Assembly (NCBI GenBank): GCA_002083775.1
Contig: MTEI01000011.1
Coordinates: 1-64,000 of the forward strand
Length of the DNA stretch: 64,000 nt
Source of the DNA: Rhodoferax ferrireducens
GTDB lineage: Bacteria; Pseudomonadota; Gammaproteobacteria; Burkholderiales; Burkholderiaceae_C
Direction: 5' to 3'
Shown piece by piece: positions 1 to 64,000 of the stretch. Both the position numbers and the translations under genes were made by a program. Below the pieces are notes generated by a model, which saw only the letters and a list, made by a program, of their open reading frames with translations, was not told where the DNA came from and did not search any database. Every line of letters begins with the position of its first letter. Position 1 is the first letter of the stretch.

Positions 1-61
1 GCGATGGTGATAATCAACCAGGAACCCGACAAAACCGGGGTCTAAACACAAGAGTCCAAAT

Positions 62-844
62 GTGTCCGTGGGAACGGGTCAAGTCCATATTCCCCTTGAA
101 ATCCACGATTGCCCAAGCGCAGGAAGTCTTCGAGACGTCCTTTCCAAACTGATACTAGAAGCACAAGAGCACGGACACTCGCCAATCCTGCACTTCGAGT
201 GTCATGGTAGTGCGAACGGCGATGGACTTTTTCTTGCCAATGGTGAGAAGATGCCTTGGACGGAACTTGCGCCCATCCTTGCAAACCTGAATTTCTTGAC
301 CAAGTTCAACTTGCAAGTGTTTCTCGCAGCATGCAATGCCTTCTACTTCATTGAAGAAATGAGCGCAATTCAACCGTCTCCGGTGTATGCCGTTATTGCT
401 CCTTCGGATGAAGTGAATCCAGGTGAGGTAATGAGTGGGCCGCGAATCTACTATCGGACACTGTTTGAATCTGGAAATGCAGGTCTTGCCCTCCAACGAC
501 TTAAGCTTGAAAAGCTAAGCATTGGCAATTGGTTTGGGAAAACCGCTGAAGAATGGTTTGAGGATGTAGTGGTTGGCTATGTCAAGTCGCACTGCTCCAC
601 CAAAGATATTGCCGAGCGAGCGCGTTTGCTGTATCAAACTCAGCCATCCACGATGTCACGCAAGAGCGTTGGAGCTCTCAAACGCGGATTGCGTCATGAA
701 CATAACGATTTTGTTCAGAAGTACTTCCAAGAGTGTTTCCAGACAGCAAAAATCCCCGCAAACTTAGACAGGTTTAAAGGGCTTCGAAAGCGGGTTGAAC
801 TCAAGGTGAAGGACATCCTAACAAGCCCTGCGTTTCGGCGTTAG
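62..844 (+). CDS. CHAT/caspase-like peptidase domain protein (260 aa, GTG start; N-terminus uncertain)
   Basis: Translation has HFECHGSANGDG (His motif) and VFLAACNAF (Cys motif), the His/Cys dyad arrangement of CHAT/caspase-like proteases; in-frame stops upstream at position 8. Confidence 0.6.
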   Translation: MSVGTGQVHIPLEIHDCPSAGSLRDVLSKLILEAQEHGHSPILHFECHGSANGDGLFLANGEKMPWTELAPILANLNFLTKFNLQVFLAACNAFYFIEEMSAIQPSPVYAVIAPSDEVNPGEVMSGPRIYYRTLFESGNAGLALQRLKLEKLSIGNWFGKTAEEWFEDVVVGYVKSHCSTKDIAERARLLYQTQPSTMSRKSVGALKRGLRHEHNDFVQKYFQECFQTAKIPANLDRFKGLRKRVELKVKDILTSPAFRR

Positions 845-984
845 TCATATTTAGGCGAACAGAATGCGTCGAATTCGACTTTCGGCTATTCAGCACGATT
901 GGCTAAATGAATTCGCTGGTGGCTGGCTATATGGTGGGCGAGATGGTACAAAAACCAGTATTGGTGGCTACACAGCAACACAAA

Positions 985-1021
985 AGAAAAAGCCCACCAC
1001 TTTATTGATAGTGGGCTTTCG
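985..1021. terminator. Rho-independent terminator-like hairpin
   Basis: aaagcccaccactttattgatagtgggctttc inverted repeat. Confidence 0.6.
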
Positions 1022-1031
1022 TTATCTGGCT

Positions 1032-1076
1032 TGGTGTGAACTGAGAGTTTCGAACTCTCAACCTACGGCGTAAGAG
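1032..1076 (-). pseudogene. Solitary 3' half of a tRNA-Lys(CUU)-like gene (attachment-site scar candidate)
   Basis: Reverse complement CTCTTACGCCGTAGGTTGAGAGTTCGAAACTCTCAGTTCACACCA: anticodon loop with CTT, variable AGGTT, perfect T-arm GAGAG-TTCGAAA-CTCTC, 3' CCA; the 5' half is absent. Confidence 0.55.
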
Positions 1077-1079
1077 TTC

Positions 1080-1232
1080 GATGAGCAGTTGACGGGTATC
1101 ACAGCGATGGATGACCCGCAGGGCTGGACGGCTGAGGAAGGGCTGGAGCAGTACGCCATGCAAATCGCCGTGGATTTTCTGATGGAGCGGCACCTTCAGG
1201 GGCTGGAGGACGGGGTCGACCGCTCTTCATAG
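1080..1232 (+). pseudogene. C-terminal remnant of an ORF truncated at the tRNA fragment
   Basis: Open frame DEQLTGITAMDDPQGWTAEEGLEQYAMQIAVDFLMERHLQGLEDGVDRSS* with no proper upstream start. Confidence 0.35.
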
Positions 1233-1288
1233 AGCGCCTCGGAAAATTCAGCGGATCCACCGTGCCGGGTTTCTTTTTCGCCTGGCAG

Positions 1289-1511
1289 TTTCGTGACAGT
1301 CACGAAAAGCCATTACTGGGTAATGACGTCGGGCCCCTCTGCTGGCGCTGGTGACCGTCACGCAATCCCGCTGACGGGTGGCATTCGCGGGCGCGGCATG
1401 GGCAACTGCCGAATCAGCGCCGCCTGAGCCGTTCTGGTGGCACCTGCCCGCCCTGCTGGGTGACCAGCGCCCGCCCGACGTGATTCACTGCCTTTTGTGA
1501 CAGTAACGAAA
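1289..1511. promoter_or_regulatory. Cluster of palindromes TTTCGTGACAGTCACGAAA (1289-1307), CATTACTGGGTAATG (1311-1325), GTGACCGTCAC (1351-1361), TTTTGTGACAGTAACGAAA (1493-1511)
   Basis: Perfect or near-perfect palindromes read directly. Confidence 0.55.
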
Positions 1512-1577
1512 CCCCGAGCATGGGCGTTTGCTGGCGCTGGATTTGGGAAACCGTCTTACATCCACCCTTACATCGTT

Positions 1578-1624
1578 CGGCCAAAGAAAAAGCCCGCTAT
1601 CTTTTAAATAGTGGGCTTTCCTTT
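1578..1624. terminator. Terminator-like hairpin downstream of tRNA-Met
   Basis: aaagcccgctatcttttaaatagtgggcttt inverted repeat. Confidence 0.6.
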
Positions 1625-1631
1625 ACTAGCT

Positions 1632-1708
1632 TGGTAGGGCGTCACAGACTTGAACTGTGGACCAAAGGATTATGAGTCCTCTGCTCTAACCAACTGAGCT
1701 AACGCCCC
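1632..1708 (-). tRNA. tRNA-Met(CAU)
   Basis: GGGGCGTTAGCTCAGTTGG...ACTCATAATCC...GTTCAAGTC...ACGCCCTACCA; complete cloverleaf, encoded CCA, anticodon CAT. Confidence 0.95.
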
Positions 1709-1731
1709 GACCGAATTGCGGATTGTAGGGG

Positions 1732-2736
1732 CTACTTGTGGTGGCTCAGCGCGTTGCTGACCAGCTTGGAGGTGATGTCCACGATCTGGATCATGCGGTC
1801 GTAGGCCATGCGCGTGGGGCCAACCACGCCGAGTGTGCCTACCACCTGCCCGTCCACCTCGTAAGGCGCGCTGACGATGGACAGGTCCTCAAAAGGCACC
1901 ACCTGGCTCTCACCACCGATGAAGATGCGCACACCTTCGGCACGCCCGGTGACATCCAGCAGACGCATGAGCTGGGCTTTTTGCTCGAACAGATCAAAAG
2001 CACGGCGCAAATGCCCCATGTCATTGGCAAAATCGCTGACCGACAACAGGTTTCTTTCGCCAGAGATGATGACCTCGTCAGCTGTCTCGGCCAGCACCTC
2101 GGTGTTGGCAGCCAGTGCTGCGTTCATCAGACTGGCGATTTCTGCACGCAGGGACTCGACCTCGCTTTTCAGGCGCTCGCGAACCTGTTCGATGTCCAGA
2201 CCGATGTAATTGGCGTTGAGGTAGTTCGCAGCCTCCACCAACTGCTGCTGGGCGTAGTCCACCTCGGTGAAGATCACGCGATTTTGAACATCGCCCTCGG
2301 GCGAGACGATGATGACCAGCAAGCGCCGATCGGACAAACGCAAAAATTCAATATGCCGAAACACAGAGGTTCGCTTGGGCGCCACCACCACGCCGACAAA
2401 CTGCGACAGGCTGGAAAGCAGGTTTGCCGCGTTGGAGATGACCTTTTGCGGCTGATCCGGCGCGAGGCTGTGTTCGCCAAAATGACTGCGCCGCACGGTC
2501 AGCATGGTGTCCACAAACAGGCGGTAACCGCGGGCGGTGGGAATGCGCCCAGCTGAGGTGTGCGGGCTGACGATCAAGCCCAGCTCTTCCAGATCAGACA
2601 TCACATTGCGGATGGTGGCAGGCGACAGTTCCAGACCTGATGCCTTGGACAATGTGCGCGACCCCACCGGCTGGCCATCAGCGATGTAACGCTCTACCAG
2701 CGCTTTGAGCAACAACTTGGCACGGTCATCCAGCAT
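1732..2736 (-). CDS. hrcA: Heat-inducible transcription repressor HrcA
   Basis: [57 protein letters not shown]. Confidence 0.95.
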
Positions 2737-2764
2737 GATTTCATTTTAGTGATGTAATTTGTGG

Positions 2765-3667
2765 ATGGATTCCAAATTTAAGCTTGTAGCCCTGATCGGC
2801 AAGTACCAGAACACAGCGAGCAGCACAAGCATTGCCGGTTCCCGCGCAGCACTGGAAGCGGTTGCCAACTTTTTGCATGATCAGGGGTGTGACGTGGTGT
2901 TTGAACAGGACACAGCCCGCAACATGGGAATTGTTGGCTACCCGTCGTTGGCAGTCCCGCAAATCGGTGAGCAATGTGACCTGTGCCTGGTGGTGGGCGG
3001 CGACGGCACCATGCTGGGTATTGGCCGACAACTTTCTTCTTACGGGGTGCCACTGATTGGCATCAATCAGGGCCGCCTTGGCTTTATCACCGATATTCCC
3101 TATGGCAACTTTGCCAGCTGCCTAGAAAAAATGTTGCGCGGTGAGTATGTGGAAGACCACCGCAGCCTGATGAATGGCCGGGTGATGCGTGACGGGCACT
3201 GCGTGTATACCGCGATGGCGCTGAACGATGTGGTAGTCAACCGCGGCGCCACCTCGGGTATGGTGGAGTTGCGTGTGGAGGTAGATGGTCATTTTGTGGC
3301 CAATCAGCGGGCAGATGGGCTGATCATTGCATCACCCACTGGCTCGACCGCCTACGCCCTGTCGTCGGGTGGGCCGCTGCTGCACCCCTCCATACCCGGC
3401 TGGGTGATGGTGCCCATTGCACCGCATACCTTGTCAAATCGGCCTATAGTCCTTGCCAATACGTCACATATAGCTATTGAAATAGTAGCTGGCCGGGATG
3501 CCAGCGCCAGTTTTGACCAGCAGTCATTGGCCTCGCTCATGCATGGTGACCGCATTGAGGTCACCCGGTCTAACCACCACGTGCGGTTTTTACACCCCAA
3601 GGGCTGGTCTTACTTTGACACCTTGCGGGAAAAGCTGCACTGGAACGAAGGAGTGGCGTCCACATGA
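2765..3667 (+). CDS. nadK: NAD kinase
   Basis: [40 protein letters not shown] motifs. Confidence 0.95.
3441..3490. repeat. Dispersed repeat family-like copy inside nadK
   Basis: ggcctatagtccttgccaatacgtcacatatagctattgaaatagtagct. Confidence 0.5.
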
Positions 3668-5316
3668 GCTTGAAACGCATCATCCTGCGCGACTTTGTCA
3701 TCGTCAGCGAGCTGGACCTGGAGCTTGCTGGCGGCTTTACCGTGCTGACCGGCGAAACCGGCGCAGGCAAATCCATTTTGGTGGATGCCTTGCAACTGGT
3801 GACCGGTGGACGGGCCGATGTGGCGCTGATTCGCGAGGGCGCTGCCCGCACCGATGTCAGCGCCGAGTTTGACGCCACGGCGGCGGTGGCTGCGTGGCTT
3901 GGAGAGGCTGGGTTTGAGCTGGACAGTTGTTTGCTATTGCGTCGCACCATCGACGCGCAAGGCAAAAGCCGCGCCTGGATCAATGGCAGCCCGGCCACCG
4001 CCACCCAGTTGCGTGCCCTGGGCGAACAACTGCTTGACATCCACGGGCAACACGCCTGGCAAAGCTTGACGCGGCCCGAGGCGGTTCGTGGCCTGCTGGA
4101 CGCCTATGCCAAGCTATCCACCGACAGCGTTTCGGCGCTGTGGCACGCCTGGCGCACGGCCCAAGACAAACTGGCCCAGGCACGTAGTTCGCAAGACTCT
4201 TTGCTCAATGAGCGCGAACGACTGACTTGGCAGATTGGCGAGTTGGAAAAACTGGCGCCAGCACCAGACGAATGGCCTACGCTCAACGCCGAGCACGCAC
4301 GACTTTCTAACGCCCAGGCGCTACTGGACGCTGCACAGGCAGCAATTCTGTTACTCGACGAAGACGAGCCCAGTGCCAGCAGCCAGGTTGGGAGCGCTTG
4401 CGAATCCCTACAAAAACAAGAGCACATCGAGCCCGTTTTCAAAGGGCTTAGCGAGGTTTTGGCATCAAGCCTGGCGCAGCTTGAAGATGCTGTGCACTCG
4501 CTGCGCGGTTACCTGCGCAAGACCGAGCTGGACCCTGACCGACTCAGCGCGCTGGACGAACGCATGGGCTTGTGGGTGTCGCTGGCGCGGCGTTACAAAC
4601 GCCGCCCCGAAGAGCTTGCCGATCTGCTGGCCGGCTGGAAGCAGCAGCTACTGGCCCTAGACGCCGCAGCCAACCTGCAGGCCCTGGAGTGCGCGCAGGA
4701 CGCTGCCTGGCAAGGCTACCAGCTGGAAGCTGGCAAGCTGACCCAAGCCCGAAAAATGGCAGCGCCCAAGCTGGCCCAGACCATCACCCAAGCAATGCAA
4801 GGGCTCGGCATGCAGGGCGGACAGTTTGAGGTGCAGATTCAGGCTGCGGCCCAGCCGTTGCAAACCGGGCTGGAAGAGACCAGCTTTCTGGTGGCCGGCC
4901 ACGCAGGCAGCACACCGCGCCCGGTGGGTAAAGTCGCCTCGGGCGGCGAGTTGTCGCGACTGGCTCTGGCCATTGCGGTTACCACCAGCCAGCTGGGAAC
5001 TGCCCAAACACTCATTTTTGATGAAGTGGACGCAGGTGTGGGGGGTGCTGTGGCAGAAACCGTTGGGCGACTGATGCGCCAACTGGGCATAGACCGGCAA
5101 GTGCTGGCCGTGACCCATCTGCCGCAAGTGGCGGCCTGCGCCGACTGGCATCTGGTGGTGAGCAAGCAGCTGGCGGGTACCTCTACCGTCAGCTCGGTGA
5201 CGCCAGTCAAGGGCGAAGAACGGGTGACCGAATTGGCACGCATGCTGGGCGGCGAGCGCATCCTGGCCAGCACCCTCACCCATGCGCGTGACATGCTGTT
5301 GCTGCAGGGAGCCTGA
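3664..5316 (+). CDS. recN: DNA repair protein RecN
   Basis: N-terminal Walker [16 protein letters not shown]-terminal [23 protein letters not shown]. Confidence 0.96.
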
Positions 5317-5317
5317 C

Positions 5318-6208
5318 ATGAACACCGCGCGGTTGGATGTGCAAATTGTGCTGATCACCGGCATGTCAGGCTCGGGCAAATCGGTTGCGCTGCATGCCCT
5401 GGAAGACTTGGGTTTTTACTGCGTGGACAATTTGCCACCCGAGCTGTTGATGCCGCTGGTAGACCTGGAGCATGCCCATCATGCCAAGCGCCTGGCGATC
5501 GCCATAGATGTGCGAAGCGCCAGCTCGTTGCCGCTGGTACCAGAGCAATTGCAACACCTCAAGTCATTGGGTTTTCAGGTGGACTGCGTTTTTCTGGATG
5601 CCACCACTGACACGCTGATCCGGCGTTTTTCCGAAACCCGCCGGCGCCACCCGCTTTCCCAGGGTGCACAAATGAGTGCCCTGCTGGACCAGCGCCACGT
5701 GCTGGCGGAAGCGATTGAACTGGAGCGCGACCTGCTTAGCGATCTGCGCATGCAGGCACATGTGATTGACTCCAGCATGATTCGTCCGACCCAATTGCAA
5801 AGCTATGTGAAAGCGTTTATCGAGGCGCCGGGTGAACAGCTGACTTTGGTGTTTGAGTCTTTTGCGTTCAAGCGCGGCATTCCCAGCGACGCAGACTTTG
5901 TGTTTGATGTGCGCATGCTGCCCAACCCGCATTACGAGCCCGAACTGCGGGCCCTCACCGGCCAGGACGCGCCGGTAGCCGATTTTTTAAGGCGGCAACC
6001 CGACGTGCAGCGCATGCTGGACCATATTCACGGTTTCCTGGACAGCTGGATGGACGATCTGGCCCAAAACCACCGCAGTTATGTGACCGTGGCCATTGGC
6101 TGCACCGGTGGGCAACACCGTTCGGTGTATTTGGTGGAGCAGCTCACCCAACTGTTCAAGGCGCGCTGGGTCACCCTGAAGCGCCACCGTGAAATGGACG
6201 CCCGCTAA
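5318..6208 (+). CDS. rapZ: RNase adapter protein RapZ
   Basis: [45 protein letters not shown]. Confidence 0.95.
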
Positions 6209-7251
6209 GCGCTCAGCAGTTTGCGGATGGGGGCGGGTAGACCCAACGCCACCCAGCGATTGGCAGCCATCCAATCCCCTGGCCCGACTGGTGCGCCACC
6301 CTCAGGCAATACCACGCGCACCGGATGTAAATACAGGTCTTTGTGTGTCAGCACATGCTTGATGACCGGCTGGTCATCCAAAGCGCCCTGCTGCCCCGCA
6401 GGCACCGCCGCCTGCAAACCGTCACGATCATCAAACAAAGGAAGGCAATACAAACCAGCCCAGACCCCGGGTGTGGGCCGCTGGCTCAACCAGACAGCGC
6501 CATTGGCAGACTGGGCCCAGAGCAGCCAGAGGGTTTGCGCCGTGCGTTTGAGTTTGCGCGTCTTGACCGGGAATTTGTCCGGATTGCCCAGCGCCTGTGC
6601 TTGGCATGGGCCAAGCAAGGGGCAGGCCTGGCAAGCTGGTTTTCTGACGGTGCAGACAGTGGCACCCAGGTCCATGATGGCTTGGGTGTAGCTTGGCATG
6701 GTGTTGGCCAGGTCATCTTTCGGCAGCAGCCGGGTAGCCTCATGCCACAAGAGGCGCTCGTTGGCAGCGCTGGCCAGGTCAGGCTCAAATGCCAGGTAAC
6801 GCGTCAGCACCCGTTTGACATTGCCGTCCAGAATCGCCACCCGCTCACCAAAACAGATGGCGGCCACTGCCGCTGCAGTGGAAGGCCCGATGCCCGGCAG
6901 AGTCTGGAGCTGTGCCGCAGTGCGCGGAAATACACCACCATGCAAAGCCATGACTTGTTGGGCGCAAAGGTGCAGGTTGCGCGCACGACTGTAGTAGCCC
7001 AGACCACTCCACAGGCCCAATACATCGTCCAAAGGCGCCTGCGCCAGCGCTGCCACATCGGGAAAACGCGTTAAAAACCTGGCAAAGTAGTCTCGCACGG
7101 TGACCACTTGGGTCTGCTGCAGCATGATCTCGGACAACCAGACGCGGTACGGTTCACGATGGGTCTGCCATGGCAGATCGTGCCGGCCATACGCCAGCTG
7201 CCAGCGCACCAGCGTGGGTGCGAAACCGTCTGCGCCGGGGTCAGGCCGCAT
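6205..7251 (-). CDS. mutY: A/G-specific adenine glycosylase MutY
   Basis: [31 protein letters not shown], 4Fe-4S cysteines [17 protein letters not shown]. Confidence 0.95.
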
Positions 7252-9196
7252 GCATGGCCAGCCCAAAGCGCGCGGGGGTGGTCATCTGCAGCAAAGAATC
7301 GGTCAACTCCACCAGCTTAAGCTCGGCCTGGTCCAGCTCAGTGCTGCGTGTGTTGATCTCGGCAATGCGTTCGTCCAGCCCGGTCGACGCCTGGGCAATG
7401 CGGTCGATGGCTTCGAGCCGACGCACGAAGTTCCTGCGGCGTTCTCGCAGCTGCGAGTCAAGCTGGGAGGCAGCAGACTTGCTCCAGGCCTCAATATCGC
7501 TCAACGCCGTTTCATTGACGGACCTCAAACGGGTGCTGAGGGCCCGCACCAGCCGGTCGGCAAACTCGGGCTGCGCCAGCCTGAACGCGTTGCCAATACC
7601 CAGGTACTGCACATGACTGCGCTCGATCAGGTCCAGATCGCTCAGATAGGGCTCAATCTGCGGTTCATCGGGGACCTGCAGCGAAAAACCATACTCGGTG
7701 TTGAGTTGCAAAAAGGTGGCCACCAGCATGGTGTGAATTTCCAGCCCCCTGGCGTGAACCTGGCGCAAATTGGCACGCAAACGCTCAAAAGTTTCACCAT
7801 ATGACCGCTTGATGCCGAGCTTGAAGCCTTTTTGCTTGAGCGCTGCTGTGAGATGCACCATCTCGTCCTTCAGCGCTTGCGGCCCCAGCAAGGCAAAGAT
7901 ATCGCGCATCAGCTTCATGTGTACCGAGCGCACGGCATGAATCTTCACACCCGCCGCATCAAACTCCGCCTGCTCCTGCGCCACCCGGGCACGCATATTT
8001 TTGATGACGGGCTTGTTTTTGCCTTGCAGGCCTTTGAGTTCCAGCAATTGCTCGGTCAGATCCCGACGGCGTACCTGCACAAAACGCCCTGTCTCACCGC
8101 GCAGTGCCGAAATACCCCGCGCCACCGCCGTGCCCAGAATTTTTTGCCGCCGCCCCATGATGTCCTTGCTCAACGCGTCTTCGAGCTTTTCCAGGCAACT
8201 GCGTTTCAACAGTGCTGCATCATTTTTAACCTTGCCAACCAGCCCCTTCTGTGCAGAAACAGCCACCACCTGGTCTTCCGGAATGCCCAAAATCTCGGCA
8301 GAACTGCGTTTTTGCTGATCAATTTGGGCCTGTACCTCCTGCGGGCTGTCCAGTGCGTCCCACAAGGTGTCGATCTTGTTCAAGACTACCAGGCGCGTCG
8401 ACAGGTCTTGCCCGTCTTCAACCAGATGCTCACGCCAGATGGACAAATCTGATTGGGTCACCCCGGTATCGGCTCCCAGGATAAACACCACCGCCTGCGC
8501 TTGCGGGATCAGGCTGACTGTCAGCTCAGGTTCAGCGCCAATGGCATTCAGGCCAGGGGTATCCAGAATGACCAAGCCCTGCTTGAGCAGCGGGTGGGCA
8601 ATGTTGATCAACGCATGCCGCCATTTGGGTACTTCAAGCAGGCCGTTGGCGTCGGGGGCGGGGTTGTTGCCGCTGGACTGGCTGTGCCAGAAACCCAGGG
8701 CGCGGGCCTCTTCCTGCGTGACTCGCCGCGTTTCAGCCACCTTGGCAAAGGCTTCGGACAACTGTTTGGGGTTGCTGACCTCCAGGTCGAAGCGTTCCCA
8801 CTTTTCTGGCACCATGCGCCATTCCATGAGGGACTGGGGCTGCAGGCGGGTTTCGATGGGCAGCAGGCGCAGGCAGGGCGGCACCTCGCCATCGAAACCC
8901 ATCTCGGTCGGGCACATGGTGGTGCGCCCAGCGCTGGCCGGCATGATGCGTCGCCCATAGCCAGCAAAAAAGATGGCATTGATCAGCTCCGACTTGCCGC
9001 GTGAAAACTCGGCCACAAAAGCCACCATCACCTTGTCGACGCGCACCTGGGCTTCAAGCCGGTGCAACCGATCCTCCACGGAGGCGTCTAGCAGATCCTG
9101 CTCCTGCAGCCATTGCGACAACAGCTTCAGCCGCAGTGCAAACTCACGCCGCCAGGCACCGTGCTGGTCGAATTTTTCGTTGAATGAAGTTCCCAA
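7241..9196 (-). CDS. Dynamin-family GTPase
   Basis: P-loop FSRGKSELINAIF, TTMCPTE, LVILDTPGLNAIG, NKID; probable TTG start at 9196 preceded by GGAGG. Confidence 0.85.
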   Translation of the reverse strand: MGTSFNEKFDQHGAWRREFALRLKLLSQWLQEQDLLDASVEDRLHRLEAQVRVDKVMVAFVAEFSRGKSELINAIFFAGYGRRIMPASAGRTTMCPTEMGFDGEVPPCLRLLPIETRLQPQSLMEWRMVPEKWERFDLEVSNPKQLSEAFAKVAETRRVTQEEARALGFWHSQSSGNNPAPDANGLLEVPKWRHALINIAHPLLKQGLVILDTPGLNAIGAEPELTVSLIPQAQAVVFILGADTGVTQSDLSIWREHLVEDGQDLSTRLVVLNKIDTLWDALDSPQEVQAQIDQQKRSSAEILGIPEDQVVAVSAQKGLVGKVKNDAALLKRSCLEKLEDALSKDIMGRRQKILGTAVARGISALRGETGRFVQVRRRDLTEQLLELKGLQGKNKPVIKNMRARVAQEQAEFDAAGVKIHAVRSVHMKLMRDIFALLGPQALKDEMVHLTAALKQKGFKLGIKRSYGETFERLRANLRQVHARGLEIHTMLVATFLQLNTEYGFSLQVPDEPQIEPYLSDLDLIERSHVQYLGIGNAFRLAQPEFADRLVRALSTRLRSVNETALSDIEAWSKSAASQLDSQLRERRRNFVRRLEAIDRIAQASTGLDERIAEINTRSTELDQAELKLVELTDSLLQMTTPARFGLAMHAA

Positions 9197-9263
9197 TCTG
9201 CCTCCAAAACGTGAGCCTTCAAGCAATATAGCACCCTTGCAAACGCCTTCCGCGAAAGGCTTT

Positions 9264-10079
9264 TCAGGGTTTTTGACAAACCGGGCAGTAAAACGTGGAG
9301 CGTTGGCCTTGTCGGATCGTCCTGATGGTGGCGCCGCATTGGCTGCACGGCTGACCGGCACGACCATACACCCGTGCTTCGAGCTGAAAATACCCGGTTT
9401 GCCCGTGCGCATTGGAAAAATCCCGCAAGGTGCTCCCCCCTTGCTCCACCGCGCGGGCCAGCACATCACGTATGGCCGCGTGCAGGCGTGCCACCCGCGG
9501 CCGACTCAGCTTGTTGGCCCGGCAGGTAGGCCTAATGCCAGCCAGAAACAACGCCTCCGAGGCATAGATATTGCCTACGCCCACCACCAGATCACCCGCC
9601 ATCAACACTTGTTTGATGCTTGTTTTGCGTTGTTTGAGCCCCTGGGCAAACTTTGTCGGATCAAAGTCTTCCGAGAGCGGCTCCATACCCAGACGCCCTA
9701 ACAGCTTCAGGGCCGCAGGAGAATCAAGACTGTCTACATAAACCACTGCGCCAAAACGCCGTGGGTCGTTCAAGCGCAGCGTGCCTTGACTGGTGCACAA
9801 GTCAAAATGATCGTGCGGCCCCGGCGCGGTCAGGTCGCGGGCAAACCGCAAGCTGCCTGACATGCCCAGATGCACCACCAGCCAGCCTTGGCTCAAAGCC
9901 ATCAGCAAATATTTGCCACGCCTGCCAACAGTGCGAACGGTGCGCCCGAGCAGTTCATCTGGCGGGCAGCCCAATGGCCAGCGTAGCGGCTTGCCCAAAC
10001 GCAGTGCGGTGATCCGGGCACCCTCAATGGCGTCAACAAAACTGCGCCGGGTGACTTCAACTTCAGGTAATTCAGGCAT
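9264..10079 (-). CDS. mutM: Formamidopyrimidine-DNA glycosylase MutM
   Basis: [13 protein letters not shown]-terminus and C-terminal zinc finger [25 protein letters not shown]. Confidence 0.96.
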
Positions 10080-10100
10080 GGGAACAAACTCGGTAGGGGC

Positions 10101-11849
10101 ATGGATTATTATGAACGGATGCGCTTCAAAACAGTTTTATTGCCCTGGCTGATGTCCTGCACGCTAGGCTTGCATGCCCAAGGTGCCAGCGCTCCCGAGC
10201 CAGCTCCCAAAAGCTCGGCGCTAACGGCGCCGCTTTTTTACGAAATATTGCTCGGCGAGATCAGTGCCCGCGCGCAAGAGCCTGGGGCAGCTTTTTCGCT
10301 GATGCTTGATGCAGCGCAAAAAACTCGCGACCCGTCGGTGTTTCAGCGTGCCGTCCAGATTGCTTTGCAGGCTCGCTCGGGCGAGTCGGCGTTGCAGGCG
10401 GCCAAAGCCTGGAGCCAGGCGCTGCCCGAATCACGGGAAGCCAACCATTTTGTGCTGCAAATCCTTTTGGGCCTGAACCGGGTGGCCGACACCCTGGAAC
10501 CTCTTAAGCGCGAGATTGCGCTCGCACCTGCCAAAGAGCGGCGTGATCTGATCTGGTCGTTACCGCCCAACTATGAGCGATTGGGCGAGCGGCACCTGGC
10601 CGCGTTAACCTTTCAGAACGCGCTGACCAACTGGCTGAGCGACCCCGCCGTGGGTGCCACGGCTTGGGCGTCCATCGGGCGGGTCTGGCTGGCTGCAGCC
10701 GACAAACCCAAGGCATTGAACGCTGCCACCAAAGGCCTGGCGGCCGATGCCCGCTCTGAACACCCTGCGCTGCTGGCCCTGTCGATGATGAGCCCGGAGT
10801 TGCCCGCAGCCGAGAACCTGGTCAAAAAACATCTGCCCCATGCCCGCCCTGAGTACCGCATGGCCTATGTCAAATCACTGTTGAGAGGTCAGCGTGAAGA
10901 CGATGCCAAGCTCGAATTGCAGCGTATCAGAACCCAAACGCCAGAGTACGCCGATGCCTGGCTGATTGACGGTGCCTTGGCCCTGCAATTGGGACAGCTC
11001 GATCTGGCCGAGCAGCAACTGCAACATTATCTGGGCCTGGTGGATGCTGAGCCTGCCGTGCAACAACACGCCGACACCCAGCGTGGCCGGTCACAAGCGT
11101 ATTTTTCCCTGTCAGAACTGGCGCTCAAGCGCAAAGACCTGAACACTGCCCAAGAATGGCTGCAGCGCGTGGACAACCCCGACGACCTGCTTCGGGCGCA
11201 GACCCGCAGGGCATCGCTGATGGCTCGCCAGGGCAAGGTGGATGAGGCCATCACCCTGATCCAGGCGCTGCCTGAGAAGTCGGACGCAGATGTCAAACTC
11301 AAGCGTACCGCCGAGGTGCAAGTGCTGCGCGACAACCAACTCTTCGAGCGTGCCCGCGACCGGCTTCAAACACTCATCGGGCAGTACCCGCAGGACCTGG
11401 ACCTGGTGTACGAGATGGCCATGATTCACGAAAAATTGGACAACCTGGCCGAGATGGAGCGGCTGCTACGCCAACTGATCGCCGCCAAGCCCGACGACCC
11501 GCATGCTTACAACGCCTTGGGTTACTCGCTGGCCGACAAAAACCTGCGCCTGCCAGAGGCCATTGAGCTGATCAACAAAGCGCTGGCGATTTCCCCTCAA
11601 GACCCCTTCATCATCGACAGTCTGGCGTGGGCGCAATTTCGCAGTGGGAACCTTGGCGAGGCGTTGCGCCTGCTCAAAGGCGCCTTCAAAGACCGACCAG
11701 ATGCAGAAATAGCCGCACATCTGGGTGAAGTGCTGTGGACGGCCAACCAGCAACAGGAGGCCCTGGAGGTCTTTCGTGAAGGTATCAAGCTCAATCCAGA
11801 TAACGAAACGCTCACCGAAACGCTGAAGCGGCTGCGTGTTTCACCGTGA
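10101..11849 (+). CDS. TPR-repeat exported protein
   Basis: Signal peptide and multiple TPR-like repeats ([33 protein letters not shown]). Confidence 0.8.
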
Positions 11850-12364
11850 CAAGCCGCCGCGCTGTTTTAGCCTTTGGTGCGCTGACTACAACTTTTTTAG
11901 TAGCTGGGTGTGCAGTCAGCGAAAGGGCTAGAGACCAAAATGATGCCCAACTTTCGTTGTGGCGCGGGCGTCTTTCCATCCGGGTTCAGGCCGACCCGGC
12001 GCAAAACCAGTTACAAGACCAATCCTTCAGTGCAGCATTTGAATTGCAGGGCGATGCCAACCTCGGCGACTTGCTGCTTTACACGCCGTTTGGCAGCACA
12101 GCGGCAGCCATACATTGGGCGCCCGGCGGCGCTGTTTTGCAGGCGCGTGGTGAAACCCGCTCATTCGGTGATCTGGCAGCGTTGATCAAGCTGGTGCTGG
12201 GCACCGATGTTCCGGTGACAGCCCTGTTTGCATGGTTGGACGGACAAACCCAGGAGGTTGATGGCTGGCAGGTGGACCTGTCGCACCAACCAAAGGGGAA
12301 AATAGTGGCCCGCCGTTTGGCGCCCGCTCTGCCTGCCGAACTGCAATTGCTGCTTGACGACTGA
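11846..12364 (+). CDS. lolB: Outer-membrane lipoprotein LolB
   Basis: Lipobox LVAGC; position directly upstream of ispE; W-G-R-L-S-I-R-V pattern. Confidence 0.85.
   Translation: MTSRRAVLAFGALTTTFLVAGCAVSERARDQNDAQLSLWRGRLSIRVQADPAQNQLQDQSFSAAFELQGDANLGDLLLYTPFGSTAAAIHWAPGGAVLQARGETRSFGDLAALIKLVLGTDVPVTALFAWLDGQTQEVDGWQVDLSHQPKGKIVARRLAPALPAELQLLLDD
11889..11945. repeat. Dispersed repeat family-like copy inside the lolB signal-peptide region
   Basis: ttttttagtagctgggtgtgcagtcagcgaaagggctagagaccaaaatg. Confidence 0.55.
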
Positions 12365-12393
12365 TTCACCACCGCTTTGCCCGGCACCACACC

Positions 12394-13230
12394 ATGAAGT
12401 CCATCTACGACGTTTGCGCGCCAGCCAAACTCAACCTGTTTCTGCACATCGTCGGGCGCAGGCCCGACGGCTACCATTTGTTGGAATCGGTGTTCATGCT
12501 GATCGACTGGAGCGACACCCTGCACTTTGAGATGCGCAGCGATGGCCAGATCACCCGCGAAGACCTGGGCACAGCTCTCCCCCCGCATGACTTGATCATT
12601 CGCGCGGCGCAGGCGCTGCAGCAGGCCAGCGGCACTCGCCAAGGTGCACATATAGCCATAGACAAACAGATTCCTGCGCAAGCCGGCATGGGCGGTGGCT
12701 CATCAGATGCAGCCAGCACCTTGCTGGCTTTGAACCGGCTCTGGGGGCTGAATTTGAGCCTGAACCGCCTGATGACGATCGGCCTGACCTTGGGTGCCGA
12801 CGTGCCGTTTTTTTTGGGTGGCCACAACGCCTGGGTCACCGGTATCGGTGAAATCATGCAGCCCGTTGACGTGCCGCCCGCGCGCTTTCTGGTGCTCAAA
12901 CCTGGCACCGGGCTGGAAACCCAACGAATTTTTTCGCACCCTGATTTGAAAAGAGACACCAAACCCGCTATACTTTCAGGCTTCGCTGCAGACGCCTTTG
13001 GCTACGGCCAAAACGACTTGCAAGCCGTTGCCCAGCATTTGTGCCCCGAAATCAGTCAGGCTTTGCACTGGCTAAAAGTCTCAGGGCTCAGCGGTCGGAT
13101 GACGGGTTCTGGAAGTGCGGTGTTTGCGCAAATGTTGCATGACGTGGAAACAGACAGTGTTCCTGGCCAGTTTCAGTACAAAGTGTGCAACAACCTGCCA
13201 GTTCATCCGCTGCAAGGGTGGGCTGTCTAG
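12394..13230 (+). CDS. ispE: 4-diphosphocytidyl-2-C-methyl-D-erythritol kinase
   Basis: APAKLNLFLHIVGRRPDGYHLLES; PAQAGMGGGSSDAAS (GHMP motif). Confidence 0.96.
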   Translation: MKSIYDVCAPAKLNLFLHIVGRRPDGYHLLESVFMLIDWSDTLHFEMRSDGQITREDLGTALPPHDLIIRAAQALQQASGTRQGAHIAIDKQIPAQAGMGGGSSDAASTLLALNRLWGLNLSLNRLMTIGLTLGADVPFFLGGHNAWVTGIGEIMQPVDVPPARFLVLKPGTGLETQRIFSHPDLKRDTKPAILSGFAADAFGYGQNDLQAVAQHLCPEISQALHWLKVSGLSGRMTGSGSAVFAQMLHDVETDSVPGQFQYKVCNNLPVHPLQGWAV

Positions 13231-13272
13231 GCTGAATTTATCGGTGAGCCATGTTGCATGGCACACCCGTGT

Positions 13273-13349
13273 AGGGGAGTCGCCAAGCTGGTTAAGGCAC
13301 TGGATTTTGATTCCAGCATGCGAAGGTTCGAATCCTTCCTCCCCTGCCA
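13273..13349 (+). tRNA. tRNA-Gln(UUG)
   Basis: AGGGGAGTCGCCAAGC...GGATTTTGATTCC...GGTTCGAATCC...CTCCCCTGCCA; anticodon TTG. Confidence 0.95.
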
Positions 13350-13412
13350 AATTTCATTGCATGTTGTTTGCCAACATGCGAAAACCATAGCGACACATTA
13401 GTTGGGAACACC

Positions 13413-14390
13413 ATGCAAGCCGATCAAACTCCCGAGTTCATGGTTTTCACCGGCAATGCCAATCCTTCTCTGGCAGCAGACATTGCCAGCCACCTCAAGA
13501 CCCGGCTGGGTGCGGCTGAGGTCGGACGATTTTCTGATGGCGAAGTCACCGTTGAAATCAAGCAAAACGTGCGTGCCCGCGATGTGTTCGTGGTCCAGAG
13601 CACCTGCCAGCCCACCAACGAAAACCTGATGGAACTGCTGATCATGGTGGATGCACTCAAGCGTGCCTCTGCCGAACGCATCAGCGCTGTGATCCCGTAC
13701 TTTGGTTATGCCCGGCAAGACCGCCGCCCACGCTCCAGCCGCGTGCCGATTTCGGCCAAGGTGGTGGCCAACATGCTGCAGGCCGTGGGCGTGGCTCGCG
13801 TGTTGACCATGGATTTGCATGCTGACCAGATCCAAGGCTTTTTTGATATTCCGGTGGACAACATTTACGCCTCGCCCGTCTTGCTGGGTGACTTGCGCCA
13901 GAAAAATTACGACGACCTGATTGTGGTATCCCCCGATGTGGGTGGTGTGGTACGCGCCCGCGCCTTGGCCAAGCAGCTCAACTGCGACCTGGCCATCATC
14001 GACAAGCGCCGTCCGCGCGCCAATGTCAGTGAAGTCATGCATGTGATTGGTGAAATTGAAGGCCGCAACTGCGTCATCATGGACGACATGATTGACACCG
14101 CCGGCACGCTGGTCAAAGCAGCCGAGGTCTTGAAGCAACGCGGCGCCAAAAAGGTGTACGCCTATTGCACCCACCCGATCTTCTCCGGCCCGGCTATTGA
14201 CCGCATCAGCAATGGTCAGGCGCTGGACGAGGTGGTGGTCACCAACACCATTCCGCTCAGCCCGAACGCCATCGCCTGCCCGAAAATCAGGCAGATGAAC
14301 GTGGCACCGTTGATTGCGGAAACCATCCACCGCATTGCGGCGGGCAAGTCGGTCATGAGTTTGTTTTCTGATCAGGACAACCTGTTCTGA
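13413..14390 (+). CDS. prs: Ribose-phosphate pyrophosphokinase
   Basis: [52 protein letters not shown]. Confidence 0.96.
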
Positions 14391-14484
14391 TCAGAATCAA
14401 AAGTGGCTCGCATCCATTCGGGATGCCGGGCTTTTTTTAATCAGGGTCGCACTGGTCGCGGTCGGCCCCAGCAGGAGTCAGTTT

Positions 14485-15171
14485 ATGAAAATCGTCGCTT
14501 TTGAGCGCGCCAAGCAAGGTACGGGTGCGAGCCGCCGTCTGCGCATCACCGGTCGCACGCCCGGTATCGTTTACGGTGGTAAGGCCGAGCCGCAACTCAT
14601 TGAAGTTGATCACAACGCCCTTTGGCACGCCCTCAAGAAGGAAGCCTTCCACGCCAGCATTCTGGACATGGACATCGCCGGCACCGAGCAAAAAGTGCTG
14701 CTGCGTGACGTGCAGGTGCACCCTTTCAAACAACTCGTGTTGCATGTGGATTTCCAGCGCGTTGACGCCACCACCAAACTGCACATGAAAGTGCCGCTGC
14801 ACTTTGTCGGTGACGACGAGTCCGTTGCCATCAAGTCCGAAGGCTGCATTGCCAACCACGTGTTCAGTGAAATCGACGTGTTGTGCCTGCCCGCCGATCT
14901 GCCTGAATTCATCACCGTCGACTTGAGCGGTCTGCGTAAGGGCAGCACACTGCACCTGCAGGACGTGCCGATGCCCAAGGGTGTCAAGGCCATTGCCCAC
15001 GGTAGCGACAAAAACCCGGTGGTGGTGTCTGTGGTGGTGGTGGCTGCCGCTGAAGCACCTGTTGCCGAGACGCCCGCCGCTGACGCTGCTGCCAAACCGG
15101 CTGGCAAGGGCGGCGCCAAGCCTGCTGCCAAAGCAGCTGCACCCGCAGCCAAGCCCGCTGCCAAGAAATAA
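14485..15171 (+). CDS. rplY: 50S ribosomal protein L25/general stress protein Ctc
   Basis: [19 protein letters not shown]; Ala/Lys/Pro-rich C-terminal tail. Confidence 0.93.
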
Positions 15172-15187
15172 GTCAGCAGGGACGCTT

Positions 15188-15217
15188 CAAGAGCCCACCT
15201 CGGTGGGCTTTTTTGCG
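15188..15217 (+). terminator. Rho-independent terminator after rplY
   Basis: agcccacctcggtgggcttttttg. Confidence 0.8.
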
Positions 15218-15240
15218 CCTGCACTTGCATAATCCGCAGC

Positions 15241-15911
15241 ATGATTCGACTATTTGTTGGCCTGGGAAACCCCGGCCCGGACTATGACCCCACCCGCCAC
15301 AATGCCGGTTTTTGGTGGATCGATGCGGTGGCCAAAGCCTTGAACGTGACTCTGGTCATGGACAAAAGCTACTACGGCCAGACCGCCCGAACCGTGGTCA
15401 ACGGGCAAACCGTGTGGCTGCTCAAGCCGCAGACTTTCATGAACTTGAGCGGCAAATCGGTCGCAGCGCTGGCCAACTTTTTCAAGATCAGCCCGCAGGA
15501 GATGCTGGTGGCGCATGATGAACTGGACATTGCGCCCGGCGAAGCCAAGCTCAAGCTCGGTGGCAGCCACGCCGGCCACAACGGTCTGCGCGACATCCAC
15601 GCCCAGTTCGGCACCGACCAGTACTGGCGGCTGCGCCTGGGCATCGGCCACCCGGGCAACAAGGCTGAAGTAATTCACTGGGTGCTGAAAAGGCCCTCAC
15701 CCGACCACCGCATCGCCATTGAGCAAAGTATTGACCGGGCCTTGAAGGCACTGCCGCAACTTCTGGCGGGCGACATGGAGCAGGCCACCCGCTTGATCCA
15801 CACCAGCAAGCCGCCAAGGCCCAAAGTGCCCAGACCGGTGCCCGCCGCGGCGGGAACTACGCCAGCTGACGCAGTTAACCCTCCGCAAACGGCCATTGCA
15901 CCGGACGCATC

Positions 15912-15915
<4 letters not shown>
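15241..15915 (+). CDS. pth: Peptidyl-tRNA hydrolase
   Basis: [46 protein letters not shown]. Confidence 0.96.
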
Positions 15916-16699
<784 letters not shown>

Positions 16700-17161
16700 T
16701 CAGGCCTGAAGGTCCGCGTCCGACGTGGGTTCTTCAACGCTCTTCACGATCATCACCGGCACGCCAGCAGCGTGCAGCAACTCGTTGGACACCGAGCCCA
16801 GCAGCGCACTGCGCAAGGTGCTGGTGCCGCTGGCACCCATCACCACCATGTCGCAGCCGTAATTCTCCAGAATGTCGACCAGGGTGTGCGCTGGGTCGCC
16901 GGTGGCCACTTCGGTCTCGAAGGCGATGCCGGCTTTCTCCAGCAGTGCCTGCGCGGGCATCAGGGTATTGGCGCCAGCAGCGGCACTCACCTGCTCGATC
17001 AGCTGCGGGTCATGCGCCACCATCAGCTCATACAGGCTGGCGGGTTCCTGCACATTGGCCAGCACCACCGAGGTGTCGAGCCCGTCAGCGGCCAGGCGAA
17101 TCGTCATCAGCACAGCTTCCAGCGCCGCGGCCGAGCCATCAAAGGGTAAAAGGATCTTCAT
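16700..17161 (-). CDS. Universal stress protein UspA family
   Basis: MKILLPFDGSAAALEAV...DMVVMGASGTSTLRSALLGSVSNELLHAAGVPVMIVK. Confidence 0.93.
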   Translation of the reverse strand: MKILLPFDGSAAALEAVLMTIRLAADGLDTSVVLANVQEPASLYELMVAHDPQLIEQVSAAAGANTLMPAQALLEKAGIAFETEVATGDPAHTLVDILENYGCDMVVMGASGTSTLRSALLGSVSNELLHAAGVPVMIVKSVEEPTSDADLQA

Positions 17162-17182
17162 GGTGTTCTCCAGATAAACAGG

Positions 17183-17683
17183 TCAGGCGGCCGACGTACT
17201 GCGCACTTTGTCGAGCAGGCGCTGGTTCACAGCTGGCGACACAAAAGGATCAACTTCGCCGCCCAGGGTAGCGATTTCCCGCACCAGGGTGCTGGAGATG
17301 AACTGGTATTTGTCGCTGGGTGCCAGAAAAATGGTTTCCACCGCGGGCATCAGGGTGCGGTTCATGCCGGCCAGCTGGAACTCGTAGTCGAAGTCGGTCA
17401 CGGCACGCAACCCACGCACCATGGCTTTGGCGCCACTGGCGATCACAAAATCACGCAGCAAACCGTGAAACTCGGCGACTTCAACACCAGGCATGTCCGA
17501 CAACGCAAAGCGCGCCATGTCGACACGCTCCTGCACCGAAAACAGCGCCTTCTTGTGATGCCCAGCGGCCACGGCAACAATCACCCGGTCAAACAATTGC
17601 GCGGCGCGGCGCACGATGTCTTCGTGGCCGAGCGTGATCGGATCAAACGTTCCGGGATAAACCGCTGTCAATTGGTGGGGCAT
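17183..17683 (-). CDS. coaD: Phosphopantetheine adenylyltransferase
   Basis: AVYPGTFDPITLGHEDIVRRAAQLFD; ISSTLVREIA. Confidence 0.96.
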   Translation of the reverse strand: MPHQLTAVYPGTFDPITLGHEDIVRRAAQLFDRVIVAVAAGHHKKALFSVQERVDMARFALSDMPGVEVAEFHGLLRDFVIASGAKAMVRGLRAVTDFDYEFQLAGMNRTLMPAVETIFLAPSDKYQFISSTLVREIATLGGEVDPFVSPAVNQRLLDKVRSTSAA

Positions 17684-17749
17684 GGGGCAGTTCTCTCAAG
17701 CCGTGAAAAAGAATGATTATCGTGCGGCCAGGCCAGTGCCAGCTGCTGC

Positions 17750-18415
17750 TCAAACCTCGGTAGCCCTAGCGCGCTGCAGCAAATGTGCATGCACCGCACC
17801 CGCCTTCAGATAGCGGTAAATCTGCAGCCCTGCCGATTGCAGGTGCGCATCGGTCCAGCGGGTGGGCGCTTCGAGGTAGACGAAGCCGCTGGCGGACACC
17901 GCCTGGCCTGCCGCCTGAACTGCCGCTGCAAACACATCCGCATCAAAAGGCGGATCGAGAAAAATCACCTCCAGGCTGGCGGGTGGTGCCTGTTTGAGCG
18001 CAGACAGACCGTCACCACGCAACACCTGTACGCCGGTCAGGTGCAGTTGATCCACGCTGCACTTGAGCTGGGCCACCAGCGCCGCGTCGTTTTCCACCAG
18101 CAGAACAGCTGCCGCGCCGCGTGAGGCGGATTCGATCCCCAGCGCCCCGGTGCCTGCAAAAGCATCAAGGCAGCGCCAGCCGGTCAAATCCTGGCCCAGC
18201 CAATTGAATAGCGTCTCGCGCACCCGGTCTGGCGTGGGGCGCAGGCCGGGTTTGTCGGCCACTGGCAATTTGGTGCGCTTGAGCAGGCCGCCAATGATGC
18301 GCACCTCATGGGTTTGCACTGCGCGGGGGCGCAGCGGTTTACGGTAAGGCTTGGGGGGTTCTTTTTTCATCGGTCTCAACAATCTGGCGCAAAGGCGGCG
18401 GCGCGGATCGGGCAT
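17750..18415 (-). CDS. rsmD: 16S rRNA (guanine966-N2)-methyltransferase RsmD
   Basis: RPTPDRVRETLFNWL, LDAFAGTGALGIESASRGA, FLDPPFD. Confidence 0.94.
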   Translation of the reverse strand: MPDPRRRLCARLLRPMKKEPPKPYRKPLRPRAVQTHEVRIIGGLLKRTKLPVADKPGLRPTPDRVRETLFNWLGQDLTGWRCLDAFAGTGALGIESASRGAAAVLLVENDAALVAQLKCSVDQLHLTGVQVLRGDGLSALKQAPPASLEVIFLDPPFDADVFAAAVQAAGQAVSASGFVYLEAPTRWTDAHLQSAGLQIYRYLKAGAVHAHLLQRARATEV

Positions 18416-18468
18416 GTTATCCCGTGTTGCCCGCGTGCCCTGTCACCAGGCACACAGAACCGCAGGGC

Positions 18469-19869
18469 TCAGCGGCTGGCAGGTGTACCGCCCAGCACCA
18501 CGGTCACCATCCGGTCAGGTTGCAGTTTGCGTGCAAAGGCGCTTTTGATGTCGGCCAGGGTGACTTTGGACACCTGCGCTGTCCAAGTGTCCAGATAGTT
18601 CAGCGGCAAGTTGTTCCACGCGATGTTGGCCACGTTGCCAAGCAGCTTGCGGTTGCTGTCGATCAACAGCGGGAAACCCCCCACCAGATTGTCCTTGGCG
18701 GCCTGCAGTTCGGCCTGGGTCGGACCGTTGGCCACAAACTCGGCCACCACCTCGCGCGCCACCCGCACCGCTTCATCCGCCTGATCGGGCCGGGTTTGCA
18801 GGCCCAAACTGAAAGCGCCCGCGTGCTGACCGGGCGCAAACCCGCTGTAGACGCTGTAACTCAGGCCGCGCTTTTCCCGCACCTCATGGGTCAGGCGCGA
18901 GACAAAACCACCACCGCCCAGGATGTAGTTGCCCACCGTCAGCGCGAAATGGTCGGGATCGTCACGCCGGTACCCCGGCTGCCCGATCAGCACATGCGCC
19001 TGTGCCGACTCAAAGGCAATGCGCTGCTCCACGGCGCTGGCCAGCGCTTGCACTTCCGCCACTGCAGGCAACGGCGCACAGGCAGCGGCGGCGCTTGGCT
19101 TGTCGTCGGCCAGCCGACTCAGCAGTTGCTGCACCAGCGTGTCGGCCTGGGCGCGGTTGATGGCGCCCACCAGGGTGACTTTGGCACGGCAGGGTGCCAT
19201 CACCCGGCCGTACAGCGCGGACATATCGGTGACCTCGATGTTGGCCAGCGTGCCCTCGGTCATTTCATACCCATAGGGATGCTGCCCGTACACCGCCTGG
19301 GCAAAGGCGCGCCCGGCCAAAGTGGCTGGGCGGGTGTTGGCTTCTTTCAGGGCAGATTGCAGGCTGCCACGCTCGCGCTGCCAAACGGCTGCAGGAAAGG
19401 CGGGCTGGGCCAGCTGCCGCGCCGCCAGTTCGACGGATCGGCCCAGCAAATCCGGGTAGGTGAGTGTGCGCAACATCAGACTCAGGCGGTCGTTGCCCGC
19501 ATGCGCCATGAAGCTGGCCCCGAGATCGGCCCAAGCTTCACCCAAAGCGTTTTCGTCCAGCGCGGGCTCGTTGGGGCCAACACCAGCCCGCACGCCTTTG
19601 CTGAGCATGCTGGCGGTCACGCTGGCCAGACCCGCCTTGTCGGCAGGGTCGCGGCGGCTACCGGCGTCAAAGTCGATTTGCACATCCAGCATCGGAATGG
19701 CGGGACTTTGCACCAGGTACACCTGGGCGCCGCTGGGCTGAGTCCAATGTTCAATGGGAATGCCCGCCCAGGCCACATTTATAAGAAATAGGCCTGTAGC
19801 CCCCGTCTTTAAAGCGCTAGTAGCTATTTTTTTTAGAGTATTCATGGAATGAAGAAGGCAATAGCTCAA
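18469..19869 (-). CDS. M16 family peptidase (lacks the HxxEH zinc site)
   Basis: M16 C-terminal features: EVREKRGLSYSVYSGFAPGQHAGAFSL; paired with the downstream-oriented M16 gene. Confidence 0.88.
   Translation of the reverse strand: MSYCLLHSMNTLKKIATSALKTGATGLFLINVAWAGIPIEHWTQPSGAQVYLVQSPAIPMLDVQIDFDAGSRRDPADKAGLASVTASMLSKGVRAGVGPNEPALDENALGEAWADLGASFMAHAGNDRLSLMLRTLTYPDLLGRSVELAARQLAQPAFPAAVWQRERGSLQSALKEANTRPATLAGRAFAQAVYGQHPYGYEMTEGTLANIEVTDMSALYGRVMAPCRAKVTLVGAINRAQADTLVQQLLSRLADDKPSAAAACAPLPAVAEVQALASAVEQRIAFESAQAHVLIGQPGYRRDDPDHFALTVGNYILGGGGFVSRLTHEVREKRGLSYSVYSGFAPGQHAGAFSLGLQTRPDQADEAVRVAREVVAEFVANGPTQAELQAAKDNLVGGFPLLIDSNRKLLGNVANIAWNNLPLNYLDTWTAQVSKVTLADIKSAFARKLQPDRMVTVVLGGTPASR
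19777..19833. repeat. Dispersed repeat family copy in the signal-peptide region of the M16 peptidase
   Basis: atttataagaaataggcctgtagcccccgtctttaaagcgctagtagctatttttttt. Confidence 0.75.
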
Positions 19870-21326
19870 TGTCTGAATCCGGCGGGCGGGGTGCGTGGTT
19901 TGCGGGTTTTGTCCAGCGGCTGGGGCAACAGGTGCGCCACGGTGAGCTGGTCGTCGCCAAAATACTGGCGCGCCACCTGCTGCACCTGCTCGGCGGTGAC
20001 CGCGCGCAGGCGCTGCAGCAATTGATCACCGGCATCCGTTGGCAGGCCCTGGGCCCATTGGGTGCCGAGTTCACGCGCCTGGTTGAACAGTGAGTCGAGT
20101 TTGTAGACTTCGCTGGCCACCCATTGGGTTTTGACGCGCGCCAGTTCGGCCTCGGTGATGCCCTCGGTGGCGATGCGCTGCACTTGTGTGCGCAGCGCCT
20201 GCTCCACCTGCTCGGCGGTTTTACCCTGGGTAGGCACGCCGGTCAGCATGAACAGCTGCGGGCCACGGCCCCACAAGCCGTTGTAGGCGCCAGCACTGTC
20301 GGCCACCCGGTCCGGGCCCTGCGTCAGGCTGCGTTCTAGGCGCGCGCCCTGGTAACCGTCCAGCACGGCGGCGAGCACGGTCAGCGCCAGGGTGTCGGCA
20401 TCGTTGGCCGAGCCCACTTGCCATTTCAGCGACGGCACCTTGTAGGCCAGCACCACGTTGGCCTGTTCGGCCGGGGCCTTGAAGGCCAAGCGCTTGAGGC
20501 CCGACTGGACCGGCTCGGTGCGGGGCTTGCGCTCGGGCACGGCGCGGGTCGGCAGGCTGCCGTAATACTTGTCCGCCAGGGCGCGTACCTGGGCCACGTC
20601 CACATCCCCGGCCACCACCACCGCGGCATTGGCGGGCACATACCAGCGCTGGTAGAAGGCACGGGCATCCTCAGGCGTCAGGGCTTCCAGGTCACTCATC
20701 CAGCCGACGATCGGGCGGCGGTACGGAGATGCTACGAAGACAGTAGCATTGAGCGCTTCATACATAAGGGCTTGCGGGTTATCTTCCGTGCGAAGACGGC
20801 GCTCTTCCTTGACCACTTCCAGCTCTTTCTTGAACTCTGCGTCAGGCCACTGGCTGTGTGCAAAACGGTCCGACTCCAGACGCATCACGTCTTCGAGCTT
20901 TTGTACCGGAACCATCTGGTAGTAGCCGGTGTAGTCGCGGCTGGTGAAGGCGTTGTCGCGCCCGCCCAAAGCCGCCACGCGCCTTGAGAACTCGCCTGCG
21001 GGCACCTTGGGTGTGCCCTTGAACATCATGTGCTCCAGCACATGCGCCACGCCTGAGGCACCGTCCACCTCGTCCATGGCGCCCACCCGCACCCACAGCA
21101 TGTGCACCGCTGTCGGTGCGCGCCGGTCGGGCTTGACGATCAGCGTCAAGCCGTTGGCCAGGGTGAACTGCTGGGCAGACTCGGGCGCGACCGCCACGGC
21201 ACTGGCCGGGCTGGCTGGCGGTGCAGGCTGCGCCTGCGTCAGCGGCGGAGTGGTTAACAACAGGGCTGCCAGGGCGGGCAACAAGTAGCGCTTGGCAAAA
21301 CAAAGTGGGACAGTCAGAGCAGTTTG
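19866..21326 (-). CDS. M16 family zinc peptidase
   Basis: HVLEHMMFKGT (HxxEH) and signal peptide. Confidence 0.9.
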   Translation of the reverse strand, partial: QTALTVPLCFAKRYLLPALAALLLTTPPLTQAQPAPPASPASAVAVAPESAQQFTLANGLTLIVKPDRRAPTAVHMLWVRVGAMDEVDGASGVAHVLEHMMFKGTPKVPAGEFSRRVAALGGRDNAFTSRDYTGYYQMVPVQKLEDVMRLESDRFAHSQWPDAEFKKELEVVKEERRLRTEDNPQALMYEALNATVFVASPYRRPIVGWMSDLEALTPEDARAFYQRWYVPANAAVVVAGDVDVAQVRALADKYYGSLPTRAVPERKPRTEPVQSGLKRLAFKAPAEQANVVLAYKVPSLKWQVGSANDADTLALTVLAAVLDGYQGARLERSLTQGPDRVADSAGAYNGLWGRGPQLFMLTGVPTQGKTAEQVEQALRTQVQRIATEGITEAELARVKTQWVASEVYKLDSLFNQARELGTQWAQGLPTDAGDQLLQRLRAVTAEQVQQVARQYFGDDQLTVAHLLPQPLDKTRKPRTPPAGFRH

Positions 21327-21343
21327 GCGTTTCATAGAATGCT

Positions 21344-22528
21344 GTGATACCACGAAACCCAAAAATGTTCAGTTTCTTCAAAAAAAAGTTCGCCTCGGCC
21401 CCGCCCGCAACGCAGGATCTGCCTGAAAGTGCTGCGCCCCAGAATACCCCGGTAGTGTCCCTGGCAAACCCGGCCACACCGACGGTGCCCGATGCCCTGG
21501 CACAACTGCAGCCAGCGCCTGTCAGCAGCTTGGCACCGGCTGCGCCAACTCCGGTGATACCGCCCGAAGCAGCCAAGGAGCCGCCTGCGCGCAGCTCCTG
21601 GCTGGCCAAGCTCAAGACCGGGCTGCGCAAGACCGGCGCCAGCATCGCCACCGTGTTCACCGGCACGCAGATTGACGACGCGCTGTATGAGGACCTGGAA
21701 AGCGCCCTGCTGATGGCCGACACCGGCGTCAAAGCCACCGAGCACTTGCTGGAAGACCTCAAACGACGCGTCAAAGACAGCAAAACCACCGACCCGGCTG
21801 CCGTCAAGGGGCTGCTGGTGCAGTCGCTAACCGACTTGCTGCGGCCCTTGCAAAAGCCGTTATTGATTGGCCAATTCAAACCCACGGTGATCATGGTCGC
21901 CGGGGTCAACGGCGCGGGCAAAACCACCTCGATTGGCAAACTCTCCCGGCATCTGGCCAGCGAAGGCGCAACGGTGCTGCTGGCCGCCGCCGATACCTTC
22001 CGGGCGGCTGCCAAGGAACAGCTTGGGGTGTGGGCCGACCGCAACACGGTAGACATCATCAGCCAGGACGGTGGCGACCCGGCCGCTGTGGCGTTTGACG
22101 CGGTGTGCGCGGGCAAAGCACGCGGGCGAGATGTGGTGCTGGTGGACACCGCCGGGCGCTTGCCGACGCAGTTGCATCTGATGGAAGAGCTGAAAAAGAT
22201 CAAGCGGGTGATCCAAAAAACCGGCCCGCTAGAAGACTTGGCCAATGGCACCGGCCAAAGCGCTGGCAGCGTGCCACCGCATGAAATTTTGCTGGTGATT
22301 GACGGCAACACCGGCCAGAACGCTCTCAGCCAAGTGAAGGCTTTTGACGATATTCTGGGCTTGACCGGGCTGATCGTGACCAAACTGGACGGCACTGCCA
22401 AGGGCGGCGTGCTGGCCGCCATTGCCCGCGAACGGCCGATTCCGGTTTACTTCATCGGGGTAGGTGAAAAGCTGGAAGACCTGGAGACGTTTAACGCTCA
22501 GGAATTCGCCCAGGCGCTGCTTTCTTGA
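21344..22528 (+). CDS. ftsY: Signal recognition particle receptor FtsY
   Basis: GVNGAGKTTSIGKLSRHL, AADTFRAAAKEQL, DTAGRLPTQ, TKLDGTAKGG. Confidence 0.96.
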   Translation: MIPRNPKMFSFFKKKFASAPPATQDLPESAAPQNTPVVSLANPATPTVPDALAQLQPAPVSSLAPAAPTPVIPPEAAKEPPARSSWLAKLKTGLRKTGASIATVFTGTQIDDALYEDLESALLMADTGVKATEHLLEDLKRRVKDSKTTDPAAVKGLLVQSLTDLLRPLQKPLLIGQFKPTVIMVAGVNGAGKTTSIGKLSRHLASEGATVLLAAADTFRAAAKEQLGVWADRNTVDIISQDGGDPAAVAFDAVCAGKARGRDVVLVDTAGRLPTQLHLMEELKKIKRVIQKTGPLEDLANGTGQSAGSVPPHEILLVIDGNTGQNALSQVKAFDDILGLTGLIVTKLDGTAKGGVLAAIARERPIPVYFIGVGEKLEDLETFNAQEFAQALLS

Positions 22529-22613
22529 GAGCAAACCCGCCTTGTGAGACCCAAGAACTGATCAATACGTCGCGTATTTACCAATTCCTGCCCTGTCGGG
22601 TAAGACAGGCCAT

Positions 22614-24383
22614 TTGAAAAAACCGCATCAGGTAGTACATTCTCACTCTATGTCGATTACCGAAACAATGCCGCTCAGCATGCCTGCCAGCAACTTGCCG
22701 GGCTTGGGGCGCACGCTGGTGATGGCGGGCAAGCTGGATCAAAAGTTTGCCGAAGAGATCTTTCGCAAGGCGCAGGCCAAGCGCTCCAGCTTTATTGCCG
22801 AACTCACCGGCTCGGGCGCGGTGTCGGCCACCGACCTGGCACACACGCTGTCGCTGGCGTTTGCCGTACCGATCATCGACCTCGAAGCCATCAATCCTCA
22901 ACTCTTGCCACGTGGTTTGCTGGACAACAAGATCTGCCAGGACTACCGGCTGGTGGTGCTAGGCAAACGACAAAACCGGCTGATCGTCGCCACGGCAGAC
23001 CCGTCTGACCAGCAAGCTGCCGAAAAAATCAAATTCTCCACCCGCCAGAATGTGGACTGGGTGGTTGCTGAATACGACAAGCTGCTCAAGCTCGTGTCCA
23101 ACAGCACCCTGACGGCAACCGAGTCGATCGACAACATTGTTGGTGAAGATTTCGAATTCGACGACCTGATGACCGAGCAGGTCAGTGACAGTGCGACGAC
23201 GGCCTCGTCCGAGGTGGATGACGCGCCGGTGGTCAAGTTCTTGCACAAGATGATGCTCGACGCGTTCTCGATGCGCGCCTCTGACCTGCACTTTGAGCCT
23301 TACGAGCACAACTATCGGGTGCGTTTTCGCATTGACGGCGAACTGCGCGAAATTGCCTCGCCGCCGATTGCCATCAAGGACAAACTGGCTTCCCGCATCA
23401 AGGTGATCTCGAAGATGGACATCTCCGAGAAACGCGTGCCGCAAGACGGCAAGATGAAGCTCAAGATCGGGCCAGACCGGGTGATTGACTTCCGTATCAG
23501 TACCCTGCCGACCCTGTTTGGCGAGAAGATCGTGATCCGTATTCTGGACCCCAGCACGGCCAAGATGGGCATTGACGCGCTGGGCTATGAACCTGCAGAA
23601 AAAGAACGGCTGATGCAGGCCATCAGCCGACCCTACGGCATGATTCTGGCCACTGGCCCCACCGGCTCGGGTAAAACTGTGTCGCTATATACCTGCCTGA
23701 ACCTGCTCAACAAGCCAGGTGTAAACATTGCCACGGTGGAGGATCCGTCTGAAATCAACCTGCCCGGTGTCAACCAGGTCAACGTCAATGAAAAAGCTGG
23801 CCTCACCTTCTCGGTGGCCCTGAAATCATTTCTGCGACAAGACCCCGACATCATCATGGTGGGTGAAATCCGCGACATTGAAACCGCTGATATTGCCATC
23901 AAGGCCGCGCAAACGGGCCACTTGGTGCTATCAACCTTGCACACCAACGATGCGCCATCCACCCTCACGCGCCTGCGCAACATGGGTGTGGCACCGTTCA
24001 ACATCGCCTCCAGCGTATTGCTGATTTCAGCGCAACGGTTGGCCCGGCGCCTGTGCTCAACCTGCAAGAAGGCGATCGAGATTCCGGACAAGGCCCTGCT
24101 GGACGCCGGCTTCAAACCAGAGGAGCTCGACGGTAGCTGGAAACCCTTTCACCCCGTGGGTTGTAACGCCTGCAACAACGGTTACAAGGGCCGAATTGGT
24201 CTGTACCAGGTGATGCCCATCAGTGACGAGATTCAGCGCATCATCCTGCGCGATGGCAGCACGCTGGACATCGCAGACCAGGCCCGGCGCGAGGGTGTCA
24301 AAACCATGCGGGAAGCTGGCCTGCTCAAGGTCAGGATGGGCTTGACGTCCCTGGAAGAAGTTTTGGCAGTCACCAATGAATAA
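22614..24383 (+). CDS. pilB: Type IV pilus assembly ATPase PilB
   Basis: ATGPTGSGKTVSLYTCL, GEIRDIETADIA, LSTLHTNDAPSTLTRL. Confidence 0.96.
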   Translation: MKKPHQVVHSHSMSITETMPLSMPASNLPGLGRTLVMAGKLDQKFAEEIFRKAQAKRSSFIAELTGSGAVSATDLAHTLSLAFAVPIIDLEAINPQLLPRGLLDNKICQDYRLVVLGKRQNRLIVATADPSDQQAAEKIKFSTRQNVDWVVAEYDKLLKLVSNSTLTATESIDNIVGEDFEFDDLMTEQVSDSATTASSEVDDAPVVKFLHKMMLDAFSMRASDLHFEPYEHNYRVRFRIDGELREIASPPIAIKDKLASRIKVISKMDISEKRVPQDGKMKLKIGPDRVIDFRISTLPTLFGEKIVIRILDPSTAKMGIDALGYEPAEKERLMQAISRPYGMILATGPTGSGKTVSLYTCLNLLNKPGVNIATVEDPSEINLPGVNQVNVNEKAGLTFSVALKSFLRQDPDIIMVGEIRDIETADIAIKAAQTGHLVLSTLHTNDAPSTLTRLRNMGVAPFNIASSVLLISAQRLARRLCSTCKKAIEIPDKALLDAGFKPEELDGSWKPFHPVGCNACNNGYKGRIGLYQVMPISDEIQRIILRDGSTLDIADQARREGVKTMREAGLLKVRMGLTSLEEVLAVTNE

Positions 24384-24403
24384 CCCAACACAAACGGCGC
24401 ACC

Positions 24404-25630
24404 ATGGCAACTGAGAAAGCAAAACCGAAGGCGGTGGTCAAGGAGTACGTCTTCGAGTGGGAGGGCAAGGACCGCAATGGCAAGCAGGTGCGTGGCGAAA
24501 CCCGCGCCGGGGGTGAAAACCAGGTCACTGCCGCGCTGCGCCGCCAGGGTGTGATGCCCACCAAGATCAAAAAGCGCCGCATGAGCGCAGGCAAACGCAT
24601 CCGGCCCAAAGACATCGCCATCTTCACGCGCCAGCTCGCCACCATGATGAAAGCTGGCGTGCCACTGTTGCAAGCGTTTGACATCGTGGGACGCGGCAAC
24701 CCGAACCCGAGCGTGACCCGCCTGCTCAATGACATCCGCAACGACGTGGAAACCGGTACTTCGCTGAGCGTGGCGTTTCGCAAGTACCCGTTGCACTTTG
24801 ACGCCCTGTATTGCAACCTGGTCGAGGCCGGTGAAGCGGCCGGTATTCTGGACCAACTGCTGGACCGCCTGGCGGTCTATATGGAAAAAACCGAGGCGAT
24901 GAAGTCCAAGATCAAGTCCGCCCTGATGTACCCCATTGCGGTGCTGGTGGTGGCTTTTGTGGTCACGGCGGTGATCATGATCTTTGTGGTGCCCTCGTTC
25001 AAGGAAGTGTTCACCAGCTTTGGCGCTGACCTGCCCGCCCCAACCCTGGTGGTGATCGCCATGAGCGAATTTTTTGTGGCGTATTGGTGGCTGATTTTTG
25101 GCGGCCTGGGTGGCGGCTTCTACTTTTTCATGCAGGCCTGGCAACGCAATAAAAAAGTGCAGATCTTCATGGACAAGCTGATGCTGAAGATGCCAATTTT
25201 TGGGGTGCTGGTGGAAAAATCCAGCATCGCCCGCTGGACACGCACGTTATCAACCATGTTTGCTGCGGGTGTGCCGCTGGTGGAGGCGCTGGACTCGGTG
25301 GGTGGTGCGGCAGGTAACTGGGTGTATGAAAACGCCACCATCAAAATTCAGCAAGAGGTGTCTACCGGCACCGCCCTCACTGCCGCCATGACCAATGTGA
25401 ACCTGTTTCCGTCGATGGTGCTGCAGATGTGCGCCATTGGCGAAGAATCCGGCTCCATTGACCACATGCTGGGCAAGGCAGCAGATTTCTATGAATCCGA
25501 GGTGGATGACATGGTGGCAGGTATCTCCAGCCTGATGGAACCCATCATCATCGTGATTCTGGGCACCGTCATCGGCGGCATTGTGGTGGCCATGTACCTG
25601 CCCATCTTCAAGCTCGGCCAGGTGGTTTGA
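24404..25630 (+). CDS. pilC: Type IV pilus inner-membrane protein PilC
   Basis: Type II secretion F-domain features: FTRQLATMMKAGVPLLQAFDIVG, GEESGSIDHML. Confidence 0.95.
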   Translation: MATEKAKPKAVVKEYVFEWEGKDRNGKQVRGETRAGGENQVTAALRRQGVMPTKIKKRRMSAGKRIRPKDIAIFTRQLATMMKAGVPLLQAFDIVGRGNPNPSVTRLLNDIRNDVETGTSLSVAFRKYPLHFDALYCNLVEAGEAAGILDQLLDRLAVYMEKTEAMKSKIKSALMYPIAVLVVAFVVTAVIMIFVVPSFKEVFTSFGADLPAPTLVVIAMSEFFVAYWWLIFGGLGGGFYFFMQAWQRNKKVQIFMDKLMLKMPIFGVLVEKSSIARWTRTLSTMFAAGVPLVEALDSVGGAAGNWVYENATIKIQQEVSTGTALTAAMTNVNLFPSMVLQMCAIGEESGSIDHMLGKAADFYESEVDDMVAGISSLMEPIIIVILGTVIGGIVVAMYLPIFKLGQVV

Positions 25631-25925
25631 TCGGGTTATCGAGGTAAATGGCGCGCTGGACGCGTCTCCAGGCTTGCCACGCCCACCAGAGGCGCCCGCT
25701 CCAGCGCGCCACCTGTCGCGGACGAAACACCACCAGTACCGTCAGGGCACCCAGCGGCACCAACGGGTGCGCGTACAACCATTTCAGACCCCGTTGAACG
25801 GTATCCATCACAGCCAGCGGCCGCTCCAGCACAACCACCTGCTCTGCCAGCGATGACCGCAACTGCTGGCTGCGGCGCTGCAACAGTTGCTGGCGAAGCA
25901 GCAGATCAGTGTTGTTCATGGTCAA
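25608..25925 (-). CDS. YqjK-like protein
   Basis: Small basic protein adjacent to YqjE/YqjD-like genes. Confidence 0.6.
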   Translation of the reverse strand: MTMNNTDLLLRQQLLQRRSQQLRSSLAEQVVVLERPLAVMDTVQRGLKWLYAHPLVPLGALTVLVVFRPRQVARWSGRLWWAWQAWRRVQRAIYLDNPIKPPGRA

Positions 25926-26307
25926 CCGGCTTGGCCAGGGCAGTCTGATCGCGTTGCAACTCAGTCAGACTGGCATTGAACATACCCTGCGAGCTGCGCA
26001 GGCGTCGCTTGGCATGCTGTACTGCCATGGCACCCCCGGCGAGAAACAGCAGCGCCAATGTTGCAACGGCGGCCAGACGGTAGCCGTCCCAGAGCAGCAG
26101 CACAACAAAGCCGCACAACAAGACCAGGCCCAAACCGAGCAGCAGCAGCGCGATACCGGCCCACAGCAAACCATCGAACAGGCGCCGTTTTTCAACCTCG
26201 ATTTCCGTGCCCAGCAGTTCCAGCCGAACTTGGGCAATGTCGATCAAGGTGCTGACCAGCTGGCGCAGCGAGGCAAGCAAACCTCTTGGCGGTGCGGGGT
26301 CCGACAT
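25906..26307 (-). CDS. Phage holin superfamily III/YqjE-like membrane protein
   Basis: LLASLRQLVSTLIDIAQVRLELLGTEIEVEKRRL followed by two TM segments. Confidence 0.75.
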   Translation of the reverse strand: MSDPAPPRGLLASLRQLVSTLIDIAQVRLELLGTEIEVEKRRLFDGLLWAGIALLLLGLGLVLLCGFVVLLLWDGYRLAAVATLALLFLAGGAMAVQHAKRRLRSSQGMFNASLTELQRDQTALAKPVDHEQH

Positions 26308-26318
26308 GCCCCGCAGGT

Positions 26319-26630
26319 CTAACGCCGACCGATCAGCAAACCAATCACCAGGCCTGCTCCGGCCGCGATGCCAATCGACTTCCAGGGGTTTTCGTGCACA
26401 TATTCGTCGGTCGCATGACCGGCTTCTTTGACCTTGGCCACAGCCATCTGCTGCAGATGGGCCAACTCGGTTTTAGCTTGATGCAGCCGGTCCATGATTC
26501 TTCCTCGCAGATCGGCAGCGCCTTCGCCAACCTCGTCTGATGTCATGCGCAGCAATGCCTCGGCATCGCCAATGACAACCTGTAAGTCGCTCATCAATTT
26601 TTCTTTCTGCAATGCGGTAATCGTGCTCAT
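26319..26630 (-). CDS. DUF883 (ElaB/YqjD-like) protein
   Basis: HATDEYVHENPWKSIGIAAGAGLVIGLLIGRR. Confidence 0.88.
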   Translation of the reverse strand: MSTITALQKEKLMSDLQVVIGDAEALLRMTSDEVGEGAADLRGRIMDRLHQAKTELAHLQQMAVAKVKEAGHATDEYVHENPWKSIGIAAGAGLVIGLLIGRR

Positions 26631-27009
26631 ACAAACCTCCTTGAAAAAAAGTTGGGGGACCGTGAAACGCAAGTCTAGACCTGGCCAGACATCACCGCAA
26701 TCAGGTTATTGATGAACCCTGACCCGTTGTGGCAGTTACGGGCGGCTCAACCGCTTGGGGCGGCCGGGCCGATGTACCAGCTGCAATTCGGCGCGGCAAC
26801 TGGTTTGGACCCAGCTCCTTTTTCGGTCTGCAAGCTGATCCGTGCATCCTGGCGTCGTAAGATAGGTGACGGCCTGTTGCGGCCACCGTTTTCGAATGAC
26901 AGCAACTTTTGAGGAGTCTGAAGGACATGCATGCGATGGTGACTGGGTTTATGGCCATTCGCAGGATGGCTGTGCAAAAAAGTGGCTGTAACCAACCGGA
27001 GAAACGGCC

Positions 27010-27867
27010 ATGCTGAGCCAGACCCCGTTCGTGTCAACCGGTTTCGATGCCGGACTTTGGGGCCTGCTGGGGCTACTGATTGGCAGCTTTCTCAACGTGG
27101 TGATCTACCGCCTGCCGGTCATTCTGGAGGCCCAGTGGAAGGCCGAATGCGCTGATCTGGCAGACAAAGCGCTGCCCGAGACGCCACCCTTTAACCTGAT
27201 GGTGCCGCGCTCGCGCTGCCAGAAGTGCAGCCACCAATTGGCGTGGTATGAAAACATCCCCGTGCTGAGCTATCTGGTGCTGCGCGGCAAGTGCAAACAC
27301 TGTGGCACAGCCATCAGCTTGCGCTACCCGGCCGTGGAACTGGTCACCGGGGCGCTGTTTTTCTTTTGCGCCTGGCGCTTTGGGCTCACACCCACGGCCA
27401 TGGTCTGGAGCGGTTTTGTTGCTGCGCTGATCACCCTGTGCATGATTGACTGGGACACCACCTTGCTGCCTGACAACATCACCCTGCCCTTCGTCTGGGC
27501 GGGGTTGATTGCCGCCACGCTGGGCTGGACACCGGTCACGCTGGCCGACTCGGTCTGGGGCGCGGTGGGTGGCTATATGTCGCTGTGGCTGGTGTACTGG
27601 GGTTTCAAACTGGCCACCGGCAAGGAAGGCATGGGTTTTGGCGACTTCAAGCTGTTTGCCGCTTTGGGCGCGTGGTTTGGCTGGCAGGCGCTGGTGCCCA
27701 TCATCCTGATGGCCTCGGTGATTGGTGCCATCGTCGGCATTGCCATGAAGTTCTCCAGCGGGTTGCGCGAAGGGGGTTATATCCCGTTTGGACCGTTTTT
27801 GGCTGGCGCTGGTCTGACGGCAATGATCTTTGGGCCGCAAACCATCCTGAGTGCTGTAGGTTTTTGA
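27010..27867 (+). CDS. pilD: Prepilin peptidase PilD (A24)
   Basis: SRCQKCSHQLAWYENIPVLSY..CKHCG; GFGDFKLFAALGAWFG. Confidence 0.95.
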   Translation: MLSQTPFVSTGFDAGLWGLLGLLIGSFLNVVIYRLPVILEAQWKAECADLADKALPETPPFNLMVPRSRCQKCSHQLAWYENIPVLSYLVLRGKCKHCGTAISLRYPAVELVTGALFFFCAWRFGLTPTAMVWSGFVAALITLCMIDWDTTLLPDNITLPFVWAGLIAATLGWTPVTLADSVWGAVGGYMSLWLVYWGFKLATGKEGMGFGDFKLFAALGAWFGWQALVPIILMASVIGAIVGIAMKFSSGLREGGYIPFGPFLAGAGLTAMIFGPQTILSAVGF

Positions 27868-27870
27868 GCC

Positions 27871-28512
27871 ATGGCTGGCGCGTTCCGCTTGGGGCTGACC
27901 GGCGGCATTGGCAGCGGCAAGAGCACGGTGGCCACTTTTCTGGCAGATCTGGGCGCAGCCGTGATGGACGCAGACGCCATAGCACGCTCGGTGACCGCGC
28001 CTGGCGGCCTGGCCATTGCCCCGATCCGTGCCGCCTTTGGCAACGACATCATCACCGCAGAGGGCGCATTGGACCGCGATCAGATGCGGGCCAGAGCCTT
28101 TTCGGACGCCCGCGAGCGCAAGCGCCTGGAGGCCATCATTCACCCGCTGGTCGGGCAGGAAACGGCGCGCCAGGCCGATGCTGCCGTCGCTGCCGGCCAC
28201 CGCTGCCTGGTGTTTGATGTGCCGCTGCTGGTGGAATCAAGCCACTGGCGTACCCGAGTAGACGCGGTGCTGGTGGTGGACTGTCTACCGCAAACCCAGA
28301 TTGCGCGCGTGGTGGCCCGCAGCCAGTTGGACCCGGCGGGCGTGCAGACCATCATCAACGCGCAATCACCCCGGCTGCGCCGACTACAAGCCGCCGACGC
28401 GGTGATCTTCAATGAGGGCCTGTCTTTGGGGGTTTTACGCGATGAAGTGGCCACGCTGGCCACAGGCTTCGGGCTATCATTAGCGCACTCAACCCACCCC
28501 ACATCCGCGTGA
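27871..28512 (+). CDS. coaE: Dephospho-CoA kinase
   Basis: LGLTGGIGSGKSTVATFLADLGAAVMDADAIAR. Confidence 0.96.
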   Translation: MAGAFRLGLTGGIGSGKSTVATFLADLGAAVMDADAIARSVTAPGGLAIAPIRAAFGNDIITAEGALDRDQMRARAFSDARERKRLEAIIHPLVGQETARQADAAVAAGHRCLVFDVPLLVESSHWRTRVDAVLVVDCLPQTQIARVVARSQLDPAGVQTIINAQSPRLRRLQAADAVIFNEGLSLGVLRDEVATLATGFGLSLAHSTHPTSA

Positions 28513-29264
28513 TTCTTTACGAATATCCTTTACACGAACGCATCCGCACCTATCTGCGGCTGGAGCACCTGTTTCTGCGTCTACAGCAATTGGTGACCCG
28601 CATGGACCCGCTGGACCATCACTTTGCGCTGGTGACCCTGTTTGAAATCATGGATGTGGCGGCCCGGGCCGACCTGAAATCTGACTTGCTCAAAGACCTG
28701 GACAAGCAAAAGCACATGCTTGATGGCTACCGCGGTAACCCGGCCATTGCCGAGGCGGTGCTCGACAAGGTGATTGCCGAGATCGACCAGCGCTACACCG
28801 CCCTGAACACCCAGCAAGGCAAGGCCGGGCAGCCGCTGACCGAAAACGATTGGCTGATGAGCATTCGCAGTCGCATCAGTATCCCCGGCGGCACCTGCGA
28901 GTTTGACCTGCCCTCGTATTACGCCTGGCAGCACAAGACCGGGGTCAGCCGACAGGCAGATCTGCACCAGTGGACCGACACGCTCACCGCTCTGGGCGAC
29001 GCCGTGCACCTGCTGCTGAAACTGCTGCGTGATTCGGGCACGCCGCAAAAGGTCATCGCCAATGGCGGGCAATTCCAGCAAAACTTGCCGCAGGGGCGCA
29101 CTTTTTTGCTGCTGCGCGTGGCGCTGGATGTGACGCAAGGGCTGGTCCCCGAGATCAGCGGCAACCGGCTGATGGTGTCGGTGCGGCTGATGCGCGCAGG
29201 CGACGACCAGCGAGCGCATCTGGTGGCCGACGATGTGGCGTTTGAACTGGCGCTGTGTTCATGA
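28509..29264 (+). CDS. zapD: Cell division protein ZapD
   Basis: [21 protein letters not shown]; between coaE and yacG. Confidence 0.93.
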
Positions 29265-29470
29265 CCGGACCAGACGCACCCCCCGAACTGCCTGAAAAAT
29301 GGGTCACCTGCCCGCAGTGCGGCGGCCCCAGTCTGTACGCCGCCAGCAACCCGTTCAGGCCGTTTTGCTGTGAGCGCTGCAAGCAGATAGACCTGGGCGC
29401 CTGGGCCAGTGAACAGTTCGCGTTGCCCGCACAGCCTGATCCAGACGATTTGCCGTCACAGGCCCCCTGA
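29261..29470 (+). CDS. yacG: DNA gyrase inhibitor YacG
   Basis: [28 protein letters not shown] zinc motif. Confidence 0.92.
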
Positions 29471-29477
29471 ACCCACC

Positions 29478-29539
29478 TTATATAAGAAATAGGCCTCCAG
29501 CCCTTATACAGAAAGGGCAAGTAGCTCTACTTTCAATAG
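29478..29539. repeat. Dispersed repeat family copy, yacG/tauE intergenic
   Basis: ttatataagaaataggcctccagcccttatacagaaagggcaagtagctct. Confidence 0.8.
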
Positions 29540-29550
29540 TATCTGTCAAA

Positions 29551-30318
29551 CTATTTGAACGCATCCCACAGCAGCTTGAGCCCGGTCAGCAGCATGCCAG
29601 CGTACAGAAACCCGTAAAACAGCCGCTGGCTGATGCGCCGCGCCAGCCACACCCCGACCCACACGCCAATGGGCGCAATCGGCAACAGCACCAACGAGGT
29701 CGCCATGTTGCGCCAGTCCAGCAGGCCCAGCCAGGCGTACGGGATCCATTTGGACAGGTTGATGACAAAGAAGAAAAACGCCATGGTGGCGGTGAAGCGT
29801 ACCGGCGACAGCCGCATCGGGATCACATAAGCGTTGACCGGTGGCCCGCCCGCGTGGGCGATAAAACTGGTGAAACCCGCCGTGGCGGTCAGGATCGCGC
29901 CCAGCCATTTGGGCGGCGGCGGGCTGTCTGGCTTGGGCGGAAACGCCACCCGCTGCGCCAGAAAAAGCAACGTGAAAGCACCCACCAAACCCGCTACCAC
30001 TTGCGCGTTGAGCACCTTGAACAGCAACGTGCCGACACCAATACCCACCAACCCCCAGGGCAGCAGGAACCGCAGCAGTTTCATGTCAAAGTCTTTGCGA
30101 AACGCGGCCATGCCCAGGATGTCCATCACCAGCAGCACCGGCATCAAAATGGCTGCGGCCTGTGGCACGGTCACCGCCAGCGCCATCATCGGCACCGCCA
30201 GCGAGCCAAAACCGGCGCCAAAACCGCTTTTGCTGATGCCCATCAACAGCACGGCGGGAATGGTGACCATGTAGAAATACGGGTCGGTGATCAGCGGAAA
30301 CGTGGTGGCAAACAACAT
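29551..30318 (-). CDS. TauE/SafE family sulfite exporter
   Basis: Multiple TM helices, GFGAGFGSLAVPMMAL, AHAGGPPVNAYVIP. Confidence 0.88.
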   Translation of the reverse strand: MLFATTFPLITDPYFYMVTIPAVLLMGISKSGFGAGFGSLAVPMMALAVTVPQAAAILMPVLLVMDILGMAAFRKDFDMKLLRFLLPWGLVGIGVGTLLFKVLNAQVVAGLVGAFTLLFLAQRVAFPPKPDSPPPPKWLGAILTATAGFTSFIAHAGGPPVNAYVIPMRLSPVRFTATMAFFFFVINLSKWIPYAWLGLLDWRNMATSLVLLPIAPIGVWVGVWLARRISQRLFYGFLYAGMLLTGLKLLWDAFK

Positions 30319-30338
30319 GGCGCGACAATTAAACCACC

Positions 30339-30773
30339 ATGTTTGAACCCTCCCAAGCCGATGTTCGCCGTTTTTTTTGCTCCGTTTACGCCAAAGCCCA
30401 GGCCGGGCAAGCACTGGAAGCTCTTGAAACCATAGCTTCTCTGTGGATGAACGAGCATCCCGAATTCCATGCCGAACTCGCTGACCTGGACGGCGCGCTG
30501 GCCAGCATGGCGCTGCCGGAAGACGGCAAGAGCAATGCGTTTTTGCACCTGTCGATGCACCTGTCCATCACCGAGCAGTGCAGCATTGACCAGCCGCGCG
30601 GCATCCGCCAGGCGGTGGAGTTGCTTACCCACCGGCGCGACTCTTTGCACGACGCCCACCACGAGGTGATGGACTGCCTGGGCCAGATGATGTGGGAGAG
30701 CCAGCGCGCGGGCCGCCCACCCGATGGCAACGCCTACATGGCCTGTGTGCAACGGCGCGCTACACAAGACTGA
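30339..30773 (+). CDS. DUF1841 family protein
   Basis: AFLHLSMHLSITEQCSIDQPRGIRQ..HHEVMDCLGQMMWESQRAGRPPD. Confidence 0.8.
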   Translation: MFEPSQADVRRFFCSVYAKAQAGQALEALETIASLWMNEHPEFHAELADLDGALASMALPEDGKSNAFLHLSMHLSITEQCSIDQPRGIRQAVELLTHRRDSLHDAHHEVMDCLGQMMWESQRAGRPPDGNAYMACVQRRATQD

Positions 30774-30845
30774 GCCGCCTGCCTTACCATCGTGCGCTTG
30801 CTGCGCCGCATTCGCTTTGACCCCCTCCTCACCCGACTGACCACC

Positions 30846-31700
30846 ATGAAATTCCAAGGCACCCCAAACTATGTCGCCACCGCAGACCTAATGCTGTCGG
30901 TGAACGCCTCCATCACTCTGCAGCGCCCGCTGCTGGTCAAGGGCGAGCCCGGCACCGGCAAAACCATGCTGGCCGAGGAAGTGGCGGGGGCGCTCAACTT
31001 GCCGCTGCTGCAGTGGCACATCAAAAGCACCACCAAAGCCCAGCAAGGCCTGTACGAATACGATGCAGTGAGCCGGTTGCGGGATTCTCAGTTGTCGGAC
31101 ATCGACGGTGGCGAGCGCGTCAAAAACATCCACAACTACATCGTCAAAGGCGTGTTGTGGCAGGCGTTCACGGCGGACCAGCCGGTGGCGCTGCTGATTG
31201 ACGAGATCGACAAGGCCGACATCGAGTTCCCGAACGACCTGTTGCGCGAGATCGACCGCATGGAGTTTTACTGCTACGAAACCCGTGAGCTGATCCGCGC
31301 CAAACACCGCCCGCTGGTGTTCATCACCTCGAACAACGAGAAGGAACTACCTGACGCGTTTCTGCGCCGCTGCTTTTTCCACTACATCAAGTTCCCCGAT
31401 GCAGTGACCATGAAGCAAATTGTGGACGTGCACTATCCGGGGCTGAAAGCCGAACTGCTGCAGGCGGCGATGAAGACGTTTTTTGACATCCGCAACCTGC
31501 CGGGCCTGAAGAAAAAGCCCTCTACCAGTGAACTGCTGGACTGGCTCAAATTGCTGATGGCGCAGGACATTCCGGCATCTGTGCTGCAAACCGAGGGTGA
31601 CAAGGTTGCGGTGCCGCCGATGGTGGGCGCGTTGCTGAAAAACGAGCAGGACGTGACGCTGTTTGAGAAACTGGTGTTTATGCAGAGCCGCAACCGCTGA
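30846..31700 (+). CDS. MoxR-type AAA+ ATPase
   Basis: VKGEPGTGKTMLAEEVA, LLIDEIDKAD, FITSNNEKELPDAFLRRCFFHYI. Confidence 0.93.
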   Translation: MKFQGTPNYVATADLMLSVNASITLQRPLLVKGEPGTGKTMLAEEVAGALNLPLLQWHIKSTTKAQQGLYEYDAVSRLRDSQLSDIDGGERVKNIHNYIVKGVLWQAFTADQPVALLIDEIDKADIEFPNDLLREIDRMEFYCYETRELIRAKHRPLVFITSNNEKELPDAFLRRCFFHYIKFPDAVTMKQIVDVHYPGLKAELLQAAMKTFFDIRNLPGLKKKPSTSELLDWLKLLMAQDIPASVLQTEGDKVAVPPMVGALLKNEQDVTLFEKLVFMQSRNR

Positions 31701-31717
31701 ATTTTTGGAGATATGGA

Positions 31718-32314
31718 ATGGCTTTTGTTGAACCTGTCACCTTGACCGCTCGCGGTATCACTTTGCTGCCTTTGACGCTGGAACACGAATCGGGCTTGCG
31801 CGCGGCGGCGGCTGATGGCGAGTTGTGGAACATTCGCGTCACATCGGTACCCGAGCCGGAAGCCACCCGCAAATACATCGAAGACGCGCTGGCGATGCGT
31901 GAGGCGGGGAACCGGTTTGCCTTCTGCGTCACGGAAACGGCGACTGGCAAAGTGCTGGGCAGTAGCAGTTACCACGACATTCTGCCTGCCGTGAAACGGG
32001 TCGAAATCGGTTGGACCTGGTATGCCAAAAGCGTGCAGCGCTCGCACGTCAATAGCACCGCCAAGCTGCTGCTGATGACCCATGCGTTTGAGGTGCTGGG
32101 TTGCCATGTGGTCGGCTGGCGCACGGATAACTTCAACTTTGCGTCGCAAGCGGCCATCGAGCGGCTGGGTGCCAAGAAAGACGGCGTGCTGCGTGGCCAC
32201 GCCTTGCGCCGCGACGGCACCATCCGCGACACGGTGATGTACAGCCTGCGCAGTGGCGAATGGCCGGAAGTCAAGGCCCAGTTGCTGTATTCGCTGGACA
32301 AGCCGCGCGCCTGA
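31718..32314 (+). CDS. GNAT family N-acetyltransferase
   Basis: RimJ/RimL-like: VEIGWTWYAKSVQRSHVNSTAKLLLMTHAFE...IERLGAKKDGVLRGH. Confidence 0.88.
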   Translation: MAFVEPVTLTARGITLLPLTLEHESGLRAAAADGELWNIRVTSVPEPEATRKYIEDALAMREAGNRFAFCVTETATGKVLGSSSYHDILPAVKRVEIGWTWYAKSVQRSHVNSTAKLLLMTHAFEVLGCHVVGWRTDNFNFASQAAIERLGAKKDGVLRGHALRRDGTIRDTVMYSLRSGEWPEVKAQLLYSLDKPRA

Positions 32315-32334
32315 TCTGGACACGACGACTTACC

Positions 32335-32355
32335 GTATATACACTCGCAATATAC
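32335..32355. promoter_or_regulatory. Inverted repeat GTATAT-N9-ATATAC upstream of vapB
   Basis: GTATATACACTCGCAATATAC, 15 bp before the vapB ATG, next to AGGAG. Confidence 0.5.
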
Positions 32356-32369
32356 TAAAGGAGTCGCTC

Positions 32370-32711
32370 ATGAACGCTCGCATACCCTCCAAAGCCATAT
32401 CAACCCGCAGTCTTGTGGAAACAACGGTGTTCCAGTCCGGCAACAGTCAAGCCATCCGTATTCCCAAAGAATTCCAGTTCCACACCAAGCGGGTAGAGAT
32501 ATTTCGGGAAGGCAATGCCATCGTATTGCGCCCTCTGCCGACAACCGCCACCGAAGCGCTTGCAGACCTCTCCCCTCTGAGCGCCGCTGAAGGCCGTGCG
32601 CTGGACCAGGCGATGGAACATCTTGACGACCTGTTGGCGCTGGATGAACCCCCTTCTGCCACGACACGGCGCCGTGCCAACACCCCTGCACGAAAACCCG
32701 GCACACCATGA
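32370..32711 (+). CDS. vapB: VapB-type antitoxin (AbrB/SpoVT fold)
   Basis: VFQSGNSQAIRIPKEFQFHTKRVEIFREGNAIVLRP; overlaps vapC. Confidence 0.88.
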   Translation: MNARIPSKAISTRSLVETTVFQSGNSQAIRIPKEFQFHTKRVEIFREGNAIVLRPLPTTATEALADLSPLSAAEGRALDQAMEHLDDLLALDEPPSATTRRRANTPARKPGTP

Positions 32712-33112
32712 AGCCGAGATACCTGCTTGATACCGACGTGTTCTCACTGATGGTCAAGGGCCAGGACGAAGCAATTAACACGCGGATGCAAACCCTGACA
32801 AAAGGCGAGGCGGTGCTGTCGGTGATCACGACTGGCGAATACTTCTATGGGATCGCACATGCCCCGGTGTCCGCACTGCGCGAAAAACGTGCCCAGCGTT
32901 TGATGGATTTTTTCGGTGTTTTGCCTCTGGATGCTGACGTGAGCATCAGCTACGGTGACATCCGTGCCGACTTGCGGAAAAAAGGTACGCCGATTGGCCC
33001 CAATGACCTGTGGCTCGCCGCCCAGGCCAAAACGCACGGGCTGATCATGGTGACACGCAACACCCGCGAGTTCAAGCGTGTCAAGGGCTTGAAAGTCGAG
33101 GACTGGTTGTGA
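32708..33112 (+). CDS. vapC: VapC PIN-domain toxin
   Basis: YLLDTDVFSLM...TTGEYFYGI...PNDLWLAAQAKTHGLIMVTRNTREFKRVKGLKVEDW. Confidence 0.92.
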   Translation: MKPRYLLDTDVFSLMVKGQDEAINTRMQTLTKGEAVLSVITTGEYFYGIAHAPVSALREKRAQRLMDFFGVLPLDADVSISYGDIRADLRKKGTPIGPNDLWLAAQAKTHGLIMVTRNTREFKRVKGLKVEDWL

Positions 33113-33164
33113 AAAAAATGTTTTCCCCGTGGTGGCTGCTGGTCATTGCCGCATTGGGTACCCC

Positions 33165-34379
33165 ATGCTGATCGACTTCTTCTACACCCTGCGTGCCGCC
33201 AAGCTGCCGGTTTCGGTCAAGGAATTCCTGACCCTGCTGGAGGCGCTCAAGCTCGGTGTCGTTGGACCAAAAACACCGCCAGCTGGCGACGATGACAGCA
33301 CCCCCAGCGGCTACAAGCTCGAAGACTTCTACTTTTTAAGCCGCGCCACACTGGTCAAGGACGAAAAGCACTACGACAAGTTTGACCGGGCCTTTGCCGC
33401 CTACTTTCACGGCGTGGAGCTGGTCACCGACTTCACCAAAGACATCCCTCTGGAGTGGCTGCAAAAAACGCTGGAACTCAACCTGACTCCCGAGCAAAAG
33501 GCGGCCATCGAGAAAATGGGCTGGGACGAGCTGATGGAGACGCTCAAAAAACGCCTCGAAGAGCAAAAAGAACGCCACGAAGGCGGCAACAAATGGGTCG
33601 GCACCGGCGGCACCAGCCCGTTTGGCCATGGTGGTTACAACCCGCAAGGCGTGCGCATCGGTGGCGCAGGCAAGAACAAAAGCGCAGTCAAGGTCTGGGA
33701 GCAGCGCGCCTACCGCGACTATGACGACACCCAGGAGCTCGGCACGCGCAACATCAAGGTGGCGCTGCGCCGCCTGCGCAAGTTCGCCCGCGAAGGCCAT
33801 GTGGAAGAGCTGGACCTGGACAACACCATCCGCTCCACCGCCGCCAACGCCGGGTACCTGGACATCAAAATGCGCCCGGAGCGCCACAACAACGTCAAGG
33901 TGCTGCTGCTGATGGATGTGGGTGGCACCATGGACGAGCACATCGCGCGTGTCGAAGAGCTATTCTCTGCCGCCAAGACCGAGTTCAAACACCTGGAGTT
34001 TTATTACTTCCACAACTGCGTGTACGACTTTGTCTGGAAGAACAACCGCCGCCGTTTTGCCGAAAAATTTCCCACCTGGGACATCGTGCGCAAATACAAC
34101 AAGGACTACAAACTGATCTTCATCGGTGACGCCACCATGAGCCCGTATGAGATTTTGCAGCCCGGTGGCAGCGTGGAATACAGCAACGAGGAAGCCGGTG
34201 CCGAGTGGCTGGGCCGCCTGACGCATGCCTACCCGCAGTTCGCCTGGATCAACCCCGAGCCGCAAGGCGTGTGGCAATACCGCCAGAGCATCAGCATCGT
34301 GCAACAGTTGATGAGCCAACGCATGTTCCCGATGACGCTCAAGGGGCTGGAAGACGCGATGCGCCTGCTCAGCAAATGA
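33165..34379 (+). CDS. VWA domain (CoxE-like) protein
   Basis: RRLRKFAREG, VLLLMDVGGTMDEHI, FHNCVYDFVW; MoxR partner family. Confidence 0.88.
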   Translation: MLIDFFYTLRAAKLPVSVKEFLTLLEALKLGVVGPKTPPAGDDDSTPSGYKLEDFYFLSRATLVKDEKHYDKFDRAFAAYFHGVELVTDFTKDIPLEWLQKTLELNLTPEQKAAIEKMGWDELMETLKKRLEEQKERHEGGNKWVGTGGTSPFGHGGYNPQGVRIGGAGKNKSAVKVWEQRAYRDYDDTQELGTRNIKVALRRLRKFAREGHVEELDLDNTIRSTAANAGYLDIKMRPERHNNVKVLLLMDVGGTMDEHIARVEELFSAAKTEFKHLEFYYFHNCVYDFVWKNNRRRFAEKFPTWDIVRKYNKDYKLIFIGDATMSPYEILQPGGSVEYSNEEAGAEWLGRLTHAYPQFAWINPEPQGVWQYRQSISIVQQLMSQRMFPMTLKGLEDAMRLLSK

Positions 34380-36313
34380 AGGCGCTCTGGCTGGCGCCGG
34401 CTGCGCTGCTGTTTCCCCTGCTGGGGGCTGCGCAGGCTGTGGCGCCGGTGGAGACCGACCCGGCCCAGTCCAGCCCCGAGGTACCCGCGCCGGCCAGCAG
34501 CGACGAGCCAGCCGGGGAACCACCCAACGCAGAAACCGACACCGATGACACCGCAGCCGAGACCTCCGAGCCAGCCACACCCGCCTTTGACCTCACCATC
34601 ACCGCTACCGATGAGATCAAGACCGTGCTGGAGCGTCAACTGGAGCTTCAGCGCTACCGCGCACTCACCGACCTGAGTGACGACGAGCTTGACCGCCTGA
34701 TGGACATGGCCCGGCTCGACGCGCAAAAGCTCCTTGCCACGCTGGGCTATTTCTCGCCGGTGATTGACATCAGCCGCACAGGTGACGACCAGGCCACCAC
34801 CGGGCGTGCCGTGCAGATCAGCGTGGTGGCGGGCGAGCCGGTGCAGGTCAGCCAGGTACAGTTGCGCTTCAATGGCCCGATCGCCACCGACCCGCAAGCC
34901 GCAGCGCAACGTGCCCTGATTGAGGGTACCTGGCTGCTGCCTGCGGGTAACCGAATGACGCAGGCCAGCTGGTCAGCCGCCAAACAGCAGGCGCTGCGCC
35001 AGCTCACCAGCCAGCGCTACCCCACCGGCACACTCAGCGCCACGCAGGCCGATGTGGACCCGGTCACGCATACCGCGCGTCTTGAAGTGACCCTGGACTC
35101 GGGCCCAGCCTACCAACTCGGCACGCTGGTCACCACCGGCCTGAAGCGTTATGACGCCGACCTGGTACGCCGCCTGGCCCGCCTGCCGCCCGGTGACGAT
35201 TACGACCTGAAAGAACTCATGGCTGCGCAGCAGCGCCTCACCAGCAGCGGCTACTTCAATTCGGCCTTTGTGCGGGTCGACACCACCACCGACCCGCAAG
35301 CGGCCCAGGTGCTGGTCACGGTACGTGAGGCGCGGCTGCAAAAAATCACATTGGGCGTGGGTGCCAGTACCGACAGCGGCGCCCGCATGAGCGTGGACCA
35401 CCTGCACAACCTGATGCCCGGGCTGGGCTGGCGCGCACTCACCCAGATCGCCATCGACCGTGAAACCCAGTCCATCGGCACCGAGCTGACCGCCCCACCC
35501 GACGACCGTGGCTGGCGCTGGAACACCTCGGTGCTGTTGCTCAATGAGCAGGGTGGCTCGTTTGACGTGGGCAGCCGACGCCTGCAGTTCGGCGCCAACC
35601 AGGCCGGTGAGCGCATCGACCGCAGCTACTACCTGCAATACGACCGCGCCGACACCACAGTCTCGCTGGAGGCGACTGAGCCCCAAGTGGCTGAGTCAGT
35701 CAGTGTCAACTACGCCTTCACGCTGCGCGAGTTTGACGCCTTGCCGTTCCCGTCCAGCGGCTGGGCGCTGGGGGTGGAACTGGGGGTGGGCACCACGCTG
35801 GGCAGCGACCGCTCGCCCTTCAGCCGGGTGCTAACACGCTGGCAAAGTTACTGGCCGCTGGGCAAAGACCCCGCCACAGGCGCCCCGGATCTGCACGCCG
35901 GACGCCTGGCCCTGCGCGCCCAGGTGGGCGCCGTGGTGGTCAGGGACGGCGTCAGCCTGCCCTCCACCCAACTGTTTCTGGCCGGTGGCGCCAACAGCGT
36001 GCGCGGCTACGGGCTGCGCACCATCGGCATCGAACTGCCAGACGGCCAGATCACCGCCGGGCGCTATCTGGCCACCGGCAGTGTCGAGTGGCAGCGCCCC
36101 ATCACCGCCAAGGGCCGCCTGACCGACTGGGAGAGCGTGCTGTTTGTCGACGCCGGGTCTGTGGCCAACAAGGCCGCTGACCTCAACACCCAGGTGGGTG
36201 TGGGTGCTGGCGTGCGCTGGAAAACACCGGTCGGCCCGCTGCAGATCGACCTGGCCTACGGTGTGCAGGTGAAAAAGTTGCGCCTGCACCTGAACGTGGG
36301 GTTTGTGTTTTGA
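34376..36313 (+). CDS. tamA: TamA/BamA-superfamily outer-membrane protein
   Basis: Signal peptide, POTRA-like N-terminus, C-terminal beta-barrel (GGANSVRGYGLRTIGIE); overlaps tamB. Confidence 0.88.
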   Translation: MKALWLAPAALLFPLLGAAQAVAPVETDPAQSSPEVPAPASSDEPAGEPPNAETDTDDTAAETSEPATPAFDLTITATDEIKTVLERQLELQRYRALTDLSDDELDRLMDMARLDAQKLLATLGYFSPVIDISRTGDDQATTGRAVQISVVAGEPVQVSQVQLRFNGPIATDPQAAAQRALIEGTWLLPAGNRMTQASWSAAKQQALRQLTSQRYPTGTLSATQADVDPVTHTARLEVTLDSGPAYQLGTLVTTGLKRYDADLVRRLARLPPGDDYDLKELMAAQQRLTSSGYFNSAFVRVDTTTDPQAAQVLVTVREARLQKITLGVGASTDSGARMSVDHLHNLMPGLGWRALTQIAIDRETQSIGTELTAPPDDRGWRWNTSVLLLNEQGGSFDVGSRRLQFGANQAGERIDRSYYLQYDRADTTVSLEATEPQVAESVSVNYAFTLREFDALPFPSSGWALGVELGVGTTLGSDRSPFSRVLTRWQSYWPLGKDPATGAPDLHAGRLALRAQVGAVVVRDGVSLPSTQLFLAGGANSVRGYGLRTIGIELPDGQITAGRYLATGSVEWQRPITAKGRLTDWESVLFVDAGSVANKAADLNTQVGVGAGVRWKTPVGPLQIDLAYGVQVKKLRLHLNVGFVF

Positions 36314-39300
36314 AGCCCCTACTGCGCTGGAGCCTATGGACGCTGTTGGGCCTGTTGCTGGCCGGGCTGGGCCTGGGTGCCGGGCTGTGGGGCTGGTCGG
36401 GGAGCGACACCTCCCTGGCGGTGGCCTTGCGACAGGCGCAGCGTGTGCTGCCTGCCGGGCAGACGTTGGAGGCGCGCGAGGTCAGTGGCTCGCTGCGTTC
36501 TGGCGGGCGCATTGGCTGGCTGCGCTGGGAAAGTGGTGGCCTCAGTGTGGAAGCTTTTGACGTGACCGCCGCCTGGCTGCCTGCCGCGTTGCTGCAACGC
36601 CAACTGCGTTTGAGCCAATTGGCCATCCAGCGCCTCGTCATCCACGACCAGCGCGCGCCCTCACCGGCCAGCGCCAGCGAGCCACCCACCGATGTGGGCC
36701 TGCCGTTTCGGGTAGATGCCGCGGTACAGGTGAACGCGCTGGAATGGCTGGGGGTGAGCACCCAGCGGCTGGATCAACTGTCAGTTCATTATGTTTTTGA
36801 TAGCTACTTGCACAGACTGGAAAAGGGCCAGGGCCTGTTTTTATCTAATATTTACCGGTTTTCAGGCGAATTGCAAGCCAGCGGCCCGCTGGCGCTGAAG
36901 CTGCAGGTCGAGGGCGGGTTAGATGCCCCCGTGCCTGGCAGCACCGAGCCGCTGCACCTGAACGCACTGGCCACTGTGACCGGTGCGCTGGCCGGGCCAC
37001 AAGCCGAACTGGTGCTGCAAGCTGATCTGAAACCGCAGGGCACGCCAGCCCCGGCACCCGCCGCTGGTAGCAAAACCGCACCAGCGGCTATGCAGGCCAG
37101 CCTGTCGGCCCATATCGCCCCGTGGCAGGCGCAACGCATCCTGAGCGCAGAAGGACGCTGGCAGGCGCTGAACCTCGCCACCATCTGGTCCCAAGCGCCG
37201 CAAACCGCACTCACCGGCCAGGCCAGCGTCAGCCCGCAAGGCCCCGGCTGGCAGGCCAGGTTGGCCCTGGACAACACGCTCAGCGGCCCCTGGGACCAGC
37301 AACGCCTGCCGCTGCAGCAGTTGCAGGCGGGGCTGACCTATACCGACGGGCACTGGCTGCTGCAACACCTGCAGGCGCAAGCAGCCGGTGGCAGTGTGCA
37401 AGGCCGTGGCCAAACCAGCGCGGGTACCGCTGGTCTGTGGCAGGGCGAGGTGCAGGTGCAAGGCATCAACCCCGCTGCCATCGACACCCGCCTGGCTGCC
37501 GATGACATCAGCGGCACCCTCAGCGCACGCCAAAGCCTGGCCAGCGACCCGACCACGGCGCAGGGCAACGCCGCCAACCCGGTGCCAGTCACGCCCTTCA
37601 GTTTCGACATCGCCCTGCAGTCCACCCGCCAGCGCGCGGCCCAACGCGTGACCGCCAAGCCCGTCAGCGCCCAGGCGGATCTGCTGGCTGGCCTGCGGCT
37701 GGGCAGCCTTCAGGCCCAAGGTGTGTGGTCGGCACCGCAACTGGACCTGAGCTCGCTCACGCTGGAAGTCGCCCAGGCGCAACTGCGCGGCCAGCTCAAG
37801 GTCAACACCGCCAGCCTGGCCACCCAAGGCAAGCTCAGCCTGCAGCTGCCAGGCCTGCAGGCGCAGGCCGATGGCCGTCTGTCGCCTGCTGACGGGCTGG
37901 GCAACTTGTCTGTTCAGTTGCAAAACGCCAGCCAGGCCAACCAGTGGTTCCAGCAGTGGCCAGGTCTGGTCAGCCAACTCGCCAACCTCCAAGCCAGCGG
38001 CTCGGCAGCGCTCACCGCGCGCTGGCAAGGTGGCTGGCAGCAAAACGCCCAAGCGCTGCGCCTTGACGCCAGCCTGCAAGTGCCGCAGCTCGCCGTCGCC
38101 ACCCGCCCCGTACCACCCGCCGCGTCTGTGCAAATGCGGGTGCAAGACGCGCAGCTGGCGCTGTCTGGCCTGATGCGTGAGCTGACGATCAGCAGCCAGG
38201 GGCAAATTGGCTGGGACACACAGCAGGTCACTTGGCAAACGCAGGCCAGCGCAGGCCGTGGCCCAGACGGCGACTGGCAAGCCAGCATCCGGCAGCTGCA
38301 ACTGTCATTACGCCCGCCGGGCAGCCCCAACCCATGGCGGCTGCAAATCGGCACCGCCGAAGACGGCGCGCCCGGCCCATTGGCCCAACCCGTGACGCTG
38401 CGCTGGCAACCCGGCAGCGACGCCAGCACGTTGGCGGTGTCTGCGGGTTCAGCACGGCTGCGCGGCCCCCGGGCTGGCACCGTTGGCATCAGCTGGCAAC
38501 CCACACAATGGGTGCCGGCCAGCAACCCCGGCAAACCGGCGCAGTGGCGCAGCCAGGGCCGCGTTGAGGGTGTGCCGCTGGCCTGGCTGGACGCCTTCAC
38601 CGAACAGACCCTGGCCGAGCTGGGCGTCACCAGCGACCTGCTGCTGGCCGGCAGCTGGGACGCGGCTTCCAGCGACATGCTGCACTTTCGCGCCACGTTG
38701 GAGCGCAGCGCGGGGGATGTGCGCCTACAGGCTGAAGCCGGGCGCTCCGCCGCCCTGCCGGCAGGTTTGCAAGAAGCCTGGCTGCAGGTCAATCTGGACG
38801 GTGATCAGGTCGCCAGCACGCTGCGTTGGGACAGCGCGCGCGCTGGCAAGGCACTGGCGGCCTTCAGCACCCAATTGCGCCACGACAGCAGCGGCTGGGC
38901 CTGGCCTGACAGCGCGCCACTGGGCGGCAGCCTGCAACTGCAGTTGCCACCGGTCGACGCCTGGTCGGCTCTGGCACCGCCGGGTTGGCGCCTGCGCGGC
39001 ACGGTAGACAGTCACATCAACCTGGCCGGCACCCGGGCGCAACCCCAGTGGGAGGGCACGCTGCGCGCACGTGACCTGGCAGTACGCTCGCTGGTGGATG
39101 GCATTGACTTCAGCCAAGGCACGCTGGACGCCCGGCTGCACGGCCAGCAACTCGACATTCAGACCTTCACCCTGCGCGGCGCTGGCACGCCACAGAATAC
39201 CGCAGCGGGCGGGCAACTCAGCGTCACCGGCTCGGTGCGCTGGCTGGCACACCCAGGGCAGGCCAGCCCGGTACATCAGGTTCAGATGGCGCTGCAAGCC

Positions 39301-40272
39301 CAGCTCAGCGCCCTGCGCCTGAGTGCCCGCCCCGATCGCCGACTGTCGGCTTCCGGCCAACTGGAGGCCGAACTGAAAGATGCCCGGCTGACGCTGCGTG
39401 GCAATCTCAGCGCCGACCAGGCTCTGTTCACCCTGCCCGACGACAACACCCCGAAGCTCGACGATGACGTGCGGGTGCGGCCCACCGCCACCGCATCCGA
39501 CCAAACTGGCGCTCCAGCGCCAACCGGCACCCGTGCGGGCAGGACCATCAGCACCGACGTGTCGGTCAATCTGGACCTGGGGCCAGACTTTCAGGTGCGT
39601 GGCCGCGGCTTGCAAACGCGTCTCGCTGGCAAGCTGGTCTTAACCGCGCAGGGGGGCGCGGCGCCCGAGCTGACCGGCTCGATCCGCGCTGTCAACGGCA
39701 CCTACCAGGCCTACGGCCAGCGGCTGCAGATCACGCGCAGCTTCGTGCGCTTCTACGGACCCATCGACAACCCGGCGCTGGCCATCCTGGCCATTCGGCC
39801 CAAACTCACCCAACGCGTTGGCGTGCAGATCAGCGGCACTGCCTTGTCACCGGTGGTGGCGCTGTATTCCGACCCCAGCCTGCCCGACGTGGAAACGCTC
39901 TCGTGGCTGGTGCTGGGCCGCTCTGGCGGCGCAGGTGGGGCTGAGGCCGCATTGATGCAGCAAGCGGCGCTGGCCTTGTTGGGCGGTGGCAGCAAAACCC
40001 TGGCAGACAACCTGAGCAGCGCGCTCGGGCTCGATGAGTTGAGTTTTCGCAGCGGTGGTGATGGCAGCGACAACGGCGGCACTGCCAGCGGGGCCTCGGT
40101 CACGCTGGGCAAACGCCTGTCACAAGACTTTTATGTGGCCTACGAAAGCAGCCTGGGAAGCGCGGTGGGGGTGTTCTACATCTTTTACGACATCTCCAGA
40201 CGCCTCACTCTGCGGGCACAAACGGGTGAGCAAAGTGCGGTGGATCTGATCTATACCCTGCGGTATGACTGA
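36310..40272 (+). CDS. tamB: Translocation/assembly module TamB (TTG start)
   Basis: 1320 aa, C-terminal DUF490: TGSIRAVNGTYQAYGQRLQITRSFVRFYGPIDNPAL..GLDELSFRSGG..SQDFYVAYESSLG. Confidence 0.93.
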   Translation: MKPLLRWSLWTLLGLLLAGLGLGAGLWGWSGSDTSLAVALRQAQRVLPAGQTLEAREVSGSLRSGGRIGWLRWESGGLSVEAFDVTAAWLPAALLQRQLRLSQLAIQRLVIHDQRAPSPASASEPPTDVGLPFRVDAAVQVNALEWLGVSTQRLDQLSVHYVFDSYLHRLEKGQGLFLSNIYRFSGELQASGPLALKLQVEGGLDAPVPGSTEPLHLNALATVTGALAGPQAELVLQADLKPQGTPAPAPAAGSKTAPAAMQASLSAHIAPWQAQRILSAEGRWQALNLATIWSQAPQTALTGQASVSPQGPGWQARLALDNTLSGPWDQQRLPLQQLQAGLTYTDGHWLLQHLQAQAAGGSVQGRGQTSAGTAGLWQGEVQVQGINPAAIDTRLAADDISGTLSARQSLASDPTTAQGNAANPVPVTPFSFDIALQSTRQRAAQRVTAKPVSAQADLLAGLRLGSLQAQGVWSAPQLDLSSLTLEVAQAQLRGQLKVNTASLATQGKLSLQLPGLQAQADGRLSPADGLGNLSVQLQNASQANQWFQQWPGLVSQLANLQASGSAALTARWQGGWQQNAQALRLDASLQVPQLAVATRPVPPAASVQMRVQDAQLALSGLMRELTISSQGQIGWDTQQVTWQTQASAGRGPDGDWQASIRQLQLSLRPPGSPNPWRLQIGTAEDGAPGPLAQPVTLRWQPGSDASTLAVSAGSARLRGPRAGTVGISWQPTQWVPASNPGKPAQWRSQGRVEGVPLAWLDAFTEQTLAELGVTSDLLLAGSWDAASSDMLHFRATLERSAGDVRLQAEAGRSAALPAGLQEAWLQVNLDGDQVASTLRWDSARAGKALAAFSTQLRHDSSGWAWPDSAPLGGSLQLQLPPVDAWSALAPPGWRLRGTVDSHINLAGTRAQPQWEGTLRARDLAVRSLVDGIDFSQGTLDARLHGQQLDIQTFTLRGAGTPQNTAAGGQLSVTGSVRWLAHPGQASPVHQVQMALQAQLSALRLSARPDRRLSASGQLEAELKDARLTLRGNLSADQALFTLPDDNTPKLDDDVRVRPTATASDQTGAPAPTGTRAGRTISTDVSVNLDLGPDFQVRGRGLQTRLAGKLVLTAQGGAAPELTGSIRAVNGTYQAYGQRLQITRSFVRFYGPIDNPALAILAIRPKLTQRVGVQISGTALSPVVALYSDPSLPDVETLSWLVLGRSGGAGGAEAALMQQAALALLGGGSKTLADNLSSALGLDELSFRSGGDGSDNGGTASGASVTLGKRLSQDFYVAYESSLGSAVGVFYIFYDISRRLTLRAQTGEQSAVDLIYTLRYD
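36791..36850. repeat. Dispersed repeat family copy inside tamB
   Basis: atgtttttgatagctacttgcacagactggaaaagggccagggcctgtttttatctaat. Confidence 0.6.
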
Positions 40273-40290
40273 CTTTACAATCCGCCGTCC

Positions 40291-40365
40291 CTCGCTGTAG
40301 TTCAATGGATAGAACGAGTGCCTCCTAAGTGCTAGATACAGGTTCGATTCCTGTCAGCGGGACCA
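40291..40365 (+). tRNA. tRNA-Arg(CCU)
   Basis: CTCGCTGTAGTTCAATGG...AGTGC-CTCCTAA-GTGCT...ACAGGTTCGATTCCTGT CAGCGGGACCA; anticodon CCT. Confidence 0.9.
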
Positions 40366-40371
40366 TATTTG

Positions 40372-40412
40372 AAGCCGGATTGGTTTTTTACCGTCCGGCT
40401 TTTTTCTTTTTC
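40372..40412 (+). terminator. Terminator-like hairpin downstream of tRNA-Arg
   Basis: agccggattggttttttaccgtccggcttttttc. Confidence 0.6.
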
Positions 40413-40479
40413 CCTATGAAAACCCCGTTTTTGTCGTTCGTTAGCGTCCGCGATAGTTTGCCACATTCCAGCCCAACGA

Positions 40480-40672
40480 GGGGGCACATTCGGGGGCACG
40501 TTTTCAGAAAATGGGGGCATAAGTTCGAAAGGTGCCCCGTGGGCGGGTCGGTTTAGCAGGTTCCCCCAGTGCTGCGCTTGGTGCGCTCTCACTGGCCAGG
40601 GTGTGATTCATTGAGGAATATGCGCAAAAATGCCCCCAAATCAAGGGGCATTCGCTGCAAATTCTGGGGGCA
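40480..40672. repeat. GGGGGCA repeats, left end of element (40480, 40492, 40513, 40631 reverse, 40666)
   Basis: Five exact copies read directly. Confidence 0.8.
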
Positions 40673-41176
40673 CTTTTGCCAGTTTTCGCAGCAACTGCCC
40701 CTTTTAACCCCCCGGGGGTAGTTTTGCTTTTCCATAAAAATCAGGTTAAGCGGTCGGTTTCCGGGGTGGGTTCGCCAGACTTTTGACCCGCCCCCACCCC
40801 ACCAGCCAACGGGCGAACCCCTCCCCCCTGCCCATTACGCGGCGTTGCGAGAAAGAATAAGCGGTCGGTCTAGGGGTTGCATCGTCCAGACTTTTTACCA
40901 CCCCCCGCCCGCCAGCACGCGGGCCGGATCATGGGCACGCTGGCCACCAGCTCACGCCAGGCGGTGCGCAGCGCGTCGAGGTGGTGACACGGTGCAGGCA
41001 TGTGCCACGGCACGCTGGGTCGGGTGGGTGTTGCACTTGGTGAGCTCACACTGTGGGCATCAGTGCCATGCTGCCAGGCGGTCACGGTGCTGGCGCTGCC
41101 CACCAACACCCAGCCGCCGGGCTGGTTTGGCCGGGCTTCGGGCTTGTCTTTCATCGGGGTATCGACAAAAAAAACT

Positions 41177-41289
41177 GGGGGCACTGGGGGCAACTGTGGA
41201 TAACAACCCTAACCCATTGATTCGATTGATGAATTCTGCCCCCAAAATAACTGGGGGCAGATCGTTTCAAACTGGGGGCACTGGGGGCA
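41177..41289. repeat. GGGGGCA iterons with DnaA box TGTGGATAA (41195-41203); candidate replication origin
   Basis: Copies at 41177, 41186, 41237 (reverse), 41253, 41274, 41283; TGTGGATAA is the reverse complement of TTATCCACA. Confidence 0.65.
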
Positions 41290-41438
41290 GTCGGTGCCGG
41301 GAACGTCCGGTAACGTCCGGCGGTCTGTTCGCTTGGTGCTTGGTGCCTGCTTTGCAGCAGGTTTTGCAGCGCGGAGAAAGCTCACCCGCCCGCCCCCTTC
41401 GGGCGGCCCGACACACGCTCACGCCGTGGGTTTGCGGG

Positions 41439-44372
41439 TCACAGATCAAGCTCAAAAATGGCAGGGGTCACCCGGTAGCACCACGAATTGCCCAAGCCAG
41501 GTAGGCGGGCTTTGCAGTCGAACGCCCGGCCCTTGTCGGGTGCCAGGCAGCCATGATCCAACAGCACCCGACTAACCGTTTTGTGGTCGAAGCCTTGGCA
41601 CACTTCGCCTCGGAAGCTCTCAGCCAGGATGAAATATTCAAAGCTCACGCCTTCACCCAGTGCCGGGGGCATCCGTTCGCCATACTCCCGCTGGTGGTCG
41701 CTGTCGGTTTTGATGGGGTTACCGTCTGCATCCAACATGCGACGCACTCCCGCCCGCTGCAAAGTTTTGGGGGCGTGGTCGTCGCTGCCCCGGTGCCACA
41801 TTGCGAAGCGGCCTTCACCGTGGGTTTCCAGAAAGCGGCGAACCTGTCGCAACATGGCCACCACCTCACCGTTTCCGCTGCCACCCCGGGCCGCCAGCCA
41901 CGATTCAAAGCAGACACGGGCGGCCCGCTCACTCTCACCCGCTGGCCAGCCTGTCAGCCCCGCCGCCGTGGCCAGTTCACCCGCTGCCCCCACCAGCGCA
42001 AAACGTGCCCCCACCCGTTCCACTTGCCCGCTGGCATTGGCTGGCATCATGGCCGCCGCCAGGGCGTTGGATGCGGTGCGAATGCTGGCCTTGAGGGTGT
42101 CGGCATGTTCCACCAGCCATTGCAGCCAAGCGCGGCCCGTGGCACCGTACACGCTTTGGGCGTGCCCCGTGATGTGCTTGGCAAAAGCAGCGCCGCCCGC
42201 CAGGCCGTGCAATTGCTCGAACGCACCCAGCCCAGCGCCTGCATCCGCCGCCAGGTCAACCATTCGCACCTCTTGCCCCACACGGGTTCGCTTCTGGCCT
42301 TCTGCCATATGGTCAGCCAGCCCCAGTTCACCAGCGGACAAAAACAGCAGCCGCCATGCCTGCCGGGCGCGGGGTGAACCTGTACGGGTTGCACGGGCCT
42401 TGCCTTGTTCGTTTGCCAGCATGTAGGCGCATTCGCCAGCCGTTTTGGGGTCGATCTGTGCCAATTCATCCAAGATCAACAGGCCGTCGCAGTGTTGGGC
42501 CGCAATGGCTTCAAGGGCGTTGTCCGTTGCCCGCCAGCGTTGCAGGTAGTTGGCACCGCCGTACACGCTGGCAGCCAGTTTAAGGGCCGTAGTCTTGCCG
42601 CTGGAACTGTCCCCCCGGTAGTGAAACCCGCCGGATTCCATACCCGCCGGGCGTAACAGCGGCCCGGCAAAAGCACTGGCCACAGCAAACACCAGCCGGG
42701 AATTGCCGACACACAGCGCCCCCACCCGGTCGCGCCATTGGTCGGGCGTGCCTTTGGTCTTGAAGGTGTTTTCAATCGGGGCATCAGACTGGAAAACAAT
42801 CCGCTCTGCATCCGTGCCACTGGTGACAGTTTCACGGGGCAGCACAAAGGCGGTGCCATGCCAGCCGATACGGTCGGTGCAACTGGCGAACTCAGCCGGG
42901 GCACGGGTTTGGATGTATTGGGTCAGCAGGTTACGGGCGCGGGGTGTGGTGGCAATGCGCAGCCCCATGTTTAACAGCGTGGCGCGGTATTCACCACCAT
43001 CGGCGGACAACATACGGGCGGGCATTGCCCATTGCTTCAAGGTTCCAAGCGGGTCATTGAACGCCACGTAATAGCCCCAGCCGCCGCCGTCCTGATCACG
43101 GGTCAGGGCTTGCACGTCCAAACGGCTGCACACCCATTCGGGCGGCTTGCGTTTGCCGTCCTGATCAGCACCACAGAACCACACGCCCGCATCGTCAACG
43201 GTGAACGGATCAAACATGCGCTCAGGATCATCCGGGGCAGCGCCGGGGGCAGCATTCGCCCCGCTGGGCTGGCGCGGCTTGGACTTGGCACCGTTGCCAG
43301 GCGCGGGCGCGGTCGTTGACTGGGTGGGCGTTTTGGCTTGTTGCTGGGGTGGTTCGTAATAGTCAATCGCCTGGTTTATGGGCGTGGCCACCGCGTCATA
43401 TCCGCAAAGCTGGTGCAGGTCGTTGAAGTCGGAACCGTCAGCCGGGAGCGGGTCGGGGAATTCTGGGAACAGCGCCAGCCCAGCCACCGCACGGGCCGCC
43501 GCCGTGGCCTTGTCGCGGCCCGGGTTGTGGCCAGTGCGAGCGTGGGTGTCGCGGTCGTCGTCGCCACAGATCACGATCAGCGCCGCCGGGTGTGCCTGGT
43601 GCACAGATTTGGCCACGTGCAACAAATTGCCCGCGTCAAAAGCCACAGCGCAGGGGCGGCCCGTGCATTCGTGCAGACTAGCCGCCGTGGCGTACCCCTC
43701 GCAGATCAGCAGCGCAGCGGCCCCGGTCGGATCACCGCACCAGTGAAACAGCCCGGCCTTGCGGCCCCCTTTCAAAAACAATTTGTCGGTGCCACCGCCA
43801 GCCGGGCGGGTGGGTGCAATGCGTTGCAGGTTCCACAACTTGCCCGCCGTGTCACGCAAGGGCACCAACACCCAGCCATCAGGCGCAAAGCGCACGCCGT
43901 AGGGCTGCACGCCCTTGCGGGTCAGGTAGGCGCTTTCGCCTGTTTCGCTGGCGGCCTGCCACAGTAACGCGGCTTCACTGGCTGCGCGTTCGTGGGCGGC
44001 TTGTCGCTGGGCAGCGTCAGCCTGTTGGCTGGCGGCCCGCTCGCTGGCCAGGCGTGCCACCGTTGCGGGGTCGGGCTGGGCTGGCGCTTGGTCGGGCTTG
44101 GGCAGGTTGAAGCCGTTTTGTTTTGCCATGAAAAGCAGCGTTCCAACAGTCACGCCGCCGCCCGGTTTGAGGCTTTTCCAAGTGTCGCGCAATGACTTTG
44201 CGTTGTAGTTTTCAGCGGTGCAGCTCCACGATTCAGCCAGATCAAACCCGGTTGCATCGTCGAATTCGCTTTTGATAGCTGCCAGCACTTTTGCCCATTC
44301 GTCACGGCTGACATTGGGCGGGATGAACCGCAAAGCGGATTCAATCAGGGGGGCGGTAATGGGTGTTTTCAT
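41439..44372 (-). CDS. Primase-helicase-like protein (PriCT-2-like N-terminus, TOPRIM, DUF927 helicase)
   Basis: RFIPPNVSRDEWAKVLAAIKSEF; LLICEGYATAASLHE, VICGDDDRD; FHYRGDSSSGKTTALKLAASVYG, LLILDELAQIDP. Confidence 0.88.
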   Translation of the reverse strand: MKTPITAPLIESALRFIPPNVSRDEWAKVLAAIKSEFDDATGFDLAESWSCTAENYNAKSLRDTWKSLKPGGGVTVGTLLFMAKQNGFNLPKPDQAPAQPDPATVARLASERAASQQADAAQRQAAHERAASEAALLWQAASETGESAYLTRKGVQPYGVRFAPDGWVLVPLRDTAGKLWNLQRIAPTRPAGGGTDKLFLKGGRKAGLFHWCGDPTGAAALLICEGYATAASLHECTGRPCAVAFDAGNLLHVAKSVHQAHPAALIVICGDDDRDTHARTGHNPGRDKATAAARAVAGLALFPEFPDPLPADGSDFNDLHQLCGYDAVATPINQAIDYYEPPQQQAKTPTQSTTAPAPGNGAKSKPRQPSGANAAPGAAPDDPERMFDPFTVDDAGVWFCGADQDGKRKPPEWVCSRLDVQALTRDQDGGGWGYYVAFNDPLGTLKQWAMPARMLSADGGEYRATLLNMGLRIATTPRARNLLTQYIQTRAPAEFASCTDRIGWHGTAFVLPRETVTSGTDAERIVFQSDAPIENTFKTKGTPDQWRDRVGALCVGNSRLVFAVASAFAGPLLRPAGMESGGFHYRGDSSSGKTTALKLAASVYGGANYLQRWRATDNALEAIAAQHCDGLLILDELAQIDPKTAGECAYMLANEQGKARATRTGSPRARQAWRLLFLSAGELGLADHMAEGQKRTRVGQEVRMVDLAADAGAGLGAFEQLHGLAGGAAFAKHITGHAQSVYGATGRAWLQWLVEHADTLKASIRTASNALAAAMMPANASGQVERVGARFALVGAAGELATAAGLTGWPAGESERAARVCFESWLAARGGSGNGEVVAMLRQVRRFLETHGEGRFAMWHRGSDDHAPKTLQRAGVRRMLDADGNPIKTDSDHQREYGERMPPALGEGVSFEYFILAESFRGEVCQGFDHKTVSRVLLDHGCLAPDKGRAFDCKARLPGLGNSWCYRVTPAIFELDL

Positions 44373-44644
44373 GGGGTGGGGAATAGGTCGGGCTGGGCTG
44401 TCGGGCGGTGTGTGAGTCGATACGTGCGCACCTCTCGCGTGCGGTTGCCACCAGCACACGACACGCGCCGCCAGTCTTTGCGCAGGCCGTACCCCAGGCC
44501 GTGCATGTCCGAAAGGACTTTTGTGATGCAGCCCGTATCGCACGCCGCGTCGATCTGCTTTGCGGTGCTGTCGGGGTGCAGTTCCAGATAGTCAGCCACC
44601 CGGGCCGCTTGGGCCGGGCGGTTGTCGGGGTGCCGGTTGTGCAT
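44369..44644 (-). CDS. Hypothetical protein, winged-helix-like
   Basis: ATGA overlap with the primase gene; VADYLELHPDSTAKQIDAACDTGCITKVLSDM. Confidence 0.55.
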   Translation of the reverse strand: MHNRHPDNRPAQAARVADYLELHPDSTAKQIDAACDTGCITKVLSDMHGLGYGLRKDWRRVSCAGGNRTREVRTYRLTHRPTAQPDLFPTP

Positions 44645-44654
44645 AGCGGCCCCT

Positions 44655-44930
44655 TCAAAGGGTGCCGGGCATGGGGGGCAGAAAACCAGCCTTCAAAACT
44701 TCGGGCTGCCCAGGTTCCGACACTGCCAAAACGGTGCCCGTGTCTGGGTCAATCACCGCCAGCACACCGGGCCATTCCAGCCGCACAAAAACCGAAGCGC
44801 TGCCCTTGCCCATGCGCCGCTGGAACAGCGGATTTTTGATGTTGAACGCGGTGAAGTTTGCAGCCCGTTTGAGGTGGTTTTCAGCCGATTTCAAGGCTTG
44901 GGCTTTGAGGTATTCGGGGCCAAAATTCAT
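44655..44930 (-). CDS. Hypothetical protein
   Basis: Collinear ORF overlapping the AlpA gene by 4 bp. Confidence 0.5.
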   Translation of the reverse strand: MNFGPEYLKAQALKSAENHLKRAANFTAFNIKNPLFQRRMGKGSASVFVRLEWPGVLAVIDPDTGTVLAVSEPGQPEVLKAGFLPPMPGTL

Positions 44931-45157
44931 GATTGATCCCCCGCCGCTGCAATGCGTTCTCTGATCCAACGATTAATGGAAGATTCAGGCCAGCACACTG
45001 CCCGGCGGCTCAATTTCAAGGGGCGCGGGAAAGCTGGCGGGGTGCGGTTCAGCATCTCATAAATTGCTGACTTTTGAAGCCCGACACGTGCCACCACAGC
45101 GGGTAGGCGTAATAGGGTTTCGGGTGCTGGCGTAGGGGTGTTTGCTTGGGTTTTCAT
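44927..45157 (-). CDS. AlpA-family regulator/excisionase-like
   Basis: LLRLPAVVARVGLQKSAIYEMLNRTPPAFPRPLKLSRRAVCWPESSINRWIRERI. Confidence 0.88.
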   Translation of the reverse strand: MKTQANTPTPAPETLLRLPAVVARVGLQKSAIYEMLNRTPPAFPRPLKLSRRAVCWPESSINRWIRERIAAAGDQS

Positions 45158-45207
45158 GGGTTTCCTAAAGTTGGAAACCCGATTTCATGCGGTGCGATCT
45201 TTGGTGG

Positions 45208-45846
45208 CTACGCTTTGCGCCGTTTCTCTAAAAACTGTGCAAGGGGTTGCTTTTCGCGTTTGTGTAAGTGTTCGGCCTGGTTTTCATCAATCCGCGTAAC
45301 CAGTTCGCGGGCTTTGCGCTTTTTGACGCCCCACTTTTTCAACGCTAGAACGCTATCAAGCACCATATCAAGGCTATTTGCATCAGTATGGTCTAAAGCA
45401 TATCGCCAGCATTCGCCCCAAAGCTGCACACCAAGCGCCCAATCTTGCCTTGCAGCAGCCGCCTTTGTTGGGGTATTGGTTGGTAAGCTGGCGCTACTAA
45501 AAACAAGATCCAATGAATGCGCCCCGCCAGGCTGCAAAAAGCCAGTCATAGCCTTTGAAAATGCCACAGCAAGCCAGCTTGGCATAGGTAGATTTTCATC
45601 GGCGCAAAGCTGAATCGCTTGCAATAGTGCTAGCGTATCGCCAGCCTCGAAACGCTCACGCCACACACCCAAAGCGGCCTTCATATCTGCCAGCGACCGA
45701 CAGTTAACAATCCCCTTTTTGTGACCGTAACGAATACCTGTCCGCAACCCAAGCGCTAACTTAGCCCAGCCACTATCAAGGATGTTCAGTTCTTTTTCGT
45801 CGTCGTTGTAGCGGCGATTTGGATCATCGCCAAAATACGGGATCAT
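45208..45846 (-). CDS. Hypothetical protein of the element
   Basis: ORF MIPYFGDDPNRRYNDDEKEL...; no family recognised. Confidence 0.5.
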   Translation of the reverse strand: MIPYFGDDPNRRYNDDEKELNILDSGWAKLALGLRTGIRYGHKKGIVNCRSLADMKAALGVWRERFEAGDTLALLQAIQLCADENLPMPSWLAVAFSKAMTGFLQPGGAHSLDLVFSSASLPTNTPTKAAAARQDWALGVQLWGECWRYALDHTDANSLDMVLDSVLALKKWGVKKRKARELVTRIDENQAEHLHKREKQPLAQFLEKRRKA

Positions 45847-45960
45847 CGCCACCCCTTCAGGTGCAGCCTTCAAAGGGTGCCAGCGCCAGGCGGGTGAAGG
45901 ACTCCCGCTTTTCGCCCGTGGGGATCAGCCGTGGGCTAGGCGTGGCAAAACGCTTGCGGG

Positions 45961-46170
45961 TCAGTCCCCCGCCGGGTGCCCCGCCGCCTTCAGGGCCGCG
46001 TGCAATTCGCGGCGAACGGTGTTCCAGTCTGGCACCGTGCCGAATTCGTCCGGGTTCACTTTGGTCTGGGCAAAAACGATGGTTGCGTGTGCGGTCAAAA
46101 CGGCTTGCAGCAGCTTTTGTGCCGCTTCGGGTGTGTCGTAGTTGGGGGCATAGCGCCAGGCTTCAGGCAT
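45961..46170 (-). CDS. Small hypothetical protein
   Basis: Collinear ORF MPEAWRYAPNYDTPEAAQKLL... Confidence 0.4.
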   Translation of the reverse strand: MPEAWRYAPNYDTPEAAQKLLQAVLTAHATIVFAQTKVNPDEFGTVPDWNTVRRELHAALKAAGHPAGD

Positions 46171-46206
46171 TGGGTTTTCCTTGGGTTGCGGGTGTGCGGT
46201 TCATTG

Positions 46207-46770
46207 TCACATCAGGCCACGTTCTGCCATGCTCAGGGCGTCACCCGGGGCAACAATGACATGATCCAACACCCTGACATCAATCAGCGCCAGCGTGGTT
46301 TTGAGGGTTTGCGTCAATTGTTCGTCCGCCCGGCTGGGATGAACTGTGCCGCTGGGGTGGTTGTGCGCCAGCACCACAGCGGACGCCCCTAGATTGATAG
46401 CCAGGTGCACCACTTCACGGGGGTAAACGCTGGTTTGTGTCAGGGTTCCAATGAACATGGTGTGAAAGCAGATCAGGCGGTTTTGCACGTCAAGGAACAA
46501 CACCGCAAAGCGCTCTGCATGTTCGCCCGCCAGTTGCAATTGAAGGTACGTTTTCACCGCGTCGGGCGTTTCAAACACGGTTCGCCCTTGGGTCAGGCAG
46601 CGCCCCACGATGGCCAGCGCCTTGTCTATGGCGTTGCGTTCGCGTACCTTCAGCCCGTGCCGGAATGACAGAACGCCATCGCCCGCCCCATAGGCTGCAA
46701 CGCAGTCGCTTACCTTGTGGGATGCCCGCCGGGGCGTGCGTGGTGTTGGTGTAGAGTTCACAGCAGCCAT
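46207..46770 (-). CDS. RadC-like JAB/MPN domain protein
   Basis: VVLAHNHPSGTVHPSRADEQLT with intact HxH...D metal-binding motif; SD before 46770. Confidence 0.9.
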   Translation of the reverse strand: MAAVNSTPTPRTPRRASHKVSDCVAAYGAGDGVLSFRHGLKVRERNAIDKALAIVGRCLTQGRTVFETPDAVKTYLQLQLAGEHAERFAVLFLDVQNRLICFHTMFIGTLTQTSVYPREVVHLAINLGASAVVLAHNHPSGTVHPSRADEQLTQTLKTTLALIDVRVLDHVIVAPGDALSMAERGLM

Positions 46771-46848
46771 TTTCAATCCTCCAGTGATTGTTGGTGGTCA
46801 GGCGGGGCGGGTGCTCGCAACACCCGCCCCGCCGCCTTTTTGCCCCGG

Positions 46849-47121
46849 TCAAATCGCGCCGGGGCTTCGCGTTGAATCAGTCGCTGGCGCTGCGCTGGGT
46901 TTGCTCAAATACTTGTCACGCAACGCCGCCAAATCCAGCAGAGTTTCAAGCCAGGCACCAGCCCACGGGGGCGGGGGTGCAAAGCCTGTTGCCCAGCGGT
47001 TTACCGTCTGGCGGGTTAACCCGGCACGGTCTGCAAAATCTGCCTGTTGCCAGCCTAGCCTCTCAAGTGCATTCCTGAATTGTTCGGCGCTCATACTGGG
47101 GTAAGTGGTGGGGCGTTTCAT
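46849..47121 (-). CDS. Helix-turn-helix regulator (Cro/XRE-like)
   Basis: FRNALERLGWQQADFADRAGLTRQTVNRWATG. Confidence 0.8.
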   Translation of the reverse strand: MKRPTTYPSMSAEQFRNALERLGWQQADFADRAGLTRQTVNRWATGFAPPPPWAGAWLETLLDLAALRDKYLSKPSAAPATDSTRSPGAI

Positions 47122-47260
47122 GTTTTTATTCTAGTCTTCAAATTTACTTAGAGTTCATAAATAGCTGTTTTTGTTAACTCTATGCGGTTCGATTCTCGGG
47201 CAGGAACCGCGTTGAGTGTCTAAGTGGTTGATTCAAATAGACATTTTCAAAACCACAAAA

Positions 47261-47332
47261 AAAAGTACCGTCAAAAGTACCGTCAAAAACAAATGTGTCG
47301 TTTTTTGACGTGTGAACCATTACTCGGTAATG
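47261..47332. promoter_or_regulatory. Candidate operator region: tandem AAAAGTACCGTC x2, IR GTCAAAAAC...GTTTTTTGAC, palindrome CATTACTCGGTAATG
   Basis: Read directly; upstream of the HTH gene. Confidence 0.5.
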
Positions 47333-47364
47333 CGCAAGCGGTTGAAGCCTTGCGCCTGGTGTGC

Positions 47365-47691
47365 TCATGTTGGGGGCATCCGTGCCACGGTGCCGGGGCT
47401 TCGCGGTAACGGTATTTTGTAACGCTCACATAATTCATTGATGATCAGCCCCGCCAGCTCACGGGTTACGGGCGCATGGTCGGGGTCTGGCGTGGCCAGC
47501 GCCTTGAATTGACGCACCAGCGCAGCCACCAGCACCGCCGGGGGCGCATCCTTCAGGTTTTCATGCGCAGCGCTGGCGGCTTCGCGCCGTCGCATCCGGT
47601 AGGCAGCCGCCCGCATGGTGTCGGGCATCGCGTGGCCATATTTGGCCGGGCGGCCCGGTTTGCCTTTGGGGGTGTCGGTGGGTGTTGGCAT
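47365..47691 (-). CDS. Hypothetical protein
   Basis: ORF MPTPTDTPKGKPGRPAKYGHAMPDTMRAAAYRMRRREAA... Confidence 0.55.
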   Translation of the reverse strand: MPTPTDTPKGKPGRPAKYGHAMPDTMRAAAYRMRRREAASAAHENLKDAPPAVLVAALVRQFKALATPDPDHAPVTRELAGLIINELCERYKIPLPRSPGTVARMPPT

Positions 47692-47707
47692 GGTGTAGTT
47701 TTATTTT

Positions 47708-47742
47708 GTGACTGTCACGTAATTATGATTCGTGATGATCAC
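47708..47742. promoter_or_regulatory. Two palindromes GTGACTGTCAC and GTGATGATCAC upstream of the 47365-47691 gene
   Basis: Read directly. Confidence 0.5.
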
Positions 47743-47924
47743 AAAAACAAGTATTCATGAAAAATCGCGGCCCGGGGGCTGGTTCCAAGGGAATGCCCTT
47801 CGCGCTCAAATCCTCTACCGTTCGCAAACACCCGGCAAAGTGCGCAGCGGGCCGGGCCGGGCTGGGTGCTGGGCAGGGGGTCAAAGGGATAGAGAATGTT
47901 TGAATCATCTTCATCATTTAAGAC

Positions 47925-48028
47925 TGCCCCCACTTTGCCCCCAGTCTGCCCCCACATTGCCCCCACTGCCCAAACAGCCGCTAACCCGCATGGTTGCTGG
48001 GTTTCGCCCGTTTGCCCCCACTGCCCCC
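47925..48028. repeat. TGCCCCC iteron array: four copies at exact 11-bp spacing (47925, 47936, 47947, 47958) plus 48013 and 48022
   Basis: TGCCCCCACTT TGCCCCCAGTC TGCCCCCACAT TGCCCCCACTG. Confidence 0.85.
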
Positions 48029-48083
48029 ACGTTTTCAGCTGGTAGCAGCCTGGAAATGTGGCAGAACGTGCCGGGCGTGGGCA

Positions 48084-49289
48084 TCAGGCGGCCCGCTTTT
48101 TCATTTTCAGCACCTTGCCCGTTTTGCGTCCGTCTAGGTAGTCCGCCCACCACTGCATCAATTTGGCGCGGTCTTCAAGGTAGGTTGAACGGTGGTAAGC
48201 AGCTCGCACGCCGTTGCGTTCAACGTGGGCAAGCTGGCGCTCGATAGCGTCGGGGTTCCAGTTGCATTCATTGGCCACCGTGGAAAACAGCGCCCGGAAA
48301 CCGTGGGCCGTCGCGCTGCCCTTGAAGCCCATGCGTGCCAGGGCGCTATTGAAGGTGTTTTCGCTCAGTGGTTTGCTGGGATAGAACGGGCTGGGAAACA
48401 CCAGCTCACGGTCACCACTCAGGGTTTTCATGGTGCGCAGCACTTCAAGCGCCTGCCGTGACAGTGGCACGCGGTGTTCAAGTTTCATCTTCATCCGGGC
48501 CGCCGGGATGATCCACAACGCCGCGTCAAGGTCAAACTCTGCCCACAGTGCCCCGCGTGTTTCGCCGGGCCGGGTTGCGGTCAGCATCAGCAGCCGCAAA
48601 GCGTTCACCGTGTGGGGGTCGCCGTCATAGGCTGCCAGTTTGGCCAGGAATGCGGGCAGGTCGCTATCTGCCAGGGCGGGGCGGTGTGTCACGTGCCGGG
48701 GTTTGAGAATCTCGGACGGCACCAGATCGACCATCGGGTTTGATTCGATGCGCTCATGAGTCACGGCCCAACGGTAAACAGCCTTGACTCGCTTCAGCAC
48801 CCGGTCGGCTTGGTCGGCTGCCCCGCGTGCCTCTACCTTTTTGACCGCCGCCATGATTTCGCCGGGCTTGATACTGGCAAGGGGCCGCGCCCCCAGCGTC
48901 GGGAAAATGTCCGCCTCAAGGGATGCGCGAATGCGGGCAAGTGTCACGGGTGCCCAGCGTGCGGTCTGGTGCTTCAGCCAGTCACGCGCCACCGCTTCAA
49001 GGGTGTTTACGGTTTCCTGCACTACCTTGGCTTTTTCGGCTTTGCGCAATGCGCCGGGGTCGTTGCCAGCCTTCAAGGTTTTGCGGGCGGTGTTTGCCAG
49101 GTCGCGGGCGGTCTTGAGGCTTACCATGGGGTACACGCCCAACGCCAGGCGCTTTTCTTTGCCGCCGTGCCGGTACTTCAAGCGCCAGTAGCGTCCGCCC
49201 GCCGGGGTCAGTTCCAGATAAAGCCCACCGCCGTCGAAGTGTTTGCCGGGTTCGGTCAGGTTGCGAAGCTGGGCATCAGTCAGGGGCAT
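48084..49289 (-). CDS. Tyrosine recombinase/integrase (P4-type, N-terminal DUF4102)
   Basis: LTDAQLRNL..GGGLYLELTPAGGRYWRLKYRHGGKEKRLALGVYP; catalytic TRPGETRGALW...TAHGFRALFST. Confidence 0.94.
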   Translation of the reverse strand: MPLTDAQLRNLTEPGKHFDGGGLYLELTPAGGRYWRLKYRHGGKEKRLALGVYPMVSLKTARDLANTARKTLKAGNDPGALRKAEKAKVVQETVNTLEAVARDWLKHQTARWAPVTLARIRASLEADIFPTLGARPLASIKPGEIMAAVKKVEARGAADQADRVLKRVKAVYRWAVTHERIESNPMVDLVPSEILKPRHVTHRPALADSDLPAFLAKLAAYDGDPHTVNALRLLMLTATRPGETRGALWAEFDLDAALWIIPAARMKMKLEHRVPLSRQALEVLRTMKTLSGDRELVFPSPFYPSKPLSENTFNSALARMGFKGSATAHGFRALFSTVANECNWNPDAIERQLAHVERNGVRAAYHRSTYLEDRAKLMQWWADYLDGRKTGKVLKMKKRAA

Positions 49290-49408
49290 GGTGGGTATCC
49301 TTTGCAATTTGGGGGCACATATGGGGGCACATTCTGCCACCGTGCGACAAATCACTAGGTTTTTCAATCACTTACAGCGGAATTTTGATTCCTGTCAGCG
49401 GACCACAT

Positions 49409-49455
49409 GCTAAATTGACCTCCAGCCCTTTACCCACTTGGGTCAGAAGCTACAT
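49409..49455. repeat. Dispersed repeat family copy immediately outside attR
   Basis: gctaaattgacctccagccctttacccacttgggtcagaagctac. Confidence 0.6.
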
Positions 49456-49487
49456 AAAACGTAGCTTTTTGTGCGGCGCGACCGGCA

Positions 49488-49871
49488 TCACGCCCGGCTC
49501 ATGCCCAGCGCCTGCAGCTCTTCGTCGGTCAGTTTGTCCAGAGCGGCCTGGCGCAGCACACTCATTTTGCTCTTGCGGTTGAAGTCCAGATCCACAGCGT
49601 GCAGCACCGGGCTAGCGCCATCACCAAGCGCATAGGCTTCGCCAAGGGTTTCGTTGATCAGGATCCACATGCGGCGCACCTCACCACGCTGGCCGCCGCT
49701 GGGGTGTTTGTTGGCATAAGCCGTGGCATCGTCTCGACGGGTGAATGCGGCCTTGAGGTAATCCTCTTGCAGCAAGCGCATCCACACGCCCCAAGCTTCA
49801 CGGTAACTGGCCTGAAAACGTTGTTCCGGTGCCTGAATGGCGGGGTGTTCTGGTGTTTCGACTGACCTCAT
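49488..49871 (-). CDS. Hypothetical protein
   Basis: ORF outside the att site. Confidence 0.5.
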   Translation of the reverse strand: MRSVETPEHPAIQAPEQRFQASYREAWGVWMRLLQEDYLKAAFTRRDDATAYANKHPSGGQRGEVRRMWILINETLGEAYALGDGASPVLHAVDLDFNRKSKMSVLRQAALDKLTDEELQALGMSRA

Positions 49872-50031
49872 GCTTGTGCTGTCCCTTTAAACGCTGATCG
49901 TGATAACCCGGCTCCACTGATGGCCATCAGTTTCCTGGCGTTGCCATCATAGGCCCGCAGCAACGGTGAACTCAAGTACCCGGGCTTGCGCCGCACGACC
50001 GGCCAGCGTCTGCGCCTGAAGCACACCACCA

Positions 50032-50068
50032 TTAAAAACGGCGAGTCATTGACTCGCCGTTTTAATGG
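50032..50068. terminator. Terminator-like perfect hairpin downstream of pckG
   Basis: ttaaaaacggcgagtcattgactcgccgttttaa. Confidence 0.75.
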
Positions 50069-50104
50069 CTGACCCCGCAGCAGGCTGACGGGGCAAAGGC
50101 AGGC

Positions 50105-51952
50105 TTACTCGTGGGCCAGTTCCCAACGGTCTGGCGAGCGCCACAGGCGTGAGCGCAACAGTTCACGCTCAAAAGTGAACTCCTTGGGCAGGCGGTCACG
50201 GAAGCGGTCAAACAGTTCCTCGTGCGCGTGGGCTTCAGCGGTGCCAGCTTCCCGGCCTACGGCCATCAGGTCATAGAAAGCATCCTGAGAGAAGTCCAGA
50301 CCGGTCCAGTCGATATCCTCGAAGCGGGGCATCCAGCCAATCGGGCTTTCCACCGCGGAGGCCTGGCCGTGCACGCGGCCAGCAATCCACTTCAGCACGC
50401 GCAGGTTATCACCAAAACCAGGCCAGATGAACTTGCCTGCGTCGTCCTTGCGGAACCAGTTGACGCGGAAGATGCGCGGCGGGTTGCTGACCTGGCGTCC
50501 CACATTGAGCCAATGGGTGAAGTAGTCGGCCATGTTGTAGCCGCAAAACGGCAGCATGGCCATCGGGTCGCGCCGGGTGGCGACCACACCAATGGCAGCC
50601 GCGGTGGCTTCCGAGCCCATGGTGGCGGCCAAATAGACACCGTGCGCCCAGTTGAAGGCCTGGAACACCAGCGGCATTTCCTTGCTGGCGCGGCCGCCAA
50701 AGATGAAGGCCGCCACGGGCACACCTTCGGGGTTTTCCCAATCGGGGTCGATGGACGGGCACTGGCTGGCTGGCGCGGTAAAGCGCGAATTGGCGTGTGC
50801 CGCCGGTCGGCCACAGCCGGGTGTCCAGTCTTTGCCTTGCCAGTCGATGCAATGCTCGGGCGGCGCACCGTCCATGCCCTCCCACCACACGTCGCCGTCG
50901 TCGGTCAGGGCCACGTTGGAGAAGATCGAGTTTTTCGTCATCGTCAACATGGCGTTGGCGTTGGACGAGTAGTTGGTACCCGGCGCCACGCCGAAGAAAC
51001 CCGCCTCGGGGTTGATGGCGCGCAATACACCTTCGGGCGACTTCTTGATCCAGGCGATGTCATCCCCCACGGTGGTGACCTTCCAGCCTTCCATGCCTTT
51101 GGGTGGGCGCAGCATGGCCAGATTGGTTTTGCCACAGGCGCTGGGGAAAGCCGCCGCGATATAGGTTTTTTGCCCTTCAGGCGATTCCAGGCCCGAGATC
51201 AGCATGTGTTCGGCCAGCCAGCCTTCCTTGCGGGCAATGGCCGAGGCGATGCGCAGGGCCAGGCATTTCTTGCCCAGCAATGCGTTACCGCCGTAACCCG
51301 AGCCATACGACCAGATTTCGGTGGTGTCCGGGAAGTGGGCGATGTATTTCTTGGAAATATCCGGCTCACAGGGCCAGGTCGAGTCGACTTGGCCCGGGGC
51401 GAGCGGCGCGCCCACCGAGTGCATGCAGGGGATAAAAGTGCCGTTGCCCAGCACATCCAGCACCTTGGCGCCCATACGGGTCATGATGCGCATGTTGGCC
51501 ACCACATAGGCGCTGTCGGTGATTTGCACGCCAATCTTGGCAATGGGCGAGCCCAGCGGGCCCATGCTGAACGGGATCACATACAGGGTGCGCCCGGTCA
51601 TGCAGCCGGCAAACACGCCCTTGAGCGTGGCACGCATCTCGTCCGGTGCTGCCCAGTTGTTGGTGGGGCCAGCTTCGTCTTTAGTGGCGGAGCAGATGAA
51701 GGTGCGCTCTTCCACACGGGCCACGTCCGACGGATGCGTGCGGGCCAGGAAACTGTTCGGGCGTTTGTCCGGGTTGAGGCGGATGAAGGTGCCTGCGGCC
51801 ACCATCTCGTTGCACAGCCGGTCATATTCTTCTTGCGAGCCGTCACACCACACCACGCTGTCGGGCTTGCAGAGCTCAGCCATCTCACTGACCCAGGTGA
51901 GAAGTTTCTCATTGCTCAAATTAGCCGGAGAACCCATAGACATGCCACTCAT
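50105..51952 (-). CDS. pckG: Phosphoenolpyruvate carboxykinase (GTP)
   Basis: [34 protein letters not shown]. Confidence 0.96.
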
Positions 51953-52246
51953 TGAACGACTCCTTACAGTTAAAAAACCTGACCACGATGCCCGGAGTTC
52001 GAACCCATGTGCGGCTCCAGGCGACTTATATTCAAAAATATTAATTTATTTTTAATAATTATCTCGGAAGGTTCTCCTTGATGCAAATCAATCACTTCAG
52101 TGTAGTGTGGACTTGCGTTATATCAAATTGATGACAATCAGCCAGCGCCACCAAGGGTTATTGGCCTGATAACCGATGCGGAAAAAAGTATCAAAATCAG
52201 AGCTATCAACGTTTGCCAGACAAGGGTTAGAGGCCAATCTGGCGCA

Positions 52247-52275
52247 TAAAAAAGGGCCCGAAGGCCCTTTTTTTA
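52247..52275. terminator. Bidirectional terminator between fba and pckG
   Basis: aaaaaagggcccgaaggcccttttttt. Confidence 0.8.
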
Positions 52276-52295
52276 ATCTGGCAGCCGAGGCTGCT

Positions 52296-53333
52296 TCAGG
52301 CGTAACGCGCAGCCATCACGTCCAGGTGGATCGGTTTGATCTTGGAGCCCTGGCCAGCGCAGCCAAAGGCTTCAAAGCGCAGCTTGCAGATGCCCATGGC
52401 GGCCTTGCGGGCGGCGATCAGACTCTTGCGCGGGTCGAACTCGCTCGGGTTTTTGGCAAAACTCTCGCGCATGGCACCGGTCATGGCCAGGCGGATGTCG
52501 GTGTCGATGTTGACTTTGCGCACGCCATTGGCAATGCCGCGCTGGATTTCTTCCACTGGCACACCGTAGGTTTCTTTCAGGTCGCCACCGTACTGGCGGA
52601 TGATGGCCAGCCACTCTTGCGGCACCGAGCTGGAGCCGTGCATCACCAGGTGGGTGTTGGGAATCTGCGCGTGGATTTGGGCGATGCGGTCAATGGCCAG
52701 AATGTCGCCTGTGGGCTTGCGGGTGAATTTGTAAGCGCCGTGGCTGGTGCCAATGGCAATGGCCAATGCGTCCACGCCGGTTTTTTCGACAAAGTCTTTA
52801 GCCTGCACCGGATCGGTCAGCATCTGGTCGTGGCTGAGTTTGCCTTCGGCACCAATGCCGTCTTCCTCGCCTGCGTCACCGGTTTCCAGGGAACCCAGGC
52901 AACCGAGTTCGCCTTCAACCGACACACCCACGGCATGCGCCATCTCACACACCTTGCGGGTGATGTCAACGTTGTACTCGTAGCTGGACGGGGTTTTGCC
53001 GTCGCCCATGAGCGAGCCATCCATCATCACGCTGGTGAAACCTGAGCGGATGCTTTGCTGGCACACGGCGGCGGTGGTGCCGTGGTCCTGGTGCATGACC
53101 ACCGGAATGTCCGGGTAGGTTTCCACCGCGGCCAGCACCATGTGGCGCAGGTAAGCTTCACCCGCGTATTTGCGGGCGCCAGCGCTGGCTTGCAGGATCA
53201 CCGGGCTATCGGTCAGCGCTGCGGCTTCCATGATGGCCTGGATTTGTTCCAGGTTGTTGACGTTGAAGGCGGGCACGCCATAACCGTTTTCAGCGGCGTG
53301 GTCGAGCATTTGTCGAAGGGATACAAAGGCCAT
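52296..53333 (-). CDS. fba: Fructose-bisphosphate aldolase class II
   Basis: [38 protein letters not shown]. Confidence 0.95.
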
Positions 53334-53351
53334 GGTGATCTCCAGTTAGTT

Positions 53352-53405
53352 ATATGTTAAATCAGGCTCTAGCCCTTACTCAATAAGGGTAAGCAGCTCT
53401 ATTTA
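53352..53405. repeat. Dispersed repeat family copy, fba/pgk intergenic
   Basis: aatcaggctctagcccttactcaataagggtaagcagctct. Confidence 0.8.
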
Positions 53406-53441
53406 GGGTAGCAAAAGCACGTTCGCTACCCCGGCTGTGCC

Positions 53442-54635
53442 TCAGCCTTCAGCGCGTTTTTGCAGGATCTCGAAGGCGGGCAGGGTTTTGCCCTCCAACA
53501 CTTCCAGGAAAGCGCCGCCGCCTGTCGAGATGTAGCCCACATCTTTTTCAATCCCGTACTTGGCAATGGCCGCCAGGGTGTCGCCACCACCGGCGATGCT
53601 GAACGCGTCAGACTCGGCAATGGCCATGGCGATCGCTTTGGTGCCGCCTTCAAAGGCTGGGAACTCGAACACCCCCACCGGGCCGTTCCACACAATCGTG
53701 CCCGCCGCTTTGAGCTGCTCAGCCAGTTTGGCAGCAGTGACCGGGCCGATGTCCAGAATCATGTCGTCATCTTCCACCTCGGTGGCGGCTTTGACCGTGG
53801 CCACCGCATCGGCGGCAAAGGTTTTGGCGCAGACCACGTCGGTGGGGATCGGTACATCGGCACCGCGTGCCTTCATGGCGGCGATCACGGCGGTGGCTTC
53901 ACCCAGCAGACTCGGTTCGGCCAGGCTCTTGCCAATCTTCAGGCCAGCCGCCAGCATGAAGGTGTTGGCAATGCCGCCACCCACAATCAGGTTGTCCACG
54001 TTTTTAGCCAAGGCTTGCAGGATGCTCAGCTTGGTGCTGACTTTGCTACCGGCCACGATGGCGACCAATGGGCGCTTCGGGTTGGCCAGGGCTTTATTGA
54101 TCGCGTCAATTTCAGCCGCCAGCAAGGGGCCAGCGCAAGCGATGGGTGCAAACTGGGCGATGCCGTAGGTGGTGCCTTCGGCGCGGTGGGCGGTGCCAAA
54201 CGCGTCGTGCACAAACACGTCGCACAACGCCGCCATTTTTTTGGCCAGTTCTTCGTTGTTTTTCTTCTCGCCCTTGTTGACGCGGCAGTTTTCCAGCATC
54301 ACCAGGTGGCCGGGTGCGACGCTGACACCGTCGACCCAGTTGGCCACCACCGGCACCTCAAAGCCCAGCAGCTCGCCCAGGCGCTTGGCCACCGGGGCCA
54401 GCGAGTCTTCGGGCTTGAATTCGCCTTCAGTGGGGCGGCCCAGGTGGCTGGTGACCATGACGGCGGCACCGGCGTCCAGCGCCATCTTGATGCACGGCAC
54501 GCTGGCGCGGATGCGGGTGTCTTCGGTGATGTTGCCCGCATCGTCCTGCGGCACATTCAGGTCGGCGCGGATGAATACCCGCTTGCCCTTGGCAGCGCCA
54601 CTGGCAATCACATCGGCAAAACGTAGTACTTTCAT
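53442..54635 (-). CDS. pgk: Phosphoglycerate kinase
   Basis: [50 protein letters not shown]. Confidence 0.96.
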
Positions 54636-54637
54636 GA

Positions 54638-55657
<1,020 letters not shown>

Positions 55658-55660
55658 CTA

Positions 55661-55718
55661 TAAAAATATGACAAAATGGCCTCTAGCCCTTACTTAAGCT
55701 GGGCGAGCAGCTATGTAT
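55661..55718. repeat. Dispersed repeat family copy, gap/gph intergenic
   Basis: aaaatggcctctagcccttacttaagctgggcgagcagctat. Confidence 0.75.
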
Positions 55719-56382
55719 TCAGAAGTGCAGAGAAGTCCTGGATGATGCGGTCTGGTCCACAAGCCTCAATGGGCTCACCCATGTTGTAGCCATACGGCAG
55801 CATCCATACCGGCACCCCACCCGCACGGGCCGTGGCCACGTCAATGCTGGAGTCACCCACAAACAGCGCCCGCTTCTGGTCCACACCAAACGCCTGCAAG
55901 CAATGCGCCACACCCACCGGGGTGGGTTTTTTGGTGGCAAACGTGTCGCCGCTGATGACGGCGTCAAACAGGTGGGAGAGCTGGTGCACATCCATCACCA
56001 CCTGGGTGTAGCGGCCTTCCTTGTTGGTCACCACCGCCAATTTCACGCCCTGCTCGCGCAGGGCCACCAGTGTTTCACGCACCTGCGGGTACAAATGGCT
56101 GCGCGTGCCACAGCGCGCGTTGTAAGCCATGTTGTACACCGGCACGATCTGGCTCAGCAGTGCGCTGGTGCGCACCACCTCCGGTGTGAAGCCCGTGATC
56201 TGCACCAGGGCTTTCACCAGCAGTTCCAGCGTGCCGTGGCCGATCCAGTCATCCACCTGTTTTTGCGTCACTTCCGGTAGGTTGAAACGCTGCAAAGCGT
56301 CGTTGACCGCGTCCATGATCTCGGGCGCAGTCTCCACCAGCGTGCCATCCAGGTCAAACATGACCAGATCAAAACCATTCAT
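55711..56382 (-). CDS. gph: Phosphoglycolate phosphatase (HAD)
   Basis: VMFDLDGTLVETAPEIMDAVNDAL; FVGDSSIDVATARAGG. Confidence 0.93.
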   Translation of the reverse strand: MNGFDLVMFDLDGTLVETAPEIMDAVNDALQRFNLPEVTQKQVDDWIGHGTLELLVKALVQITGFTPEVVRTSALLSQIVPVYNMAYNARCGTRSHLYPQVRETLVALREQGVKLAVVTNKEGRYTQVVMDVHQLSHLFDAVISGDTFATKKPTPVGVAHCLQAFGVDQKRALFVGDSSIDVATARAGGVPVWMLPYGYNMGEPIEACGPDRIIQDFSALLNT

Positions 56383-56390
56383 GAAAAACC

Positions 56391-58460
56391 TTAGTTGATA
56401 GACGGCACAACGGTGTCAGGCAGCGAATCGCCACGCTTGCTGGCGGCGCGGTGCACGATGGTGCGGATGTTTTCCACCACACGTTCTACCGTGATGCCAA
56501 AGTGCGCATACAGCTTGGGTGCCGGGGCCGACTCGCCAAAGGTGGGCATACCGATCACCACACCGTGGCGGCCGACATACTTGCGCCAGAAGTCAGGGTG
56601 CGCAGCCTCAATGGCCAGCGATGGCGTGCCGAACGGAATCACCATCTCCTGGTAGGCGTCGGTCTGACGGTCAAACACGTTGGTGGAAGGCATCGACACC
56701 ACACGGGTGGCAATACCATCAGCGGCCAGCTCGGCCTGCGCCTTCATGGCAATTTCCAGCTCGGAACCCGTAGACACGATCACCGCCTGGAAGTTTTCCA
56801 TGTCAGACAGGATGTAGCCACCCTTGCGGATGTTGTCGACCATGCTCACATCGGTCAGGCGTGGCAGGTTCTGGCGCGACAGGCACAAGGCGCTCGGTCC
56901 GTCTTTGCGCTCCACGGCACAGGCCCAGGCCACCGCAGTTTCCAGGCCATCGGCCGGACGCCAGACATCCAGACCCGGGATGATGCGCATGCTGGGAATG
57001 TGTTCAATGCTCTGGTGCGTGGGGCCGTCTTCGCCCAAGCCAATGGAGTCGTGGGTGAACACGTGGATGACACGGATCTTCATCAGCGCCGCCATGCGGA
57101 TGGCGTTGCGGCTGTAATCGCTGAAGGTCAGGAACGTGCCGCCGTAAGGGATGTAGCCACCGTGCAGGGTGATGCCGTTCATGATGGCCGCCATGCCGAA
57201 CTCGCGCACGCCATAGCTCATGTGGTTGCCCCACTTGTCGCGGCCAGCCTTGACGCAACCCTTGAAGTTGGTCAGGTTGGAGCCGGTCAGGTCGGCACTG
57301 CCGCCAAAAAATTCGGGCAGCAGCGGTGCAATGGCATCCAGGGCGTTCTGGCTCGATTTGCGGGTGGCAAATGACGTGGCGTTGGCGGCAATGCCTTCCA
57401 GCAGGCCGGGCAGCTTGTCGGCAAATTCGGCAGGCAAATCACCCGCCATGCGGCGCACAAACTCAGCCGCCTGCGTGGGGAAAGCCGCGCGATAGGCGGC
57501 AAACTTGGCGTCCCAGGCGTGTTCGGCAGACACGCCACGGGCCACGGCGTTCCAGGCGGTGGCAATGTCAGCGGGGATCTCGAACGGTGCTGCCGTCCAG
57601 CCCAGCGCTTCGCGGGTGGCGGCCACTTCAGCCGCGCCCAGCGCAGCGCCGTGCACGTCGTGCGTGCCAGCCTTGTTGGGCGAGCCCATACCGATGACGG
57701 TTTTGCAGCAGATCAGTGTTGGTTTGCCGTCGGGCAGAACGGCTTGTGCCTTGGCGGCCTTGATGGCGGCGTCAATGGCAGCCGGGTTGTGGCCGTCCAC
57801 CGCGGGGATCACGTTCCAGTCGTACGCTTCAAAACGCTTGGGCGTGTCGTCGGTGAACCAGCCTTCGACGTGGCCGTCAATGCTGATGCCGTTGTCGTCA
57901 TAAAACGCCACCAATTTGGACAGGCGCAGCGTGCCAGCCAGTGAACAGGCTTCGTGGCTGATGCCTTCCATCAGGCAACCGTCGCCCAAAAACACGTAGG
58001 TGTAGTGGTCGACGATGGCGTGCTCGGCCTTGTTGAATTCGGTTGACAGGAGCTTTTCAGCCAGCGCCATGCCCACGGCATTGGTGATGCCCTGGCCCAG
58101 CGGGCCGGTGGTGGTTTCCACGCCGGGGGTCACGCCCACTTCGGGGTGACCAGCGGTTTTGCTGTGCAGCTGGCGGAAGTTTTGCAGCTCGCTCATGGGC
58201 AGGTCGTAACCTGTGAGGTGCAACAGCGCGTAAATCAGCATGGAGCCATGGCCGTTGGAGAGCACAAAACGGTCGCGGTCCGGCCAATGCGGGTTGGTCG
58301 GGTTGTGACGCAGGTGGCGGTTCCACAGCACTTCGGCAATGTCGGCCATGCCCATGGGCGCGCCGGGGTGGCCGGACTTGGCTTTTTCAACAGCGTCAAC
58401 GGCCAGCATACGGATGGCATTGGCCATCTGCTTCGCAAATTCAGGGGTGGGTGTGGTCAT
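56391..58460 (-). CDS. tkt: Transketolase
   Basis: [44 protein letters not shown]. Confidence 0.97.
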
Positions 58461-58612
58461 GGTTCGTAAAGGGTGGGGTTGTCAATGAGAAGGGTCGGCG
58501 CTCGCTGGCGGCGAGCTGCTGACCCGTATCTTACAGTCGGAACCGGGGCTGACCGACCCGGCGCTGCGCTGGCCGGTTGCCCTTTTTGCGGTTCCGCTGC
58601 AGTCTGGCGAAA

Positions 58613-59488
58613 TTAGCTTGCCTTCTTCTGGCGCTCCATCATGCGCCACACAAATGGCGTGAAGATGAGTTGCATGGCCAGTTCCATCTTGCCGCCGGGC
58701 ACCACGATGGTGTTGGCGCGGCTCATGAAGCTGTCGTTGATCATGCTGCGCAAATACTGGAAGTCGATGCCCTTGGGGTTGTTGAAGCGAATCACCACCA
58801 TGCTCTCGTCGGCGCTGGGGATGTCGCGGGCGATGAACGGATTGCTGGTGTCAACCATCGGCACGCGCTGGAAGTTCACATGGGTGTGCATGAACTGCGG
58901 GCAGATGTAGTTCACATAGTCGGGCATGCGGCGCAGGATGGTGTCGGTGACCGCCTCGGTGCTGTAGCCGCGCTGTTTTTTGTCGCGGTAGAGTTTTTGA
59001 ATCCATTCCAGGTTGATGACCGGCACCACCCCAATCAGCAAGTCAGGATGCTGGGCAATGTTGACTTCTGGGGTGATCACCGCGCCGTGCAGGCCTTCGT
59101 AAAACAGCAGGTCGGTACCGGCGGGCACGTCTTCCCAGGGGGTGAAGGTGCCGGGGTCTTGCTTGTAGGGCGCGGCCTCTTCGGTGTCATGCAGGTACTT
59201 GCGGCGCTTGCCGGTGCCGGTTTTGGCGTAGTTGGCAAACAAGGCCTCAATTTCGGCAAACAGGTTGGTATTGGCACCAAAGTGGCTGAAATTTTTGTCG
59301 CCAGCGGCTTCGGCCTCAGCCTGCTTGAGCTTCATTTCCTTGCGGTCGTAGCGGTGAAAGCTATCGCCTTCGATGATGGCGGCCTTGATGTTCTCGCGGC
59401 GGAAAATGTTGTCAAACGTGCGCGTGACAGAAGTGGTGCCGGCACCGCTGGAGCCGGTGATGGCGATGATGGGGTGGCGTGCTGACAT
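58613..59488 (-). CDS. prk: Phosphoribulokinase
   Basis: PIIAITGSSGAGTTSVTRTFDNIFRRE; DSFHRYDRKEMK; FYEGLHGAV. Confidence 0.96.
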   Translation of the reverse strand: MSARHPIIAITGSSGAGTTSVTRTFDNIFRRENIKAAIIEGDSFHRYDRKEMKLKQAEAEAAGDKNFSHFGANTNLFAEIEALFANYAKTGTGKRRKYLHDTEEAAPYKQDPGTFTPWEDVPAGTDLLFYEGLHGAVITPEVNIAQHPDLLIGVVPVINLEWIQKLYRDKKQRGYSTEAVTDTILRRMPDYVNYICPQFMHTHVNFQRVPMVDTSNPFIARDIPSADESMVVIRFNNPKGIDFQYLRSMINDSFMSRANTIVVPGGKMELAMQLIFTPFVWRMMERQKKAS

Positions 59489-59510
59489 GGTGCGTGACTC
59501 CTGAAAGTTA

Positions 59511-59573
59511 AAAAATTTATAAGAAATAAGGCTCTAGCCCTTATTGAATAAGGGTAGGCAGCTATTTATTTTG
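59511..59573. repeat. Dispersed repeat family copy, prk/fbp intergenic
   Basis: tttataagaaataaggctctagcccttattgaataagggtaggcagctat. Confidence 0.85.
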
Positions 59574-59589
59574 ACTGTCAAAACCACGA

Positions 59590-60693
59590 TCAGTCGCGGA
59601 ACAGGCTGCGCTCGGCAAACAGCGGGTTGATCAGTTCAACCTGCACCGGTTCGCGGTGGTAGCGCTCAATGCGCTCCACTTCGTTTTTGGAGCCAAACAC
59701 AAAGCCAATGCGCTGGTGCAGGCTGGTGGGTTGCACCTCCAACATCGGCATCTCGCCGGTGGAGGCACGCCCGCCGGCCTGCTCCATGATCATGCCGACC
59801 GGGTTGGCCTCATACAACAGGCGCAGGCGGCCGGGCTTGGACGGGTCTTTGGTGTCGCGCGGGTACATGAACACACCGCCGCGCATCAAGATGCGGTGCG
59901 CCTCAGCCACCATGGAGGCAATCCAGCGCATGTTGAAGTCTTTGCCGCGCGCACCGGTTTTGCCAGCCAGGCATTCGTCCACATAACGCTTCACCGGGGC
60001 TTCCCAGAAGCGCGCGTTGGAGGCGTTGATGGCAAATTCTTGCGTATCTGGCGGAATCTGCATGTTGCGGTGCGTCAGCATGAACTCACCCAAATTGGGG
60101 TCCAGTGTGAAACCGTTGACGCCGTCACCCACCGTCAGCACCATCATGGTGGTGGGGCCGTAGAGCGCGTAACCGGCAGCCACCTGCTGGGTACCGGGCT
60201 GGAAGAAGTCGGCATCGACCACATCACGACCGGAGTCAATCACCTCTTGCGGCGCACGCAGCACGCTGAAAATACTGCCTACCGACACGTTCACGTCGAT
60301 GTTGCTGGAGCCGTCCAGCGGGTCAAACACAATCAGATAGCTACCGCGCGGGTACTGTTTGGGGATCTGGTACGGCGCGTCCATCTCTTCAGAGGCCATG
60401 CCCGCCAGGTTACCCGACCACTCGGTGCGCTGCATGAACACGTCGTTGGACAGCACGTCGAGCTTTTTCTGCGTCTCGCCCTGCACGTTGACCGAGCCGC
60501 CTTCATCCGCAGCATGGTTGCCCATGACACCCGCCAGTTCACCATAGGCCACGGCCTTGGCAATGCCCTTGCAGGCCAGCGCCACGTCCAGGATCAGCGA
60601 GTTGAAATCACCGCTGGCGCTGGGAAAGCGGCGGCGCTCCTCAATGAGAAACTGCGTCAACGTGGAACGCTTGGAACGAAGGGTCATGGGCAT
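59590..60693 (-). CDS. fbp: Fructose-1,6-bisphosphatase class I
   Basis: [60 protein letters not shown]. Confidence 0.96.
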
Positions 60694-60736
60694 GCTGTAT
60701 CTCCTGGTAATGAAATGGGGTGGCTCTGGCGGCGAT

Positions 60737-61435
60737 TCAGGCAGGGTGCGCGGCGCGGCGCAGCGCCTGCATCACGGTTTTGTAGCCGCCACCTGCATCT
60801 GGCGCGCCAAACACGGCGCTGCCGGCCACACAGGTGTCGGCACCTGCAGCCACGATTTCTGCAATGTTGTCGGTCTTGACGCCGCCGTCCACCTCGAGCC
60901 AGATCGGCTGGCCGCCAGCGGCCACATGCGCGTCGATCTTGGCGCGCACCAGGCGCAGCTTGGCCAGGGTGGAGGGAATGAACTTCTGGCCACCAAAACC
61001 GGGGTTGACGCTCATCAGCAAAATCATGTCGAGCTTGTCCATGACGTGATCCAGCACGCTGATAGGGGTTGCCGGATTGAGCACCAGGCCGGCCTTGCAG
61101 CCCAGCTCGCGAATCATCGACAAACTGCGGTCGACGTGTTTGGACGCTTCGGGGTGGAAGGTGATGATGTTGGCACCGGCCTTGGCAAACAGCGGAATGA
61201 TCGAATCGACCGGTTCCACCATCAGGTGCACGTCTATCGGGATGCTGACATGCGGGCGGATCGCTTCGCAGACCAGCGGGCCAATGGTCAGATTCGGCAC
61301 GTAATGGTTGTCCATCACATCAAAGTGCACCAGGTCGCAACCAGCGGCCTCAATGGCGCGCACTTCTTCACCCAGGCGGGCGAAGTCTGCAGACAGAATG
61401 GACGGGGCCAAACGCAGGACGGCGGTAGAGCTCAT
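60737..61435 (-). CDS. rpe: Ribulose-phosphate 3-epimerase
   Basis: [46 protein letters not shown]. Confidence 0.96.
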
Positions 61436-61482
61436 GGGGCAGGCTTTCTGAAAGTTGGAAACTGTTGGAGGTATCTTGTGGC

Positions 61483-62202
61483 TCAGACCCGGCCAGAATT
61501 TTGCCAGTCGGTCAACTGCGCCAACGTGACATGGCTCAAGTCGGGCACAACGCGCAGCGCATCACTGAAGTCGTGGTGCAACGTGTAACGGTTGGTGGTG
61601 ATCAGCGTTTTCAGACCCGCGGCGGTGGCGGCACGCAGCCCGTTGCTGGAGTCTTCAATCACCAGGCACTGGCTGGCTGGCACGCCCAAAGCCTCTAGCA
61701 CCTGAAAATACACCTGCGGGTGCGGCTTTTTGAGCGGTGCCGTGGCGGCATCACCAATCACGGCAAACATGTCGCGCCAGTGCTCGCCCAGCGCGCCACG
61801 TAACAAGGCAGCGATGTTGGCCGGTGTGGTGGTGGTGGCAATGGCCAGCTTCAGCCCGGCTTGGCGGGCCTCGTTGATCAGCGCCAGCACGCCGGGGCGC
61901 AAGCTGACCGAGCCACTGTTGACCAGGTTTTCATAAATGGTGGTTTTTAGCGCGTGGATGCGGTCAATCTCGCCCTTGTGCGCCTGGGCATCCAGCGCCG
62001 GGTCGATCTGCTTCCAGTACAGGAGAATGCGCTCTTTGCCACCCGACACGTCCAGCAGGTGGAGGTACATATCATCGGTCCAGACCCAGTCCATGCCGAG
62101 TTCGGCAAAGGCGTGGTTGAAGGCCGCCAGGTGCACACTCTCGGTCTCGGCGAGCGTGCCATCCACATCAAATATCAAGGCTTGAAGTGCACCAGATGCC
62201 AT
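61483..62202 (-). CDS. cbbY: HAD phosphatase CbbY
   Basis: [40 protein letters not shown]; adjacent to cbbR. Confidence 0.9.
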
Positions 62203-62305
62203 GGAAAAGGATCCTTTGTTGAGCGCGTGGGGGCCGACAAAAGTGCGGCATGGGTTTACTTTAATCGGCCTGACTCATAAACTCTAATCACGTTTTATTG
62301 AAAAA

Positions 62306-62325
62306 TCATCAGTATCACCTGATGA
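62306..62325. promoter_or_regulatory. Inverted repeat TCATCAG-N6-CTGATGA in the cbbR/cbbY intergenic region
   Basis: Read directly; LysR-type site candidate. Confidence 0.5.
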
Positions 62326-62330
62326 AATAA

Positions 62331-63254
62331 ATGGAGACCCCCATGCGCCCCTACACCTTCAAACAGGTTCAGACGTTCATGGAGGTGGCGCGCCAGCGTT
62401 CCGTCTCCAAAGCGGCCGAGCGCCTGTTTGTGACCCAGCCCGCGGTATCGATGCAATTGCGCCAACTGGAAGACGCCTTTGGCCTGCCGCTGGTGGAACC
62501 GTTGGGCCGCAACATTCGGCTCACCTCTGCCGGCGAGGCATTTCTGACCTATGCCACCAACGCCATGAGCCAGTTCAAAGACCTGGAAGCGCTGATGGCT
62601 GAACACGTGGGCCTGAAAAAAGGCCAGCTGGACCTGGCCGTGGTCAGCACCTCCAAATACTTCATCCCCATGCTGCTGGTGCGCTTTGGCAAGCTTCACC
62701 CGGGCATCGACGTGAAACTCAGCATCGACAACCGCGACAACGTGCTGGGCCTGATGGTGCGCAACGAGGCTGATCTGGTGGTGATGGGCCGCGCGCCCAG
62801 CCACCTGGACTGCGTGGCCACCGTGTTTGCCACCAACCCGCTGGTGATGGTGGCGCCGCCTGATCACCCGCTGGCCCGGCGCAAAAACCTGCCCTTCAGC
62901 GCCCTGGCCGACTACAGCTTTGTCGTGCGCGAAGAAGGTTCGGGCACCCGCGCCGCCATGCAGCGCCTGTTTGAAGAACACCAGACCGCGCTGAAGATTG
63001 TCATGGGGCTGCCCAGCAACGAAACCATCAAACAGGCGGTGATGGCCGGCATGGGCCTGAGCTTTTTGTCTATGCGCACCATCCGCCACGAACTCGCCAG
63101 CGGCCACATTGCCCTGCTGGACGTGCAGGGCCTGCCGCAGATGAACCATTGGTATGTGACCCACCTCAGCCATAAAAAACTCTCCCCCGCCACCCGGGCG
63201 TTCAAGGAGTTCCTGATAGAGCAAGGCGGCGCGCTGATGGACACCTGGAGTTAG
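62331..63254 (+). CDS. cbbR: LysR-family regulator CbbR
   Basis: FKQVQTFMEVARQRSVSKAAERLFVTQPAVSMQLRQLEDAFGLPL; divergent from cbbY. Confidence 0.92.
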   Translation: METPMRPYTFKQVQTFMEVARQRSVSKAAERLFVTQPAVSMQLRQLEDAFGLPLVEPLGRNIRLTSAGEAFLTYATNAMSQFKDLEALMAEHVGLKKGQLDLAVVSTSKYFIPMLLVRFGKLHPGIDVKLSIDNRDNVLGLMVRNEADLVVMGRAPSHLDCVATVFATNPLVMVAPPDHPLARRKNLPFSALADYSFVVREEGSGTRAAMQRLFEEHQTALKIVMGLPSNETIKQAVMAGMGLSFLSMRTIRHELASGHIALLDVQGLPQMNHWYVTHLSHKKLSPATRAFKEFLIEQGGALMDTWS

Positions 63255-63339
63255 TGTCGGTGACAGGTAGCGCTGTGGTGTGATGCCCACACCCTGCGGT
63301 TTCGTTACCCGTTCGTAACCAAACCCACATCAAGGTTAT

Positions 63340-63353
63340 TAGGGTTAACCCTA
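63340..63353. promoter_or_regulatory. Perfect palindrome TAGGGTTAACCCTA upstream of a small ORF
   Basis: Read directly, ~40 bp before the ATG at 63394. Confidence 0.5.
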
Positions 63354-63393
63354 TACTGCACTGCAACAAAGTTTGTTTCTGGAGGACCCCATC

Positions 63394-63669
63394 ATGACAA
63401 ACACCGCAGTGCAACAAGCTGGCCTGAGCCAAGAGCTCCAAAATGTATCCGCTGCCTGGCGCGAGCTCGGCACCACCACACGCCAGCTGATCATCGCCCT
63501 TTTTTCAAAACTGACGCAGCGCCAACCAGCCTGCCCCGTACAAACGGCCCGCCAGGAAGCCGACAAGCTGCGCGCTTACGCAGACTCGCTGTACCGCGCT
63601 GACCCGCGCTACGCCCAAGACCTGTATGCCGCCGCCACCCGCCACGAGCGCTCTGCTGCCAACCAGTGA
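63394..63669 (+). CDS. Hypothetical protein
   Basis: GGAGGA Shine-Dalgarno; ORF MTNTAVQQAGLSQELQNV... Confidence 0.6.
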   Translation: MTNTAVQQAGLSQELQNVSAAWRELGTTTRQLIIALFSKLTQRQPACPVQTARQEADKLRAYADSLYRADPRYAQDLYAAATRHERSAANQ

Positions 63670-63767
63670 CCGACCTCGCCGTCAACACACAGACGCCAAA
63701 CCATTTTTAACCACCGGCCAAGCGGGCGATCCCCGACCTTGCGCTGACCAACTTTGGAGGACACACC

Positions 63768-63962
63768 ATGTCCGTTATGACCAACCTGGGCCACACCACC
63801 AGCCTGATCCTAGGCCTGCCCTTTGACCTGGCCCGTGCCAACTACGCCCGGGCTGTGCGCCTGGGGCTCATTGAACATTCGATGCTGAAATCTGCCCGGT
63901 TTGCGCAAGAGCTGACCGAGATAGAACGTCTGACCCTGGGCCTGTGGGCGCGCCGGGTATGA
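63768..63962 (+). CDS. Small hypothetical protein
   Basis: GGAGGA Shine-Dalgarno; 64 aa. Confidence 0.55.
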   Translation: MSVMTNLGHTTSLILGLPFDLARANYARAVRLGLIEHSMLKSARFAQELTEIERLTLGLWARRV

Positions 63963-64000
63963 GGCGCACGCTGCTTCAAAGGCGGTGACCACGGCCACGA

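Follow-up and report, generated by a model that had tools for sequence, protein, structure and literature searches.

An array of short GGGGGCA repeats beside a primase-helicase gene of Rhodoferax ferrireducens raises the question of whether it serves as a replication origin or as a set of sites for another protein. The array lies in the window, i.e., the whole stretch of 64,000 nucleotides that was analysed, within a mobile element of ~9.04 kb integrated at a tRNA-Arg gene; this gene and a direct repeat form the borders of the element (Table 1). The element genes, all on the minus strand, encode a P4-type integrase, an HTH regulator, RadC, AlpA, small ORFs, and a PriCT_2-Toprim_3-DUF927 primase-helicase, and the genes flanking the element on the outside are TamB and PEPCK. 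Close relatives occur in Rhodoferax and other Comamonadaceae. Comparison of the element's ORFs with PHROGs recognised no capsid, terminase, or packaging family. An empty site with joined flanks was sought and not recovered; within the genus, conservation of the left flank extends as far as tRNA-Arg, and no relative spans both flanks. Comparison of sequences and predicted structures suggests, with a probability of roughly 0.86, that 41174–41289 is the replication-origin iteron array of this element, and its reading as a rep-ori of PICI/SaPI/P4 type is well supported.

Table 1. Features of the element and its borders (positions in the window; functional assignments of repeats are putative)
Feature	Position	Strand	Remarks
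tRNA-Arg(CCT), integration target	40291–40365	+	
att direct repeat copy GATTCCTGTCAGCGG	40346–40360	+	3′ end of tRNA-Arg
Candidate integrase arm-type site pair, tRNA side	40480–40498	+	12-bp spacing; motif and spacing match annotated P4 attP arm repeats
Three more GGGGGCA	40513–40672		40513 (+), 40631 (−), 40666 (+); between arm sites and origin array
Main iteron array, P4 crr-like / PICI ori-like	41174–41289	−	six ACTGGGGGCA-type iterons, spacing kept in relatives
AT-rich core between the two iteron sets, candidate melting site	41193–41236		61% AT vs 40% for the element
Exact DnaA box TTATCCACA	41195–41203	−	adjoins the 2-iteron set; same position in L032, L033, L035, L036, L037, L039
Primase-helicase (PriCT_2, Toprim_3, DUF927; Pfam), 977 aa	41439–44372	−	ATG at 44372; C-terminal winged helix predicted
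AlpA-family regulator / excisionase	44927–45157	−	PF05930, 7e-13
RadC-like JAB protein	46207–46776	−	
HTH (XRE-type) regulator	46849–47121	−	
Second iteron array, 3′ of integrase	47925–48029	+	four TGGGGGCA at 11-bp spacing and a 9-bp doublet; spacer AACCCAGCAnnCATGCGGGTT
P4-type tyrosine integrase (Arm-DNA-bind_3, Phage_int_M, Phage_integrase)	48084–49367	−	44% identical to P4 Int
Candidate integrase arm-type site pair, integrase side	49311–49329	+	12-bp spacing; pair at 49311/49323
att direct repeat copy, far end	49387–49401	+	

The iteron array and its setting

A preliminary description of this DNA had proposed six copies of GGGGGCA, five direct and one inverted, in ~113 bp, with repeat spacings of 9 bp (twice) and 21 bp. 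This count is exact: direct copies start at 41177, 41186, 41253, 41274, and 41283, the inverted one at 41237, and the spacings are as described. Read on the primase strand, the array consists of TGCCCCC iterons spaced 9-21-16(inverted)-51-9. Six copies in 113 bp are far beyond chance, since 200 simulations of a 9-kb element, first-order Markov like all chance simulations in this work, never gave more than three. The motif TGGGGGCA is overrepresented in the window as a whole (22 occurrences vs 6.5 expected), nearly all of it within 40512–49329. Outside the main array it clusters at 40480–40672 by the tRNA-Arg att site, at 47925–48029 on the 3′ side of the integrase gene, and at 49311–49329 at the 5′ end of that gene. 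The primase gene itself contains GGGGGCA at 41985 and at 42006, probably as a coincidence of its coding sequence; the closest relative, L029, lacks a matching pair. A blastn search for plasmid relatives with the 161-bp array gave no meaningful match.

The remaining structural claims of the preliminary description also hold. The perfect DnaA box, TGTGGATAA at 41195–41203, is the sole exact one within the 64-kb window. The stretch between the repeats is indeed AT-richer than the element (Table 1), and 3% of all 44-bp segments across the element reach this AT content. The array lies directly downstream of the primase-helicase gene, whose product is of the self-loading type, at a distance of 150 bp on the 3′ side of the gene, and ~0.8 kb from att.

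Conservation of layout and divergence of iterons

Relatives were surveyed with a layout scan that was blind to sequence and considered only the 9-21-16(inverted)-51-9 spacing, on both strands of 1.1 Mb. The layout was found in 18 loci in addition to the window, each time on the primase strand and 3′ of the primase; one of the 18, L045, is the window's own copy. Simulated sequence (1.0 Mb) yielded no match. More loci with the same layout came from viral contigs (L133, L135) and from genome searches (L085, L087, L139). A second spacing class, composed of a doublet, an inverted copy, and a 9-bp triplet, is present in L018, L022, L024, L025, L027, L028, L034, and L038. In at least 20 loci, in differing element and integrase contexts, homologous primases share the array architecture on their 3′ side, the 9-21-16-51-9 spacing being nearly invariant across 20 loci; the loci compared are partly related to one another. 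More distant DUF927 initiators also have arrays of 9-bp doublets 3′ of their gene, and no array was found within 1.5 kb of the distant homologues L050, L051, L053, L054, L056, and L058.

The sequence of the iterons is far more variable than their arrangement. Among the relatives TGCCCCC, TGTCCCC, TGTCCCA, TGTCCGC, TGTCGCA, TGCCCTC, TGGCCCC, TGTTCCC, and TGTTCAC occur, as well as TTCCC forms. The preliminary description had held that an origin should have its iterons conserved in homologous elements; this is borne out for the architecture, whereas the iteron sequence varies and the DnaA box is present in 7 of the 21 arrays examined of the 9-21-16-51-9 class and absent from the 14 others. In L021, L023, L026, and L040 the arrays are mixed, with a first iteron TGCCCCC and the others TGTCCCC, as if caught in mid-switch. 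L039 combines a divergent helicase core with a C-terminus close to that of the window, and its iteron is unchanged.

Several relatives have peculiarities of their own. The reading frames of the primase genes in L027 (9001–11931) and L038 (9001–11882) are interrupted by an in-frame stop or a frameshift, and a part of the copies may therefore be decayed. In L032, L033, L035, L036, and L037 the query matches the C-terminal ~60% of the primase only, and the N-terminal primase part seems to be replaced or missing. The element of Rhodoferax sp. BLA1 (L029) encodes, between AlpA and the primase (6533–8668), a 711-aa protein resembling a tail tape-measure protein (PHROG matches to 2.6e-17, no Pfam match); such a gene is unusual in a satellite-sized element. 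One of the more distant DUF927 initiators, likewise with an array of 9-bp doublets 3′ of its gene, is encoded by 448 of the 5426 complete E. coli genomes, in an island with a P2-type capsid gene. In E. coli SA186 (L215, initiator gene at 4637–9639) the island lies by dsdC and tRNA-Arg and encodes a P2-family major capsid protein and an ogr/Delta-like protein.

The initiator and its predicted wing

Searched against the PDB, a profile of the primases matches SaPIbov1 Rep (8tch, 2.5e-23) and SCCmec Cch (5dgk, 6.5e-14). The profile of the C-terminus alone gave only a chance match there, for which reason a fold search was used for this region. The predicted structure of its 238 residues (pLDDT 86) shows a winged helix after a helical bundle; the first-ranking Foldseek matches are again SaPIbov1 Rep and SCCmec Cch.

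Within the wing motif RLPGxG-N962-SWCYR, asparagine at position 962 is shared without exception by the 11 loci that have TGC iterons and is missing from each of the 29 that have TGT or TGG, and it is the sole perfect separator of these groups among the 238 columns. The residue was first spotted by eye on an initial set and was then tested on other, partly related loci. The correlation held outside the spotting set in L032, L033, L035, L036, L037, L023, L027, L038, and L040, and later in L091 and a dozen others. L043 and L142 have N at the wing, and no array was found in these two. On the tree, wing residue and iteron type change seven times each. Only four tree-independent pairs lie on supported branches, all of them concordant (sign test p = 0.125), and the link between N962 and the iteron is for this reason a strong lead, short of proof.

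The second array

The layout of the second array, 3′ of the integrase, recurs in L018, L025, L027, L028, L029, L034, and L038. The agreement of its iterons with those of the origin array in the same locus exceeds chance (permutation p = 0.0035) and is complete or almost complete in the window, L027, L028, L029, and L034. A full concerted switch of both arrays was nonetheless rejected, as the two are mismatched in four of the nine loci (L018, L024, L025, L038). By analogy, 47925–48029 may be the counterpart of P4 ori1. The spacer (47974–48002) contains a near-palindrome, AACCCAGCAnnCATGCGGGTT, conserved in L018, L025, L029, L034, and L038; the origin arrays of class 2 in L018, L024, and L046 have a very similar motif in their spacer, and some integrase genes have one upstream.

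Origin, integrase sites, or operator

The att ends of the element bear GGGGGCA as well. In phage P4 the annotated attP arm repeats are GGGGGCA at 12-bp spacing, and the pairs at 40480/40492 and 49311/49323 place the same motif, equally spaced, on both sides of att; they are best read as integrase arm sites that share a 7-mer with the origin. Given this match, the array could in principle also consist of integrase sites, and all GGGGGCA copies, those of 41174–41289 included, would then be arm-type or accessory sites of the P4-type integrase. A literature search on GGGGGCA with integrase found nothing relevant. P4 points the other way, since its arm repeats are followed by a separate crr whose iterons differ from them in sequence. 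For the array itself such a role is very unlikely: its pairs are spaced by 9 rather than 12 bp, it is remote from att, and it forms no 12-bp pair conserved with the integrase. On the basis of the relatives, the arm-site reading was rejected for 41174–41289. GGGGGCA arms are common to the window, L018, L027, L028, and L034, yet the origin iterons of these five loci are of four kinds, and the arms of L024, L025, and L038 are GGGGTACA. Conversely, L029, whose element apparently sits in a tmRNA gene, combines a different integrase and GGGGAACA arms with a TGCCCCC array, and many TGCCCCC arrays occur in loci without a detected P4-type integrase. Because the integrase arms vary independently of the array across relatives, the array belongs to the primase.

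This association also bears on the idea that the array is an operator for AlpA or the HTH regulator and no replication site. Iteron-like repeats can be operators and the element encodes both regulators, but the array is situated on the 3′ side of the primase gene rather than ahead of a regulator gene, it accompanies the primase gene in varied surroundings, and its sequence changes along with a primase residue; an operator is, if anything, even less probable than a set of integrase sites. A DnaA-dependent iteron plasmid origin was rejected in view of the patchy occurrence of the DnaA box and of an initiator that is of Toprim/DUF927 type, not of RepA/TrfA type. A finer question, internal to the origin reading, is whether 41174–41289 might be an initiator-bound accessory region required in cis, like P4 crr, with synthesis starting elsewhere, for example at 47925–48029. 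P4 has crr at this position and its annotated origin at another, and conservation of the second array on the 3′ side of the integrase extends to L029 with its different integrase. The region 3′ of rep in PICIs and SaPIs, however, is itself the origin (PMC6092414), and second-array iterons match the first array in only ~5 of 9 loci, so that a purely accessory role seems possible though rather doubtful.

Proposed mechanism and implications

In the origin reading, the C-terminal winged helix of the primase would bind the iterons, and the wing around N962 probably reads their third position (TGC vs TGT). Two helicase assemblies might load on the two iteron sets and melt the AT-rich core, and after excision the fused Toprim domain would prime synthesis. 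The second array probably acts together with the first, as do P4 crr and ori1. The preliminary description had taken the origin to be recognised by the element's own primase-helicase. In favour of this, the layout tracks the primase and the iteron switches with the predicted wing residue; two qualifications apply, in that the DnaA box is optional and that the GGGGGCA copies at the att ends fit integrase arms and so are not part of the origin.

More generally, DUF927 initiators and their origins may evolve by iteron switching on a fixed architecture, according to a short wing code in which N962 specifies C at iteron position 3. In the present element the initiator iteron would have converged on the integrase arm motif, so that the two proteins could share sites or compete for them, coupling excision to replication. 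This proposal is tentative. If the wing code is true, origin specificity could be read from protein sequence. The residues by which a given DUF927 initiator tells its own origin from others are, to our knowledge, not known; with a single architecture, a variety of iteron sequences, and a wing residue in perfect correlation, the present set of loci makes initiator–origin specificity directly testable. Satellites and islands that encode such initiators are common, and the case illustrates how to distinguish an origin from integrase arm sites that resemble it.

Comparison with known systems

The element shares with phage P4 the order int-att-arm sites-repeat region-initiator, a P4-type integrase with the same arm motif, 9-bp iteron doublets in direct and inverted orientation, and a second iteron array elsewhere. 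P4 crr corresponds in position to the present array; according to its annotation, replication requires it in cis, and an exact DnaA box lies beside it too. Its doublet sequence differs. P4 iterons are GGTGAACA-like, and crr comprises two 120-bp repeats. Whereas arm and origin motifs differ in P4, those of the present element share a 7-mer. The C-terminus of the alpha protein is Pox_D5 (PF03288), in contrast to the DUF927 initiator found here. Although the int-att-crr-alpha order and the integrase are those of a P4-like satellite, the element falls outside the P4 family proper because its initiator lacks the alpha-type C-terminus.

SCCmec Cch is likewise a DUF927 helicase and, among solved folds, the closest to the C-terminal region. 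The C-terminal domain of Cch2 binds its putative origin, and that of SaPI Rep recognises iterons just downstream of its gene (PMC7581432). Unlike the present element, the Cch/Cch2 systems are staphylococcal, with a separate primase, other recombinases, and different iterons. In PICIs the origin directly follows rep on its 3′ side and has an AT-rich region enclosed by two sets of iterons; the EcCICFT073 origin is functional (PMC6092414). The present element differs from PICIs and SaPIs in its fused primase-helicase, in the linked second array by the integrase, and in having no recognised capsid, terminase, or packaging gene. To the extent that sequence can tell, it resembles SaPIbov1 and EcCICFT073 in the features of their rep-ori: iterons of element-specific sequence directly 3′ of the initiator gene, two sets of them flanking an AT-rich core, and a homologous helicase of Rep/Cch type (8tch) with a predicted C-terminal DNA-binding domain.
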